The translations under genes were made by a program, and so were the position numbers. Below are positions 1-64,000 of a DNA stretch of 64,000 bases, piece by piece. Numbering within the stretch: position 1 is the stretch's first letter; the number at the start of each line of letters is the position of its first letter. The DNA is from Burkholderiales bacterium (lineage in GTDB: Bacteria; Pseudomonadota; Gammaproteobacteria; Burkholderiales; Burkholderiaceae_C). The DNA lies in NCBI GenBank assembly GCA_028868895.1, contig JAGWTP010000002.1, positions 1 to 64,000 on the forward strand, read 5' to 3'. The notes beneath the pieces are model-generated. The model made no database searches. It was not told the origin of the DNA and saw only the letters and a program-made list of their open reading frames with translations.

Positions 1-221
1 ACATCGGCCGATCCCCCGAGGGGAGTAAGTGGCGCGGCTCCGAGCCGGCCTGCGCCGGCTTGGACGCCACGAACGCCGGCGGCGTCTCGCGGCCGGCGCG
101 GGCCGGCTTGGGAGCGGCCCGGCGCTCGGCCCGCGATCGGAGCCCCTCGGCCGATGAATACATCGGCCGATCCCCCGAGGGGATGCGGGCCGGCTTGGGA
201 GCGGCCCGGCGCTCGGCCCGC
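1..221. repeat. GC-rich composite direct repeat with internal hairpin
   Basis: A 24-base unit starting ACATCGGCCGAT occurs identically at 1-24 and 160-183. A 37-base unit starting GCGGGCCGGCTTGG occurs identically at 98-134 and 185-221. In the left copy the two units are separated by 73 bases, in the right copy by 1 base. Between the copies, 147-156 and 161-170 form a perfect 10-bp inverted repeat around the loop AATA, with TCGGCCGATG on the left arm. No convincing coding sequence covers it, although a short open frame exists. It lies downstream of dnaB and reaches the window edge, so the array may continue to the left. It resembles REP/BIME-like intergenic repeats. Whether it is repeated elsewhere in the genome cannot be seen here. 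Confidence 0.75.
147..170. terminator. Perfect 10-bp hairpin downstream of dnaB
   Basis: TCGGCCGATG and its exact complement flank a 4-base AATA loop. There is no T-run on either side, so it is not a classical intrinsic terminator. It may be a transcript-stabilising or REP-type hairpin at the 3' end of the dnaB transcript. The structure is visible; the function is inferred. Confidence 0.35.
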
Positions 222-272
222 AGCGCGGGGGTTGACTCAGGGTGGCTCATGCCGGCGCGCGGCGTGGCGACG

Positions 273-1691
273 TCAATAGTCGCCGCCCGCACTGCCCGGC
301 GCCAGGTTGTCGAACTTGGTCAGCGGCTTGTTGAAGAACAGCTTGACCGTGCCGGTGGGGCCGTTGCGCTGCTTGCCGATGATGATCTCGGCGACGCCGG
401 GTTCCTTGCTCGCGTCCTTGTTGTAGTAGTCGTCGCGGTAGATGAACATGATGACGTCGGCGTCCTGCTCGATCGCGCCGGACTCGCGCAGGTCGCTCAT
501 CATCGGCCGCTTGTCGGTGCGTGACTCGACGCTGCGGTTGAGCTGCGACAGCGCGATCACCGGGCACTGCAATTCCTTGGCCAGCGACTTCAGGCCGCGC
601 GAGATCTCGCCGATCACGGTGGCGCGGTTCTCGTCGTTGGTGCCGACGCTGCCGCTCATCAGTTGCAGGTAGTCGACCACGATCAGGCCGAGCTTGCCGC
701 ACTGGCGCGCCTGGCGCCGCGCCCGCGCGCGCAGCTCGCTCGGCGTGAGCGCGGCGCTCTCGTCGATGAACATGCTGACCGAGCCGAGCTTCTCGACGGC
801 CTCGGAAAGTCGGCCCCACTCGTCGTCCTTGAGCGCGCCGGTGCGAAGGTGCTGCTGGTCGATGCGCCCGAGCGAGCCGACCAGTCGCAGCGCCAGTTGC
901 GCCGCGCCCATTTCCATCGAGAACACCACCACCGGCAGGCCCTCGGCCACCGCCACATGCTCGGCGATGTTGAGCGCCAGCGCGGTCTTGCCCATCGACG
1001 GGCGTGCCGCCAGAACGATCAGATCGCCGGGCTGGAAGCCCGAGGTCATGCGGTCGAGATCGATATAGCCGCTGCGCACACCGGTCACCTCTTCGGCGCC
1101 GTTCTCGTGCAGTTCGGTGACGCGGTCGAGCAGTTGCACGACCAGCGTGTCCATGCTCTGGAAGCCCTGGCGCGAGCGCGAGCCTTCTTCGCCGATGCGA
1201 AAGATCTTGGCCTCGGCTTCGTCGAGGATTTCGGAGACGGCGCGGCCCTGCGGGTTGAAGGCGTTGGTGGCGATCTCGTCGCTGGCGGCGACCAGCTTGC
1301 GCAGCACCGCACGCTCGCGCACGATCTCGGCGTAGCGGCGCATGTTGGCCGCACTCGGCACGCTCTGCGCAAGAGCGTTCAGGTACACGAGCCCGCCGCA
1401 TTCGTCGGCCTTGCCCAGGCTTTGCAACTGCTCGAACACCGTGATCACGTCGGCCGGCTTGGTCGCGTTCACCAGCGCCCCGATCGCGGCGTAGATGAAG
1501 CGGTGTTCGTAGCGGTAGAAGTCGCTGTCGGTCAGCAGGTCGCCAGCGCGATCCCAGGCGCTGTTGTCGAGCAGCAGGCCGCCGAGCACGCTCTGTTCGG
1601 CCTCGACCGAATGCGGCGGTATGCGCAGGCGCGAGACTTCATCGTCGGCGCGGGCCGACTGGGATTCGGAAGGCTGGAACACGGCCGACAT
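273..1691 (-). CDS. dnaB: Replicative DNA helicase DnaB
   Basis: This is the hexameric 5'-3' helicase that unwinds DNA at the fork and recruits primase. The 472-residue protein has the N-terminal DnaB domain (motif HSVEAEQSVLGGLLLD at about 27-42) and the RecA-like C-terminal domain with Walker A ARPSMGKTAL (about 229-238) and Walker B LGLIVVDYLQL (about 335-343). Length is normal for the family. The Walker A region, a common intein site in DnaB, is uninterrupted. The ATG at 1691 is chosen because AGGAG lies six bases upstream; an in-frame ATG 57 bases earlier has no such support. It is the last gene of the rpsF cluster but is separated from rplI by a strong hairpin (1808-1830), so it probably also has its own promoter. 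Confidence 0.97.
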   Translation of the reverse strand: MSAVFQPSESQSARADDEVSRLRIPPHSVEAEQSVLGGLLLDNSAWDRAGDLLTDSDFYRYEHRFIYAAIGALVNATKPADVITVFEQLQSLGKADECGGLVYLNALAQSVPSAANMRRYAEIVRERAVLRKLVAASDEIATNAFNPQGRAVSEILDEAEAKIFRIGEEGSRSRQGFQSMDTLVVQLLDRVTELHENGAEEVTGVRSGYIDLDRMTSGFQPGDLIVLAARPSMGKTALALNIAEHVAVAEGLPVVVFSMEMGAAQLALRLVGSLGRIDQQHLRTGALKDDEWGRLSEAVEKLGSVSMFIDESAALTPSELRARARRQARQCGKLGLIVVDYLQLMSGSVGTNDENRATVIGEISRGLKSLAKELQCPVIALSQLNRSVESRTDKRPMMSDLRESGAIEQDADVIMFIYRDDYYNKDASKEPGVAEIIIGKQRNGPTGTVKLFFNKPLTKFDNLAPGSAGGDY

Positions 1692-1801
1692 CGGTGGCTC
1701 CTGTGAACGCACGCGCGGTCTTGCGAGGCGCGATGGCGCTGTGCGCAAGCCTGTGCATATCCGGTGAAAAGGCGGGTAAAAAGACCGAAAACGGGTCGCC
1801 C

Positions 1802-1830
1802 AAAGAGAAGGGCCGGCAATGCCGGCCCTT
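1802..1830 (-). terminator. Hairpin terminator after rplI
   Basis: On the minus strand AAGGGCCGGC and its exact complement flank a 3-base loop (1808-1830). A pyrimidine run with few T residues (CTCTTTG) follows. It sits between the rplI stop and dnaB and should end or reduce ribosomal-protein transcription before dnaB. The T-tract is weak, so read-through is likely. Confidence 0.6.
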
Positions 1831-1849
1831 CGTCGAGCGCAGCGAAACC

Positions 1850-2302
1850 TTAGTCGGTTTCGCCCAAAATCACAACCTTGACTTCCACCACCACATCGGT
1901 GTGCGGTGCCACGCTCACGGTGTGCTCGCCCACGGTCTTCAGCGGGCCGCTCGGCATGCGCACTTGCGACTTGAGGACCTTGAAGTCGATGCGGGTCAGC
2001 GCGTCGGCGATGTCGGCGTTCGTGACCGAACCGAACAGGCGGCCGTCGACACCGGCCTTTTGCGTGATGTGGACGGTGCGTCCGCTCATCTTCTCGCCCA
2101 GCGCGTTGGCGGCGGCGAGCTTGTCGGCGGCGGCCTTCTCGAGTTCGGCGCGCTTGACCTCGAACTCCTTGATCGCCGATTCGGTCGCGCGACGCGCGGC
2201 GCGGGTCGGGATCAGGAAGTTGCGGGCGTAACCGTCCTTGACCTTGACGACGTCGCCGAGGTTGCCGAGGTTGACGACTTTTTCCAGCAGGATGACTTGC
2301 AT
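1850..2302 (-). CDS. rplI: 50S ribosomal protein L9
   Basis: L9 binds 23S rRNA at the base of the L1 stalk and helps to keep the reading frame. The 150-residue product begins [19 protein letters not shown], the conserved N-terminal rRNA-binding domain, followed by the long connecting helix and a C-terminal domain ending [13 protein letters not shown]. The ATG at 2302 follows AGGAG closely and gives the standard family N-terminus; the open frame extends 24 codons further upstream without support. The spacing of 11 bases after rpsR indicates co-transcription. Confidence 0.97.
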
Positions 2303-2313
2303 GCGGGTGCTCC

Positions 2314-2604
2314 TCAGACCTTGTGCTGGTCGCTGTACGGCAGCATCGCCAGGAAGCGCGCGCGCTTGATGCACGTCGTCAGCTGGCGCTGGAAGAACGC
2401 ACGCGTGCCGGTCAGGCGGGCGGGCGTGATCTTGCCGTTTTCACCGATGAAGTCGCGCAGCGTGTCGATGTCTTTGTAATCGATCTGCTTGACGCCGGTG
2501 ACCGTGAAGCGGCAAAAGCGCTTGCGACGGAACAGCAGCGACTGGGTATTGCGCTTGGGCTTGCGGTCCTTCGAGAACCGACCTTTACCACGTGGCGGGG
2601 GCAT
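2314..2604 (-). CDS. rpsR: 30S ribosomal protein S18
   Basis: S18 pairs with S6 on the 30S platform. The 96-residue protein has the family signature from about residue 31 ([18 protein letters not shown]) and the basic C-terminal region ending [18 protein letters not shown]. It has a slightly extended basic N-terminus ([20 protein letters not shown]), as is usual in Betaproteobacteria. It lies between priB and rplI in the canonical order. As the S6 partner it probably takes part in S6:S18 feedback on the rpsF leader. Confidence 0.97.
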
Positions 2605-2656
2605 AGAACACCTCTTTCAAAATTTCGAACAGTGAGCGGGTTGCGGTCGACTGACC

Positions 2657-2938
2657 TCAATCGAGCTCGGTGACATGGAACACGACACCTCGGCCGTTGC
2701 GCTGTGAGCCCAGGAAGCCGGCAAAGCCGTGGCTGCTTCCCATCTCGAGTTTCGCGACTCGCTGCGTGATCTCGCCGATCGCCCTGGCCTTGATCTCGAA
2801 CCAGACCTTGCGGGTCTGGCCGTCTTGCAGAACCTCGGATTCGTGCTTCAGGCTCAAATCGAGGGCCGGCAAACCCGCCGGGGTGTAACGCAACGCGCCT
2901 CGCTCCACCAGTTGCGCCGTCAGAACCAGCCGGTTCAT
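2657..2938 (-). CDS. priB: Primosomal replication protein N (PriB)
   Basis: PriB is a small single-stranded-DNA-binding OB-fold protein that works with PriA and DnaT in replication restart. The 93-residue sequence MNRLVLTAQLVERGALRYTP to GRGVVFHVTELD is typical: LDLSLKHESE in the first strands and VWFEIKARAIGEI in the middle. It is placed between rpsF and rpsR, the standard position in Beta- and Gammaproteobacteria, which supports the call because single-domain OB proteins are hard to separate by sequence alone. The start codon has no strong Shine-Dalgarno site, suggesting coupling to rpsF translation. Confidence 0.95.
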   Translation of the reverse strand: MNRLVLTAQLVERGALRYTPAGLPALDLSLKHESEVLQDGQTRKVWFEIKARAIGEITQRVAKLEMGSSHGFAGFLGSQRNGRGVVFHVTELD

Positions 2939-2979
2939 TCAAGCGCTGCGGCGACCGCGCAGACCTGTGTCTTGCATCG

Positions 2980-3411
2980 TCAGGCCGACGCCTCCTGCGC
3001 CGGGCGTTCCTGACGCTCTTGACGTTCCTGGCGTTCCGGACGATCGGAGCGATCCTGCGAAGGCGACGACGTCTTGCGCGAGTCTTCGCGCTCGACCATC
3101 TTCATCATCACCGACGGTCCGCTCGGGGCCTCGTCCTGCAGCACGGTGAGGTGGCGGATCACGGCGTCGTTGAAACGGAAACCCGTTTCCAGCTCGACCA
3201 GCACTTCCTTGCTGCACTCGATGTTCAGGCACAGGTAGTGCGTCTTGGCGAGCTTCTGGATCATGTAGGCCATCTGGCGACGGCCCCAGTCTTCGACGCG
3301 GTGCACCTTGCCGCCGCCGGCGGTGATGACACCCTTGTAGCGTTCCAGCATGGCCGGAACCTGTTCGCTTTGATCCGGGTGGATCAGCAACACGATTTCA
3401 TAGTGACGCAT
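2980..3411 (-). CDS. rpsF: 30S ribosomal protein S6
   Basis: S6 forms the S6:S18 heterodimer on the 30S platform. It is 143 residues: a standard S6 domain ([20 protein letters not shown] to about 100) and a long hydrophilic C-terminal tail. The tail ends in repeated Glu-Arg-Gln triplets before PAQEASA, encoded by four imperfect 9-base units at 3004-3039. E. coli S6 also carries a variable acidic tail, modified by RimK; I see no rimK in this window. AAGGAG lies just upstream of the ATG. It is the first gene of the cluster, with a promoter-like element about 120 bases upstream. Confidence 0.97.
3004..3039. repeat. Four tandem 9-base units in the rpsF 3' end
   Basis: The plus-strand units are GCGTTCCTG, ACGCTCTTG, ACGTTCCTG and GCGTTCCGG. 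They encode Glu-Arg-Gln triplets in the S6 tail. Unit length is a multiple of three, so copy-number change would lengthen or shorten the tail without a frameshift. Confidence 0.75.
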
Positions 3412-3533
3412 TGATACTCCTTGTGGTTTCCGTGACCGCCGCCGGGCACCGAGATTGTTGGTGGCCCTGGACAGTTGCGGTTGTTGAAGCCACCCCGAAG
3501 CGTCAGACCCGGGTGTGGCAAGGCGAGCCTGCG

Positions 3534-3562
3534 ATTGTAGCCCGGTTCGGCTTCGGTGCGAC
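3534..3562 (-). promoter_or_regulatory. Likely promoter of the rpsF cluster
   Basis: The minus strand reads GGGCTACAATCG with a near-consensus -10 box, TACAAT (3534-3539). The matching -35 position (about 3557-3562) is weak. It predicts a leader of roughly 115 bases ahead of rpsF, long enough for the S6:S18 autoregulatory structure known from other bacteria. That structure was not folded here. Confidence 0.5.
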
Positions 3563-3592
3563 CCTTGGTGAGATGGCGCTCACCGGCGTGCG

Positions 3593-5662
3593 CTACGGCT
3601 GGCGCAGGCTGCGAACGAACTGGCGCTGCTGCGCGGTGGGCGACGGCGTCAGAAGGCTCACGATCACGCAGACCGCGAAACCCAGCGGCACGCCGAATGC
3701 GCCGGCCGAGACCGGCAGGATGCCGAACCACAGGTCGGCCGGCACGCCGACCCCAAAAACGGTGCGCAACCACGGCTCGTTGCGCACCAGGTAGTACAGC
3801 GTCAGCGCCAGGCCGCTGGCCATGCCGCACAGCGCGCCCCACTTGTTGGCGCGGCTCCAGAAGATGCCCAGCACCAGCGCCGGGAAGAACGCCGAGGCGG
3901 CAATCGAGAACGCTGCGGTGACGAGGAACAGGATGTCGGCCGGCCGCTGCGCGGCCACCGCCGCCGCGGTCAGGGCCGCCACCAACAGCAGCACCTTGGA
4001 GACCGTGACACGGCGCGCGGTCGACGCCTGCGGGCCGATCATCTTGTAGTACAGGTCGTGCGACAGCGCGTTGGAGATCGTCAGCAGCAACCCGTCGGCG
4101 GTCGACAGCGCGGCGGCCAGACCGCCGGCGGCCACCAACCCCGAGATCACGTAAGGCAAGCCGGCGATCTCGGGGGTGGCGAGCACCACCAGATCGGCGC
4201 CGATGCGGATCTCGCCGAGTTGCAGCACGCCGTCGTGGTTGATGTCGACCACCGACACCAGCGACGGATCGACCTTCGACCAGTTCGCGATCCACACCGG
4301 CAGTTGATCGAAACGCTGGCCCACCAGGTGGTTGAACACCTCGAACTTCACCAGCACCGCCAGCGCCGATGCGCTCAGGTACAGCAGCAGGATGAAGAAC
4401 AGCGACCACGCGACCGATTCACGCGCCGCCCGCACCGAGGACGTGGTGTAGCTGCGCATCAGGATGTGCGGCAGCGCCGCGGTGCCCACCATCAGGCAGA
4501 ACACCAGCGCGATGAAATTGCGCCGCGACTCGTTGTAGGCCTTGCGTTGCGCCGGTGTGCCGTCGGGGTCTCCGGCAAACGGTTGCGCGTGCGCAGGCAT
4601 GCCGGCCAGTGGCCGGGCGCGGGCTTCGTTGGCAGCCTGCGCACGGGTCCAGGCGTCGCGCGCCGATGCTTCGTTTTTCGGTAGCGCGGCAATTGCCTTG
4701 TCGGCGGCCTGGATGTCGCGCAGCGGTGCATTCGCAGCTTTCAGGTCACGACTGCGCTGGCGCGCCTCGGCCCGGTCGGCGACGAGCGCCGCAGCAACGT
4801 CCTTCAGCTTGTTCGCGTAGTCGTCGGCACGGGCCTGGAACAGCGCGCGGACCTCGAGTTCCTTCGGGTCGTGCAGCAACTGCTGCTCGCGCTCGCTGAC
4901 CTTGGCCAGTTGCTGGCCGACCCCCCATTGCGGCACCGGCACGCCGGTCTGCTGGACCGACAGCCACACCACGGGGATCAGGTACGCGATCGACAAGATG
5001 ATGTACTGGGCGACCTGCGTCCAGGTGACCGCACGCATGCCGCCGAGGAACGAGCACACCAGCACGCCGCCGAGGCCGAGAAAGATGCCGAGCACGAAGT
5101 CCACGCCGGTCAACTGCGACGTGATCAGGCCGACGCCGTAGATCTGGGCCACCAGGTAGACGAAGGAACACAGGATCGCCGCCAGCAGGCCGACCCCGCG
5201 GGCGGCGTTGCCACCGTAGCGTTCGGCCAGAAAATCGGGGATCGTGAACGCACCGAACTTGCGAAGGTACGGTGCCAGCAGCACCGCCACGAGCACGAAG
5301 CCGCCGGTCCAGCCCATCACATAGGCAAGGCCACCGTAACCCTGCAGGTACAGCGTGCCGGCCAGGCCGATGAACGAGGCCGCCGACATCCAGTCGGCCG
5401 CGGTCGCCATGCCGTTGTACATCGCCGGCACGCGCCGCCCGGCGACGTAGTACTCCGCCGCGTCGGTGGTTCGGCTGATGATGCCGATCCCGGCATACAG
5501 ACCGACCGTGGCGAGCAGGAAGACCACGCCGATCCAGCGCCGCGGCAGGCCCATCCGCTCCAGCACCGCGAGCACCCCGACGAAGGCGATGAAGCCCGCG
5601 GTGTAGCGCAGGTAGATGCGGTCGAGCCGGTGCCTGAAGGCAGCGGAGTCGGCCCGGGTCAC
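3593..5662 (-). CDS. Large sodium:solute symporter (VC_2705 / ActP-like)
   Basis: This is an inner-membrane Na+-coupled transporter of the SSS family, in the large VC_2705-type subgroup related to acetate permease; the substrate is not determined. The 689-residue protein has many hydrophobic segments. A charged, non-hydrophobic insert runs from about 241 to 380 (rich in Ala, Arg, Asp and Glu), and a Ca2+-site-like motif DINHDGVLQLGE lies at about 473-484 in another loop. The conserved SSS segment VAAGGLAAALSTADGLLLTISNA is present later. The chosen GTG at 5662 lies one base after the stop of the partner gene and follows AGGACGAC; an upstream GTG at 5683 would overlap the partner. It forms a transcription unit with the DUF4212 gene. 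Confidence 0.85.
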   Translation of the reverse strand: MTRADSAAFRHRLDRIYLRYTAGFIAFVGVLAVLERMGLPRRWIGVVFLLATVGLYAGIGIISRTTDAAEYYVAGRRVPAMYNGMATAADWMSAASFIGLAGTLYLQGYGGLAYVMGWTGGFVLVAVLLAPYLRKFGAFTIPDFLAERYGGNAARGVGLLAAILCSFVYLVAQIYGVGLITSQLTGVDFVLGIFLGLGGVLVCSFLGGMRAVTWTQVAQYIILSIAYLIPVVWLSVQQTGVPVPQWGVGQQLAKVSEREQQLLHDPKELEVRALFQARADDYANKLKDVAAALVADRAEARQRSRDLKAANAPLRDIQAADKAIAALPKNEASARDAWTRAQAANEARARPLAGMPAHAQPFAGDPDGTPAQRKAYNESRRNFIALVFCLMVGTAALPHILMRSYTTSSVRAARESVAWSLFFILLLYLSASALAVLVKFEVFNHLVGQRFDQLPVWIANWSKVDPSLVSVVDINHDGVLQLGEIRIGADLVVLATPEIAGLPYVISGLVAAGGLAAALSTADGLLLTISNALSHDLYYKMIGPQASTARRVTVSKVLLLVAALTAAAVAAQRPADILFLVTAAFSIAASAFFPALVLGIFWSRANKWGALCGMASGLALTLYYLVRNEPWLRTVFGVGVPADLWFGILPVSAGAFGVPLGFAVCVIVSLLTPSPTAQQRQFVRSLRQP

Positions 5663-5663
5663 G

Positions 5664-5921
5664 TCAGTCGTCCTGCACGACACCGCTGGCGTCGTCGAGG
5701 CGGCCCATCAGGCGCGCATACAGGACCACCAGCACCAGATACATGATCGGCGCGCCCTGGGCAGCGACCCAAAAGCTGAACGGCCAGCCAAGAAAGTGGC
5801 CGTTCAACTCGCGCGCGAAGTACGCGACGCCGAATGTCACGCCGAACCACACGGCGAGTAGCGCCTCGCTGATCCGCCGCCTTGTGCGCCAGCGACGGCG
5901 CGCCGCTTCATCCGCCGACAT
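5664..5921 (-). CDS. DUF4212 small membrane subunit of the symporter
   Basis: An 85-residue protein with two hydrophobic segments (about 20-35 and 52-72) and the family pattern ELNGHFLGWPFSFWVAAQGA. DUF4212 proteins are encoded directly before VC_2705-type sodium:solute symporters and are thought to be accessory subunits, much as YjcH accompanies ActP. The stop codon is one base from the GTG of the symporter, so translation is probably coupled. The ATG at 5921 gives the standard family start; the open frame extends further upstream into a non-conserved region. Confidence 0.85.
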   Translation of the reverse strand: MSADEAARRRWRTRRRISEALLAVWFGVTFGVAYFARELNGHFLGWPFSFWVAAQGAPIMYLVLVVLYARLMGRLDDASGVVQDD

Positions 5922-6145
5922 CGTCGCAACGCGTGGGTAGATCGGTGAGCAGCGCCAACATGGCTCGTGCAAGCATCGCTTATTGTGCAACCCGTCATGA
6001 CCGCGGCCCGCGCCGGTGCGAAACTCCCGCCCTGGGGATTCCCCGCAGCCACCACCTGTGAAAACATGCCGGGGCTGGCTCGCAGGCGCCACCTCACGTC
6101 GAACCTGCAATCCCCGGCCGATGGCCCGACCCGGAAGGCGAAGCG

Positions 6146-7459
6146 ATGAACAACTCCGACAGTGCAAGGTCTACCCCCACCGCGGCAGGTGCGCCGGCGC
6201 CCGATGCCTGGCAAGCCACGCGCGCGCAGACCTCGTTGGCCACGCAGATGCTCAAGGACGAAGACGAATACCTCGCCCCCGAGAAGCACGACATCGGCCG
6301 ACAGACCGGCGTCAACGAGCGCGAGTTGTTCGTCTCCTGCGATCCGGCGCTGGCCATGCAGCAGCAGTTCGAACACCTGCACCCGGAGTTCATTGCGGTC
6401 CACGACATCGCAACCGCGTCGTCGCGCCGCTTGCTGGCCGGCATCGCCGCGGCCGGCGGGCGGGCGGTGCAAAAACTCGTGATCCGCCGCCAGGGTTACG
6501 GCACCGCGTTGGCAAGCCTCGAGTTCGTCGAGTTGCCGGCAGCAGATGGCGGCGTGTTGCGGATGTACTCGACCGAGGTCGACGCCGACACCGTCGCCCG
6601 CCATGGCCTGTCGCGCATGCTGCTGGCGTTCAGCCGGCTGGGCGTGATCATGGTCGGCGACCTGCCCGCTCACTCGATCGCCTCGGCGTTGAAGCCGTTC
6701 CAGGAGTTCATGCTCAGCGGCCCGTGGCCGAACCGCCAATTGCTGCTGCTGCCGCTCGCGTCGGGCAACGCCCTCGCGGCGCAGGGCGCTGAACTGGCTC
6801 GCGGCACCGGCGTGAACGTGCGCACCACCCCACAGGTCACGCGCCCGGCCGATGCCTGGGGCTTCATCAACGGCACCTGGGCTCGTTTGGGCGAACTCGG
6901 CCCGACGGATGTCCGCCGCGCGGCCATGCCCGCAGGCGCCGCAGGCAGCAGCGCAACTGCTCCATCGCGACCGATGGACGTCGTCGGCAAGCCGCCGGCC
7001 GTCGCGGGTGCGCGCGCCGCCACCGACCCGCTGACGATGCGGCCGATGCCGTCCGTGAGTTCGGCCGCCGCGCGCGCGGCGGCACCGAGGAGCCTGCTGG
7101 ATCGCTATGTGCAGCAACTCGCGGAACTGCCCGGCATGGTGAGCTGCTGTGTGTTCGACGTGGCCAGCGGGCTGGAAGTCACCCACGCCGGCGCCAGCCC
7201 CGGCGCGGCCGACCTGGCCATGCACGGCAAGGCGCTGCTGGCCGGCATGAGCGCCAGCAGCCGCAGCCTGGGGTTGGGGCACACCTTGCCCGAGGCCGCC
7301 ATCACGCTGGGCTCGCACCACCTGCTGCTGCGCGCCGTGCCGGGTCACCCGGGCCTGGCACTGCACGCCGCGCTCGACAAGGCCAGCGCCAACTTAACGC
7401 TGGCGCGGCTCCAAGTGCAACGCATGGACACGCTGTTCGGCCCGCCGGCACGCACGTAG
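6146..7459 (+). CDS. Uncharacterised protein with roadblock/LC7-like C-terminus
   Basis: The 437-residue soluble protein has no signal peptide or membrane segment. Three parts can be seen: a conserved-looking N-terminal region (about 20-240, including VSCDPALAMQQQFEHLHPEF and later FSRLGVIMVGDLPAHSIASALKPF); a low-complexity Ala/Pro/Arg linker (about 255-320); and a C-terminal domain (about 325-430, from SLLDRYVQQLAELPGMVSC). The C-terminal pattern of a helix, 'LPGM..CCVFD..SGLEVTHAG', a helix and 'LHAALDKASANLTLARLQ' resembles roadblock/LC7 domains, which in bacteria pair with small GTPases and polarity proteins. No such GTPase is adjacent. GGAAGG precedes the ATG. The name is tentative and the function unknown. 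Confidence 0.7.
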   Translation: MNNSDSARSTPTAAGAPAPDAWQATRAQTSLATQMLKDEDEYLAPEKHDIGRQTGVNERELFVSCDPALAMQQQFEHLHPEFIAVHDIATASSRRLLAGIAAAGGRAVQKLVIRRQGYGTALASLEFVELPAADGGVLRMYSTEVDADTVARHGLSRMLLAFSRLGVIMVGDLPAHSIASALKPFQEFMLSGPWPNRQLLLLPLASGNALAAQGAELARGTGVNVRTTPQVTRPADAWGFINGTWARLGELGPTDVRRAAMPAGAAGSSATAPSRPMDVVGKPPAVAGARAATDPLTMRPMPSVSSAAARAAAPRSLLDRYVQQLAELPGMVSCCVFDVASGLEVTHAGASPGAADLAMHGKALLAGMSASSRSLGLGHTLPEAAITLGSHHLLLRAVPGHPGLALHAALDKASANLTLARLQVQRMDTLFGPPART

Positions 7460-7477
7460 CCGGGCGCCGCGCCCGGC
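7459..7477. terminator. GC-only hairpin between convergent genes
   Basis: GCCGGGCG (7459-7466), the spacer CCG and CGCCCGGC (7470-7477) form a perfect 8-bp stem between the ends of the roadblock-like gene and clpB. There is no T-run on either side. It may act as a bidirectional barrier or a stabilising 3' hairpin. Confidence 0.35.
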
Positions 7478-7493
7478 GGCGCCCAGGCGCGGG

Positions 7494-10088
<2,595 letters not shown>

Positions 10089-10115
10089 GGGGAAACTCCT
10101 CCGATTGCGTTGGAC

Positions 10116-10141
10116 GTGAGGGGGTTCGGTCGATTTTCAAG
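10116..10141 (-). promoter_or_regulatory. Sigma-32-like heat-shock promoter of clpB
   Basis: The minus strand has CTTGAAA (10135-10141), an 11-base spacer, then CCCCTCAC (10116-10123). The heat-shock sigma consensus is CTTGAAA followed by CCCCAT-T after about 11-16 bases, so the -35 matches fully and the -10 partly. It lies about 30-50 bases before the clpB ATG, in the only gap of the surrounding gene chain. Confidence 0.6.
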
Positions 10142-10166
10142 CCGCGACGCCGCCCCCGGCTTGCTC

Positions 10167-10556
10167 TCAATCAATCAGCAGGTTCAGCGCCCAGAAGCCG
10201 AATGCCGCACAGCCGAGCGACCCCAGCACATGGGCAGCGGTGTGTCCGAGCGCCAGCGCGTACTCTCCGCGATGCAGCAGGATCAGCGACTCACCCGAGA
10301 ACGACGAGAACGTCGTGAGGCCGCCCAGGAAGCCCGTTACGAGCAGCAGCCGCAAGAACTCGTCGGGCGTGCGTTCGAACCACGCCAGCGCCACGCCGAT
10401 CAGCAAGCCGCCGGCGCAGTTGACGAGCAGCGTTCCCAGTGGGAAACCGGCCCAGTGCGAGTTCAACCACAGCCCGGCCCACCAGCGCAAAAGCGCGCCA
10501 ACGGCAGCGCCGAGCGCGACCACCAGCATCTGGAGCCACGGCAACGCCACGGTCAC
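10167..10556 (-). CDS. crcB: Fluoride ion channel CrcB/Fluc
   Basis: A small inner-membrane protein that exports fluoride as a dual-topology dimer. The predicted 129 residues contain four hydrophobic segments and the family signatures GTLLVNCAGGLLIGVALAWF and TGFLGGLTTFSSFSGESL, including the conserved Asn and Phe residues of the fluoride pathway. The GTG at 10556 overlaps the moaE stop as GTGA, which suggests coupled translation. An ATG at 10529 (120 residues) is an alternative and fits E. coli CrcB equally well. I see no fluoride riboswitch, because the gene sits inside a transcription unit. Confidence 0.9.
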   Translation of the reverse strand: MTVALPWLQMLVVALGAAVGALLRWWAGLWLNSHWAGFPLGTLLVNCAGGLLIGVALAWFERTPDEFLRLLLVTGFLGGLTTFSSFSGESLILLHRGEYALALGHTAAHVLGSLGCAAFGFWALNLLID

Positions 10557-11056
10557 GTCGCCGGCGGCGCCTCGGGGATCGCTGCATTGCCGGCCTCGAT
10601 GCCCCAACGCGCGAGCGCGGCGTCGTCGCTGCTGCGCGCATCGACCCAGCGTGCGCCTTCGGGCGTCTGTTCCTTCTTCCAGAACGGCGCCTGGGTTTTC
10701 AGGTAGTCCATCAGGAATTCGCAGGCCTGGAAAGCCTGGCCCCGGTGCGCGCAAGCGACCGCCACCATCATGATCTGGTCGCCCGGTTGCAGCAGGCCGA
10801 CGCGGTGGATTACCCGCGCGCCGCGCAGGTCGAAGCGGCGCTGCGCCTCATCGATCATCGCCTCGATCGCACGCTCGGTCATGCCGGGGTAGTGCTCGAG
10901 TTCCATCGCGCTGACGCCCTGGCCGTCGTTGCGGTCGCGCACCGTGCCGATGAAGGAGGCGACCGCACCGACCGCCGGATCACCCGCACGCAGCGCGGCC
11001 ACCTCGGCACCGAGGTCGAAGTCGGCGGTCTGCACCGTGACGCGCGGGCGTGCCAC
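10553..11056 (-). CDS. moaE: Molybdopterin synthase catalytic subunit MoaE
   Basis: MoaE, with the thiocarboxylated MoaD tail, converts cPMP to molybdopterin. The 167-residue protein shows VGAVASFIGTVRDRNDG (around 30), the HRVG segment, VACAHRGQAFQACEFLMDYLK, and the active-site Lys region APFWKKEQ. A short, less conserved C-terminus of about 25 residues follows. The start is GTG, one base after the moaD stop. It is part of the moeA-moaD-moaE group. Confidence 0.95.
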   Translation of the reverse strand: MARPRVTVQTADFDLGAEVAALRAGDPAVGAVASFIGTVRDRNDGQGVSAMELEHYPGMTERAIEAMIDEAQRRFDLRGARVIHRVGLLQPGDQIMMVAVACAHRGQAFQACEFLMDYLKTQAPFWKKEQTPEGARWVDARSSDDAALARWGIEAGNAAIPEAPPAT

Positions 11057-11057
11057 T

Positions 11058-11312
11058 TCAGCCTCCCGTCACCGGTGGGAAGAACGCCACTTCATCGCCC
11101 CGCGCCACCGCCGCGGTCTCGTCGCAGAGCACCTGGTTCAACGCGCTGCGCAGGGCCCGGCCGCGCGCGAGTGCGCTGGCATGGGCGCCGCCGCGGGCGA
11201 TGAGCACATCGCGGACCGCGCCGACGGTGCTGCCACCGGCCACCTCGACGGCCTCGCCCGGCCCGAGGGCTTCGCGGATCGAAGCGAAATAGCGCACGCT
11301 GACGGTCAGCAC
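11058..11312 (-). CDS. moaD: Molybdopterin synthase sulfur carrier subunit MoaD
   Basis: An 84-residue ubiquitin-like sulfur carrier that ends in the required Gly-Gly (FFPPVTGG), which is activated as a thiocarboxylate. The N-terminal strand TVSVRYFASIREALG is typical. The start is GTG with GGAG six bases upstream. It overlaps the end of moeA by seven bases, and moaE follows after one base, indicating a tightly coupled unit. Confidence 0.95.
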   Translation of the reverse strand: MLTVSVRYFASIREALGPGEAVEVAGGSTVGAVRDVLIARGGAHASALARGRALRSALNQVLCDETAAVARGDEVAFFPPVTGG

Positions 11313-12562
11313 AGCAACTCCGCGAACGACATGAAATCGACCGCATCACCGGCGCGGATCGACCGGCCGCTCGGGTTGTCGACCACCCCGTCGCCCCACA
11401 CCACCGACGTCAGCACGCCCGAGCTCTGGTTGGGGAACAGGTCGAGCCCGCCTGCGTCGTTGCAGCGCACGCGCAGGAACTCGCGCCGCTGGTCCGGGCG
11501 CGGCCAGTCGAAATCGGCGCGCTGCCGCACGCGCTTCGGTGCCAACGAGCCGGCGCCCTGCAGGCGCAGCAGCACCGGCCGCACCATCAGCAAGAACGTG
11601 ATGAAGCTCGACACCGGGTTGCCGGGCAGGCCGATGATCCAGGCCGACGACCTGTCGGTGCGCCTGACTTCGCCGAACGCGAGCGGCTTGCCGGGCTTGA
11701 TCGCGATCTGCCACAACTCGATGCGGCCTTCGAGCTGCACGGCAGGGCGCAGGTGATCTTCCTCGCCGACCGACACTCCGCCCGAGGTGACGATCAGGTC
11801 GTGGCCCTCGGCCGCCCGGCGCAGCGCCGCGCGCGTGGCGTCGAGCCGGTCGGGCACGATGCCCAGATCGGTGCAGTCGCAGCCCATCGCGCGGACCGCG
11901 GCGCGCAGCGTGTAGCGGTTGGAGTTGTAGATTGCCCCGGGCTTGAGCGGCTCGCCGGGCATCACGAGTTCGTCGCCGGTCGAGAACAGCGCGACGCGCG
12001 GTCGGCGCGACACCGACAGCGTGGCCGAACCCACCGTCGCCGCCAGTCCGAGCGCCTGCGGCGTCAGGCGCGTGCCCGCGGGCAGCACCACGGCGCCGCT
12101 GCGCACGTCTTCGCCGCGGCGGCGGATCCACTGCCCGGCCGCCGGCACGGTGTTGACGCGCACGCTCTCGCCGAGCGCCTCGCATTGTTCCTGCATCACC
12201 ACCGCGTCGGCGCCGATCGGCACCTGCGCGCCGGTGAAGATGCGCGCGGCGCTGCCCGGCTGCAGCGGCGCGCCGACCGTGCCGGCCGGGATGCGCTGGC
12301 TCACCGGCAGCACCGTGCCTGCCACCGGCACATCGGCGCAGCGCAGCGCGTAGCCGTCCATCGAGGTGTTGTCTTGCGGCGGCACATCGAGCGTGGAACG
12401 CACGTCGTGCTGCAGCACGCGGCCGAGCGCGTCGAAGGTCGAGAGCGTCTCGTGCTCGCTGGCCGGCAATGGCGAAACCGCGGCGAGCAGGCGCGCCAGC
12501 GCCTCGTCGAGCGTGAGCAGCGGCGCGCGGGTGGGTGCGGACGCGGGTGCGGGGCTGTTCAT
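11306..12562 (-). CDS. moeA: Molybdopterin molybdenumtransferase MoeA
   Basis: MoeA inserts molybdate into adenylylated molybdopterin to give the active cofactor. The 418-residue protein has SMDGYALRCADVPVAGTVLP near the N-terminus, the nucleotide-binding-type motif TSGGVSVGEEDHL in the middle, and GLPGNPVSSFITF in the C-terminal half, all MoeA signatures. The ATG at 12562 is favoured by length; an in-frame ATG at 12598 inside the end of thrC is possible. It follows thrC by about 28 bases and precedes moaD. moaC, moaB/mog and mobA are not in this window. Confidence 0.95.
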   Translation of the reverse strand: MNSPAPASAPTRAPLLTLDEALARLLAAVSPLPASEHETLSTFDALGRVLQHDVRSTLDVPPQDNTSMDGYALRCADVPVAGTVLPVSQRIPAGTVGAPLQPGSAARIFTGAQVPIGADAVVMQEQCEALGESVRVNTVPAAGQWIRRRGEDVRSGAVVLPAGTRLTPQALGLAATVGSATLSVSRRPRVALFSTGDELVMPGEPLKPGAIYNSNRYTLRAAVRAMGCDCTDLGIVPDRLDATRAALRRAAEGHDLIVTSGGVSVGEEDHLRPAVQLEGRIELWQIAIKPGKPLAFGEVRRTDRSSAWIIGLPGNPVSSFITFLLMVRPVLLRLQGAGSLAPKRVRQRADFDWPRPDQRREFLRVRCNDAGGLDLFPNQSSGVLTSVVWGDGVVDNPSGRSIRAGDAVDFMSFAELLC

Positions 12563-12590
12563 GGGGTTCGCAGGCACGCTCGGATCTTGA

Positions 12591-13997
12591 TCACGCATTG
12601 GCGGCGATGAAGGCCTTGACGGCCTGCGCATCGGCGGCCATCTCGGTGTAGCGCTTGGGCAGTTGCTCGATGTCGCGCATCGCCGCGGGCCGGTCGGGCT
12701 CGCGGCCGATGGCCTCGACGATGGTCTGCGCGAACTTGGCCGGCAGCGCGGTCTCGAGCACGATCATCGGCACGCCGGGCGCCAGGTGTTCGCGCGCCAC
12801 CTTCAACCCGTCGGCGGTGTGGGTATCGATGAGAGTGCCGAAACGTTGGAACGTGTCGCGGATCGTCGCGAGCCGATCGGCGTGCGTGCTGCTGCCGGAA
12901 ACGAATCCGTAGCCACCGATGCGCGCGAATTCGGCCGCTGTCAGCGTGAACGCACCGTGGCGATCCAGCTCGCCCCTGAACAGCTCGCGGGTGCGCGGCG
13001 CGTCGCGGCCCAGCAGGTCGAACACGAAGCGCTCGAAGTTCGACGCCTTCGAGATGTCCATCGACGGGCTGGAGGTTTCGTGGGTCTCGCTGCTGGCGCG
13101 CACGCGGTAGGTGCCGGTGCGGAAGAACTCGTCGAGCACGTTGTTCTCGTTGGTGGCGAGCACGAGCTGGCGTATCGGCAGGCCCATCATGCGCGCCACG
13201 TGGCCAGCGCAGATGTTGCCGAAGTTGCCCGAGGGCACCGCGAAGCTGACGACCTCGGTGTCGACTTTCGTCGCCTGGAAGTAGCCCGCGAAGTAGTACA
13301 CCACCTGCGCCAGCAGGCGCGCCCAGTTGATCGAGTTGACCGTGCCGATGCGGTAACGGCGCTTGAATTCGAGGTCGTTCGAGACCGCCTTGACGATGTC
13401 CTGGCAATCGTCGAACACGCCGTCGACCGCGATGTTGTGGATGTTGGCGTCCTGCAGGCTGAACATCTGCGCCTGCTGGAACGGGCTCATGCGACCCTTC
13501 GGCGAGAGCATGAACACGTTCACCCCGGCCTTGCCGCGCATCGCGTATTCGGCCGCGCTGCCGGTGTCGCCGGAGGTCGCGCCGAGGATGTTGAGGCTCT
13601 GGCCGCGGCGCGCGAGCTCGTACTCGAACAGGTTGCCGAGCAGCTGCATCGCCATGTCCTTGAACGCCAGCGTCGGGCCGTTCGACAAGGCTTCGAGGTA
13701 GACGCCGGGCTCGAGCGCGCGCAGCGGCACGATCCGCGGGTGGCCGAACGTCGCCGCGGTGTAGGTCTTCACCACCAGAGCGCGCAGGTCGGCGTGGGGG
13801 ATGTCGTCGATGTAGAGCGACAAGACCTCGAACGCCAGCTCGTGATACGCCAGGGGGCGCCACCTCGCCAGCGTGGCGGCGTCGATCGTCGGGTAGTGCG
13901 CGGGCAGGTACAGGCCGCCGTCGGGAGCGAGCCCTTCGAGCAGGATCTCGCAGAAGCTGCGCTCGGCTTGATCGCCCCGGGTGCTGATGTACTTCAA
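12591..13997 (-). CDS. thrC: Threonine synthase
   Basis: A PLP enzyme converting O-phosphohomoserine to threonine. The start is TTG at 13997, giving MKYISTRGDQAERSF, the standard family N-terminus. The TTG overlaps the hom stop (TTGA), and AAGGAAGAG lies just upstream, so translation is coupled to hom. The 468-residue protein carries the PLP lysine in GPTLAFKDMAMQ (K113), the GATSGDTGSAAEYA loop and FAVPSGNFGNICAGH. A much longer open frame runs upstream through hom, but it is a shadow. Confidence 0.96.
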   Translation of the reverse strand: MKYISTRGDQAERSFCEILLEGLAPDGGLYLPAHYPTIDAATLARWRPLAYHELAFEVLSLYIDDIPHADLRALVVKTYTAATFGHPRIVPLRALEPGVYLEALSNGPTLAFKDMAMQLLGNLFEYELARRGQSLNILGATSGDTGSAAEYAMRGKAGVNVFMLSPKGRMSPFQQAQMFSLQDANIHNIAVDGVFDDCQDIVKAVSNDLEFKRRYRIGTVNSINWARLLAQVVYYFAGYFQATKVDTEVVSFAVPSGNFGNICAGHVARMMGLPIRQLVLATNENNVLDEFFRTGTYRVRASSETHETSSPSMDISKASNFERFVFDLLGRDAPRTRELFRGELDRHGAFTLTAAEFARIGGYGFVSGSSTHADRLATIRDTFQRFGTLIDTHTADGLKVAREHLAPGVPMIVLETALPAKFAQTIVEAIGREPDRPAAMRDIEQLPKRYTEMAADAQAVKAFIAANA

Positions 13998-15358
13998 GAC
14001 AGCTCTTCCTTGCGGATCCGCACGATCGGTGCAAGCACGGTGGGCAGCGCCTGCATCTGCGCGATGGCCTTGTTCATGCGGCCTTCGACGGTGTCGTGGG
14101 TCAGGATGATCACGTCGGTCGGCGCCTGGCCTTCGGCTCGCGCCTCGTGGGAGGCGCCCGCGTCGCCCGGGCGCTGCAGCAGCGCGTCGATCGAGATGTC
14201 GCACTCGGCCAGGATGCCGGTGATGCGGGCGAGCACACCCGCCTGATCGGCCACCTGCAGCCGCAGGTAGAACGCTGTGACGACCTCGTCGATCGGCAGG
14301 ATGCGGGTGTCCTGCAGCGCGCCGGGCTGGAACGCCAGGTGCGGCACGCGGTGGTCGGGGTCGGCGGTGTGCAGCCGGGTGATGTCGACCAGATCGGCGA
14401 TCACCGCCGACGCGGTCGGCTCGGCGCCCGCTCCCTTGCCGTAGTGCAGCGTGCTGCCGACGGCGTCGCCGTGCACGACCACCGCGTTCATCGCCCCTTC
14501 GACGTTGGCGATCAGGCGCTGGGCCGGTACCAGGGTCGGGTGCACCCGCAGCTCGATGCCGTCGGCCGCGTCGGCAGGCGACCCGCCACCGGCACGGCGC
14601 TTGGTGATGCCCAGCAGCTTGATGCGGTAGCCGAGCTGCTCGGCGTAGCGGATGTCGGCGGCCTGCAGCTTCGTGATGCCCTCGATGTAGGCCTTGTCGA
14701 ACTGCACCGGGATGCCGAACGCGATCGCGCTCATGATGGTCGCCTTGTGCGCGGCGTCGATGCCTTCGATGTCGAAGGTCGGGTCGGATTCGGCGTAGCC
14801 CAGGCGCTGGGCTTCCTTCAGTGCGACATCGAAGTCGAGCCCTTTCGAGCGCATCTCCGAGAGGATGAAGTTGGTCGTGCCGTTGATGATGCCGGCGATC
14901 CACTCGATGCGGTTCGCGGTCAGGCCCTCACGCAGCGCCTTGATGATCGGAATGCCGCCGGCCACCGCGGCCTCGAACGCGACCATCACGCCGCGCGCTC
15001 GCGCCGCCGCGAAGATTTCGGTGCCGTGCACCGCCAGCAGCGCCTTGTTGGCGGTGACCACATGCTTGCCGGCGGCGATGGATTCCATCACCAGCGTCCG
15101 GGCGATGCCATAGCCGCCGATCAGTTCGATGACGATGTCGATCGCGGGGTTGGCAATCACCGCTCGCGCGTCGCTCACGACCTGCGCCGAATCGCCGACG
15201 ATGGCCTTCGCACGTGCGGTGTCGAGGTCGGCCACCATCGTGATGTGTATGCCGCGCCCGGCGCGGCGCTGGATTTCCTCCTGGTTGCGTTGCAGCACAT
15301 TGAACGTGCCGCTGCCCACGGTGCCTATGCCCAGCAGGCCTGCTTGAATCGGTTTCAT
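13994..15358 (-). CDS. hom: Homoserine dehydrogenase
   Basis: It reduces aspartate semialdehyde to homoserine, the branch point to threonine and methionine. The 454-residue protein has the NAD(P) motif GLLGIGTVGSG (8-18), the catalytic region (GIINGTTNFILSEM) and a C-terminal ACT domain (about 360-450) that usually mediates threonine feedback. The ATG at 15358 matches the family start; another ATG seven codons upstream overlaps the alaA stop. It lies between alaA and thrC, the usual Burkholderiales order, so alanine and threonine genes are probably co-transcribed. Confidence 0.96.
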   Translation of the reverse strand: MKPIQAGLLGIGTVGSGTFNVLQRNQEEIQRRAGRGIHITMVADLDTARAKAIVGDSAQVVSDARAVIANPAIDIVIELIGGYGIARTLVMESIAAGKHVVTANKALLAVHGTEIFAAARARGVMVAFEAAVAGGIPIIKALREGLTANRIEWIAGIINGTTNFILSEMRSKGLDFDVALKEAQRLGYAESDPTFDIEGIDAAHKATIMSAIAFGIPVQFDKAYIEGITKLQAADIRYAEQLGYRIKLLGITKRRAGGGSPADAADGIELRVHPTLVPAQRLIANVEGAMNAVVVHGDAVGSTLHYGKGAGAEPTASAVIADLVDITRLHTADPDHRVPHLAFQPGALQDTRILPIDEVVTAFYLRLQVADQAGVLARITGILAECDISIDALLQRPGDAGASHEARAEGQAPTDVIILTHDTVEGRMNKAIAQMQALPTVLAPIVRIRKEELS

Positions 15359-15378
15359 GGTCTCGGCCCCGCAGGGCA

Positions 15379-16605
15379 TCAGGAGGAATGGCGTTTGCGA
15401 TAGTGCTCGAGAAAGCGCGCGATGCGACCGATGGCCTCGGTCAGGTCATCCGAGTTGGGCAGGAAGACGATCCGGAAGTGATCCGGTGTGGCCCAGTTGA
15501 AGCCGGTGCCCTGCACGATCAGCACCTTCTGCTCGGCCAGCAACTCGTACGCGAATTGCTGATCGTCCTCGATCGGGTAGACCTTCGGATCGAGTTTCGG
15601 GAACATGTACAGCGCCGCCTTCGGCTTGACCACGCTGACACCCGGAATCTCGCTCAGCAATCGGTGGGCAAGGTCGCGTTGGCGGCACAGGCGGCCCGTG
15701 GGCGCGACCAAGTCGTTGATGCTCTGGTAGCCGCCCAGCGCGGTCTGGATCGCGAGCTGCCCCGGCGTGTTCGCACACAGGCGCAACGACGCCAGCATGT
15801 TCAGGCCTTCGATGTAGTCGCGCGCGTGGCGTTTCTCGCCCGACACCACCATCCAGCCGGCGCGGTAGCCGCAGGCGCGGTAGTTCTTCGACAAGCCGTT
15901 CACGGTCACGAACAGCACGTCGTCGGCGAGCGACGAGATGCTGGTGTGGGTGTTGCCGTCGTACAGGGTCTTGTCGTAGATCTCGTCGGCGAACACGATC
16001 AGCTGGTGCTGGCGCGCGACCTCGACGATCTCGCGCAGCACACTCTCGGGGTAGAGCGCGCCGGTCGGGTTGTTCGGGTTGATGACGACCAGTGCCTTGG
16101 TGCGCGGCGTGATCATGGCCTTCATGTGCTCGATGTCCGGCAGCCAGCCGGTCGTCTCGTCGCACAGGTAATGCACTGGTGTGCCGCCCGACAGGCCCAC
16201 CACCGCGGTGTAGAGCGGGTAGTCGGGTGACGGAATCAGCACCTCGTCACCGTCGTTGAGCAACGCGTTCATGCCGATCGCGATCAGCTCGGAGGCGCCG
16301 TTGCCGAGGTAGACGTCGTCGATCGTCACGCCGGCCACGTTCTTCTGCTGCGTGTAGTGCACCACCGCCTTGCGCGGCGCGAACAGGCCCTTGCTGTCGG
16401 TGTAGCCGGCCGAGTGCGGCATGTTGCGGATCATGTCCTGCACGATCTCGTCGGGTGGCTCCAGGCCGAACGCGGCGACGTTGCCGATGTTCAGCTTGAT
16501 GATCTTGTGGCCCTCCTCCTCCATCTGCCGGGCCTTCTCCAGCACCGGGCCACGGATGTCGTAGGCCACGTTGGCGAGCTTGCTCGACTTGATGATGGGT
16601 TTCAA
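15379..16605 (-). CDS. alaA: Alanine aminotransferase AlaA-type
   Basis: A class I/II PLP aminotransferase closely resembling E. coli AlaA (YfbQ), which makes alanine from pyruvate and glutamate. The TTG at 16605 is chosen: GGGAGG lies four bases upstream and it yields MKPIIKSSKLANVAYDIRGP, collinear with AlaA; an upstream ATG would add ten non-conserved residues. The PLP lysine is K240 in NGLSKNYRACGYRAGW, with INPNNPTGALYP at about 175-186 and FADEIYDKTLYD at about 205-216. The length (408) is normal. It is the first gene of the alaA-hom-thrC chain. Confidence 0.93.
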   Translation of the reverse strand: MKPIIKSSKLANVAYDIRGPVLEKARQMEEEGHKIIKLNIGNVAAFGLEPPDEIVQDMIRNMPHSAGYTDSKGLFAPRKAVVHYTQQKNVAGVTIDDVYLGNGASELIAIGMNALLNDGDEVLIPSPDYPLYTAVVGLSGGTPVHYLCDETTGWLPDIEHMKAMITPRTKALVVINPNNPTGALYPESVLREIVEVARQHQLIVFADEIYDKTLYDGNTHTSISSLADDVLFVTVNGLSKNYRACGYRAGWMVVSGEKRHARDYIEGLNMLASLRLCANTPGQLAIQTALGGYQSINDLVAPTGRLCRQRDLAHRLLSEIPGVSVVKPKAALYMFPKLDPKVYPIEDDQQFAYELLAEQKVLIVQGTGFNWATPDHFRIVFLPNSDDLTEAIGRIARFLEHYRKRHSS

Positions 16606-16719
16606 AAGGCCTCCCAAACAATTGCTGCGCTGCAAAACCTAGAATTTAACCACAGGGGTATCGAGCTGCCACAGTCGGCGCGCTGGCCCCCGATGTCGCA
16701 CCAACCCATTGCCACAAAC

Positions 16720-17121
16720 ATGAAACTTCAAGCCGACCGCATCGAAGGGCGCAACGCCATTGCCCGGCACGGGCCCGGTGGCGTCATCGTCGATGGCCAG
16801 GAGCACCGCCGCAGCGTCGTCGTGCCATGGACGGGCACCGTGCAGGCGTGGCCGGTGGATGCCTTCGCGGCGTTGACCGAAGCGCACTTCGAGATGCTGG
16901 CCGCGCTGGCGCCGGAGCTGGTGATCTTCGGCAGCGGCGGGCGGCTGCGCTTCGTGCGCCCGGCGCTGCTTGCGCCGCTGCTATCGCGCCGTATCGGCGT
17001 GGAGACGATGGACACCGCAGCGGCCTGCCGAACCTACAACGTGCTCCTCGCCGAAGGGCGCTCGGTCGTTGCAGCGCTGCTGTTCGAGACGGCAGCCACT
17101 CGATCACCCGATGCCAGCTGA
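16720..17121 (+). CDS. Mth938-like domain protein (DUF498)
   Basis: A 133-residue soluble protein of the Mth938/NDUFAF3-like family. Typical features are the opening MKLQADRIEGRNAIARHGPG, the strand VVVPWTGTVQAWPVDAFAAL, and FGSGGRLRFVRPALLAPLLS, followed by a 'GVETMDTAAACRTYNVLLAEGRSV' helix region. The family has a conserved fold but no established bacterial reaction; the mitochondrial relative is a complex I assembly factor. An in-frame ATG at 16693 is an alternative start. Neither start has a good Shine-Dalgarno site. It diverges from alaA. Confidence 0.85.
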   Translation: MKLQADRIEGRNAIARHGPGGVIVDGQEHRRSVVVPWTGTVQAWPVDAFAALTEAHFEMLAALAPELVIFGSGGRLRFVRPALLAPLLSRRIGVETMDTAAACRTYNVLLAEGRSVVAALLFETAATRSPDAS

Positions 17122-17127
17122 GCGGGG

Positions 17128-17156
17128 TCACCGCGGTAGAGCGCCGCGTTTATAAT
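17128..17156 (+). promoter_or_regulatory. Promoter of the peroxiredoxin gene
   Basis: A perfect -10 box, TATAAT, lies at 17151-17156, with a weak -35 position around 17128-17133. It sits just after the stop of the Mth938-like gene and about 44 bases before the peroxiredoxin ATG. Confidence 0.6.
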
Positions 17157-17199
17157 CTTGGGCTAGGTGCCAGACCGGCGCAACCAAACAGAATACTCC

Positions 17200-17676
17200 A
17201 TGACGCCAGCCCTCAATAAAGCCATCCCGGAATTTGAAGCGCTCGCAACCGGCGGGATCAAGTTCACACCCCAGGCCTACGCCGGCAAGATCGTCGTACT
17301 GTATTTCTACCCCAAGGACAACACCCCTGGCTGCACCACCGAGGCGATGCAGTTCCGTGACCACCACAAGGAGTTCGTCAAGGCCGGTGCCGTGGTGTTC
17401 GGGGTGTCGCGCGACAACATGGCCTCGCACGACAAGTTCAAGCAAAGCCTGGAACTTCCCTTCGAACTGATCGCCGACACCGAAGAAAAGCTGTGCCACA
17501 TGTTCGGCGTGGTCAAGAACAAGATCATGTACGGCAAGAAGGTCAAAGGCATCGAGCGCAGCACCTTCCTGATCGACGGCAGCGGCGTGCTGCGCGGCGA
17601 GTGGCGCGGCCTCAAGGTCGCAGGCCACGTGGAAGAAGTGCTGAAGGAAGTCAAGGCGATCAAGAAGGCTGGGTGA
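17200..17676 (+). CDS. bcp: Thiol peroxidase of the Bcp/PrxQ family
   Basis: It reduces hydrogen peroxide and organic peroxides using a reactive cysteine. The 158-residue protein has FYPKDNTPGCTTEAMQF with the peroxidatic Cys45. The position equivalent to E. coli Bcp Cys50 is Met50, while Cys99 (EKLCHMFG) is kept. It may therefore work as a 1-Cys or atypical 2-Cys enzyme. The ATG at 17200 gives the normal family start; the open frame extends 11 codons upstream. It has its own promoter with a perfect TATAAT. Confidence 0.93.
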   Translation: MTPALNKAIPEFEALATGGIKFTPQAYAGKIVVLYFYPKDNTPGCTTEAMQFRDHHKEFVKAGAVVFGVSRDNMASHDKFKQSLELPFELIADTEEKLCHMFGVVKNKIMYGKKVKGIERSTFLIDGSGVLRGEWRGLKVAGHVEEVLKEVKAIKKAG

Positions 17677-17897
17677 GTTCAGGCCCGAAAGCCTGTCTCG
17701 GCGTGTTGAACCCTGCGCGCTGACCAACCCTTTCGGTGCAGCGCTTCGGGTGAAGGTGCCCAGTGACCGCTGCCCGCAAGCCGTCATCGAACGTGTGCAT
17801 AATCTTTTGCATGCCCGCCAGTTCCGAACTGCGCACCCCTGAGTAGCCGCACAGCCGACTGTGCGGCTTTTTCGTTTATCAGCCCCTGCGGAGCCCC
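17677..17897 (+). other. Leader region between bcp and phoH
   Basis: These 221 bases contain no credible gene. They hold a -10-like CATAAT (17799-17804) inside a short GCAT...GCAT inverted pair, and further on a strong intrinsic terminator (17845-17872) that ends only 25 bases before the phoH ATG. A transcript starting near 17811 would be about 60 bases long if terminated. This could be an attenuated phoH leader, a small RNA, or simply the bcp terminator. Confidence 0.45.
17845..17872 (+). terminator. Strong intrinsic terminator before phoH
   Basis: AGCCGCACAG (17845-17854), loop CCGA, CTGTGCGGCT (17859-17868), then T residues to 17872. The perfect 10-bp stem with a T-run is the best intrinsic terminator in the window. 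It ends bcp transcripts or attenuates phoH. Confidence 0.85.
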
Positions 17898-19568
17898 ATG
17901 CCACTGCCCAAGCCGCCTGCCAAACGAGCCTCCCTCCTCACCCCCGCCGACTTCGAATCGCAAGCGGCACCACAACCCGGCAAGCGCCCGCAGAAGACTC
18001 GCTCGGCCGTCGAGCCCGCTTCGCCGGCGCTCCTGGAGCTCTATGACACCGCGCAGGCGCCCGGCGCACCGACCGCCAAGTCGACCCCGGTCAAGCCATC
18101 GACGCGGCCGACACCGGAGCCACGCAAGAGCCGTCTGCAACACCGTGCCCGCACGCCGCGCGGCACCGGCCCGGCGACCTTGTTCGTGCTCGACACGAAT
18201 GTGCTGATGCACGACCCGACCTCGCTGTTCCGCTTCGAGGAACACGACATTTACCTGCCGATGATCACGCTCGAGGAACTCGACGGCCACAAGCGCGGCA
18301 TGACCGAGGTGGCACGCAACGCGCGCCAGGTGAGCCGCGAGCTCGATGCACTGGCAGCGAGCATGCCCAGCCGCGACTCCTCGGGCATGTCCGAAGGCCT
18401 GGCGCTCGCGCGCACCGGGCACCGCGAGGCTGGTGGCAAGCTGTTCTTCCAGACCAACCTGATCAACGTCAGCCTGCCGGCCGGACTGCCGCACGGCAAG
18501 GCCGACAACCAGATTCTCGGTGTGGTGCAGGCGCTGCGCGAGCAGCAACCGGGTCGCGATGTGGTGCTGGTGTCCAAGGACATCAACATGCGCATCAAGG
18601 CGCGTGCGCTCGGGTTGCCGGCCGAGGACTACCTCAACGACATGACGCTGGAGGACGGCGACCTGCTGTACACCGGCGTGCTGCCGCTGCCCGCCGATTT
18701 CTGGGACAAGCACGGCAAGACGATGGAGAGCTGGCAGCAAGGCGGCCTGACCTACTACCGCATCAGCGGGCCGATGGTGCCGGCGCTGCTGATCAACCAG
18801 TTCGTCTTCCTCGAAGCGCCGGGCGCCGCGTCGCTGTACGCCAAGGTCATCGAGATCACCGGCAAGACCGCGGTGCTGCGCACGCTGAAGGAATACACGC
18901 ACCAGAAGAACGCGGTGTGGGGTGTGACCGCGCGCAACCGCGAGCAGAACTTCGCCCTGAACCTGCTGATGGACCCGGACTGCGATTTCATCACCCTCAC
19001 CGGCACGGCAGGCACCGGCAAGACGCTGATGACGCTGGCCGCGGGCCTGAGCCAGGTGATGGACGACCGCCGCTACACCGAGATCATCGTCACCCGCGTC
19101 ACGGTGCCGGTCGGCGAAGACATCGGTTTCCTGCCGGGCACCGAAGAAGAGAAGATGAGCCCGTGGATGGGCGCCCTCGACGACAACCTCGAGGTGCTGT
19201 CCAAGACCGATGGCGCCGCTGGCGAGTGGGGCCGCGCCGCCACCAACGACCTGGTGCGCAGCAAGATCAAGATCAAGAGCCTGAACTTCATGCGTGGGCG
19301 CACCTTCCTGAACAAGTTCGTCATCATCGACGAGGCGCAGAACCTCACGCCCAAGCAGATGAAGACGCTGATCACCCGCGCCGGCCCGGGCACCAAGATC
19401 ATCTGCCTGGGCAACCTGGCGCAGATCGACACGCCCTACCTCACCGAAGGCAGTTCGGGCCTGACCTTCGCCGTCGACCGCTTCAAGGGCTGGCCGCATT
19501 CGGGCCACGTGACGCTGGCGCGCGGCGAACGATCGCGCCTGGCCGACTTCGCCTCCGAGGTGCTCTGA
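17898..19568 (+). CDS. PIN-PhoH ATPase/ribonuclease-type protein
   Basis: A fusion of an N-terminal PIN nuclease domain and a C-terminal PhoH ATPase. In this 556-residue protein the first 90 residues are a low-complexity basic and Pro-rich extension. The PIN domain (about 93-240) keeps acidic residues: D99 in LDTNVLMHD, E127 in ITLEELDGHKRG, D203 in KADNQILG and D228 in VSKDIN. The PhoH domain has Walker A GTAGTGKT (369-376) and Walker B FVIIDEAQN (474-482). PIN-PhoH proteins of other bacteria have RNA helicase and RNase activity. The next gene starts on its stop codon (TGATG). GCGGAG lies upstream of the ATG. Confidence 0.92.
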   Translation: MPLPKPPAKRASLLTPADFESQAAPQPGKRPQKTRSAVEPASPALLELYDTAQAPGAPTAKSTPVKPSTRPTPEPRKSRLQHRARTPRGTGPATLFVLDTNVLMHDPTSLFRFEEHDIYLPMITLEELDGHKRGMTEVARNARQVSRELDALAASMPSRDSSGMSEGLALARTGHREAGGKLFFQTNLINVSLPAGLPHGKADNQILGVVQALREQQPGRDVVLVSKDINMRIKARALGLPAEDYLNDMTLEDGDLLYTGVLPLPADFWDKHGKTMESWQQGGLTYYRISGPMVPALLINQFVFLEAPGAASLYAKVIEITGKTAVLRTLKEYTHQKNAVWGVTARNREQNFALNLLMDPDCDFITLTGTAGTGKTLMTLAAGLSQVMDDRRYTEIIVTRVTVPVGEDIGFLPGTEEEKMSPWMGALDDNLEVLSKTDGAAGEWGRAATNDLVRSKIKIKSLNFMRGRTFLNKFVIIDEAQNLTPKQMKTLITRAGPGTKIICLGNLAQIDTPYLTEGSSGLTFAVDRFKGWPHSGHVTLARGERSRLADFASEVL

Positions 19569-20008
19569 TGGTGGCCGCACACCACCCACCTGCCGTGGCA
19601 GCAACGCTGGCCACGTGGCACCGCATGATCGAGTCGCGTGATCTCGGCGAGCTGCCGGCATTGCTCCATCCCGACGCGATCTTTCGCTCCCCGATGGCCT
19701 TCACGCCCTACGAGAGCGCAGCGGCAGTGAACCTGGTGCTGACGACAGTGATCGGCGTCTTCGAAGACTTCCGGTACCACCGCGAACTGATCGGCGTCGA
19801 CGGGCTCGACGCCATGCTCGAGTTCAGCGCGCGGGTCGGCGACAAGCAACTCAAGGGCATCGACCTGATCCGCTTCGATACCGATGGCCGGATCAAGGAC
19901 TTCGAGGTGATGATCCGCCCGCTCAGTGGCCTGCAGGCCCTGGGCGACGAGATGGGCCGGCGCATCGGCCCGATGCTCGCCGCCTTCAAGTCGCTATCAG
20001 CGCCTTGA
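19568..20008 (+). CDS. NTF2/SnoaL-like protein
   Basis: A 146-residue protein with the cone-shaped NTF2-like fold pattern: ATLATWHRMIESRDLGELPALLHPDAIFRSP near the N-terminus, then FEDFRYHRELIGVDG, VGDKQLKGIDLIRFDTDGRIKDFEVMIRPL and a C-terminal helix. Family members are often small enzymes or binding proteins; no substrate can be assigned. Its ATG overlaps the phoH stop (TGATG), suggesting coupled translation. Its 3' end overlaps the end of the convergent prpE gene by 23 bases. Confidence 0.8.
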   Translation: MVAAHHPPAVAATLATWHRMIESRDLGELPALLHPDAIFRSPMAFTPYESAAAVNLVLTTVIGVFEDFRYHRELIGVDGLDAMLEFSARVGDKQLKGIDLIRFDTDGRIKDFEVMIRPLSGLQALGDEMGRRIGPMLAAFKSLSAP

Positions 20009-21896
20009 TCTGCTGCAGCGCTGCCGGATCGTCCATCGTCGTCAGGTCGCCCGGGTCGCGCTGCTCGCACACCGCCTGGATCGCGCGGCGCAACATCTTG
20101 CCCGAGCGTGTCTTGGGCAGCAGCGTCACGAAGTGGACCCGCGCCGGGCGTGCGAGCGCACCGAGCTGACGATCGACCGTCTTCATGATCTCGCCCTCGA
20201 GCTTGAGCCGCGCCGGCAGGTCATCCACGCTGGCGGGGTCCTTCGGCACCACGAAGGCCATCGCCACCTGCCCCTTCAGCGCATCGGCGACGCCGACCAC
20301 CGCGACCTCCGCCACGCTCGGATGGCTGGAGATGCTCTCCTCGATCTCGCGCGTTCCGAGCCGGTGGCCGGCGACGTTGATCACGTCGTCGGTGCGGCCG
20401 AGGATAAAGTAGTAGCCATCGGCATCGCGGATGCCCCAGTCGAAGGTGCTGTAGAGCTGCTGGCCGGGAAAGTCGCTCCAGTAGGTCGATACGAAGCGGG
20501 CATCGTCGCGCCACACCGTCTGCATGCAGCCGGGCGGCAACGGCCCGGCGATCGCGAGCACGCCCTTGCGGTTCGGCTCGATGATCTCCGCGCCGTTCGA
20601 CTCGTCGATCAGCTTCACGTCGTAGCCGTACATCGCCACGCCGGGGCTGCCGAACTTGCTCGGCGCTTTCTCCACGCCGTTGGCGATCGTCAGGATCGGC
20701 CAGCCGGATTCGGTCTGCCAGTAGTTGTCGATGATCGGCTTGCCCAGCGCTTGCGCGATCCACTGCGCGGTCGGTTCGTCGAGCGGCTCGCCGGCCAGAA
20801 ACAGCGCGCGCAGCGAGCTCAGGTCGTACTGGGTGAGGAACTTCGGATCGTGCTTCTTCAGCACCCGCACCGCGGTGGGCGCGCTGAACATCACCGTGAC
20901 CTGGTACTTCTCGACCAGCTTCCACCACACGCCCGCATCGGGGCGGGTCGGCAAGCCTTCGTACAGGATCGTCGCCATACCGGCGATCAGCGGACCGTAA
21001 ACGATATAGCTGTGGCCAACGACCCAGCCGATGTCGCTGGTCGAAAAATAGGTTTCGCCAGCGGCGCCGCAGAAGATGTGCTTCATGCTCGCGGCCAGCG
21101 CCACCGCGTAGCCGCCAGTGTCGCGCTGCACGCCCTTGGGCTTGCCGGTGGTGCCGCTGGTGTACAGCGTGTAGCTGGGGTGTTCTGACGCGAGCCAGAC
21201 GCAGGGCACGACGGCGTCGAGGTGCTTCTCGCGCAGCGCGGCGTAGCTTTCGTCGCGGCCGGGCGTGAGTTCCATCGGCGCCAGCCCCCGATCCACCAGC
21301 AGCACCTTCGCCGGCTTGTGTGCAGCCAGGCGGATCGCTTCGTCGAGCAATGGCTTGTACGGGACGATCTTGCCCGAGCGGCTGCCGGCGTCGGCGCTGA
21401 CGATCACGACCGGCTGCGCATCGTCGATGCGGCTGGCCAGGCTGCCACTGGCGAAGCCGCCGAACACGACGCAGTGGATCGCGCCGATGCGCGCGCAGGC
21501 GAGCATCGCGAACACCGCCTGCGCAACCATCGGCATGTAAATCAGGACGCGGTCGCCCGGCTGCGCCCCGAGAGCCTGCAGACACGCCGCCATGCGCTGC
21601 ACTTCGCGGTGCAACTCGGCGTAGCTGTAGACCCGTTCCTCGTCGGTCTCGGTCGAGACGAAGATGAGTGCGTTCTGGTCGGCGCGATCTTCAAGGTGCC
21701 GATCGATGGCGTTGTGGCACAGGTTGGTCGTGCCGCCGACGAACCACTTTGCGAACGGCGGGTGGCTGTAGTCGCAGACCTGTTCGAAGGGCCGCTGCCA
21801 GTCGATCAAGGCTGCCTGCTCGGCCCAGAAGCCGTCGCGGTCGGTCAACGAACGGCGATGAAAGTCGGCGTAGCGCTCGGTGGCGGGTGTGTTCAT
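19986..21896 (-). CDS. prpE: Propionyl-CoA synthetase
   Basis: This AMP-forming acyl-CoA synthetase activates propionate (and probably acetate or acrylate) to its CoA ester. The 636-residue protein has the adenylate motif YTLYTSGTTGKPKGVQRD (about 243-260), DNYWQTESGW, and the C-terminal catalytic lysine in LPKTRSGKMLRR (K600), which is the acetylation-controlled residue in this family. The N-terminus (YADFHRRSLTDRDGFWAEQA) and GCMQTVWRDDARF resemble PrpE more than Acs. The ATG at 21896 is chosen by family length. The product may differ slightly in acid preference. Confidence 0.9.
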   Translation of the reverse strand: MNTPATERYADFHRRSLTDRDGFWAEQAALIDWQRPFEQVCDYSHPPFAKWFVGGTTNLCHNAIDRHLEDRADQNALIFVSTETDEERVYSYAELHREVQRMAACLQALGAQPGDRVLIYMPMVAQAVFAMLACARIGAIHCVVFGGFASGSLASRIDDAQPVVIVSADAGSRSGKIVPYKPLLDEAIRLAAHKPAKVLLVDRGLAPMELTPGRDESYAALREKHLDAVVPCVWLASEHPSYTLYTSGTTGKPKGVQRDTGGYAVALAASMKHIFCGAAGETYFSTSDIGWVVGHSYIVYGPLIAGMATILYEGLPTRPDAGVWWKLVEKYQVTVMFSAPTAVRVLKKHDPKFLTQYDLSSLRALFLAGEPLDEPTAQWIAQALGKPIIDNYWQTESGWPILTIANGVEKAPSKFGSPGVAMYGYDVKLIDESNGAEIIEPNRKGVLAIAGPLPPGCMQTVWRDDARFVSTYWSDFPGQQLYSTFDWGIRDADGYYFILGRTDDVINVAGHRLGTREIEESISSHPSVAEVAVVGVADALKGQVAMAFVVPKDPASVDDLPARLKLEGEIMKTVDRQLGALARPARVHFVTLLPKTRSGKMLRRAIQAVCEQRDPGDLTTMDDPAALQQIKALIAT

Positions 21897-22041
21897 GGCG
21901 GGCTCGTCGGGTGGCTGGGAAGATCGCGAAGCGACCCGCATTGAGCCGCCTGGCGCTTACGAACCGCTGACGATACGCGCAGCCCCACGGGCTGCCGCGC
22001 AATCCCTGCGAGCAAGTGCTGTGCGCGGGCCTTGCGCCCGA

Positions 22042-23019
22042 TCAGATCGCCACGACGATGCGTCCGCGCACCCGCCCGTCCATCAACTCCTGCGCCTTGG
22101 CGATGGCCGCGTCGAGCGGAACTTCGTCGGTGATGGTCGCGAGCTTGGCCGGATCGAGATCGGTCGCCAGACGCGCCCAGGCCGTGCGGCGCAATTCGAT
22201 CGGCGCCATCACGCTGTCGACACCGGCGAGCGTGACGCCGCGCAGGATGAACGGCATCACGGTCGATGGCAGGTCGGCCCCCTGCGCCAGGCCGCAGGCC
22301 GCAACCACGCCGCCGTAGCGGGTTTGCGCCAATGCGTTCGCCAGCGTGTGGCTGCCGACCGCATCGACGACCGCGGCCCAGCGCTCCTTTTGCAGCGGCT
22401 TGCCGGGCGCGCTCAATTCGGCCCGATCGATCACCGCGCTGGCACCGAGCGAGCGCAGGTACTCGGCCTCGTTCGCCTTGCCGGTCGCAGCGGTCACGCG
22501 GTGGCCGAGCTTGCTCAGCAGCGCCGTCGCGACGCTGCCCACGCCACCGGTCGCACCGGTGACGAGCACGTCACCATCACCGGGCTTCAGGCCATGGCGC
22601 TCAAGCGCCAGCACGCACAGCATCGCCGTATAGCCGGCGGTGCCGATGGCCATCGCCTGCCGAGTCGAAAACGCCGCGGGCAACGGCACCAGCCAGTCGC
22701 CGATCAGGCGCGCACGTTCTGCCAGGCAACCCCAGCGGGTCTCTCCCACACCCCAGCCGTTGTGCACGAACCGGTCACCCGCCTTCCAGCGCGGGTGGCT
22801 GCTCTCGAGCACCGTGCCGGCGCCGTCGATGCCAGCCACCATCGGCCACTCGCGTACCACCGGGCCCTTGTTGGTGATGGCCAGACCGTCCTTGTAGTTC
22901 AAGGTCGAATGGTCAATCTGCACCAGCACGTCGCCGGCCGGCAACCCCGCCTCGTCGACGGATTGAACACTGGCCTTGAAACCGGCCTCGGTTTTTTCGA
23001 GCAGGATGGCTTTGAACAT
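22042..23019 (-). CDS. acuI: Acrylyl-CoA reductase AcuI/YhdH-type
   Basis: An MDR-family NADPH-dependent reductase that converts acrylyl-CoA to propionyl-CoA. The 325-residue protein shows [54 protein letters not shown] and the nucleotide site [20 protein letters not shown] (about 150-170), all typical of the YhdH/AcuI branch. No zinc ligands are seen, as expected. GGGGAG precedes the ATG at 23019. Its neighbour prpE on the same strand makes the same product from propionate. A weak promoter-like pair (TTGGCG and TATTCG) lies about 80-110 bases upstream. Confidence 0.9.
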
Positions 23020-23153
23020 GGAAACTCCCCGGGGAACATGCGCGCACGATAGCGCAAGCCGTCGCCGATCCGGAGCCTGCGGCGCCGCCACAAGCGTCGA
23101 ATATCGCATCACAAAACGGCGCCAAGTTATTGTCATCTATGAGATTTTTACGG

Positions 23154-23182
23154 TTGACGCAGGCTCGCGGCACCACTATCCT
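23154..23182 (+). promoter_or_regulatory. Sigma-70-type promoter before the NlpC/P60 gene
   Basis: TTGACG (23154-23159), a 17-base spacer, then TATCCT (23177-23182). The transcription start would fall at about 23189-23190, on or next to the ATG at 23190. The mRNA could therefore be leaderless, or else the pair is fortuitous and translation starts upstream. Confidence 0.45.
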
Positions 23183-23189
23183 GCCGCCG

Positions 23190-23882
23190 ATGCCGATGCC
23201 GCCGACTCGCCTGCACCGAATAGCACGCCACACGGCGGCCTGCACGGCATTGGTGATCCTTTCCACGACCGCGCTGGCCGCACCCGAGGTCTCGTTGAAC
23301 CCGCCGTCGGGCGCAGCCTCGGCGGCCGCCGATCCCGTCAGCCGCTTTCTGCTGGAAAAGGGCCTGGTCGGCCCGGTGTCCGAGGCCATCGTACCGGCCA
23401 GCAACGCCTTCGTCGAACGGATGCGCGACAAGGCGTCCGACATGGTGCTGACCGCGCTGAACTTCCTCGGCGTGCCGTACCGGCGCGGCGGCAACTCGGC
23501 GGCGCACGGGTTCGACTGCAGCGGCTTCACGCGCCAGGTCTTCGAGACCAGCCTCGGGCTGCTGCTGCCGCGCCGCGCCGACGAACAGGCGCACGCGCCC
23601 GGCCTGGTAGCGGTCCAGCGCAGCGATCTCCAGCCGGGTGATCTGGTGTTCTTCAACACGCTGCGGCGCACCTTCTCGCACGTGGGCATCTACCTGGGTG
23701 ACGGCAAGTTCATCCATGCGCCGCGCCCTGGTGGCGAGGTGCGCGTCGAAGACATGCGCTTCAGCTACTGGGCCCGACGCTTCACCGGTGCGCGCCGTGC
23801 CGAGCCGGCACTGGAACAGGCCGCGGCCGACGAGGCCGCCGCACCGCCGTCGACGCTGAAGGCGGTTCAAGCCGTACGCTGA
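23190..23882 (+). CDS. Secreted NlpC/P60 (C40) peptidoglycan peptidase
   Basis: A periplasmic cell-wall hydrolase that cuts peptide bonds in peptidoglycan stems. With the start used here it has 230 residues. A Sec signal peptide occupies about 1-30 (TAACTALVILSTTALA, cleavage after ALA). The NlpC/P60 domain (about 83-195) holds C110 in HGFDCSGFTRQVF, H164 in TFSHVGIYLG and the third residue H176 in KFIHAP. The C-terminus is Ala-rich. Earlier in-frame starts (TTG 23130, ATG 23139) would add 17-20 residues before the signal peptide; the true start is uncertain. It is divergent from acuI. Confidence 0.88.
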   Translation: MPMPPTRLHRIARHTAACTALVILSTTALAAPEVSLNPPSGAASAAADPVSRFLLEKGLVGPVSEAIVPASNAFVERMRDKASDMVLTALNFLGVPYRRGGNSAAHGFDCSGFTRQVFETSLGLLLPRRADEQAHAPGLVAVQRSDLQPGDLVFFNTLRRTFSHVGIYLGDGKFIHAPRPGGEVRVEDMRFSYWARRFTGARRAEPALEQAAADEAAAPPSTLKAVQAVR

Positions 23883-23962
23883 TCCTCGTGCACTGCGCGG
23901 GCGGCGATGACCCGCCGTCGTCGTGCCCGAAGGGGTGATGCCTGCGAAGGCACAATCTCTCC

Positions 23963-25084
23963 ATGGCCGACAAAGTCATCCCCCTTGCCGATCAGCGCTA
24001 CGTCGCCCGCGTACCGATCGTGCCGCTGAACGCCGCGCCGCCGACCGGCCTGATCGGCGATGCGCTCGGTCGCCCGCTGCGCGACCTGCGCATCTCGGTC
24101 ACCGACCGCTGCAATTTCCGCTGCAGCTATTGCATGCCCAAGGAGGTCTTCGACAAGAACTACAACTTCCTGCCGCACGCATCGCTGCTGAGCTTCGAAG
24201 AAATAACCCGTGCGGCGCGGCTCTTCGTCGCGCACGGCGTGCGCAAGATCCGCCTCACCGGCGGCGAGCCGCTGCTGCGCAAGAACCTCGAGGTGCTGGT
24301 GGGCATGCTCGCCGAACTGCGCACGCCCGAAGGCGAGCCGCTCGACCTCACGCTGACGACCAACGGCTCGGTGCTGGCGCGCAAGGCGCAGGCGTTGAAG
24401 GACGCGGGGTTGCAACGCATCACCGTCAGCCTGGACGCGCTCGACGACGCCGTGTTCCGCCGCATGAACGACGCCGACTTCCCGGTCGCCGACGTGCTCG
24501 CCGGCATCGACGCGGCGCAGCGCGCCGGCCTCGGGCCGATCAAGGTCAACATGGTCGTCAAGCGCGGCACCAACGACCACCAGATCGTGCCGATGGCGCG
24601 CCACTTCAAAGGCACCGGCACGATCCTGCGCTTCATCGAGTACATGGACGTGGGCGCCACCAATGGCTGGCGCATGGACGAGGTGCTGGCCTCGGCACAG
24701 GTCGTAGAGCGTGTCCAGGCCGAACTGCCGATCGAGGCGATCGCGCCGAACGTGCTCGGCGAGACGGCCGAGCGCTGGCGCTATGTGGACGGAGGCGGCG
24801 AGATCGGCGTGATCTCCAGCGTCACGCAGGCGTTCTGCCACGACTGCAACCGCGCCCGCCTGTCCACCGAAGGCAAGCTGTTCCTGTGCCTGTTCGCGAG
24901 CCACGGTCACGACCTGCGCGCATTGCTGCGTGGCGGCCACACCGACGCGCAGATCGCAGCCGCAATCGGCCTGATCTGGCAGCAGCGCAATGACCGCTAC
25001 TCGGAACTGCGCAGCGCCGGGCAAGCCGCCGTGGGCGCAGAAAGCGGTGCGCGGCGGGTCGAGATGCACTACATCGGCGGTTGA
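23963..25084 (+). CDS. moaA: GTP 3',8-cyclase MoaA
   Basis: This radical-SAM enzyme performs the first step of molybdopterin synthesis, rearranging GTP. The 373-residue protein has the SAM-cluster motif CNFRCSYC (C50, C54, C57) and the second 4Fe-4S cluster cysteines C292, C295 and C309 ([21 protein letters not shown]). The required C-terminal Gly-Gly (MHYIGG) is present. An N-terminal extension of about 35 residues precedes the domain, common in Burkholderiales. It is separated from moeA-moaDE by about 11 kb, and no moaC is seen nearby. Confidence 0.96.
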
Positions 25085-25099
25085 GTCGCAACGCGCGCG

Positions 25100-25624
25100 A
25101 TGCCCGCCGCACCGATATCGATCCGACGCCTGGCGCAGTGCGATCTGGCCGACTACAAGGCGCTGCGCGACACGATGCTTCAGGCCCATCCACAAGCGTT
25201 CAGCTCGGATGCGGCCGAGGGTCGCGCCAGAACGCCCGAGAGCTACCGCTCGCGGCTCGGCCTGGATCGGCCCGACGGTGGCGACTTCACGCTCGGCGCA
25301 TGGCAGCGCGACCGCCTGGTCGGCGCCATCAGTTGCGAGCGCGACCAGCGCCTGAAGGTTCGGCACATCGCGCACCTCGTCGGCATGATGGTGTGCGCCG
25401 ACATGCAAGGCCGCGGCGTCGGTCGCGCCTTGCTCGGCGAGTGCCTGGCCGAGGTGCGGCGGGTCGATGGCCTGGAGATGGTCACACTCACCGTCACCGC
25501 CGGCAACCGGGCCGCGACCCGCCTGTACGAGCGCGCCGGGTTCAGCCGCTACGGCAGCCTGCCGCGCGCGATCCGCGTCGACGGCGAGTACCACGCGAAA
25601 GACCACATGGTGCTGGTGCTGTAG
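25100..25624 (+). CDS. GNAT family N-acetyltransferase
   Basis: A 174-residue acetyl-CoA-dependent acetyltransferase. The acetyl-CoA pyrophosphate-binding motif is VGMMVCADMQGRGVGRALLG (about 95-115, with the Q-x-x-G-x-G/A core), followed by TLTVTAGNRAATRLYERAGFSRYG, a typical motif B region, and a final strand AKDHMVLVL. The substrate cannot be inferred. It starts 15 bases after moaA on the same strand and may be co-transcribed with it. It ends close to the convergent ppsA. Confidence 0.85.
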   Translation: MPAAPISIRRLAQCDLADYKALRDTMLQAHPQAFSSDAAEGRARTPESYRSRLGLDRPDGGDFTLGAWQRDRLVGAISCERDQRLKVRHIAHLVGMMVCADMQGRGVGRALLGECLAEVRRVDGLEMVTLTVTAGNRAATRLYERAGFSRYGSLPRAIRVDGEYHAKDHMVLVL

Positions 25625-25645
25625 CGGCCGACCGGGCCAGAACCC

Positions 25646-28063
25646 TCAGCGGCTGGCGAGCCGCAGCCAGGTCTGGACCACCGAGTCCGGATTCAGCGAG
25701 ATCGACCCGATGCCTTCGTCGACCAGCCAGTCGGCAAAATCGGGATGGTCGCTCGGCCCCTGCCCGCAGATGCCGACGTACTTGCCGGCGGCGCGGCATG
25801 CGGCGATCGCGCGCGAGATCAGGGCCTTCACGGCCGGGTCGCGTTCGTCGAAATCCTTGGCCAGCAGTTCCATGCCGGAGTCGCGGTCCAGACCGAGCGT
25901 GAGCTGGGTCAGGTCGTTCGAGCCGATCGACATGCCGTCGAAGTGTTCGAGGAAGCGCTCGGCGAGGATCGCGTTGCTCGGCACCTCGCACATCATGATC
26001 ACGCGCAGGCCGTCGGTGCCGCCGCTCGCGGCGCGCTTGAGACCGCGCTCGGCCAGCATGCCCACTACGGCCTCGGCCTGGCCGAGCGTGCGCACGAACG
26101 GCACCATGATCTCGACATTGGTCAGGCCCATCTCGACGCGCACCCGCTTGAGCGCCTCGCATTCCATCGCGAAGGCTTCGCCGAAGGCCTCGCTCACGTA
26201 GCGCGAGGCACCGCGGAAGCCGAGCATCGGGTTCTCTTCTTCGGGCTCGTAGCGCGAGCCGCCGATCAGCTTGCGGTACTCGTTGCTCTTGAAGTCGGAC
26301 AGCCGCACGATCACCGGCTTGGGCCAGAACGCCGCGGCGATCGTGGCAATGCCTTCGGTGAGCTTGTCGACATAGAAGGCGCGTGGCGAAGCGTGGCCGC
26401 GCGCAACGCTCTCGACCGCCTTTTTCAGGTCGCCGTCGATGTTCGGGTAGTCGAGGATCGCCTTCGGATGCACGCCGATGTTGTTGTTGATGATGAACTC
26501 GAGCCGCGCCAGGCCCACGCCATGGTTGGGCATCTGCGCGAACTCGAACGCGAGCTGCGGGTTGCCCACGTTCATCGTGATCTTGATCGGGCACTCGGGC
26601 AGCGCGCCGCGGTGCACATCGGTCACCTCGGTCTCGATCAGACCGTCATAGATGTAGCCGGTGTCACCTTCCGAACACGCCACGGTCACGAGCGCGCCTT
26701 CCTTGAGCACCTCGGTGGCGTCGCCGCAGCCCACCACCGCAGGAATGCCCAACTCGCGCGCAATGATCGCGGCGTGGCAGGTGCGCCCGCCCCGGTTCGT
26801 GACGATCGCGCTGGCGCGCTTCATCACCGGCTCCCAGTTCGGGTCGGTCATGTCGGTGACGAGCACGTCGCCGGGCTTCACGGTGTCCATGTCGGCGATG
26901 CTGTGCACGATGCGCACCGGCCCGGTGCCGATCTTCTGGCCGATCGCGCGGCCTTCGGCGAGCACCGCGCTCCTGCCTGCGTCGCCCTTGAGCTTGTAGC
27001 GCTGCTCGGCCTTGCCCCCCGGCTGGCTCTTCACCGTCTCGGGCCGGGCCTGCAGGATGTAGAGCTTGCCGTCGATGCCGTCCTTGCCCCACTCGATGTC
27101 CATCGGCCGCCCGTAGTGCTGCTCGATCGTCAGCGCGTAGGTGGCCAGCTCGCTCACGTCGGCGTCGCTGAGCGAGTAGCGGTTGCGCTGCTCGTGCAGC
27201 GTGTCCACGGTCTTGACCAGGCGCCCGCTGGCCGACTTCTCGGCGGCGCTCGTGAACTCCATCTTGACCAGCTTGGAGCCCAGGTTGCGGCGGATGATCG
27301 CGCGCTTGCCGGCGCGCAGGGCCGGCTTGTGCACGTAGAACTCGTCGGGGTTCACGGCGCCCTGCACCACCGTCTCGCCCAGCCCGTAGCTCGAGGTGAT
27401 GAACACGACGTCGGGGAAGCCGCTCTCGGTGTCGATCGTGAACATCACGCCGGCCGCGCCGAGGTCGGAGCGCACCATGCGTTGCACGCCCGCCGACAAT
27501 GCCACGTCGCTGTGCGCAAAACCCTTGTGCACGCGGTAGCTGATCGCCCGGTCGTTGTACAGGCTCGCGAACACCTCCTTCATCTTCGCCAGCACCTCGT
27601 CGATGCCGACGACGTTCAGAAACGTCTCCTGCTGGCCCGCGAACGAAGCGTCGGGCAGGTCCTCGGCGGTCGCCGACGAGCGCACCGCGAACGAAGCCTG
27701 CGGATTGCCCTGCGTCAGCTTCGCGAACTCCGCGGTGATGGCGGCGTCGAGTTCGGGCGGGAACGGTGTGGCCTCGATCCAGCCACGAATCTCGGCACCG
27801 GCTTCGGCCAGCGCGCGCACGTCGTCGGTGTTCAGCGAGGCCAGGCGGGCTTCGATGCGTCGGTCCAGGCCCGCGTGCTTCAGGAATTGCCGGAACGCGT
27901 GGGCGGTGGTGGCAAAGCCGCCCGGCACACGCACGCCCGAGGCGGCCAGTTGGCTGATCATTTCGCCGAGCGAGGCGTTCTTGCCGCCCACCGACTCGAC
28001 GTCGGTCATTCTCAGGTGCTCGAACGGGGCGACCAGGGCGGTCGCCAGTGAGTGGGTTGACAT
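25646..28063 (-). CDS. ppsA: Phosphoenolpyruvate synthase
   Basis: It converts pyruvate and ATP to PEP, AMP and phosphate during gluconeogenesis. The 805-residue protein has the N-terminal ATP-grasp domain ([11 protein letters not shown] near 25; [20 protein letters not shown] at about 125-145). The swivelling phosphohistidine domain contains [21 protein letters not shown]. The C-terminal PEP/pyruvate barrel ends [20 protein letters not shown] and [14 protein letters not shown] precedes the ATG. It is divergent from ppsR, its kinase/phosphorylase regulator. Confidence 0.97.
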
Positions 28064-28248
28064 GGGGAAGCTCCGGGATGGTGAGGAATCTGGGTTTCAC
28101 GGTCCCGGCGACGCCGGCCCGAGCGTGGCTCGAGGGCAATCGGTACCCGCGCGCTCGCGACCCCATGGTGGAGTCGGGCGCGGCGGGCGGTGGCGTTCAT
28201 CGGCTGGCAGGGGTGAAGGACTGCGGACGATTTTACGGGCGAACTGCC

Positions 28249-28254
28249 TATCAT
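28249..28254 (+). promoter_or_regulatory. Possible -10 box of ppsR
   Basis: TATCAT lies about 40 bases before the ppsR ATG, in the 230-base gap between divergent ppsA and ppsR. No good -35 box is seen, so an activator may be needed or the match may be chance. Nothing else recognisable is present in the gap. Confidence 0.3.
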
Positions 28255-28293
28255 CGACCCCAAGCTCACCGCCGCATCGACGCACCCTTGTCC

Positions 28294-29130
28294 ATGGCCA
28301 ACCGCACCGTGTTCTTCGTCTCCGACGGCACCGGCATCACCGCCGAGACCTTCGGCAACTCGATCCTGTCGCAGTTCGCGGTCAAGCCGCGCCACGTGCG
28401 CCGGCCCTTCATCGACACCGCCGACAAGGCGCACCAGGTGCTGCGCGAGATCAACCACGCCGCCGATGCCGAGGGCCGCAAGCCGATCGTCTTCATCACG
28501 CTGGTGAACCCCGAGATCCTGGGCATCCTGAAGGGCGAGGCGACCGGCACCGAGCAGAAGGGCTTGCTGCTCGACATGTTCAACACCTTCATCGAGCCGC
28601 TCGAGGCGGAGTTCGGGATGACCTCGAACCACCGCGTCGGCCGCTTCGCCGATGTGTCGAAGAGCCAGGAGTACACCGACCGCATCGAAGCGATCAACTT
28701 CTCGCTGGCGCACGACGACGGCCAGTCGGCCAAGAACCTGGCCAGCGCCGATGTGATCCTGGTCGGCGTGAGCCGCAGCGGCAAGACACCGACCTCGCTG
28801 TACCTGGCGATGCAGCACGGCATCAAGGCGGCCAATTACCCGCTGATCCCGGAAGACTTCGAGCGCGGGCAGATCCCGTCGACGCTGGCGCCGTTCAAGA
28901 AGAAATGCTTCGGCCTGACCATCGACCCCGAGCGCCTGAGCCAGATCCGCAACGAACGACGCCCCGGCAGCAAGTATGCGGCGGTCGACAACTGCCGCTA
29001 CGAAGTCCGGGAGGCCGAGGCGATGATGCGGCGCGAGGGCATCGCGTGGTTGTCGTCGACGCACAAGTCGATCGAGGAGATCGCGACGACGATCCTGCGC
29101 GACCTGCGGCCGGATCGCCTGATGTACTGA
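28294..29130 (+). CDS. ppsR: PEP synthase regulatory kinase/pyrophosphorylase PpsR
   Basis: A bifunctional DUF299 protein that inactivates PEP synthase by ADP-dependent phosphorylation and reactivates it by pyrophosphorylysis. The 278-residue product begins MANRTVFFVSDGTGITAETF and contains the P-loop GVSRSGKT (158-165), both family signatures. The ATG at 28294 gives the normal length; the open frame extends upstream into the intergenic region without support. Divergence from ppsA gives a direct functional pairing. Confidence 0.95.
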   Translation: MANRTVFFVSDGTGITAETFGNSILSQFAVKPRHVRRPFIDTADKAHQVLREINHAADAEGRKPIVFITLVNPEILGILKGEATGTEQKGLLLDMFNTFIEPLEAEFGMTSNHRVGRFADVSKSQEYTDRIEAINFSLAHDDGQSAKNLASADVILVGVSRSGKTPTSLYLAMQHGIKAANYPLIPEDFERGQIPSTLAPFKKKCFGLTIDPERLSQIRNERRPGSKYAAVDNCRYEVREAEAMMRREGIAWLSSTHKSIEEIATTILRDLRPDRLMY

Positions 29131-29135
29131 ACGGC

Positions 29136-29921
29136 CTACGTCGCCGCGCTGCGCCGGCGCGCCGATTCATACAGGCACACTGCCGCCGCCGAGGCGACGT
29201 TGAGCGACTCCTCGCCGCCGGGCTGAGGGATGCGCACCGAGAGCGCGCAGCGTTGCAGCAACGCGGCCGAGACGCCCTGCCCTTCATGGCCCAGCACCCA
29301 TGCGCACGGCCAGAGCAGCGGGGCGTCGTGCAGCACCTGGGTCGCATGCGAACTGGTGGCGACCATCGGCATGCGCAGCGCATCGAGTGCGTCTTCGGAC
29401 GCGGCCTCGACCAGGTGCAGCCCGAAGTGCGCGCCCATGCCGGCGCGCAGCACCTTCGGCGACCACAGCGCTGCGGTGCCCTTGATCGCGATGACCTGCG
29501 TGAAGCCGAACGCCGCCGCACTGCGCAGGATGTTGCCCACGTTGCCGGCATCCTGGAGTCGATCGAGCACGACGCTCGCGCGATCGACATCGAGCGCTCC
29601 ATGGCCCGGCCACGACACCGAAAAACACAGCGGCGCGGGCGACTCGAGCGTGCTCAGGCCGGCCATCAGCGCTGCCGGCACGACCGCCACCGCCGCGGCC
29701 GCGCGCGCCAGTTCACGCAGTGCCGGCAACTGCCAGGCGGCGTCGGTGATCACCGCCAGCGCCACCGCGCCGCCGCGCCGCACGAAGGCCGAGCACAGGT
29801 GCTCGCCTTCGATCCAGACCTGGCCGAACTTGCGATACGCGGCCGGATCGGCCGTGAGCTTGCGCAGGCGCACCAGCAACGGGTTGTCGCGCGAGGTGAT
29901 CGCGTTGACGTGCTCAGCCAT
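29136..29921 (-). CDS. TrmH/SpoU family RNA 2'-O-methyltransferase
   Basis: A SPOUT methyltransferase of 261 residues. The N-terminal substrate-binding part ([30 protein letters not shown]) is followed by the knotted SAM domain with the three SpoU motifs: motif 1 [18 protein letters not shown], motif 2 [11 protein letters not shown] and motif 3 [22 protein letters not shown]. The target RNA (rRNA or tRNA) cannot be determined. The ATG at 29921 overlaps the end of rnhB by eight bases. It is the last gene of the long envelope cluster and converges on ppsR with only five bases between. Confidence 0.92.
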
Positions 29922-30537
29922 CGCGCAGCACGGCGCGCACCGGCGCGAAACTTCGCCGGTGCTCGGGGCTGGCGCCGTGCTCGCGCAGCGCCGCCAGGTG
30001 CGCCGGCGTCGGGTAGCCCTTGTGGCCATCGAAGCCGTACTGCGGATGCCGGGCGTGCAGTTCCAGGCACAGCCGGTCGCGATGCACCTTGGCGACGATC
30101 GACGCCGCCGAGATTGCCTGGACCTTCGCGTCGCCCTTGACGATGGCCAGCGCCGGCATCGGCAGCGGCGGCAACTGATTGCCATCGACCAGCACCCGGT
30201 GCGGCCGCAGCCGCAGGCCCTCGACCGCACGGCGCATCGCCAGCAGCGTGGCCTGCAGGATGTTCAGGGCATCGATTTCCGCGACGCTGGCCTGGGCGAT
30301 GCAGCAACACAGCGCCTTGGCACGGATCTCGTCGTACAGCCGTTCGCGCGCGCGTGCAGTCAGCTGCTTCGAGTCCTTCAGGCCCTTGATCGGCGCGAGT
30401 TCGTCGAGGATCACGGCCGCGGCAACCACCGGGCCCGCGAGCGGCCCGCGACCGGCTTCGTCGACACCGGCCACGAGACCCGACGCGTCGAAGACCAGCC
30501 CGGGCCGATCAGCCTGCGAGGACCTTTTCGATCGCAT
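29914..30537 (-). CDS. rnhB: Ribonuclease HII
   Basis: It cleaves RNA in RNA-DNA hybrids and removes single misincorporated ribonucleotides. The 207-residue protein has [20 protein letters not shown] (catalytic Asp-Glu), LKDSKQLT, and [19 protein letters not shown] with further catalytic acids. It overlaps the end of lpxB by 29 bases; an internal GTG just before the first motif is possible but would remove normal N-terminal residues. It follows lpxB in the usual order. Confidence 0.95.
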
Positions 30538-31675
30538 CGGTGGCTTTCACGGCGGTGTTGCAACGCAGCTCTCGGTGCAGCGCCTCGAAACGCTCGCGCA
30601 GCGCTTCGCAGCGCACCGGATCGTCGAGCCAATCCAGGCCGGTGCGGGCGATCGCGGCCGGCGTCGCGTCGGCCTGCAAGAACTCGGGCACGGCGAAATC
30701 GTTCAGCAGGATGTTGGGCAAGCCCACCCAGGGCTGGTACTTCATGCGCTTCATCATCTGCCAGTTCAGCGCGTGCATGGCGTAGACGATCACCATCGGG
30801 CGCTTGAACAGCGCCGCTTCGAGCGTGGCGGTGCCACTGGCCACCAGCGTCAGGTCGCAGGCCGCGAGCGCCTCGTGCGAGCGGCCGTCGAGCAACTCGA
30901 CGGCGACGTCGGCGGCATGCTGGCGGCGCAGCGGCTCCACGACGTGCCGCAAGCCCGGCACCACCGGCAGCAAGAAGCGAAGCCCGGGCCGCTGGCGGTG
31001 CATCTGCGCGGCCGCCTGAAGCAGCCGTGGTGCGATGTACTGCACTTCGGCACGGCGGCTGCCCGGCAACAGCGCCACCACGGTGTCGTCGCGGCCCAGA
31101 CCCAGGCTGGCGCGGGCGCCGGCGCGTGGCACGTCGATCGGAATCACGTCGGCCAGCGGATGGCCCACGTAGGCCGCGGCGACACCCTGCTTCGCGTAGA
31201 TCGGCGGCTCGAACGGAAACAGGCACAGCACCAAATCGGTGGCGCGCCGGATCTTCTCGATGCGCTTGCCGCGCCAGGCCCAGATCGACGGGCTGACGAA
31301 GTGGATCGCCTTGATGCCCTGCGCCTTCAGCCTGGCTTCGAGGTCGAGGTTGAAGTCGGGCGCGTCGATGCCGATGAACGCGTCGGGCCGGTCCTTGCGA
31401 TCGGCACTCAGCAGCCGCTCGGCCAACTGGTTGCGAATGCCCGAGATCTCGCGGTAGTGGCTGAGCGCCTCGACGTAACCACTGACCGCCAGCTTGTCGT
31501 GCGGCCACCAGGCCTCGAAGCCGTGCGCTGCCATGCGCGGGCCGCCGATGCCCACGCAGCGCAACTGCGGCCAGCGCGCCTTCAGGCCGCCGAGCAGCAG
31601 GCCGCCGAGCAGGTCGCCCGAGGCTTCGCCTGCCACCATCGCGATGCGAGGGGCCTCGGGAACCGGAGTCGTCAT
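30509..31675 (-). CDS. lpxB: Lipid-A-disaccharide synthase
   Basis: A GT-B glycosyltransferase that joins UDP-diacylglucosamine and lipid X at the inner membrane. The 388-residue protein has [20 protein letters not shown] at the N-terminus, [17 protein letters not shown] (about 126-142), [23 protein letters not shown] and a C-terminal half with [21 protein letters not shown]. It starts two bases after lpxA. The length is normal. Confidence 0.97.
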
Positions 31676-31677
31676 TT

Positions 31678-32466
31678 CTAGCGCGCGATGCCTCGCGTCG
31701 CGCGGGCGAGAAACCCGCTCATCAGTGCAATGTCAGCGCTGGCGCTCGGCTGCTCCGTGGCCAGCGCAGCGATCGCCTCGCGCGCCTGCTCGAAGGTCAG
31801 GCCATCACGATAGAGCAGGCGGTGCATCTGCTTGACTGCCTTGATGCGCTCGGGGCCGAACCCGCGCCGACGCAGGCCCTCGACGTTGAAGCCGCGCACC
31901 GCCAGCGGGTTGCCGTCGACCATCATGTAGGGTGGCACGTCCTGCGTGACCGCGCTGGAGAAGCCGACGAAAGCGTACGCACCGATCTTCACGAACTGGT
32001 GCACGCCCGACAGCCCGCCCACGGTGACCCAATCGCCCACGTGCACATGGCCCGCCAGCGTCGCGTTGTTCGCCAGCGTGACCTGATTGCCGAGTTGAAC
32101 GTCGTGCGCAATGTGCACATAGGCCATCACCCAGTTGTCGTCGCCCACCCGGGTAACAGCGGAGTCTTGGGCGGTGCCGAGGTTGAAGGTGCAGAACTCG
32201 CGGATGGTGTTGCGCGCGCCGATGTGCAACTCGGTCGGCTCACCGGCGTACTTCTTGTCCTGAGGCACCGCACCGAGCGAGCAGAACTGGAAGATCCGGT
32301 TGTCGCAGCCGATCGTGGTGCGCCCCTCGATCACACAGTGCGGGCCGACCCTGGTGCCGGCGCCGATGCGCGCACCGGAGCGAACGATGCTGTAAGCGCC
32401 GACGCTGACGGTGTCGTCGAGTTCGGCCCCGCGTTCGACGATCGCGGTGGGGTGGATGCTCGCCAT
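31678..32466 (-). CDS. lpxA: UDP-N-acetylglucosamine O-acyltransferase LpxA
   Basis: It performs the first step of lipid A synthesis, transferring a hydroxyacyl chain from ACP to UDP-GlcNAc. The 262-residue protein has an N-terminal left-handed beta-helix made of hexapeptide repeats (about 1-190) and a helical C-terminus. The catalytic histidine is H121 in [12 protein letters not shown], equivalent to E. coli H125. [16 protein letters not shown] is a standard start. It is placed between fabZ and lpxB, as in most Gram-negative bacteria. Confidence 0.97.
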
Positions 32467-32488
32467 GCTCGCAGGATCGGGTCAGGCG

Positions 32489-32932
32489 TCAGTCCATGCG
32501 CCGCATCGTGCACATCAGGTCGGCCGAGACGGCGATCGCATCGCCCACCGTGGCGTGCGCCGAGAACTTGACGATTCCTGCGCGGCTGCGGTCCAGCGTC
32601 GCGTGCAGCACCAGTTGGTCACCGGGCTCGACCGGGCGCTTGAAGCGGGCATTGTCGATGCCGACGAAATAGAACACGGTCTTGTCGTCGGGGCGCACAC
32701 CGAGGTTGTCGAAGGCGAGGATGGCTGCGGCCTGCGCCAGCGCCTCGAGCATCATCACGCCGGGCATCACCGGTCGTTGCGGGAAGTGCCCGGCGAAGAA
32801 CGGCTCGTTCATCGTGACGTTCTTCAGCGCCTTGATGCGCACACCCTTTTCGAGCTCGAGCACGCGGTCGACCAGCAGGAACGGGTAGCGGTGCGGAAGC
32901 CGCTTGAGAATTTCGTGTATGTCCATGTTCAT
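32489..32932 (-). CDS. fabZ: 3-hydroxyacyl-ACP dehydratase FabZ
   Basis: This hot-dog-fold enzyme dehydrates 3-hydroxyacyl-ACP in fatty-acid elongation, competing with LpxA/LpxD for the same substrate. The 147-residue protein has [20 protein letters not shown] and the active-site helix [23 protein letters not shown] with H49 and E63. Its ATG overlaps the lpxD stop (ATGA), so expression is coupled to lipid A synthesis. Confidence 0.97.
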
Positions 32933-33993
32933 GCGGTGCCGGTGGCGTTCTTGTCAGGCGAGGCCTTCTCGAGGGTCCGCAGCCGGTCGCGCAGAGCGTG
33001 CAGTTGGCGCAGCGTGGCGGCGTTCTTTTCCCACGCGGCATTGTCGTCGATGGGGAACACGCCGGTGTACTGGCCGGGCTTGCGGATCGATCGCGTGACC
33101 AGCGAGCCGGCCGAGATGTGCACATGGTCGGCCAGTTCGAGATGCCCGAGCACCATGCCGGCGCCGCCGACCGTGCAGTGCTTGCCGATGATGGCGCTGC
33201 CGGCCACTCCCACGCAGCCCGCCAGCGCCGAGTGCGCTCCGATGCGCACGTTGTGGCCGATCTGAATCAGGTTGTCGAGCTTGACGCCGTCTTCGATCAC
33301 GGTGTCGCCCAGCGCACCGCGATCGATGCAGGTGTTGGCGCCGATCTCGACATCGTCGCCGATGCGCACCGCACCGAGCTGTTCGATCTTCTCCCAGCGT
33401 CCTTCGGCGGGCGCAAAGCCGAAGCCGTCGGCGCCGATCACCACACCGCTGTGGACCACGCCGCGCGCGCCGATCACGCAGCGCTCGCCGAGCGTGACAC
33501 GGGCCGCCAGCCGCGTGCCGGCGCCGATGCGGGCGTCGCGCCCGACGTAGCCGTGCGCGCCGATCACCGCACCGTCGCCGACGGTCACGCCAGCCTCGAT
33601 GACCACCAGTGCGCCGATCGACACACCCGCACCGAGGCGCGCCGACCCCTCGACGATGGCGCTCGCGTGCACGCCGGCCGCAACCGGTTCACGCGCCCGC
33701 GCAACCCACCACTGGGTCAGCCGCGCAAAGTACAGGTAGGGGTCGGGCGTGACGATGGCCGCGCCGCGCGCCGCGGCAACGTCGCGCAGGTCCGGCGCGA
33801 CGATCACGCAGCCCGCTTGCGAGGCCCCGAGCAGCGGCCGAAGACGCGGGCTGGACAGAAAGGTGATGGTCGAAGGCGTCGCGCCTTCGAGCGGACCGAT
33901 GCGGTCGATCCGCACCGCGTTCGCGGCCGACGCTTCGCCGGTCAGTTCGCCGCCGAGCGCGGTGACGATTTCTTGCAGACCGACACCGGCCAC
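32929..33993 (-). CDS. lpxD: UDP-3-O-acylglucosamine N-acyltransferase LpxD
   Basis: It adds the second acyl chain to UDP-acylglucosamine in lipid A synthesis. The 354-residue protein has an N-terminal uridine-binding domain (about 1-100, ending near [11 protein letters not shown]) and a long hexapeptide beta-helix. [21 protein letters not shown] contains the catalytic histidine, and [34 protein letters not shown] is family-specific. The C-terminus is a helical extension with a short charged tail. It lies six bases after skp. Confidence 0.97.
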
Positions 33994-33999
33994 ATCAAG

Positions 34000-34536
34000 T
34001 CACTTCGCGCCCTGGGCGTTGAGCGCCTTGATCACCTTGTCGGTGATATCGACGCGCGGGCTGGCGAAGATCACCACGTCGCCCTGCAGGATCAGGTCGA
34101 ACTTTTCGGTGTCGTAGATCTGCTTGACGACCTTGTTGGCGCGCTCGACCACCGAGGCCAACTCTTCGTTCTTGCGCTGGTTCAGGTCTTCCTGGAACTC
34201 GCGGCGCTTGCGCTGCAGTTCGCGATCCTGTTCGACCAGATCGCGCTGGCGACGGTTGCGCTCCGCCTCGCTGAGCGTGGGCGAATCTTTGTCGAGCTTG
34301 TCGGCGGCGGCCTTGAGCTTCGCGGCGGCGTCTTCGCCTTCTTTCTGGCGCTTGGAGAATTCGGCCTCGAGGCGGGTCTGTGCGGCCTTGGCCGGCAGCG
34401 CTTCACGCAGCACGCGGTCGCTGTTGACGAAGCCGATCTTCAGTTCTTGGGCCTGCGCGCCAGCGAACCCCGCGAGCGTCAGCAACGCCGCCGCCGCGAA
34501 CTTCACCGCAACCGACTTGAGTGAAGAACTATTCAT
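34000..34536 (-). CDS. skp: Periplasmic chaperone Skp/OmpH
   Basis: A trimeric periplasmic chaperone that carries unfolded outer-membrane proteins to the Bam complex. The 178-residue precursor has a Sec signal peptide (about 1-29, ending GFAGAQA), the beta core ELKIGFVNSDRVLREA, and a long charged coiled-coil arm (about 55-140). The final strand segment is KFDLILQGDVVIFASPRVDIT. Its ATG overlaps the bamA stop (TAATG), consistent with coupled synthesis of chaperone and assembly pore. Confidence 0.94.
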   Translation of the reverse strand: MNSSSLKSVAVKFAAAALLTLAGFAGAQAQELKIGFVNSDRVLREALPAKAAQTRLEAEFSKRQKEGEDAAAKLKAAADKLDKDSPTLSEAERNRRQRDLVEQDRELQRKRREFQEDLNQRKNEELASVVERANKVVKQIYDTEKFDLILQGDVVIFASPRVDITDKVIKALNAQGAK

Positions 34537-36848
34537 TAGAACGCTGTCCCGATCTGGAATTGAAGTCGCTGAATTCTATCTGTTGGCTTCTTGCGAATCG
34601 GCGCGCCGTAGCTGAGCTTGAGCGGCCCGACCGGCGACACCCACGTCAGGCCCAGACCGGCCGAGGCGCGGATGCTGTCGGCGGTGATTTTTTCGTTCTC
34701 GCCCCAGACATTGCCAGCATCGATGTATGTGAAGAGCCGCAGCGTCCGGTCGTTGCCGGTGCCGGGAACCGGCAAGTACAACTCGCCATTGAGATTGAGC
34801 CGTCGGTTGCCGCCGATGTACGAACCGGTCACGTCGACCGGGCCGAGGGAGTTCTGGTCGAAGCCGCGAACACTGCCCAGGCCACCGCCATAGAAGTTCT
34901 TGAAGATCGGGTACGGGTGCCCGCCCAGCCCCTTGCCCCAGGACAGGTCGGCGTTGAAGCCCAAAGTGAACTGCTTGGACAACGCGAGGTACTGCTGGAA
35001 CTTCGCGTTCGAGCGCAGGTACTTGGCCTGTCCGGTGAGGCCCCAGTCGAAGTTCAGGCTGGTCAGCCGGCCGGTGGTCGGCACCAGTGCACTGTCGCGG
35101 CTGTCGCGTGCCCAGCCGATGGTGAGTGGCACCGTGCTGCTGGTGTTACCGAATTCGTAGACGTACTTGCGGTAGTTCAGCGGCAGGTTCGTGCCCTGGA
35201 TGTCGGTGCGCTCGTAGCCGATGCCGAAGTACACCGTGTCGTACTCGCTGAACGGAACACCGAAGCGGATCGACGCACCGGGAGTGACGAGTTTGTACAG
35301 CCCGCCCTGGTTGTTCAGTGGCTGCTGGGTGCGGTAGTAGACATCGAGATAACGCGAGATCCCGTCGACCGTGAAGTACGGGTCGACGGTGCTGAGCACC
35401 AGTGTGCGGTAGTACTTGCTGGTGTTGAGCTCCAGGCCCAGGTAGTTGCCCGAGCCGAACACGTTTTCCTGCTTGATGGAACCCGACAGCGAGAGCTTTT
35501 CGGCCGACGAGAAGCCGGCACCCAGTTGCAGGTTGCCGGTGGCCTTTTCCTTGATCGTCATCGTCAGGTCGACCTGGTCAGCGGTTCCCGGCACTTCATT
35601 GCTGTCGATGTTGACGTCGCTGAAATAGCCCAGCCGGTCGACGCGGTCTCGCGACAGCTTGATCTTTCGACCGTCGTACCAGCTCGATTCGAACTGACGA
35701 AACTCGCGCCGGATGACCTCGTCGCGGGTCTTCGTGTTGCCGGCGATGTTGATGCGGCGCACATAGACGCGCCGCGAGGGCTCGGCATTCAGCGTGATCG
35801 CGACGGTGCCGGTGGCGCGGTCGATTTCGGGGTGGGCATCGACCTTCGCGAAGGCGTAGCCGAAGGTGCCGAACAGGTCTGTCATCGCCCGCGTCGTTTG
35901 CGTGACGGCCTCGGCCCGATACGGCTCGCCCGGCTTGATCGCCACCAACGTCTTGAAGTCGTCCAGCTTGCCCAGGTAGTCGCCTTCGAGCTTGACGCCG
36001 GTCACGGTGTAGGGCTGGCCTTCGTGCACGTTGATCGTGATCGTGATGTCTTGCTTGTCGGGAGAGATCGCGACCTGCGTCGATTCGACCTTGAATTCGA
36101 GGTAGCCGCGGTTGAGGTAGTAGGCACGCAGCGTCTCGAGGTCGGCGTCGAGTTTGGCGCGCGAGTAGCGGTTGGCCTTGGTGTAGAAGTCGAGCCAGCC
36201 CCCGTCGTTCAGATCGAACAGGCCCTTCAACGTGCTTTCGGAGAATGCCTTGTTGCCGTTGATGCGGATTTCACTGATCTTCGCCGGCGCACCTTCGGTG
36301 ACCGTGAAGCTCAGGTTCACGCGGTTGCGCTCCTGCGGTGTCACGGTGGTCACGACTTCGGCACCGTAGAGGCTGCGCGTCAGGTACTGGCGCTTGAGCT
36401 CTTGTTCGGCTCGATCGGCCAGCGCCTTGTCGTAAGGTTGGCCTTCTCCGATACCGAAGTCTTTCAGTGACTTGAGGAGTTGGTCTTTGTCGAACTCCTT
36501 CAAGCCGACGAAGTCGATGTTGGCAATGACGGGCCGCTCTTCGACGATGATGACGACGACGGAACCCTCGACGTCGATGCGCACGTCCTTGTACAGGCCG
36601 GTGGCAAACAGTGCACGCAACGCGGCAGCGCCCTTCTCGTCGGTGTAGGTCTCGCCGATGCGAAACGGCAGTGACGCGAAAACGGTACCGGCGTCGCTGC
36701 GCTGCAGGCCCTCGACGCGGATGTCCTTGAGCACGAACGGCTCGACCGCCCACGCCGAACCCGCCTGGAGGGCGGCGGCGAGTGCTATGCAACGGAGGGA
36801 GGGGCGGAACAGGGTCGAACGGGAGGAGGATCGCATGCGGTCGGTCAT
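34536..36848 (-). CDS. bamA: Outer membrane protein assembly factor BamA
   Basis: The Omp85 pore subunit of the Bam complex that inserts beta-barrel proteins. The 770-residue precursor has a signal peptide (about 1-34, cleavage after SAWA), five POTRA domains (about 35-430, the first starting FVLKDIRVEGLQRSDAGTVF), and a 16-strand beta-barrel. The loop-6 motif is VRGF (GSVRGFDQNSLGP). The protein ends in Phe (QFQIGTAF), as outer-membrane barrels require. Its ATG overlaps the rseP stop (ATGA). BamB is encoded at 60.9 kb in this window. Confidence 0.97.
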   Translation of the reverse strand: MTDRMRSSSRSTLFRPSLRCIALAAALQAGSAWAVEPFVLKDIRVEGLQRSDAGTVFASLPFRIGETYTDEKGAAALRALFATGLYKDVRIDVEGSVVVIIVEERPVIANIDFVGLKEFDKDQLLKSLKDFGIGEGQPYDKALADRAEQELKRQYLTRSLYGAEVVTTVTPQERNRVNLSFTVTEGAPAKISEIRINGNKAFSESTLKGLFDLNDGGWLDFYTKANRYSRAKLDADLETLRAYYLNRGYLEFKVESTQVAISPDKQDITITINVHEGQPYTVTGVKLEGDYLGKLDDFKTLVAIKPGEPYRAEAVTQTTRAMTDLFGTFGYAFAKVDAHPEIDRATGTVAITLNAEPSRRVYVRRINIAGNTKTRDEVIRREFRQFESSWYDGRKIKLSRDRVDRLGYFSDVNIDSNEVPGTADQVDLTMTIKEKATGNLQLGAGFSSAEKLSLSGSIKQENVFGSGNYLGLELNTSKYYRTLVLSTVDPYFTVDGISRYLDVYYRTQQPLNNQGGLYKLVTPGASIRFGVPFSEYDTVYFGIGYERTDIQGTNLPLNYRKYVYEFGNTSSTVPLTIGWARDSRDSALVPTTGRLTSLNFDWGLTGQAKYLRSNAKFQQYLALSKQFTLGFNADLSWGKGLGGHPYPIFKNFYGGGLGSVRGFDQNSLGPVDVTGSYIGGNRRLNLNGELYLPVPGTGNDRTLRLFTYIDAGNVWGENEKITADSIRASAGLGLTWVSPVGPLKLSYGAPIRKKPTDRIQRLQFQIGTAF

Positions 36849-38215
36849 TGCAGGCCCAGGAGGCGGGCCACGTCGTTATAAAGAGCCAGTGACATCATCA
36901 TGAGCATGATGGCCACCCCGCCACGCTGCAGCCGCTCAAGCCACAACTCGGAGACCGGCCGCCCCGTCACACCCTCGAAAAGATAATACATCAGGTGCCC
37001 GCCATCGAGCACCGGCAACGGCAGCAGGTTGAGCACGCCCAGGCTCACGCTCACCACCGCAAGCAGACCGAGGTAGTAGGTCAAGCCCAGGCGCACCGCC
37101 TGCCCGGCGTAGTCGGCGATGGTCAGCGGACCGCTCAGGTTCTTCAGCGACGCCTGGCCGACCAGCATCTTGCCGAGCATCTTGACGGTCAGCGCCGACA
37201 TCTGCCAGGTCTGCGACACCGCCTTCGCCAGACCGTCGAAGATACCGTAGCGAACCATCACCATCGCCGGCGCCAGGCCGGGTTGAACGCCGACGCGGCC
37301 GATCTGCTTCGCGCCCTCGTCAACGAGGCTCGGCGTCACGGTGAACTCGAGCACCTGCCCGGAGCGCTCGACGCGCCACCTCATCGGTTCGGCCACACCG
37401 TTGCGACCGCTGGCACGGATCAGGTCGCGCTCGACCGACGCGTCGGTCACGTCGACGCCGTTGATGCTGAGAACGCGGTCGCCGGTTCGCAGGCCGGCCT
37501 GAGCGGCGGGGCCGCCGGCCTGAACCTCGCCGAGTACCGGCTCGCTGAACACCGAACCCAGGCCGATGCGGCGCATCAGCTTGGCGTCGACCTCGCGGCT
37601 GCCGAGCGTGTCCAGACCGAGCACCACGTCGCGCCGATCGCGTCCGCGCGCGTCGGTCACCATCAAGTGCAGGCGCTCACCCGCCGCCGTGGCTCGCGTG
37701 AGTTCCCAGCGCAGGTCGTTCATCGAGCGCAGGTCATGCCACTCGACACCATCGGTCGAATACGCGCGGGCCCAGTCGCCGGCTCGCAGCCCCGCTTGGT
37801 CGGCCAGGCTGGCGGCCACCGGGGCGCCCATCAACGCCTTCGGTTCGTCGACACCGATCCAGTAAACGGCGGCGTACAGCAGCACCGCGAGAATCAGGTT
37901 CGCCACCGGCCCTGCGGCGACGACCGCAGCCCGCTGCAGCAGCGGCTTGCGATTGAAGGCGCGATCCAGTTCGCGCGCATCGACCGGGCCTTCGCGTTCG
38001 TCGAGCATCTTCACGTAGCCACCCAGCGGCAACGCGCAGACCACGAACTCGGTGCTGTCGGGCGTGGCCTGGCGGCGCCACAGCACGCGACCGAACCCGA
38101 CCGAGAAGCGCAGCACCTTCACGCCGCAGGCGACGGCCACACGGTAGTGGCCGTATTCGTGGATCACGATCAGGATGCCGATCGTGAGCAGGAAGGCAAG
38201 GATGTCGGTGGTCAT
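36845..38215 (-). CDS. rseP: Site-2 protease RseP
   Basis: An intramembrane zinc metalloprotease that makes the second cut in anti-sigma factor RseA to release sigma-E. The 456-residue protein has the zinc motif HEYGH (19-23) in the first membrane segment, a tandem PDZ region (about 110-310, with AGLRTGDRVLSINGVDV), and the C-terminal membrane motif NLLPLPVLDGGHLMYYL with the third ligand. The ATG at 38215 overlaps the dxr stop (ATGA). A longer open frame upstream is a shadow of dxr. Confidence 0.96.
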   Translation of the reverse strand: MTTDILAFLLTIGILIVIHEYGHYRVAVACGVKVLRFSVGFGRVLWRRQATPDSTEFVVCALPLGGYVKMLDEREGPVDARELDRAFNRKPLLQRAAVVAAGPVANLILAVLLYAAVYWIGVDEPKALMGAPVAASLADQAGLRAGDWARAYSTDGVEWHDLRSMNDLRWELTRATAAGERLHLMVTDARGRDRRDVVLGLDTLGSREVDAKLMRRIGLGSVFSEPVLGEVQAGGPAAQAGLRTGDRVLSINGVDVTDASVERDLIRASGRNGVAEPMRWRVERSGQVLEFTVTPSLVDEGAKQIGRVGVQPGLAPAMVMVRYGIFDGLAKAVSQTWQMSALTVKMLGKMLVGQASLKNLSGPLTIADYAGQAVRLGLTYYLGLLAVVSVSLGVLNLLPLPVLDGGHLMYYLFEGVTGRPVSELWLERLQRGGVAIMLMMMSLALYNDVARLLGLQ

Positions 38216-39432
38216 GCGGCCAGGCCCTTTACGAATCGCGCGGCTTCGCGACGTACGCGCGCATCGAGGTCGAGCAACGCATCGAGCGTGTCGCACTGCT
38301 GGGCCCGAACGTCCACATGCTCGAGCGCATGCGCGTTGACACTGTGAATCCGATCGAATCGGATGGTTCCGGCCAGGAAGGCGGCCACCGCGACCTCGTT
38401 CGCAGCGTTCAGCACCGCGGTGCTGCCAACGGGCGCACGCAAGGTCGCCCACGCCAGCGCCAGACCGGGATAGCGCGCCAGATCGGGCGGCTCGAAGCTG
38501 AATGACGACGGCGCCGTGAAGTCGAGCGCGCTCGCACCGGACTCGATGCGCCTCGGGAACGACAGGCCGTAGGCGATCGGCACGCGCATGTCGGGCGTGC
38601 CGAGTTGCGCGAGCACCGAGTTGTCGCGGCACGCGACCATCGAGTGGATGATGCTCTGCGGATGGATGACGACGCGAATCTGCTCGGGAGCGAGGTCGAA
38701 CAGCCAGTGCGCCTCGATCACCTCGAGCGCCTTGTTCATCATCGTCGCCGAATCGACCGAGATCTTGCGTCCCATCACCCAGTTCGGGTGCGCGCAGGCT
38801 TCATCGGGGGTCACGTGTTTGAGCGTCGCCGGATCGCGGGTGCGAAACGGCCCACCGGATGCGGTGAGCACGATGTGATCGATGTGCCCGGACCACAGGC
38901 TCCGGTCTTCGGGCAGACACTGGAAGATGGCCGAGTGTTCACTGTCGATCGGCACCAGCGTGGCACCACCCTGACGCACCGCGTCCATGAACAGCGCGCC
39001 GCCGACCACGAGCGCCTCCTTGTTCGCGAGCAGCAGGCGTTTGCCGGCGCGTGCGGCGGCCAGGCAGGGAGCAAGCCCGGCGGCGCCGACGATCGCCGCC
39101 ATCACCGTATCGACCTCGGGGTGAGACGCCAGGTCGATCAACGCCTGCGCACCGGCCAGCACTTGGGTCGGCACACCGTGCGCGCGCAGGCGCTGGCGCA
39201 GGCTGTTCGCCTGCGCCGCCTCGGGCAATGCCGCGAAGCGAGGGCGCCACTGCAGGCACTGCAGGAACAACTCATCGACGCGGTGGTGCGCGGTCAGCGC
39301 GACGATCTCGAAGCGCTCCGGGTGACGCGCGACGACATCGAGCGTGCTGGTGCCCACCGAGCCGGTCGCGCCCAGGATGCAGATGCGCTGGCGGTGCACG
39401 GTCGGCGCGGGTTCGATGGTCGGGGCGCTCAT
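38212..39432 (-). CDS. dxr: 1-deoxy-D-xylulose 5-phosphate reductoisomerase
   Basis: It carries out the second step of the MEP isoprenoid pathway, feeding UppS next door. The 406-residue protein has the NADPH motif ILGATGSVGTSTLDVVARHP (about 19-38), LLLANKEALVVGG, the metal-binding PIDSEHSAIFQCLPE, the flexible loop HPNWVMGRKISVDSATMMNK, and IHPQSIIHSMV. The stop overlaps the rseP start. It starts one base after cdsA ends. Confidence 0.97.
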   Translation of the reverse strand: MSAPTIEPAPTVHRQRICILGATGSVGTSTLDVVARHPERFEIVALTAHHRVDELFLQCLQWRPRFAALPEAAQANSLRQRLRAHGVPTQVLAGAQALIDLASHPEVDTVMAAIVGAAGLAPCLAAARAGKRLLLANKEALVVGGALFMDAVRQGGATLVPIDSEHSAIFQCLPEDRSLWSGHIDHIVLTASGGPFRTRDPATLKHVTPDEACAHPNWVMGRKISVDSATMMNKALEVIEAHWLFDLAPEQIRVVIHPQSIIHSMVACRDNSVLAQLGTPDMRVPIAYGLSFPRRIESGASALDFTAPSSFSFEPPDLARYPGLALAWATLRAPVGSTAVLNAANEVAVAAFLAGTIRFDRIHSVNAHALEHVDVRAQQCDTLDALLDLDARVRREAARFVKGLAA

Positions 39433-39433
39433 G

Positions 39434-40270
39434 TCAACGCGAGATCAGCGCCATCGCGATCGGCAACACCGGCAGCAATGCGTCGATGCGATCGAGTACG
39501 CCGCCATGGCCCGGCAGCAGGCCACTGCTGTCCTTGGCACCGGCGGCGCGCTTGACGAGCGATTCGAACAAGTCACCCACGACGCTCATCGCGGCCAGCA
39601 GCACGACGATCGACACCAGGCCCACGAGGCCGAAACGCGCGTTGATGCGCGTATACAGGCTGGCGGTGTCCATGCGGAAAGCCTGGTCGAGCCAGAGCCA
39701 GATCGCGGCGAGCGCGAGCGCCCCGACCATGCCGCTCCACACGCCCTCCCAACTCTTGCCCGGGCTGATGGCAGGTGCCAGCTTGCTTCGGCCGAGAGCC
39801 TTGCCGCCGAAATAGGCGGCAATGTCCGCCGCCCAGACCAGGCAGAGCGTCGATAGGATGAAGTTGACGCCGATCGTCTTGGCCGCAGTCAGCGCAAGCC
39901 ACGCGGCCCACAGCAGCAGCAAACCGAGCGCACGCCGCGCCGGCGCGGGAATCGATGGCCAGGCTGCCGGTCCGCGACGCAAGGCGAATGCGCCGCCGAC
40001 GACCCAGACCAGCGTTGCCAGCCACCACACGGCGCGCGGCGGTGCAGCGCCCCAACCCGCCCAGAGCGCCGCCGCACAGGCCGCGGCCAGCGCTGCACCC
40101 ATGAGCGCCGGCACCGCGCCGGTGGCGCCATTGAGTCGCCCCCACTCCCAGCCGGCCGCAGCAATCATCAGCAGCGACAGCAGCGCGAACGGCCATGCCA
40201 GCGGCGCCAACAGTGCCGGCAACAGGAACGCCATCAACACCAGCGCGGTGATGACCCGCTGTTTGAGCAT
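39434..40270 (-). CDS. cdsA: Phosphatidate cytidylyltransferase CdsA
   Basis: It makes CDP-diacylglycerol, the precursor of all phospholipids, in the inner membrane. The 278-residue protein has about seven or eight hydrophobic segments and the complete C-terminal family signature SLVKRAAGAKDSSGLLPGHG plus GVLDR (around 240-265). The ATG at 40270 lies two bases after uppS and gives MLKQRVITALVLMAFLLPAL. The upstream extension of the frame is not conserved. Confidence 0.96.
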   Translation of the reverse strand: MLKQRVITALVLMAFLLPALLAPLAWPFALLSLLMIAAAGWEWGRLNGATGAVPALMGAALAAACAAALWAGWGAAPPRAVWWLATLVWVVGGAFALRRGPAAWPSIPAPARRALGLLLLWAAWLALTAAKTIGVNFILSTLCLVWAADIAAYFGGKALGRSKLAPAISPGKSWEGVWSGMVGALALAAIWLWLDQAFRMDTASLYTRINARFGLVGLVSIVVLLAAMSVVGDLFESLVKRAAGAKDSSGLLPGHGGVLDRIDALLPVLPIAMALISR

Positions 40271-40272
40271 GC

Positions 40273-41025
40273 TCAGGCCGCGCCTTGCGCGGCATTTGCC
40301 GGAGCGCTCTGAACGGCGCCGAAGCGGCGGTCCCGGCGTGCGTAGTCGGCCAGTGCAGCGTCGAGTTCGGCGTCGCCGAATTCCGGCCACAGGCAGTCGC
40401 TGAAGAACAGTTCGGAATACGCCGACTGCCACAGCATGAAGTTGCTGATGCGCACCTCGCCGCCGGTGCGGATGAAGAGGTCGGGGTCGGGCGCATAGCT
40501 GAGTGCCATGAAGCTGTTCAGCGCCGCCTCGTCGAGGTCCTCGGGCGCGATCCCGCTGGCGATGGCCTGGCGGCAGGCTTGCACGATGTCCCAGCGGCCA
40601 CCGTAGTTGAACGCCACCGACAGCGTGATGCGGGTGTTGTGGCGGGTGCTGGATTCGGCCTGTTCCCAGGCCTGGCGCAACTTGTCGGACACCTGGCTGC
40701 GGTCGCCGACGATGCGGATGCGCACGCCTCGGTCAGCGAGCTTGGACAGGTACTTGGCCACCGCCACCAGCACCAGGCCCATCAGGCCCGACACCTCTTC
40801 GGTCGGCCGCTTCCAGTTCTCGGACGAGAACGCGAACACGGTCAGGTATTCGATGCCGCGATCGGCGCAACTGAGCACCGTGCGCACCAACGCGTCGACC
40901 CCCTGCTTGTGGCCGAAGAACCGCGGCATGAAGCGCTTCTTGGCCCAGCGCCCGTTGCCGTCCATCACGATCGCGACGTGGCGCGGCACCATCGGCCGCA
41001 GATCGGGTGAGGGGTTCGCGTTCAA
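40273..41025 (-). CDS. uppS: Undecaprenyl diphosphate synthase
   Basis: This cis-prenyltransferase makes the C55 lipid carrier for peptidoglycan and O-antigen. The 250-residue protein has HVAIVMDGNGRWAKKR (catalytic D22), SSENWKRPTEEV, SVAFNYGGRWDIVQA and the signature DLFIRTGGEVRISNFMLWQS, ending with a short non-conserved tail. It sits between frr and cdsA in the canonical order. Confidence 0.97.
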   Translation of the reverse strand: MNANPSPDLRPMVPRHVAIVMDGNGRWAKKRFMPRFFGHKQGVDALVRTVLSCADRGIEYLTVFAFSSENWKRPTEEVSGLMGLVLVAVAKYLSKLADRGVRIRIVGDRSQVSDKLRQAWEQAESSTRHNTRITLSVAFNYGGRWDIVQACRQAIASGIAPEDLDEAALNSFMALSYAPDPDLFIRTGGEVRISNFMLWQSAYSELFFSDCLWPEFGDAELDAALADYARRDRRFGAVQSAPANAAQGAA

Positions 41026-41073
41026 TGGGGTGCCAGTACAGGCGCGCAGATCTGGGAGCCGAACATGCGCGGA

Positions 41074-41634
41074 TCAGACCGCCATGATCTCGGCTTCCTT
41101 GCCGGTGACGAGGCGATCGATCTCGGCGATCGTGCGGTCGGTGAGCTTTTGCAGATCGTCCAGCGAACGACGTTCCTCGTCTTCACCGATCTCCTTGTCC
41201 TTGAGCAACTTCCTGGCGTGCTCGTTGGCGTCGCGGCGCAGGTTGCGGACCGCGATCCGCGCTTCTTCGCCGGCATGGCGCACGACCTTGGTCAACTCCC
41301 TGCGGCGTTCTTCGGTCAGCGCCGGCATCGGCACGCGCAGCAGATCGCCTTGCGTCGCCGGGTTCAGGCCGAGGTCGGACTCGCGGATCGCCTTCTCGAT
41401 CTTGGCACCCATGCCCTTTTCCCAGGGCTGGACGCTGATCGTGCGTGCGTCCAGCAGACTGACGTTGGCAACCTGGCTGATCGGCACCATCGAGCCGTAG
41501 TAATCCACCTGCACCTGATCCAGGATGCCGGGGTGTGCCCGGCCAGTGCGGATCTTGTGCAACTCGCCCTTGAACGCTTCGACCGAGCGGCCCATCTTTT
41601 GCTCGGCGGTCAACTTGATCTCGGCAATGCTCAT
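41074..41634 (-). CDS. frr: Ribosome recycling factor
   Basis: RRF splits the post-termination ribosome together with EF-G. The 186-residue protein begins [25 protein letters not shown] and contains [21 protein letters not shown] and [19 protein letters not shown], typical of the three-helix and beta domains. The ATG at 41634 is the family start; 14 upstream codons are open but overlap pyrH. It lies 38 bases after pyrH. Confidence 0.97.
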
Positions 41635-41672
41635 GACAACACTTCCTTCAATGAACTCATGGGGCGGCACAC

Positions 41673-42383
41673 TCAAACGCGGACCAGCGTGCCCTCGTCT
41701 TCACCCTGCACCACGCGCTTGAGGGCACCCGGCTTGAAGATGCTGAACACGCGAATCGGCAGCTTCTGGTCGCGACACAGCGCGAATGCGGTCGCGTCGA
41801 GCACCTGCAAGTTCTTCGTGATCGCCTCGTCGAACGAGATCTCGGAGTAGCGGGTCGCGGTCGGGTCCTTCTTCGGGTCGGCGGTGTACACGCCGTCGAC
41901 CTTGGTGGCCTTGAGTACGATCTGCGCACCGATCTCGGCACCGCGCAGCGCCGCAGCGGTGTCGGTGGTGAAGAAGGGGTTGCCGGTGCCGGCCGCGAAA
42001 ATCACGACCTTGCCCTCTTCGAGGTATTGCAGCGCTTTCGGGCGCACATAGGGCTCGACGACCTGCTCGATGCCGATGGCCGACATCACGCGCGCCACCA
42101 TGCCCTCTTGACGCATCGTGTCGGCCAGGGCCAGCGCGTTCATCACGGTGGCCAGCATGCCCATGTAGTCGGCCGTGGCCCGATCCATGCCGACGGCGCC
42201 GCCGGCCACGCCGCGAAAGATGTTGCCGCCGCCGATGACCACCGCCACCTCGCAGCCCAGTTTCGTCACTTCCTGCACCTCGCGCACCATGCGCACGATG
42301 GTGGCCCGGTTGATGCCGTAGGCATCATCGCCCATCAGGGCTTCACCGGACAGTTTCAGCAAGATGCGCTTGTAGGCTGCCAT
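41673..42383 (-). CDS. pyrH: UMP kinase
   Basis: A hexameric bacterial UMP kinase of the amino-acid-kinase family. The 236-residue protein has [20 protein letters not shown], the Gly-rich [52 protein letters not shown], and [17 protein letters not shown]. The ATG at 42383 is chosen by family N-terminus. It follows tsf after 123 bases that show no clear terminator or promoter. Confidence 0.97.
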
Positions 42384-42506
42384 GGGGTCGCGGGCTCCAG
42401 ATTTCGGTGGTTGTGCTTGTGGCACAGGTGGCGGCAAGTCTAAGTCGTAAAGGCCTGACTCGATGCCCGCCGCGGACCGCAGATGCCGGCCCGAAAGCCT
42501 TGCGGC

Positions 42507-43424
42507 TCAGGCACCTTTGGCGGCTGCCACCTGCGCCGCCACTTCGGCCGCGAAGTCGTCGACCTTCTTCTCGATGCCCTCACCCACCACGTACAAAGTA
42601 AAGCCCTTGATCCGCGTGGCGCGCTCCTTGAGCATCTGCTCGACGGTCTGCTTGTCGTTCTTGACGAACGCCTGGTTGAACAGGCTGACTTCCTTCAGGA
42701 ACTTCTGCACCGAGCCCTCGACGCGCCTGGTCACGATCTCGGCCGACTGGGGGGCCTTGCCTTCGGCTTTCGCCTTCTCGGCGTCTTCGGCAGCCTTCTG
42801 CGAAGCGACCGAGCGTTCGGTTTCGATCAGCTTGGCCGGCACATCGGCGGCGGTCAATGCGACCGGCTTCATCGCCGCCACGTGCATGGCCACGTCCTTC
42901 GCGGCACCTTCATCGCCCTCGAACTCGACCATCACGCCGATGCGCGTGCCGTGCAGGTAGGTCGCGAGCTTGGCGTTTTCATAGCGCTTGAAGCGGCGGA
43001 TCGACATGTTCTCGCCGATCTTGCCGACCAGGCCCTTGCGCACGTCCTCGAGCGTCGGGCCGAAGCCGTCCTGTGCATGCGGCAGTGCCGACAGCGCCGC
43101 CACATCGGCCGGGTTGCTGCGCGCAACGAGTTCGGCGCATGCCTTGGCAAAGGCCAGGAACGAATCGTTCTTGGTGACGAAGTCGGTCTCGCAATTGACC
43201 TCGACCAGCGCTCCGGCATGGCCCACGACCGCGCTGGCCACCACGCCTTCGGCGGTCACGCGCGAAGCGGCCTTGCCGGCCTTGCTGCCGAGCTTGACGC
43301 GCAACAGTTCCTCGGCGCGTTCCATGTTGCCTTCGGCCTCGGTCAGCGCCTTCTTGCATTCCATCATCGGTGCGTCGGTCTTGGCGCGCAGTTCGCCCAC
43401 CATGCTTGCAGTAATCGCAGCCAT
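42507..43424 (-). CDS. tsf: Elongation factor Ts
   Basis: EF-Ts recharges EF-Tu with GTP. The 305-residue protein has the N-terminal UBA-like region [42 protein letters not shown], the core [16 protein letters not shown], and a C-terminal domain with [20 protein letters not shown]. It is separated from rpsB by 132 bases that include a hairpin terminator, so read-through would set the S2/EF-Ts ratio. The upstream open frame is not conserved. Confidence 0.97.
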
Positions 43425-43485
43425 CTTGAGTCTCCGTCTGTTCCGGTGCCGCGTCAGCGAGGCAGCCGGGAATGATCTGGGTAGT

Positions 43486-43510
43486 AAAAAAAGGGGCTCG
43501 AAAGCCCCTT
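43486..43510 (-). terminator. Intrinsic terminator between rpsB and tsf
   Basis: The minus strand reads AAGGGGCT, loop TTCG, AGCCCCTT, then further T residues (seven in a row in all). This is a perfect 8-bp stem with a UUCG-type tetraloop and T-run. Partial termination at this place is known in E. coli rpsB-tsf; the same role is inferred here. Confidence 0.85.
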
Positions 43511-43556
43511 GTCTCGGGGCCCTTGGGCCCACCGGACGGTGAGCCCGGGCGGCAGT

Positions 43557-44303
43557 TCAGGCGCCTTCGCTGACCTCGACGAACTCGTCGCCTTCGGCGG
43601 CAACGGCCTGCACGACTTCATTCGTGGCGTTGGCCTTGCCTTCGAGCACGGCGTCGGCCACGGCCTTTGCGTACAGCGCCACGGCCTTGGACGAATCGTC
43701 GTTGCCCGGGATCACGTAGTCGATGCCTTCGGGCGAGTGGTTCGTGTCGACGATGCCGATGATCGGAATGCCGAGTTTCTTCGCTTCCAGGATCGCGATC
43801 TTGTGGTAACCCACGTCGATCACGAACATCGCGTCGGGCAACGCATTCATGTCCTGAATGCCGCCCATGTCCTTCTCGAGCTTGGCCAGGTCGCGCTGGA
43901 ACATCAGCGCTTCCTTCTTGATGCGGATTTCGGTGCCGGCCTCGACCTGGGCCTTCATGTCCTTGAGCTTCTTCAGCGATCCCTTGACGGTCTTGAAGTT
44001 GGTCATCATGCCGCCAAGCCAGCGCTGGTCGACGTAGGGCATGCCAGCGCGCTTGGCTTCCAGCGAGATCACTTCACGCGCCTGGCGCTTGGTGCCGATC
44101 ATCAGGATCGTGCCGCGCTTGGCGGCGATACCGCGAATGAACTTCATCGCATCGTTGAAGAGCGGTTGCGTCTTCTCGAGGTTGATGATGTGGATCTTGT
44201 TGCGGTGGCCGTAGATGTACGGGGCCATCTTGGGGTTCCAGAAGCGGGTTTGGTGGCCGAAGTGGACACCGGCTTCCAGCATTTCACGCATCGTGACAGT
44301 CAT
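43557..44303 (-). CDS. rpsB: 30S ribosomal protein S2
   Basis: S2 binds the 30S head-body junction late in assembly. The 248-residue protein begins [20 protein letters not shown] and has [40 protein letters not shown], and [20 protein letters not shown] with the Gly-rich segment [29 protein letters not shown] precedes the ATG. It is the first gene of the translation/envelope cluster; the 199-base upstream gap probably contains its promoter and a leader. Confidence 0.97.
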
Positions 44304-44488
44304 GAGGACTCCAAAGGTTGGTTCTAGAATCCGGCTCGAATCGCTGCAAATGTTTCATTCGGAAACCGCACTGCGTGGGGTCACCGTCGAACTTGCCGCA
44401 ACACCTTTCAACAGCCGGTTCGCGATTTGTTTGGCTTGAACGTTGGCTTCGCGGCCCGCGAAACCCTTGCACTCAGCTAAACCATTCG

Positions 44489-44494
44489 AGTATA
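44489..44494 (-). promoter_or_regulatory. Possible -10 box of rpsB
   Basis: TATACT on the minus strand lies about 186 bases before the rpsB ATG, with no good -35 box. It would give a long leader suitable for S2 autoregulation. The same short region also precedes the divergent amidase gene. Confidence 0.35.
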
Positions 44495-44502
44495 GCAGCC
44501 CC

Positions 44503-45846
44503 ATGACTCCCGACCTGACCAGCTCCCGCTCGATCGATGCTGGCGCTGCTCTCGACGCCTGCATCAACGCTGCGCGTTCGCCCGCCAACCGCCACACCTT
44601 CACCCTCACCAGCTTCGACGCCGCCGCGGCGACGGCGCGCGCCGTCGATGCGCTGCGCGCCGCTGGCAGCGTCGTGCCGCCGCTGGCCGGGAGGGCGGTC
44701 AGCGTGAAGGATCTGTTCGACGTGCAGGGCCAGGTCACCGCGGCCGGTTCGACGGTGCTGGCCGGGCGCGACCCGGCCCGCGTCGATTGCCCGGCGGTGG
44801 CGCGGTTGCGCAAGGCCGGCGCGGCGTTCATCGGCCGAACCAATATGTCGGAGTTCGCTTTCTCGGGCGTGGGCATCAACCCGCACCACGGAACGCCTGC
44901 CAACCCTGCCACCGCAGTGCTCGACGCCACGCCGCGCATCCCTGGCGGCTCCACCTCCGGCGGCGCCGTGTCGGTGGCCACCGGGGCGGCATGGGCGGCG
45001 CTCGGCTCCGATACCGGTGGCTCGATCCGCATCCCTGCAGCGCTCCAGGGTCTGGTGGGTTTCAAGAGCACCGCGCGGCTCACGCCGACCGACGGCGCCA
45101 TACCGCTGTCGACCACGCTGGACACCGTCTGCGCGATCACGCACTCGGTGCGCGACGCCGTGCTGATGCACGAAGTGCTCGCCGACCGCCGCGTGGCCAT
45201 CGACCGGCGACCATTGGCCGGGCTGCGTCTCGCACTACCGACCAGGCTGATGCTCGACGGGCTCGATGCCACGGTGAGCGCTGCGTTCGAGCGCACCGTC
45301 GCCGCATTGCGCCGGGCCGGCGCTCGGATCGAGGAAATCACTCTCGAACCGCTGGCCGATGTCGCCGGCATCAACGCGACCGGCGGATTTTCCCCGGCAG
45401 AGGCCTGGGCCTGGCACCGCGCGCTGCTTGCCGACCACGAGGCCGAATACGACCCACGCGTCGCGCTGCGAATCCGCCGCGGCGAGCACATGAGCGCGGC
45501 CGACTACATCGATCTGCTGCATGCACGCACTCGGTGGATCGCACGCATGGAATCGGCAATGACCGGCTTCGACGCGATGCTCAGCCCCACCGTGCCGTGC
45601 GTCGCGCCGGCGGTTGCGCCGCTGCTCGCCGACGACAACGCCTTCTTCGCCACCAATGCGCTGCTGTTGAGAAACCCGTCGGTGGTGAACCTGCTCGACG
45701 GCTGCGCGCTGTCGCTGCCCTGCCATGCTGCGGGCGAGATGCCGGTCGGTCTGATGGTCTGGAGCAGCGCGCTGCGCGACGACACGGTGCTGGGCGTGTC
45801 GCTCGCCGTCGAAGCCGCGCTCGCGTCGCCGTGCCAGCCGGCGTGA
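44503..45846 (+). CDS. Amidase signature family hydrolase
   Basis: A Ser-cisSer-Lys amidohydrolase, related to GatA but not part of a gatCAB operon. The 447-residue protein keeps the triad K69 (GRAVSVKDLFD), S152 (PGGSTSGGAVS) and S174 (GSDTGGSIRIPAALQG). The C-terminal half varies, as is usual for substrate selection. The substrate (aliphatic or aryl amide, urea derivative or peptide amide) cannot be told. There is no Shine-Dalgarno site before the ATG at 44503. A TATA-like element lies just upstream, so initiation may be leaderless. It precedes an FAD amino-acid oxidoreductase by 47 bases. Confidence 0.9.
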   Translation: MTPDLTSSRSIDAGAALDACINAARSPANRHTFTLTSFDAAAATARAVDALRAAGSVVPPLAGRAVSVKDLFDVQGQVTAAGSTVLAGRDPARVDCPAVARLRKAGAAFIGRTNMSEFAFSGVGINPHHGTPANPATAVLDATPRIPGGSTSGGAVSVATGAAWAALGSDTGGSIRIPAALQGLVGFKSTARLTPTDGAIPLSTTLDTVCAITHSVRDAVLMHEVLADRRVAIDRRPLAGLRLALPTRLMLDGLDATVSAAFERTVAALRRAGARIEEITLEPLADVAGINATGGFSPAEAWAWHRALLADHEAEYDPRVALRIRRGEHMSAADYIDLLHARTRWIARMESAMTGFDAMLSPTVPCVAPAVAPLLADDNAFFATNALLLRNPSVVNLLDGCALSLPCHAAGEMPVGLMVWSSALRDDTVLGVSLAVEAALASPCQPA

Positions 45847-45893
45847 ACGCACACCGCACGTGAGCGGGCCACGAACATGAACCGCCCGCAATC

Positions 45894-47246
45894 ATGAGGG
45901 TGGCCGTCATCGGTGCTGGCATCGTCGGCGTGACCACGGCCTACGAACTCGCCGCCGACGGCCACGAAGTCACGGTGTTCGAGCACCGCGGCAGCGTTGC
46001 GGCCGAGGGCAGCTTCGCGAATGCGGGCGTGGTGTCTCCTGGCTTCGTCGCACCCTGGGCGGCGCCGGGCATGCCGGCCCACATACTGGGCCAACGCTTC
46101 GCCCGCCATGCGTCGGTCCGGGTGCGGCCGGGGCTCGACACCGCGACGATCGCGTGGCTGTGGCAGTCGTGGCGCGCCTGCCGCGCGCGCACGTACCAGT
46201 CCAACCGCTTGCGCATGCAGCGCCTGGCTGGCTTCAGCCGCGAACGGCTGCAACGGGTCACGCGCGAGTTGAAGCTGGACTACGAGCGCAACGAGGGCTA
46301 CCTGGTGTTGCTGCGCACCCCCAAAGACCTGGCATTGGTGCAGCCCACACTCACCGCGCTGGGCGGGTCGAACAGCCGCTTCGAGACGCTGGACCCCAGT
46401 CAGTGCCGAACGGTCGAGCCTGGCCTGAGCCCCGAAACCGAATTGCACGCTGGCGTCTACCTGCCCGACGACGAGGTCGGCAACTGCCGCCAGTTTGCCA
46501 GCTTGTTGCGCGCCGAAGCGCAGCGCCTGGGCGTGAGGTTTCGGTTCCACACGCAGGTGCAGAAACTCATCGAGGGCCGCACGCCACAGTTGGTTCACAT
46601 GTACGCGCCACCAGAGGACTCGACCGTGCTCGGCGCCGCCGCCGAAAGCGCCCCGAACGAAGCGCAGGACACACAACCGATGGCACTGCATCCGGTCACG
46701 GAAGGCTTCGATGCCGTCGCCGTCTGCGCCGCACTCGGTTCAACCGCGTTGCTGCGCCCACACGGCCTGAAACTGCCGCTGCAGGCGGTGCACGGTTACT
46801 CGGTCACCGCGCCGCTGCGTCGTCACGAAGGCCACCCGGACCTGGGTCCGCGTTCGGCGCTGATGGACCACCGCTACCAGGTCACGATCAGCCGCCTGGG
46901 TGCGCGCTTGCGAGTGGCGGGCGGCCTCGAGATCGGCGGCTCGCCGACCCGGCACGACCCGCGTGCGCTCGAAACACTCTACAAGGTGCTGCACGACTGG
47001 TTCCCCGGCAGCGCCCGCCTGAGCCAAGCGCAAACCTGGAAAGGCTCTCGGCCGATGCTGCCCGACGGACCTCCGGTGCTCGGCGCAAGCGGCATCGACG
47101 GCGTTTGGCTCAATCTTGGCCACGGCGCATGTGGCTGGGCGCTTGCCTGCGGCTCGGCGCGGCTGCTCGCCGATGCGCTGGCCGGGCGACCGGCCGTGAT
47201 CGACATCGAAGGCCTCGGCGTCGAACGCCTGGGGGCTGAACCATGA
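45894..47246 (+). CDS. D-amino acid dehydrogenase-like FAD oxidoreductase (DadA family)
   Basis: A DAO/DadA-family flavoprotein of 450 residues. The FAD-binding motif is VIGAGIVGVTTAYELA (5-20), and FANAGVVSPGFVAPWAAPGM is a DadA-type segment. The C-terminal nucleotide region holds GSRPMLPDGPPVLGASGIDGVWLNLGHGACGWALACG. It is slightly longer than E. coli DadA because of a flexible, Ala/Glu/Pro-rich insert (about 236-270, around APPEDSTVLGAAAESAPN). The likely role is oxidation of D-amino acids into the quinone pool; substrate not proved. The next gene starts within its stop (ATGA). Confidence 0.85.
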   Translation: MRVAVIGAGIVGVTTAYELAADGHEVTVFEHRGSVAAEGSFANAGVVSPGFVAPWAAPGMPAHILGQRFARHASVRVRPGLDTATIAWLWQSWRACRARTYQSNRLRMQRLAGFSRERLQRVTRELKLDYERNEGYLVLLRTPKDLALVQPTLTALGGSNSRFETLDPSQCRTVEPGLSPETELHAGVYLPDDEVGNCRQFASLLRAEAQRLGVRFRFHTQVQKLIEGRTPQLVHMYAPPEDSTVLGAAAESAPNEAQDTQPMALHPVTEGFDAVAVCAALGSTALLRPHGLKLPLQAVHGYSVTAPLRRHEGHPDLGPRSALMDHRYQVTISRLGARLRVAGGLEIGGSPTRHDPRALETLYKVLHDWFPGSARLSQAQTWKGSRPMLPDGPPVLGASGIDGVWLNLGHGACGWALACGSARLLADALAGRPAVIDIEGLGVERLGAEP

Positions 47247-48742
47247 CGCAGCCGATCCTGCCGATCCGCCACGAATGGGCGCTGTTCGACACGGCCGGCA
47301 CCCGGCGGATCGAGCAACGCGCCGCGGCCCCGCTGCCCGCGCACACGCTGATGCGCCGCGCCGGCGAGGCCGTGGCCCGGCTCGCGCTCGCGATCGCACC
47401 GCACGCGCAGCGCGTCTGGGTCGCGGCCGGACCCGGCAACAACGGCGGCGACGGGCTCGAGGCCGCGATCCACCTGTTGGGCTGGGGCAAGGCCGTCGAG
47501 ATCACGTTGCACGGCGATCCCGCAGCGCTTCCCGCCGACGCGCAGACGTCGCTGGCCCGCGCACAGGCCGCGGGAGTGCGCATCGGATCGGCATCCGTCG
47601 TGCCGAACGAACCACCGCAACTCGCGATCGACGCGCTGTTGGGCGTCGGCGCGAGCCGTGCGCCGCAGGGGGCCATTGCGGCGTGCATCCGTCAGTTGAA
47701 CGCGCTCGCCTGCCCGGTGGTCGCGGTCGACCTGCCTTCGGGCCTGCATGCGGGCACCGGCCAGCCGCTCGGCGACGCCTGCGTGATCGCCACTCACACC
47801 CTTGCGCTGCTCACGCTCAAGCCGGGGCTGTTCACCGGCGCCGGCCGCGACCACACCGGCCGGGTCTGGCTCGAAACGCTCGGTGTCGATGCCTCTGGCG
47901 AGTTGCCACAGGCCAGGCTGTCGGCAGTGACGCCGAACACTCCACTGGGGACGCGCCGGCACGCGCAGCACAAGGGCAGCTTCGGTGACGTGGCGGTGGT
48001 CGGCGGAGCGCGCGGCATGAGCGGGGCCGCGCTGCTCGCTGCCCGCGCAGCGCATGCCGCCGGCGCCGGACGGGTCTATGTCGAACTGCTCGACCCTGCG
48101 TCCGGAGCCGCCTTCGACCCGACGCGCCCGGAACTGATGTTTCGCCCCGGCTGGTCGCACAGCGCGCGCGACGTGTTGGCGCGCGCCACGGTCGTCTGCG
48201 GCTGCGGCGGCGACGACGCGGTGCGTGCGCCGCTGCCGCGCCTGCTCAGCGGCGCTGCGCGCCTGGTGCTCGACGCCGATGCGCTCAACGTCATCGCCGG
48301 CGACACGTCGCTGGCCACTCTGCTGCGTGCCCGTGCCCCGCGCGGCCTGGCGACGGTGCTCACACCGCATCCGCTGGAAGCCGCGCGGCTGTTGGCGTGC
48401 TCGACCAGCGAGGTGCAGGCCGACCGGTTGCGCTCGGCACGCGAGCTGGCCGACCGGTTCGACTGCGTGGTCGTGTTGAAGGGTTCGGGCAGCGTGATCG
48501 CCGCCAACGGCCAGGTGCCGCGCATCAACAGCACCGGCAATGCCGCACTCGCGACCGCCGGAACCGGTGACGTGCTGGCCGGCTGGCTCGCCGGGCGCTG
48601 GGCGCAGTCGCCGATCGGCCACGAGGCGGCAGCCGCATTCGAGGTCGCGTGCCGGGCGGTGGCCGAACATGGCGCTGCGGCCGAGCCGCAGCCATCGGGG
48701 CCGCTGCGCGCCGCCGACCTGATCGAGCGGCTGTACCGGTAA
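47243..48742 (+). CDS. nnr: Bifunctional NAD(P)HX epimerase/dehydratase
   Basis: It repairs hydrated NADH and NADPH. The 499-residue protein joins the N-terminal YjeF_N epimerase domain (VAAGPGNNGGDGLEAAIHLL near 58-76; VVAVDLPSGLHAGTG) to the C-terminal ribokinase-like dehydratase domain (HKGSFGDVAVVGGARGMSGA; final GNAALATAGTGDVLAGWLAG with the catalytic Asp). The length matches E. coli Nnr (YjeF). It overlaps the DadA-like gene by four bases (ATGA), linking cofactor repair to a flavin dehydrogenase unit. Confidence 0.94.
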   Translation: MTQPILPIRHEWALFDTAGTRRIEQRAAAPLPAHTLMRRAGEAVARLALAIAPHAQRVWVAAGPGNNGGDGLEAAIHLLGWGKAVEITLHGDPAALPADAQTSLARAQAAGVRIGSASVVPNEPPQLAIDALLGVGASRAPQGAIAACIRQLNALACPVVAVDLPSGLHAGTGQPLGDACVIATHTLALLTLKPGLFTGAGRDHTGRVWLETLGVDASGELPQARLSAVTPNTPLGTRRHAQHKGSFGDVAVVGGARGMSGAALLAARAAHAAGAGRVYVELLDPASGAAFDPTRPELMFRPGWSHSARDVLARATVVCGCGGDDAVRAPLPRLLSGAARLVLDADALNVIAGDTSLATLLRARAPRGLATVLTPHPLEAARLLACSTSEVQADRLRSARELADRFDCVVVLKGSGSVIAANGQVPRINSTGNAALATAGTGDVLAGWLAGRWAQSPIGHEAAAAFEVACRAVAEHGAAAEPQPSGPLRAADLIERLYR

Positions 48743-48757
48743 CCGTCGACCCGAAGC

Positions 48758-49666
48758 TCAACCGAGCGCGCGTCGCGCCTTGCCGGTCTCGAGCGTGCCC
48801 TGCGCGTTGCCGCTCATCGGCACGGTCTCGCCGGAGCGGTCGGACAGCGCGGCGAAGTTCAACGCCACCTGCTCGGCCGCATCGTCGGGCAGGCCGACGA
48901 AGATGCCCTGCGTCAGCGTGATGTGGGCGCTCTCGAACGCGCCGGCGCCGGCACACAGGATCGCGCGCGTCGGTGCGTCTTCGGCGACGAGCGCGAGCAG
49001 GCCCGGCGTCACCGCATCGGGCCGCAGCAACTCCAGCACGGCTTCGGGCATCAGGTTCTCGGTCATGCGGGTGGCGGCGGTCGGCGCCAGGCAGTTGACG
49101 CGGATGTCGTTCTTCGCGCCCTCGATCGACAGCGTTTGCATCAGCCCGACCAGCGCCATCTTCGCGGCGCCGTAGTTCGACTGGCCGAAATTGCCGTACA
49201 GACCACTCGACGACGTGGTCATCACGATGCGGCCGTAGTTCTGCGAGCGCATCGCGTCCCAGACCGCCTTGGTGCAGTTCACCGCGCCCATCAGGTGAAC
49301 CTCGACGACGAGCCGGAAGTCGTCGAGCGTCATCTTCGCGAAGCTCTTGTCGCGCAGGATGCCGGCGTTGTTGACGAGAATGTCGACGCGGCCCCAGGTC
49401 CGGAGCGTCTCGTCGATCATCGCCTGCACCGCTGCCGCATCGGTGACCGAGGCGCCGCTGGCGATCGCCTGGCCGCCCGCCGCGCGAATCTCGTCCACAA
49501 CCAATTGGGCCGCCTTGGGCGTGCCGCCCTTGCCGTCGAGCGTTCCGCCCAGGTCGTTGACCACCACCTTCGCACCGCGCGCCGCAAGAGCCAACGCGTG
49601 TTGCCGCCCGAGACCGCCGCCCGCGCCGGTCACCACGGCCACGCGGCCATCGAATCGAATCGTCAT
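48758..49666 (-). CDS. SDR family oxidoreductase, 3-hydroxyacyl-CoA dehydrogenase-like
   Basis: A 302-residue short-chain dehydrogenase. The cofactor motif is VVTGAGGGLGRQHALALAAR (11-30), followed by VNDLGGTLDG, which resembles the dehydrogenase part of peroxisomal multifunctional enzyme type 2 (17-beta-HSD4), NNAGILRDKSF, and the active site with Ser and YGAAK (SSSGLYGNFGQSNYGAAKMA). It may act on 3-hydroxyacyl-CoA or steroid-like substrates; not proved. The ATG at 49666 gives the family start. It lies between nnr and rnr on opposite-strand boundaries and appears monocistronic. Confidence 0.88.
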   Translation of the reverse strand: MTIRFDGRVAVVTGAGGGLGRQHALALAARGAKVVVNDLGGTLDGKGGTPKAAQLVVDEIRAAGGQAIASGASVTDAAAVQAMIDETLRTWGRVDILVNNAGILRDKSFAKMTLDDFRLVVEVHLMGAVNCTKAVWDAMRSQNYGRIVMTTSSSGLYGNFGQSNYGAAKMALVGLMQTLSIEGAKNDIRVNCLAPTAATRMTENLMPEAVLELLRPDAVTPGLLALVAEDAPTRAILCAGAGAFESAHITLTQGIFVGLPDDAAEQVALNFAALSDRSGETVPMSGNAQGTLETGKARRALG

Positions 49667-49704
49667 TGCTGTCCTGGTTCTCGGTTTGAAATGCGGCACG
49701 CGCC

Positions 49705-51975
49705 TCAGCGCCGACCCGACGACTTGCCCACGGTTCGGCCACGCGACTTGCGCGCCGCCGCCTTCGCGGCACGCACCGGGTGCGCCGAGCCCGCGGCCCC
49801 ACCGCGCGCTTTGCTCTTGGTCGCAGCCTTCACCGCGCGATCGGCTTCTTTCACCGCGGCCAACTCGCCGGCAGCAGCGGCGGCCGCGCCGCCCTTGTCA
49901 CGCCGCATGCGTGGAGCGGCGGCGTCGTCTTCATCGTCGCGCACCATGCGGAAGTCGATCTTGCGGCCGTCGAGGTCGACACGACTGACCTGCACGCGAA
50001 CGCGCGAACCCACCGCGTAGCGCACCCCGCTGCGCTCGCCGCGCAACTCCTGGCGGATCTCGTCGAAGCGGTAGTACTCGCCGCCGAGTTCGGTGATGTG
50101 CACCAGCCCTTCGACATACAGGCCGTCGAGCTGCACGAACAGGCCGAAGCTGGTGACCGCGCTGACGGTGCCGCCGTATTCCTCGCCGAGGTGCTCGCGC
50201 ATGTAGCGGCATTTGAGCCAGGCCTCGACGTCGCGCGAGGCCTCGTCGGCACGGCGTTCGTTGACGCTGCAGTGGATGCCGGCGACCTCCCACTTCTCTT
50301 CTTCGGCGGTCGCGGTGCGAACCGGCTTGGCGGTCTTGCGGTTCGAAGGCGCCGGGTTGCTCGCGCCGGTGACGAGGTGGTAGCGCTTGCCGCCCAGCAG
50401 CGCCTTGATGACGCGGTGCACGAGCAGGTCGGGGTAGCGGCGGATCGGACTCGTGAAGTGCGTGTAGGCCTCGTAGGCCAGCCCGAAGTGGCCACTGTTG
50501 ATGCCGGTGTAGACAGCTTGCTGCATCGAGCGCAGCAGCATGGTGTGGATCTGCAACGCATCCGGGCGGTCCTTGGTGGCCGCGGCGATCGCCTGGAACT
50601 CGCCCGGCTTCGGGTTGTCGCTGACGCTCAGGCCCAGGCCGAGTGCGCGCAGGTAGTTCTGCAGCAGCACCTTTTTCTCGGGTGTCGGCCCTTCGTGCAC
50701 TCGGTACAACGACGGGTGTTTGGCCAGCGCGATGAAATCGGCCGAGCAGACATTGGCCGCGAGCATCGCTTCTTCGATCAGCTTGTGGGCCTCGGTGCGC
50801 GTGCGTGGCACGATCTTCTCGATGCGGCCGTTCTCGTCGCAGACGATCTGTGTCTCGGTGGTCTCGAAGTCGATCGCGCCGCGCCGTGTGCGCTCCTTCA
50901 GCAGCGCGCGGTAGACCTCGTGCAGGTTCAGCAGGTCGGGCACGAGCGCCTTGCGCTTGGCCGCTTCCGGGCCGCGCGTGTTGGCCAATATGGCGGCCAC
51001 CTCGTTGTAGGTGAAGCGCGCCTGCGAACAGATGACCGCCGGGAAGAACTGGTAGGCGTGGATCTCGCCGGTGGCGGTGACGAGCATGTCGCACACCATC
51101 GCCAGGCGGTCTTCATTCGGGTTCAGCGAGCACAGGCCGTTCGAGAGCTTCTCGGGCAGCATCGGGATCACGCGCCGCGGGAAATAGACCGACGTGGCGC
51201 GCTCGTAGGCGTCGGCGTCGATCGGCTCGCCCGGCTTGACGTAGTGGCTCACGTCGGCAATCGCGACGATCAGGCGCCAGCCGTTGTTGGCCTTGACGCG
51301 ACCGGCGCTCTTGCCCACCACGGCCGGCTCGCAGTACACGGCGTCATCGAAATCGCGCGCGTCCTCGCCGTCGATGGTGACCAGCGCCACGTCGGTCAGG
51401 TCGATCCGGCCCTTGCGGTCGACCGCACGGATCTTGTCGGGCAGGCTCGCCGCCTGCGCCAGGGTCTCGGGCGAGAAGCGGTGCGGCACCTCGTACTTGC
51501 GCACCGCAATCTCGATCTCCATGCCCGGGTCGTCGATCTCGCCGAGCACCTCGGTCACGCGGCCCACCGGCTGCGAGTACATCGACGGCGATTCGGTCAA
51601 CTCGATCGCCACCACCTGCCCGGCCGTCGCATTGGCGATGGCGTTCTTCGGGACCAGGATGTCCTGCCCGTAGCGCTTGTCCTCCGGGGCGACCAGCCAG
51701 ACCCCGCTCTCGTGCAGCAGCCTGCCGATGATCGGCGCCTTGCGGCGCTCGAGGATCTCGAGCACGCGACCTTCGGGCCGGCCCTTGCGGTCGTAGCGAA
51801 CGATGCGTGCCTTGACGCGGTCGCCGTGCAGCACGGCGCGCATCTCCTGCTGGGACAGATAGAGGTCGGTCTGCCGATCGTCGCGCACGACGAAGCCATG
51901 GCCGTCGCGATGACCCTGCACCGTGCCCTCCACTTCGGCCATCAGTTCGGCGCCCACGGGGGTTGAATTTTTCAA
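49705..51975 (-). CDS. rnr: Ribonuclease R
   Basis: A processive 3'-5' exoribonuclease that degrades structured RNA and defective rRNA. The TTG at 51975 follows AAAGAGAAC and gives 756 residues; an ATG at 51942 is possible. The frame is open upstream, but that part lies on the antisense strand of tRNA-Leu and cannot be coding. The order is cold-shock/OB domains (VEGTVQGHRDGHGFVV near 15-30), the RNB catalytic domain with DGEDARDFDDAVY (202-214), an S1 domain (YGGTVSAVTSFGLFVQLDGL), and a Lys/Arg/Ala-rich tail of about 80 residues. The N-terminal helix-turn-helix found in E. coli RNase R seems absent. Confidence 0.93.
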   Translation of the reverse strand: MKNSTPVGAELMAEVEGTVQGHRDGHGFVVRDDRQTDLYLSQQEMRAVLHGDRVKARIVRYDRKGRPEGRVLEILERRKAPIIGRLLHESGVWLVAPEDKRYGQDILVPKNAIANATAGQVVAIELTESPSMYSQPVGRVTEVLGEIDDPGMEIEIAVRKYEVPHRFSPETLAQAASLPDKIRAVDRKGRIDLTDVALVTIDGEDARDFDDAVYCEPAVVGKSAGRVKANNGWRLIVAIADVSHYVKPGEPIDADAYERATSVYFPRRVIPMLPEKLSNGLCSLNPNEDRLAMVCDMLVTATGEIHAYQFFPAVICSQARFTYNEVAAILANTRGPEAAKRKALVPDLLNLHEVYRALLKERTRRGAIDFETTETQIVCDENGRIEKIVPRTRTEAHKLIEEAMLAANVCSADFIALAKHPSLYRVHEGPTPEKKVLLQNYLRALGLGLSVSDNPKPGEFQAIAAATKDRPDALQIHTMLLRSMQQAVYTGINSGHFGLAYEAYTHFTSPIRRYPDLLVHRVIKALLGGKRYHLVTGASNPAPSNRKTAKPVRTATAEEEKWEVAGIHCSVNERRADEASRDVEAWLKCRYMREHLGEEYGGTVSAVTSFGLFVQLDGLYVEGLVHITELGGEYYRFDEIRQELRGERSGVRYAVGSRVRVQVSRVDLDGRKIDFRMVRDDEDDAAAPRMRRDKGGAAAAAAGELAAVKEADRAVKAATKSKARGGAAGSAHPVRAAKAAARKSRGRTVGKSSGRR

Positions 51976-51998
51976 TGTGTTCTCTTTGATGATATAGT
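51970..51998 (+). promoter_or_regulatory. Promoter of tRNA-Leu
   Basis: TATAGT (51993-51998) lies about 18 bases before the tRNA, with a poor -35 match, TTTCAA (51970-51975), 17 bases upstream. The element lies in the 40-base gap that also contains the rnr start on the other strand. Confidence 0.45.
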
Positions 51999-52015
51999 CC
52001 AAGACTTCCTGAAAT

Positions 52016-52100
<85 letters not shown>

Positions 52101-52119
52101 AGACAGATGCATGTTGAAT

Positions 52120-52149
52120 GAAGGCCGCTCACGCGGCCTTCGTCGTTTT
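52120..52149 (+). terminator. Terminator after tRNA-Leu
   Basis: GAAGGCCGC (52120-52128), loop TCAC, GCGGCCTTC (52133-52141), then GTCGTTTT. A 9-bp perfect stem with a short T-run, 20 bases after the tRNA, before the convergent phosphoribosyltransferase gene. Confidence 0.7.
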
Positions 52150-52187
52150 CGGGTGAGGTTTAGGAGCGGGGATTCCGGTCGTCGCGG

Positions 52188-52709
52188 TCAGATGACGAAC
52201 TTCTTCGCCAGCGCGTCCGGGCGCATGTCGTCGTACTCCTCGAAAGGCTGATGGATCCACGGGCTGGTCGGCAGCATCTCGACGAAATAGTCGGGCGTGT
52301 AGCTCGATACCCCCTTGTTCCAGATCACGGCAGAGCGCAGTTCGCTGATCGACGGCATGCCGCGCAGCCGGTCGACCACCGCGCGCAGCGTCACGCCCGA
52401 GTCCGACAGGTCGTCGACCAGCAGCACCCGGCCCGCCAGTTCGCCGCGCGGCATCGTGATGTACTTGGCCATGTCGAGCCGGCCTTGGATCGTGCCGGCC
52501 TCGGCTCGGTACGAACTGGTCGACATGATCGCCAGCGGTTTGTCGAACACCCGCGAGATCACGTCGCCCGGGCGCATGCCGCCGCGGGCGAGGCACAGGA
52601 TCTGGTCGAACTCCCAGCCCGAACCGGCGATCTTCAGCGCCAGACGCTCGATGAGCATGTGGTACTCGTCCCAACTCACGTAGAGGTGTTTGCCATCGTC
52701 GGTCAGCAT
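52188..52709 (-). CDS. Purine-type phosphoribosyltransferase
   Basis: A type I PRTase of 173 residues, related to xanthine/hypoxanthine (Gpt-like) salvage enzymes. The PRPP-binding signature is VLLVDDLSDSGVTLRAVVDR (about 95-114), and LCLARGGMRPGDVISRVF (about 38-55) forms the other PRPP loop. It lies 80 bases after purA on the same strand, which supports a role in purine salvage. The exact base (hypoxanthine, guanine or xanthine) cannot be decided. Confidence 0.88.
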   Translation of the reverse strand: MLTDDGKHLYVSWDEYHMLIERLALKIAGSGWEFDQILCLARGGMRPGDVISRVFDKPLAIMSTSSYRAEAGTIQGRLDMAKYITMPRGELAGRVLLVDDLSDSGVTLRAVVDRLRGMPSISELRSAVIWNKGVSSYTPDYFVEMLPTSPWIHQPFEEYDDMRPDALAKKFVI

Positions 52710-52789
52710 GCGAGGAATCCTTCGAACTCAGGGTGTTGGACGCGTGGTTGAACGGCGTCGCGCTTGCGAGCGCCGAGAGATGGCGTGGT

Positions 52790-54199
<1,410 letters not shown>

Positions 54200-55363
54200 T
54201 CACAGCGCGCGCACCGTCCATTGGCCGGCCGCCAGCACCAGTTCGCGATCGCAGTCGAACTCCTGCGCTTCATGCTCATGACCGGGCAGCACCCGCACCA
54301 CCGTCTCGCCCTGCTCGCGCAACCGCCGCACGCTCGTGCGCAACCCGGTGTCTTCGGCCCAGGGCGCGCGGATGGCGGCGTGCAAGGGCCGCGCCGGCGC
54401 GATCACCGCGAGCGCCTTCACGTCGAGACTGAAACCCACTGCGGGGCGATTGCGGCCGAAGGCCGCACCGACCTCGTCATACCGTCCTCCACGGGCCACC
54501 GCGTCGGGCGAACCTAGCGCGAACACGGCGAAGCGCACCCCGCTGTAGTAGCCGTTGCCACCGGTGTCGGCGAGGTCGAATCCGATCTTCACGTCAGGGT
54601 GCGACTGGCCGACTTGCTGCGCCAATGACTCGAGGTCGTCGAGCGCCGCCTGAACCAACGGCCGCGGGGGCAACTCGCGCCGCGCGGCATCGATGGTCTC
54701 GGGGCCACCGTACAGTGTGACCAGGCACTGCAAGGCGCGCCGCGTTGCATCGGGGAATGCACGGGAAAGATCCCGCAGCGTGGCGGCATCCTTCGCGGCG
54801 AGTGCCGTATACACCTCACCGAGTTGCTCGGCGCTCACCATCACGCCGGCCAGCACGCCGCGCACGATGCGGGCATCGCCAAGGTCGAGCACCATGGTCG
54901 ACAGCCCGGCACCACGCAGGCAGTCCAGCGCCATGTCCAGCACTTCAAGGTCCGCCTCCAGACCGGCATGGCCGTAGATTTCGGCGCCGAACTGCAGCGG
55001 TTCGCGGGTCGAATGCAGGCCCGAAGGCAGTGCGTGCAACACCGGGCCGCAGTAGCACAGGCGGGTCACGCCCACGCGGTTGAGCAGGTGCGCATCGATG
55101 CGCGCAACCTGCGGCGTGCTGTCGGCGCGCACGCCGAGCGTGCGCCCACTGAGCTGATCGACGAGCTTGAAGGTCTTCAGGTCGAGTGCACGTCCGGTAC
55201 CGGACAGCAGCGACTCGATGTACTCGAGCAGCGGCGGCATCACCAACTCGCAACCGTAGCCGCGGGCCACGTCGACCAGTCTGCGACGCAACTCTTCGAT
55301 GTGCCGGGCCTGCGCCGGAAGTACGTCGGCAAGGTGCTCGGGCAGCAGCCAAGCAGATGACAT
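54200..55363 (-). CDS. hisZ: ATP phosphoribosyltransferase regulatory subunit HisZ
   Basis: A HisRS paralogue without tRNA charging activity. It pairs with short-form HisG and gives it histidine feedback. The 387-residue protein begins with [18 protein letters not shown] and has [30 protein letters not shown] (class II motif 2-like) and [20 protein letters not shown]. Later segments lack the HisRS anticodon-binding domain. It implies a short HisG elsewhere in the genome. The true hisS is at 62.7-64 kb in this window, giving a direct comparison. Confidence 0.95.
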
Positions 55364-55391
55364 GAGAAAAGCGCCGGGGATTAAAAGCGAG

Positions 55392-55397
55392 ATTGTA
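55392..55397 (-). promoter_or_regulatory. Likely -10 box of hisZ
   Basis: The minus strand reads GGTACAATCTC, with TACAAT about 29 bases before the hisZ ATG. No good -35 box is seen. The 64-base gap after the DUF2065 gene is the only sizeable break in this part of the cluster. Confidence 0.4.
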
Positions 55398-55427
55398 CCG
55401 GCGCGTCTGTGGCCGCCGGCACCCTGC

Positions 55428-55634
55428 TCAGGACACGAAGTAGACGAGCATTGCCAGCCCGGCGAGCATGCTGCTCAGGCCGATGAAGCGGATCTGCCCG
55501 TCGCTCAGTTGCATGGCCCGCTCGAAAACACGGCGCCAATGTGCCGGGCTGATGAAGGGCAGCAACCCTTCGACCAGGAGCATCAGCGCGAACGCGCCGA
55601 ACAACAGATCGGCGAGGCTGGCCGCCGAGCCCAA
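55428..55634 (-). CDS. DUF2065 small membrane protein
   Basis: A 68-residue protein with two hydrophobic helices (about 8-28 and 50-66) and the family pattern [20 protein letters not shown] and [19 protein letters not shown]2065 genes commonly follow hflC in Beta- and Gammaproteobacteria; the function is not established. It ends four bases of spacer from hflC and is probably co-transcribed with it. Confidence 0.88.
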
Positions 55635-55637
55635 GGT

Positions 55638-56549
55638 TTACTTCTTCGCGCGCGGTGCGGGCGCCGCGGGGATCACGGGGGCCACCGACGCGCCGCGCAT
55701 GGCCTGGAAGAACTCGCTGCTCGGATCGACCACCATCACGTCCGACTTGGTCTTGAAACTCGCGCGATAGGCCTCGAGGCTGCGGTAGAACTTTGCAAAT
55801 TGCGGGTCACGACCGAACGCGTCGGAGAAGATTGCCGTGGCCTTGGCGTCGCCTTCACCCTTGATCTTTTGTGCGTCGCGATACGCCTCGGCAACGATCA
55901 CTTCGCGCTGGCGGTCCGCGTCGGCGCGGATCTTCTCGCCTTCGGCGGCGCCGGTCGAGCGCAACTGGTTCGCGACCTGCTGGCGCTCCGAGCGCATGCG
56001 GCTGTAGATCGAGTCGGTGATGTTGGCGACGAAATCGACCCGCTTGATGCGCACGTCGAGAATCTCGATGCCGAACGACTTGGCTTCATCGGTCAGGCGG
56101 GCACGCACGTCCTGCATCACCTTGTCGCGGCCGCTGGACAGCACCTCGCCCACCGTGCGCTTGGTGACCTCTTCGTTGAACGCCGCATGCACGATCGGGC
56201 TCAGGCGCGTCTCCAAACCCCGCATGTCGGAGCCGTTGTTGCGTATGAACTGGCGCGGGTCGGTGATGCGCCACTTCACCAGCCAGTCGATCACCAGGCT
56301 CTTCTTTTCAGCGGTGAAGATCGGCCTCGTTTCGTTGCTGTCCAGCGTCTGGATGCGACGGTCGAGGAACACGACATTCTGGAACGGCGGCGGCAACTTC
56401 CAGTTGAGCCCGGGCTTCTGGATCACTTCCTTGATCTCACCGAGCGCGTAGACCACGGCCACCTGGCGCTGATCGACCACGAACAATGTGGACGACAGCA
56501 CCAGCAGCACCAGCAACGCGGCGCCGACCATCAGGACAATTCGATTCAT
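55638..56549 (-). CDS. hflC: FtsH modulator HflC
   Basis: A SPFH/band-7 protein that assembles with HflK into a large cage around FtsH. The 303-residue protein has one N-terminal membrane segment (IVLMVGAALLVLLVLSSTLF) and the SPFH domain from VVDQRQVAVVYALGEIKEVI. A coiled-coil region rich in Ala/Glu follows (RADADRQREVIVAEAYRDAQ). The C-terminus is periplasmic by family topology. GGAGAAC precedes the ATG. It is next to hflK. Confidence 0.96.
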   Translation of the reverse strand: MNRIVLMVGAALLVLLVLSSTLFVVDQRQVAVVYALGEIKEVIQKPGLNWKLPPPFQNVVFLDRRIQTLDSNETRPIFTAEKKSLVIDWLVKWRITDPRQFIRNNGSDMRGLETRLSPIVHAAFNEEVTKRTVGEVLSSGRDKVMQDVRARLTDEAKSFGIEILDVRIKRVDFVANITDSIYSRMRSERQQVANQLRSTGAAEGEKIRADADRQREVIVAEAYRDAQKIKGEGDAKATAIFSDAFGRDPQFAKFYRSLEAYRASFKTKSDVMVVDPSSEFFQAMRGASVAPVIPAAPAPRAKK

Positions 56550-56569
56550 GTTGTAGTTCTCCGTGCGGC

Positions 56570-57822
56570 TCAGCGACCGTCGCGGTCACGGCTGCGCAGG
56601 TTGTCGCGCGAGCGCACATCGACGGCGCCGGGCGCCGGCGTGGTCTCGGTCGGTGGCGCAACCGGTGTGGCTGCGGCCGGCACCGGTGCCGCCGCCTGTT
56701 GCAGCAACTTGTCGAGCGGCAGGTACAACAGGTTCGAGTTGTTGCGGGTGTCGACCAGCACCTTGCTCACGTTGCTGTAGACCTGCTGCATCGTGTCGAT
56801 GTACATGCGTTCGCGGGTCACCGCCGGTGCCTTCTGGTATTCGGTCAGCACGCTGCTGAAACGCTGCGCGTCGCCTTCGGCCTGCGACACCACGCGCGAC
56901 TTGTAGCCCTGCGCTTCCTCGCGCAGGCGTGCCGCGGTGCCTTGCGCCTTCGGGATCACGTCGCTGGCATAGGCGAGACCCTCTTTCTTGAGCCGGTCGC
57001 CGTCCTGACCGGCCTTCAAGGTGTCTTCGAACGCGGCCTGCACCTGCTCGGGCGGCTCCACGCTTTGCAGATTGACGTTGACGACGAGGATCCCCGCCTT
57101 GAGACGGTCGAGCTGGTTCTGTACCGACTTGACAAGGTCGGCCGCGATCGCATCGCGCTGCTCATACAGCACCGAATCGATCTTGCTCTTGCCGACGATC
57201 TCGCGCACTGCCGACTCGGCGGCCAGCGTCACGGCCTCCTCGGGGTCGCGGTTCTCGAACAGGAACGCGCGCGCGTCTTTCAGGCGGTACTGCACCGTGA
57301 AACGGATGTCGACGATGTTCTCGTCCTGCGTCAGCATCGACGAGTCGCGCAGCCCGGTGGCCGCGATCACCGCGCTGCGACCCACTTCACGCGAACGCAA
57401 CTGCGTGAAGTTGACCGTCTCGTTGGCCTGGAACGGATACGGCATGCGCCACTGGAAGCCGGCATCGACCGTGTGGCTGTACTTGCCGAACGACGTGACC
57501 ACCGCCTGCTGGCCTTCCTGAACGATGAAGAAGCCGCTGCCGAGCCAGATCAGCACCACCACGCCGGCGATCAATGCGGCGCCGATGCCGGCATTCTTCA
57601 TGTCGGGCTGGAAGCTCGGGCCGCCGCCACCATCGCCGGAACCGCCGTTGCGTGGTCCGCCGCCCTTGCGCCCGAACAGGCCAGTGAGCTTGCGGTTGAA
57701 ATCGCGCCACAGCTCGTCGAGGTCGGGCGGCCCATCGCCTCGCCCGCCGGCGTTCAGGATCCAGCCGACCGCGCGCGCGCGCAGGCGGGCGAATCGGTGC
57801 TCGGTAGTCGAATGGCTCATGG

Positions 57823-57826
<4 letters not shown>
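56570..57826 (-). CDS. hflK: FtsH modulator HflK
   Basis: The partner of HflC in the FtsH-regulating complex. The 418-residue protein has a Gly/Arg-rich cytoplasmic N-terminus (PPDLDELWRDFNRKLTGLFG, GGPRNGGSGDGGGG), one membrane segment (AGIGAALIAGVVVLIWLGSG), the SPFH domain (IVQEGQQAVVTSFGKYSHTV), coiled-coil and an Ala/Pro-rich tail. The ATG at 57826 overlaps the hflX stop (ATGA); the second ATG at 57820 is possible. Confidence 0.96.
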
Positions 57827-59100
<1,274 letters not shown>

Positions 59101-59125
59101 GGTGCGAGGCGTCGGGGGATGATGC

Positions 59126-59371
59126 TCAAGCCGCCGGCTCGGCCGGTTCGGAGGCGTGGAAGTTCACCGCCCGGCCCGGCACGACCGTAGATATCGCGTG
59201 CTTGTAGACCATCTGCGTCACCGTATTGCGCAGCAGCACCACGTACTGATCGAAAGACTCGATGTGGCCCTGTAATTTGATCCCGTTGACAAGGTAGATC
59301 GAAACCGGAACGTGCTCCTTGCGCAGCAGGTTCAGGAACGGGTCTTGTAGAAGTTGCCCTTTGTTGCTCAC
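59126..59371 (-). CDS. hfq: RNA chaperone Hfq
   Basis: A hexameric Sm-like protein pairing small RNAs with mRNAs. The 81-residue protein has the conserved Sm1 ([40 protein letters not shown]) and Sm2 ([20 protein letters not shown]) motifs. Its C-terminal tail is short and acidic ([13 protein letters not shown]), much shorter than in E. coli, as in other Betaproteobacteria. The start is GTG with GGAGA upstream. It lies between der and hflX. Confidence 0.98.
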
Positions 59372-59495
59372 GATATTCTCCGTGATGAAAGTTCGGAAGT
59401 TTTCACGTTAACACAGCGATGCCGCCGTACCGAGGATTTGCAGCAATGTCCCCAGGCGGCGATTCCTCGCGCCGCCACGACCAGCGCAGCGGTCG

Positions 59496-60833
59496 TCATT
59501 CCTTGTCGAACGGATTGCGCGACGAGCGCATCTCGATTCGCATCGGCGTGCCGGTGAGCTTGAAATGCTCGCGGAATCGGCCCTCGAGGAAGCGCTTGTA
59601 GGAGTCGGTGATGTGGTCCAGCGAGTTGCCGTGGATCACGATCAGCGGCGGGTTCATGCCGCCCTGGTGGGCGTAGCGCAACTTGGGCCGGAACGCGCCC
59701 GCGCGCTTGGGCGCCTGGTGTTCGACCGCCTCCTGCAGCAGCCGCGTCAGCACCGGCGTGGGCATTTTCTTGATCGCCGAGGCGTGCGCATCGCCGATCG
59801 CCTTCCAGACCGGACCCAGGCCCTGGCGCTTGATGGCGGAAATGTGCAGCACTGGCGCGAACTTCAGGAAGGCCAGGCGCTGCTCGATCGAGCGTTGCAG
59901 CGTCTGCTTCTGGTAGTCGTCGACCGCGTCCCATTTGTTCACGGCCAGCGCGACCGCCCGGCCGCTCTCGAGGATGTAGCCGGCGATGTGCGCGTCCTGG
60001 TCGGTCACGCCCTGGGTGGCGTCGAGCAGCAGCAGCACCACATTGGCATCGGCGATCGCCTGCAGCGTCTTGACGACCGAGAACTTCTCGATCGCCTCGA
60101 ACACCTTGCCCTTGCGGCGCAGCCCGGCGGTGTCGATCAACTCGAACTTCTGGCCGCCGCGCTCGAACGGCACGGTGATCGCATCGCGGGTGGTGCCGGG
60201 CTGGTCGAACGCGACCAGCCGCTCTTCGCCGAGCCAGGTGTTGATCAGCGTCGACTTGCCCACGTTCGGCCGGCCGGCCACCGCCAGGCGGATCGGCTTG
60301 TCGGCAGAAGGCTCGGTGTCGTCGGCGTCGTCGAACTCGAAATGCGCCAGCGCCGCGTCGGTCAGGCTGCGAATGCCCTGGCCGTGCGCGGCCGAGATCG
60401 GGTGCGGCTCGCCCAGGCCGAGCTCGAAGAATTCGGCCAGCAGCGGCGACTCCTGCATGCCCTCGGCCTTGTTGACCGCGAGCACGACCTTCTTGCCGAC
60501 CGAACGCAGGTAGCGCGCGATGTCATGGTCCTGCCCGGACACACCCGAGCGCACGTCGACGACGAAGATCACCGCATCGGCCTCGGCCACGGCCTGGCGC
60601 GTCTGCTTGGCCATCTCCTTGACGATGCCGGTGGGGCTGTCGGGCTCGAAGCCGCCGGTGTCGACGACGATGAACTCGTGCTCGCCGCTGCGCCCGTCGC
60701 CGTAGTGGCGGTCGCGCGTCAGTCCGGAGAAGTCGGCCACGATCGCGTCGCGGCTCTTCGTCATGCGGTTGAACAGCGTCGACTTGCCCACATTGGGGCG
60801 GCCGACGATGGCGATGACCGGTTTCATCGGCAA
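59496..60833 (-). CDS. der: Ribosome biogenesis GTPase Der (EngA)
   Basis: A tandem-G-domain GTPase for 50S assembly. The 445-residue protein has the first G1 motif [12 protein letters not shown] (11-22), the second [20 protein letters not shown] near 190, G4-type NKAEGMQ and NKWD, and a C-terminal KH-like domain with [20 protein letters not shown]. It is encoded downstream of bamB, as usual. The 124 bases after it, before hfq, show no clear terminator. Confidence 0.97.
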
Positions 60834-60849
60834 CCTGACCCCTGGGCGG

Positions 60850-61986
60850 CTACGGACGGAAGGCGAACAGGCCGCCGTTGCGTGTCACGACCAGCATGGT
60901 CGAGCCCGAAGCCACCGGCTTCGCGACGACCGCGCTGCCGTCGGTGGGCAGGCGCAGTTGCGCCGCGCCGGTGTCGCGCGCCAGCCAGTGCACGGTGCCA
61001 TCGGAGTCGCCGAACACCACCGTCTTGCCGATGCTCAGCGGCGCGCTCAGGCCGCGGTACTGGAGCTTGTCGGAGGTCCAGGCCATCTCGCCGGTCTGGG
61101 TTTTCCATGCCGTGATGCGGTCGGATGCATCGGCACCGTACACGTACCGGTCGTCGGCGGCGACGGCTTCGATGCCACCGACGTTCTTGGTCCAGACCAC
61201 AGCGCCGCGCTCGGCATCGACGCAGCCGACCGACGCCTGGAACGAGCGTGCACAGATCAAGTCACCGACACGAGCTGCCGGGCCGACCAGATCGGCCAAT
61301 CGTTCGATCTCGTTGGCGCCGCGCGGCGACCCGACCGCGACCTCCCAGCGCACGCTGCCGCGCAACGGATCGACACCCGCCATGCGCGGGCCCTGGCCGA
61401 CGATCAGGGTGTTCTTGAACGGCGCCAGCACACCCGATTGCGCCAGCGTCAGCGGGTCGCCGGGCCGCTGCAGCGACCAGAGCTTGCGGCCATCGACTTC
61501 GTCGAAGGCCTGCACCATGCGGTCCACGCCGAGTACGAACACGCGTTCGCCGGCCACCAGCGGCGCGGTGGCCACACGGGTGCCGAGCGGCTTGCGCCAC
61601 TTGACCGTGCCTTGATCGAACACGACCAGTTCACCGTCGCGGGTGACCACGGCCGCATAGCGGCCATCGCTGCCGACACCGGCGCTGAGCTTTGCGCCGG
61701 CGTTCCCGCGCCAGATTTCGCGGCCCGTTTGCGCGTCGAGCGCGAGCACGGTGCCGTCGTCGCCCGCCACCGTGAACACGCCCTTGGTGACCGCGACCTC
61801 GAGCGGGAACTTCACGCCCTCGATGCGCTGGCTCCAGGCCACACTGCCGCCGATCTTGGGCGTCAGCGGCTCGAGCGGCTGCGGCTTGGGTCTGCTGCTG
61901 CTCGCGCAACCGGCAACGACCAAGGCCACTGCCAGCGTCACGACCAGCCGCATCGACCGGCGCACCGCGCTGATGGGCGAAGTCAT
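60850..61986 (-). CDS. bamB: Outer membrane assembly lipoprotein BamB
   Basis: A Bam-complex lipoprotein that binds BamA POTRA domains. The 378-residue precursor has a lipobox VVAGC (C27) and an eight-bladed PQQ-type beta-propeller with recurring '[15 protein letters not shown]', '[20 protein letters not shown]' and '[14 protein letters not shown]' blades. Its start overlaps the stop of the preceding YfgM-like gene (ATGA). BamA is at 34.5-36.8 kb in this window. Confidence 0.95.
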
Positions 61987-62657
61987 CGGCTCACCTCGGC
62001 GGCGGACGCCGCGTCGGCCGGCGCCGCACCCAGCGCCACCAACTTGGCGTCGATCAGCCGGCGGTAGTCGACCTTCGGGTCCATCGCCTTCCAGGCCTTC
62101 GTGTACGCGGCCTTGGCCTCGTCCTTCTTGCCTTGCGCCAGCAACACGTCGCCACGCCGGTCATCGGCCAACGCCGCGAAATCGGGGGCCGTGGCGGCGT
62201 CGAGCTGCTTGAGCGCGTCGTCGTACTTCTTCTGGTCGAGCAGGATGCCCGCGGCACGCAGGTGGGCGATGGTCTGGTATTCGACTTCGACGGCGTTGGT
62301 GCCGACCCACGCCAGCGTGGCCAGCGCGGCGTCGGACTGCCCCTTGTCGAATTGCACCTTGGCGGCCAGCAGCCCGCCCTGTTCGGTGTAGGCCGTGCGC
62401 GGATAGTTCGACTTCATGTCGGCGAACACACGGCCGGCCTGATCGGCGTCGCCCGCCTGGGCGGCCTTGTCGAGCTGGTCGAACATCGAACCGGCCTTGA
62501 CGGCCTGGTCGCGTTGCCACCAATGCCAGCCGTTCCACGCCGCGAACGCGGCGAGCACCGCGATCAGCGTCCAGGTGAGGAGAGTGCCGTAGCGCTTCCA
62601 GAACGCCTTGAGCTGGTCGAGCTGTTCTTGTTCTTCGAGATCGAGGGGGGTGGCCAT
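61983..62657 (-). CDS. YfgM-like tetratricopeptide membrane protein
   Basis: A 224-residue inner-membrane protein with one N-terminal membrane helix (LLTWTLIAVLAAFAAWNGWH, about 25-44) and a periplasmic TPR-like domain (AGRVFADMKSNYPRTAYTEQ; DRRGDVLLAQGKKDEAKAAYTKAWK). E. coli YfgM, encoded between hisS and bamB as here, works with PpiD at the Sec translocon. The ATG at 62657 begins MATPLDLEEQEQLDQLKAFW, typical of the family. It lies 40 bases after hisS and overlaps bamB by four bases. Confidence 0.93.
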   Translation of the reverse strand: MATPLDLEEQEQLDQLKAFWKRYGTLLTWTLIAVLAAFAAWNGWHWWQRDQAVKAGSMFDQLDKAAQAGDADQAGRVFADMKSNYPRTAYTEQGGLLAAKVQFDKGQSDAALATLAWVGTNAVEVEYQTIAHLRAAGILLDQKKYDDALKQLDAATAPDFAALADDRRGDVLLAQGKKDEAKAAYTKAWKAMDPKVDYRRLIDAKLVALGAAPADAASAAEVSR

Positions 62658-62697
62658 TGAAGATCGGGTCCGAGGCGGGTTTCGGGAGAAGGCGGGA

Positions 62698-64000
62698 TTA
62701 TGCGTTGCGCAGTTCGGCCGCCCAGGCGCCCGCCTGCGCCAGCGGCAGGCAGCGCTGGGGGGCGGACGCATCGCGCAGGGCCTTCAGGGCAACCTCGCCG
62801 CGTTCAAGTTCGTCGGCGCCGAAGATGAGCGCGTGGCGCGCACCGCTCGCGTCGGCACGCTTGAACTGGCTCTTCATGCTGCCCCAGCCCTCGCCGCTGG
62901 CCGCGTGCATCAGCACCGACACGCCGGCAGCGCGCAAGACCTCGCAAGTCGCGACCGCCACGCCCAAAGCCTGGGCAGCCGGAACAATGGCATAGACATC
63001 GGGTGCGACGGCCGGCGGCTGCACACCCACCGCATCGAGCAGCAGCAACATGCGCTCGATGCCCATGCCCCAGCCGACCGCCGGTGTGCGCTTGCCGCCG
63101 AGCTGCTCGAACAGGCCGTCGTAGCGGCCACCGCCGCACACCGTGCCCTGCGAGCCGAGCTTGTCGGTGATCCACTCGAACACGGTCAGGTTGTAGTAGT
63201 CCATGCCGCGAACCAGACGCGGGTTGATGCGGTAGGCCTGGCCGACCGCGTCGAGCGCGGCGCGCACCGCGTTCAAGTGCGCAAGCGATGCCTCGCCGAG
63301 AAACTCGATCAATTGCGGTGCGGCTTCGACGACCGCCTGCATCCTCGGATTCTTGGTGTCGAGGATGCGCAGCGGATTGCTGTGCAGGCGGCGCCTGGCC
63401 TCTTCGTCGAGCAGGTCGGCGTGCGCCTCGAAGTGTGCGATCAGCGCAGCGCGGTGCGCCAGGCGCTCGGCCGGCTGGCCCAGGCTGTTGAGTTCGAGCC
63501 GCACGTCGCCGTCGTCCAGCCCCAGGTCGCGCAGGAGCGCGCGGCACATCAGGATCTGCTCGGCATCGACATCGGGGCCCGAGTAGCCGAGTGCCTCGAC
63601 GTCGATCTGGTGAAACTGCCGGTAGCGGCCCTTCTGCGGGCGCTCATGGCGAAACAGCGCCACGTTCGACCAGACCCGCATCGGACCGTTGTAGAGCGCG
63701 TTGTGCTCGACCATCGCACGCACGATGCCGGCGGTGGCCTCCGGGCGCAGCGTGAGGCGGTCGCCGTTCATGGAGTCCTCGAAGGAGTACATCTCCTTCT
63801 CGACGATGTCGGTCACCTCGCCCAGGCCTCGCACGAACAGCGCCGTCGCTTCGACGATCGGCGTGCGCACGTTGGCGTAGCCGTAGCGCGCCATCAGCGC
63901 CCGCACCTTGGTTTCGAACCACTCCCAGCGCGCGGACTCGGGCGGCAGGATGTCGTTCATTCCCTTGACGGCTTGCAGGGCGACGGGCTTCGTGTTTTGT
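62698..64000 (-). CDS. hisS: Histidyl-tRNA synthetase (5' end outside window)
   Basis: It charges tRNA-His. From the first visible ATG at 63960 there are 420 residues beginning [16 protein letters not shown]. The conserved family N-terminus [13 protein letters not shown] is encoded in the same frame up to the window edge, with no stop, so the true start lies beyond 64000 and the gene is partial here. The class II motif 2 region is [16 protein letters not shown], with [20 protein letters not shown] and [18 protein letters not shown] (HisA-type), and the C-terminal anticodon-binding domain is present. It heads the hisS-yfgM-bamB-der cluster. Confidence 0.96.

Follow-up and report, generated by a model that had tools for sequence, protein, structure and literature searches.

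The gene at positions 6146 to 7459 of the window, i.e. of the whole 64,000-nucleotide stretch of DNA that was analysed, encodes a 437-amino-acid protein that probably does not switch but serves as a fixed platform for docking. Its N-terminus is confidently predicted to take a Ras-like G-domain fold, in which the P-loop is missing, and its C-terminal half is a predicted roadblock domain. In this predicted form the protein has the architecture of the Rag GTPases, which act in nutrient sensing, but it is not a Rag GTPase. It represents one (type A) of two related types, A and B, that are treated below.

The gene and its domain organization

The gene is real. Its open reading frame, as given by the ORF list and the translation, starts with ATG, comprises 437 codons plus the stop and spans exactly 6146 to 7459 on the forward strand; a GGAAGG located 7 nt upstream of the ATG is, on our reading of the sequence, its Shine-Dalgarno. 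In a comparison with five orthologs the differences are commonest at third codon positions in both domains (against the ortholog of locus L002: 28, 15 and 82 differences at codon positions 1, 2 and 3 in the N-domain, and 11, 4 and 44 in the C-domain). The following features are referred to in the text:

6146..7459, forward strand: whole gene, 437 aa plus stop, type A protein (open reading frame, translation, codon-position differences versus five orthologs)
6209..6247, forward strand: residues 22-34, conserved N-terminal tail motif, W-Q-A-T-R-A-Q-T-x-x-A-T-Q like (conservation of T25 and T33; pLDDT)
6311..6901, forward strand: residues 56-252, predicted G domain of Ras-like fold that lacks the P-loop (AlphaFold2 pLDDT of about 90 or above for the most part; Arf1 8sdw, Z 10.9; P-loop 0/109)
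6401..6424, forward strand: residues 86-93, loop equated with the P-loop (HDIATASS), placed by strand 82-88, helix 92-104 and residue tables
6902..7084, forward strand: residues 253-313, Ala/Pro-rich variable linker (pLDDT; 44-56% identity to five orthologs)
7085..7447, forward strand: residues 314-434, roadblock/LC7-like domain (VIA-align matches to roadblock chains; hhalign to stand-alone roadblock proteins)

In the AlphaFold2 model, which was built from a 35-row alignment, 280 residues have a pLDDT of at least 90, and two domains (about residues 56-252 and 314-434) are separated by a disordered linker. The low-complexity linker of the initial annotation is thereby recovered: residues 253-313 are Ala/Pro-rich, predicted to be disordered (pLDDT under 50 at 258-282, 284-294 and 301-311) and much less conserved, with 44-56% protein identity to the five orthologs versus 69-93% in the two domains, the latter figure agreeing with the conservation that had been noted for the N-terminal region. 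The tail motif at residues 22-34 is predicted to be disordered or of low confidence (pLDDT under 50 at residues 8-36), and T25 and T33 are both retained in at least 90% of the 35 aligned rows. The N-terminus of type B proteins carries a well-kept MLTSLFGDLG-like motif (e.g. L102:8370-9653, forward, and L053:1501-2829, forward).

The gene adjoins, as had been proposed, what we take from its sequence to be clpB (ORF 7494-10088, reverse strand, convergent), and upstream, on the opposite strand, lie ORFs that presumably encode a solute symporter and its small partner. No GTPase-like name was seen by eye among the adjoining entries of the ORF list, in line with the absence of a GTPase neighbour in the initial annotation.

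Family databases do not recognize the 437-aa protein: it matched no Pfam or NCBIfam family at E up to 10 and nothing in PHROGs or PADLOC, and a PDB sequence search with the full-length profile returned no match either. Among the 35 relatives, two single weak matches in NCBIfam (E 0.013 and 0.085) and four weak Pfam families beyond Robl_LC7 (best E 0.02) were taken as chance; none of the five Pfam families met by these relatives is a GTPase, and Gtr1_RagA was not matched.

A predicted Ras-like fold without a P-loop

Both folds are predictions, taken from the AlphaFold2 model. In the N-domain model helices and strands follow one another as in Ras folds, b2-b3 hairpin included; a strand-helix unit precedes this core, and an extra strand (109-115) follows its first helix. 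Foldseek ranks 1-16 are all entries with Rag/Gtr chains (best E 2.1e-8, both domains aligned); the whole-model TM versus these Rags is low (0.24-0.30, rmsd 12.6-15.2) because the domains are placed differently. With VIA-align, residues 78-251 of the N-domain match Arf1 (8sdw) with a Z of 10.9 over 150 residues (rmsd 3.7), and among the rows shown by the two programs the structure matches of the N-domain are Rag, Arf/Arl and Gs-complex entries. Modelled alone and without an alignment the N-domain came out poorly (pLDDT 55), so that the G-domain fold rests on one prediction. In the case of the C-domain, the first 29 VIA-align rows are roadblock chains (Z 12.3-16.0, residues 312-434), with Z 16.0 to 7yh1 and Z 14.8 to MglB 6izw. 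The roadblock/LC7-like domain that had been recognized initially thus holds, no other fold having been placed there. The N-terminal region, which had been called unnamed, is so in that no Pfam or NCBIfam model matches it, and a known enzyme is not indicated; it can now be assigned a predicted Ras-like G-domain fold without P-loop (AlphaFold2, VIA-align).

The N-domain comparison comprised 115 rows with six repeats, i.e. 109 distinct N-domains (64 of type A and 45 of type B, the 45 including three divergent third-type copies). The P-loop (GxxxxGK[ST], G1) occurs in none of these 109, whereas all 15 small GTPases that were aligned from other members of the family have it. The position equated with the P-loop lysine, residue 92, is mostly Ser in type A (39/64) and Trp in type B (45/45). 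Matches to DxxGQ number 22 in the 109 distinct N-domains, with none at the G3 position; a DxxG starting at residue 144, near G3, is found in two rows, both of type B, and [NT]KxD matches a single time, at 212. The Ras-superfamily motifs G1, G3 and G4 are consequently not a property of the 109 N-domains. As the P-loop is absent from all of them, we read the N-domain as a pseudo-GTPase that is expected not to bind GTP, and we infer a lack of nucleotide binding.

The combination of the two folds in one chain has precedents. Rag GTPases consist of an Arf-type nucleotide domain and a C-terminal roadblock domain that mediates heterodimerisation (as described in the available part of PMC8254048), and fusions of Rag-like GTPases with roadblock domains are known from Asgard archaea, where one pair is encoded in an operon (available part of PMC10933270). 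The order of a G-domain fold and then a C-terminal roadblock domain is shared, here by prediction only, with Rag/Gtr (RagA/C, Gtr1/2) and the Asgard Rag-like proteins, and, as with Rag/Gtr, two paralogs occur in many genomes that hold the A/B family. Unlike Rag/Gtr, the A/B proteins lack a P-loop and have a long variable linker, A is present without B in some genomes, and the PDB profile search found no sequence similarity between the two groups. In the available parts of PMC4316618, PMC8254048 and PMC10933270 we noticed no fusion of a roadblock domain with a dead G domain, and among titles and abstract openings of the open-licence literature we recognized nothing on such a bacterial G-like-roadblock protein.

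On balance, we favour a two-domain scaffold with Rag-GTPase architecture and a dead switch, that is, a dimeric docking platform that acts independently of nucleotide. Roadblock domains commonly dimerise and sit against small GTPases. The N-terminal half would fold like a small Ras/Arf GTPase without P-loop, with no GTP binding expected, and a flexible linker of about 60 residues would connect this G-like half to the roadblock half. The latter would most likely dimerise with itself, perhaps also with type B where that is present, and the roadblock dimer would then present two G-like domains, which together would give a client a place to dock irrespective of nucleotide. If the N-terminus is indeed a degenerate G-domain fold, the 'missing GTPase' would sit inside the protein itself.

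Two paralogous clades within one family

In a tree of the 115 rows (the six repeats included), types A and B split on one branch with support 1.0 and none misplaced, the A/B labels having been assigned by profile scores on the same sequences. At the level of sequence, A and B are thus shown to be two paralogous clades. The window's genome (G000, a draft of 196 contigs with a stated completeness of 100%) carries a second, divergent copy (G000:C173) that is 25% identical to the first.

The whole-protein profile matches 92 of the 299 genomes of the GTDB family, many in the C-domain only. Among the matches listed, 57 genomes could be classified, with about 38 holding A and B, about 15 A only and 4 B only; the profile itself had classed 33 as A+B, 16 as A and 8 as B, and five genomes (G026, G004, G380, G394 and G564) were moved by hand to A+B. 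The 60 A/B genomes used in the counts below also include three with N-domain matches outside the A/B classes (G404, G471 and G548), and G389, with a match of E 7.6e-8, is counted among the other genomes, outside the 60 A/B genomes among the matches listed. Some form of match was obtained in 16 of 60 relatives, and the 20 related loci in named genomes divide into 10 from Rhizobacter, 2 from Piscinibacter and 8 named to a higher taxon only. Beyond the family, 12 of 300 genomes of the order match, 2 of them at full length, both in the window's family, and 10 in the C-domain only; when the N-domain profile was run on 303 genomes of the class, G000 alone matched, apart from a marginal hit in G777 (E 5.3e-4, 63 columns). 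Full-length proteins are confined to one GTDB family in the sampled genomes. In three genomes of a single genus (g192) a third, divergent copy lies beside type B (L165:7877-9022 and L168:7925-9094, both forward, and L166:11113-12171, reverse).

A and B may together make up a Rag-like dimer of bacteria with two dead G domains, i.e. a nucleotide-independent counterpart of RagA-RagC that recruits a client as the Rags do and that descends from a GTPase-roadblock fusion by subsequent loss of the switch. We regard this as a possible, though rather doubtful, account; about 15 of the 57 genomes have A without B, and A-B pairing can therefore not be obligatory.

The roadblock module and the search for a GTPase partner

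By sequence comparison, the roadblock half is shown to be homologous to the roadblock proteins of GTPase gene clusters: its hhalign match to stand-alone roadblock-like proteins has a probability of 99.6% (E 1.8e-24). Robl_LC7 (Pfam) gave no match for the 437-aa protein, matched 2 of the 35 relatives (best E 8.6e-4) and 3 of 16 C-domains searched alone (best E 0.0068), and had no match above the cut-off across the window's genome, which means that this profile would miss the family. The C-domain profile reached 7f8m with E 0.0018, in a list that also contains ribosomal S25 chains at about 0.07 and, with E 0.031, a designed MBP fusion, and the best match of the C-domain alone against the PDB by sequence was a terpene synthase (E 0.048).

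In G402 and G565, other members of the family, C-domain-like stand-alone roadblock genes adjoin two further roadblock-like genes and the gene of an intact P-loop GTPase. Such clusters of a P-loop small GTPase and three roadblock-like proteins, of which one is homologous to the C-domain, lie at L114:8959-10681 and 13127-14849 and at L113:8543-10251, and G402 has two GTPase-roadblock clusters in tandem. These Burkholderiales clusters share that homologous protein with the A/B family but differ in that the GTPase is separate and has its P-loop. The same roadblock type also ends a chain with a BLUF blue-light sensor domain and a middle region (L107:8527-10107, forward) and one with a receiver domain and DUF4388 (L109:8816-10018, forward), which marks it as a recurrent signalling module; other N-terminal regions precede it at L106:9350-10357 (reverse) and L045:1039-1884 (forward). 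The N-terminal region of L106 was considered as kin of the N-domain, but its hhalign match covers 25 columns only (E 0.082) and kinship is not claimed. The prokaryotic survey of Ras-like GTPases reports, in the part available, receiver-roadblock fusions and MglB-coupled MglA (PMC4316618). Like the A/B proteins, such fusions (here L109, with DUF4388) end a signalling protein in a roadblock domain; the partner domain is a receiver and not a G-like fold.

The protein could be an MglB-like regulator whose roadblock half acts in trans, as the GAP or co-GAP of a GTPase, and whose pseudo-G domain imitates that GTPase, thereby either autoinhibiting the protein or blocking one side of the dimer. The homology to roadblock proteins encoded beside a P-loop GTPase is in its favour, as is the predicted C-domain fold, which is close to MglB; the MglA/MglB systems of Myxococcus and Thermus use a related pair of modules, a Ras-like fold and a roadblock fold. 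Here, by contrast, the modules are fused in one chain, the G-like half has no P-loop, and an MglA-type GTPase was not found in the draft genome of the window. The genome search that the initial annotation had suggested for such a GTPase turned up none: the small-GTPase query from G402, which matches 39 of the 299 genomes of the family, has no match in G000, and an Arf profile gave only weak matches there, or matches in long frames of 378-1145 aa that we take for other GTPases and ATPases. Among the matches listed, the G402-type GTPase is clear, by a hand tally, in only 6 of the 60 A/B genomes (G365, G470, G546, G565, G569 and G593; G380 is marginal). Its absence from G000 and its rarity in A/B genomes make a plain MglA-MglB mechanism unlikely here, and we consider the regulator account as a whole unlikely, although a GTPase of more distant type might still be the partner.

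Conserved gene order around A and B

Neighbourhood genes were called by a codon-usage script trained on ORFs of the window, which starts the 6146-7459 gene at 6248 and which overlooked nearly every gene of L192 as well as the B copy of G026, the ComFB gene of G525 and the A copy of G471. The synteny counts for A and B exclude the 20 loci L021-L040, so that no genome is counted twice. A frequent gene order is TPP enzyme, MFS, AraC, B, nadA, nadC, ComFB, nadB, A, clpB. For A genes, nadB is divergent upstream in 38 of 49 and clpB convergent downstream in 38 of 49; B genes stand directly before nadA on the same strand in 24 of 44, with gaps of 21-236 nt. B and A are adjacent in L099, and ComFB lies between them in L098 and L100. 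At the place of type B upstream of nadA, L187:11146-11760 and L188:10467-11186 (both reverse) encode short proteins of 204 and 239 aa that resemble the N-domain without roadblock.

This arrangement suggests that A and B might serve their locus, by controlling either NAD synthesis (nadA, nadC, nadB) or ComFB, a cyclic-di-nucleotide receptor. Besides the placement of B before nadA, of A divergent from nadB and of ComFB between the two, it is favoured by the presence of ComFB in 39 of the 60 A/B genomes among the matches listed versus 65 of 239 others (a hand tally of raw counts that include kin genomes), and cyanobacterial ComFB binds c-di-AMP and c-di-GMP (PMC12313861, in the part available). 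Strong as this role looks by gene order, it is weakened by loci that do without A/B: among 20 ComFB loci taken from genomes in which no full-length A/B match is listed, 14 have nadA, and 12 of these have no A/B-like gene. It is weakened further by the window's genome, which keeps both A and B while genome searches gave neither a ComFB nor a NadA match. A NadA match is missing there in spite of the stated completeness of 100%, and many relatives carry nadA beside type B. We therefore judge a role in the locus to be improbable. Since the nad/ComFB locus also exists without A/B, the linkage to clpB, the nad genes and ComFB looks like mainly inherited gene order, and as a clue to function the gene order of A and B is at best a hint.

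Constraint on the N-domain and its ancestry

Four residues are almost invariant in the 109 N-domains (D87 in 108, R114 in 108, W194 in 109 and W238 in 107), and in our reading of the AlphaFold2 model D87 is found where strand 1 ends and a P-loop would start. The near-invariance of D87, R114 and W194 implies that the N-domain is still under selection; judged from its sequence, it looks as if it has lost nucleotide binding yet stays constrained. These residues would also fit an unconventional binding site, formed by D87, R114 and the conserved tryptophans, through which the N-domain would still take up a nucleotide or some other ligand; the protein would then be a switch or ligand sensor and not a plain scaffold. 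The complete lack of the G1 motif and the fact that DxxGQ never falls at the G3 position speak against such binding, which seems quite unlikely to us.

The sequence kinship of the N-domain with GTPases is weak. Against a small-GTPase set the N-domain obtained an hhalign score of 23.6 at a probability of 5.5%, in register from b2 to a5; this set is its best profile match among the families tried, seven unrelated families scoring at most 15.7, and 2 of 200 column-shuffled GTPase alignments attain the same 23.6. PDB profile searches with the full-length protein and with the N-domain found no GTPase, the best N-domain match being a dehydrogenase (E 0.7). That the N-domain is another alpha/beta sandwich merely resembling a G domain, as this faint sequence signal and the PDB searches without a GTPase might suggest, is nevertheless very improbable in view of the Rag, Arf/Arl and Gs-complex entries among the structure matches shown, the Ras strand order with its b2-b3 hairpin and the in-register GTPase profile match above all seven unrelated families.

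Conclusion

The comparison describes 109 distinct proteins, one of which, the 437-aa member, has no Pfam or NCBIfam match at E up to 10. A chain of a G-domain and a roadblock domain is already known from the eukaryotic and Asgard Rag GTPases. If the favoured reading of a nucleotide-independent docking platform is true, a bacterial family has the same architecture without the P-loop, which would imply that such a chain can function purely as a scaffold; the role of a dimeric platform would then be separable from that of a GTP switch.
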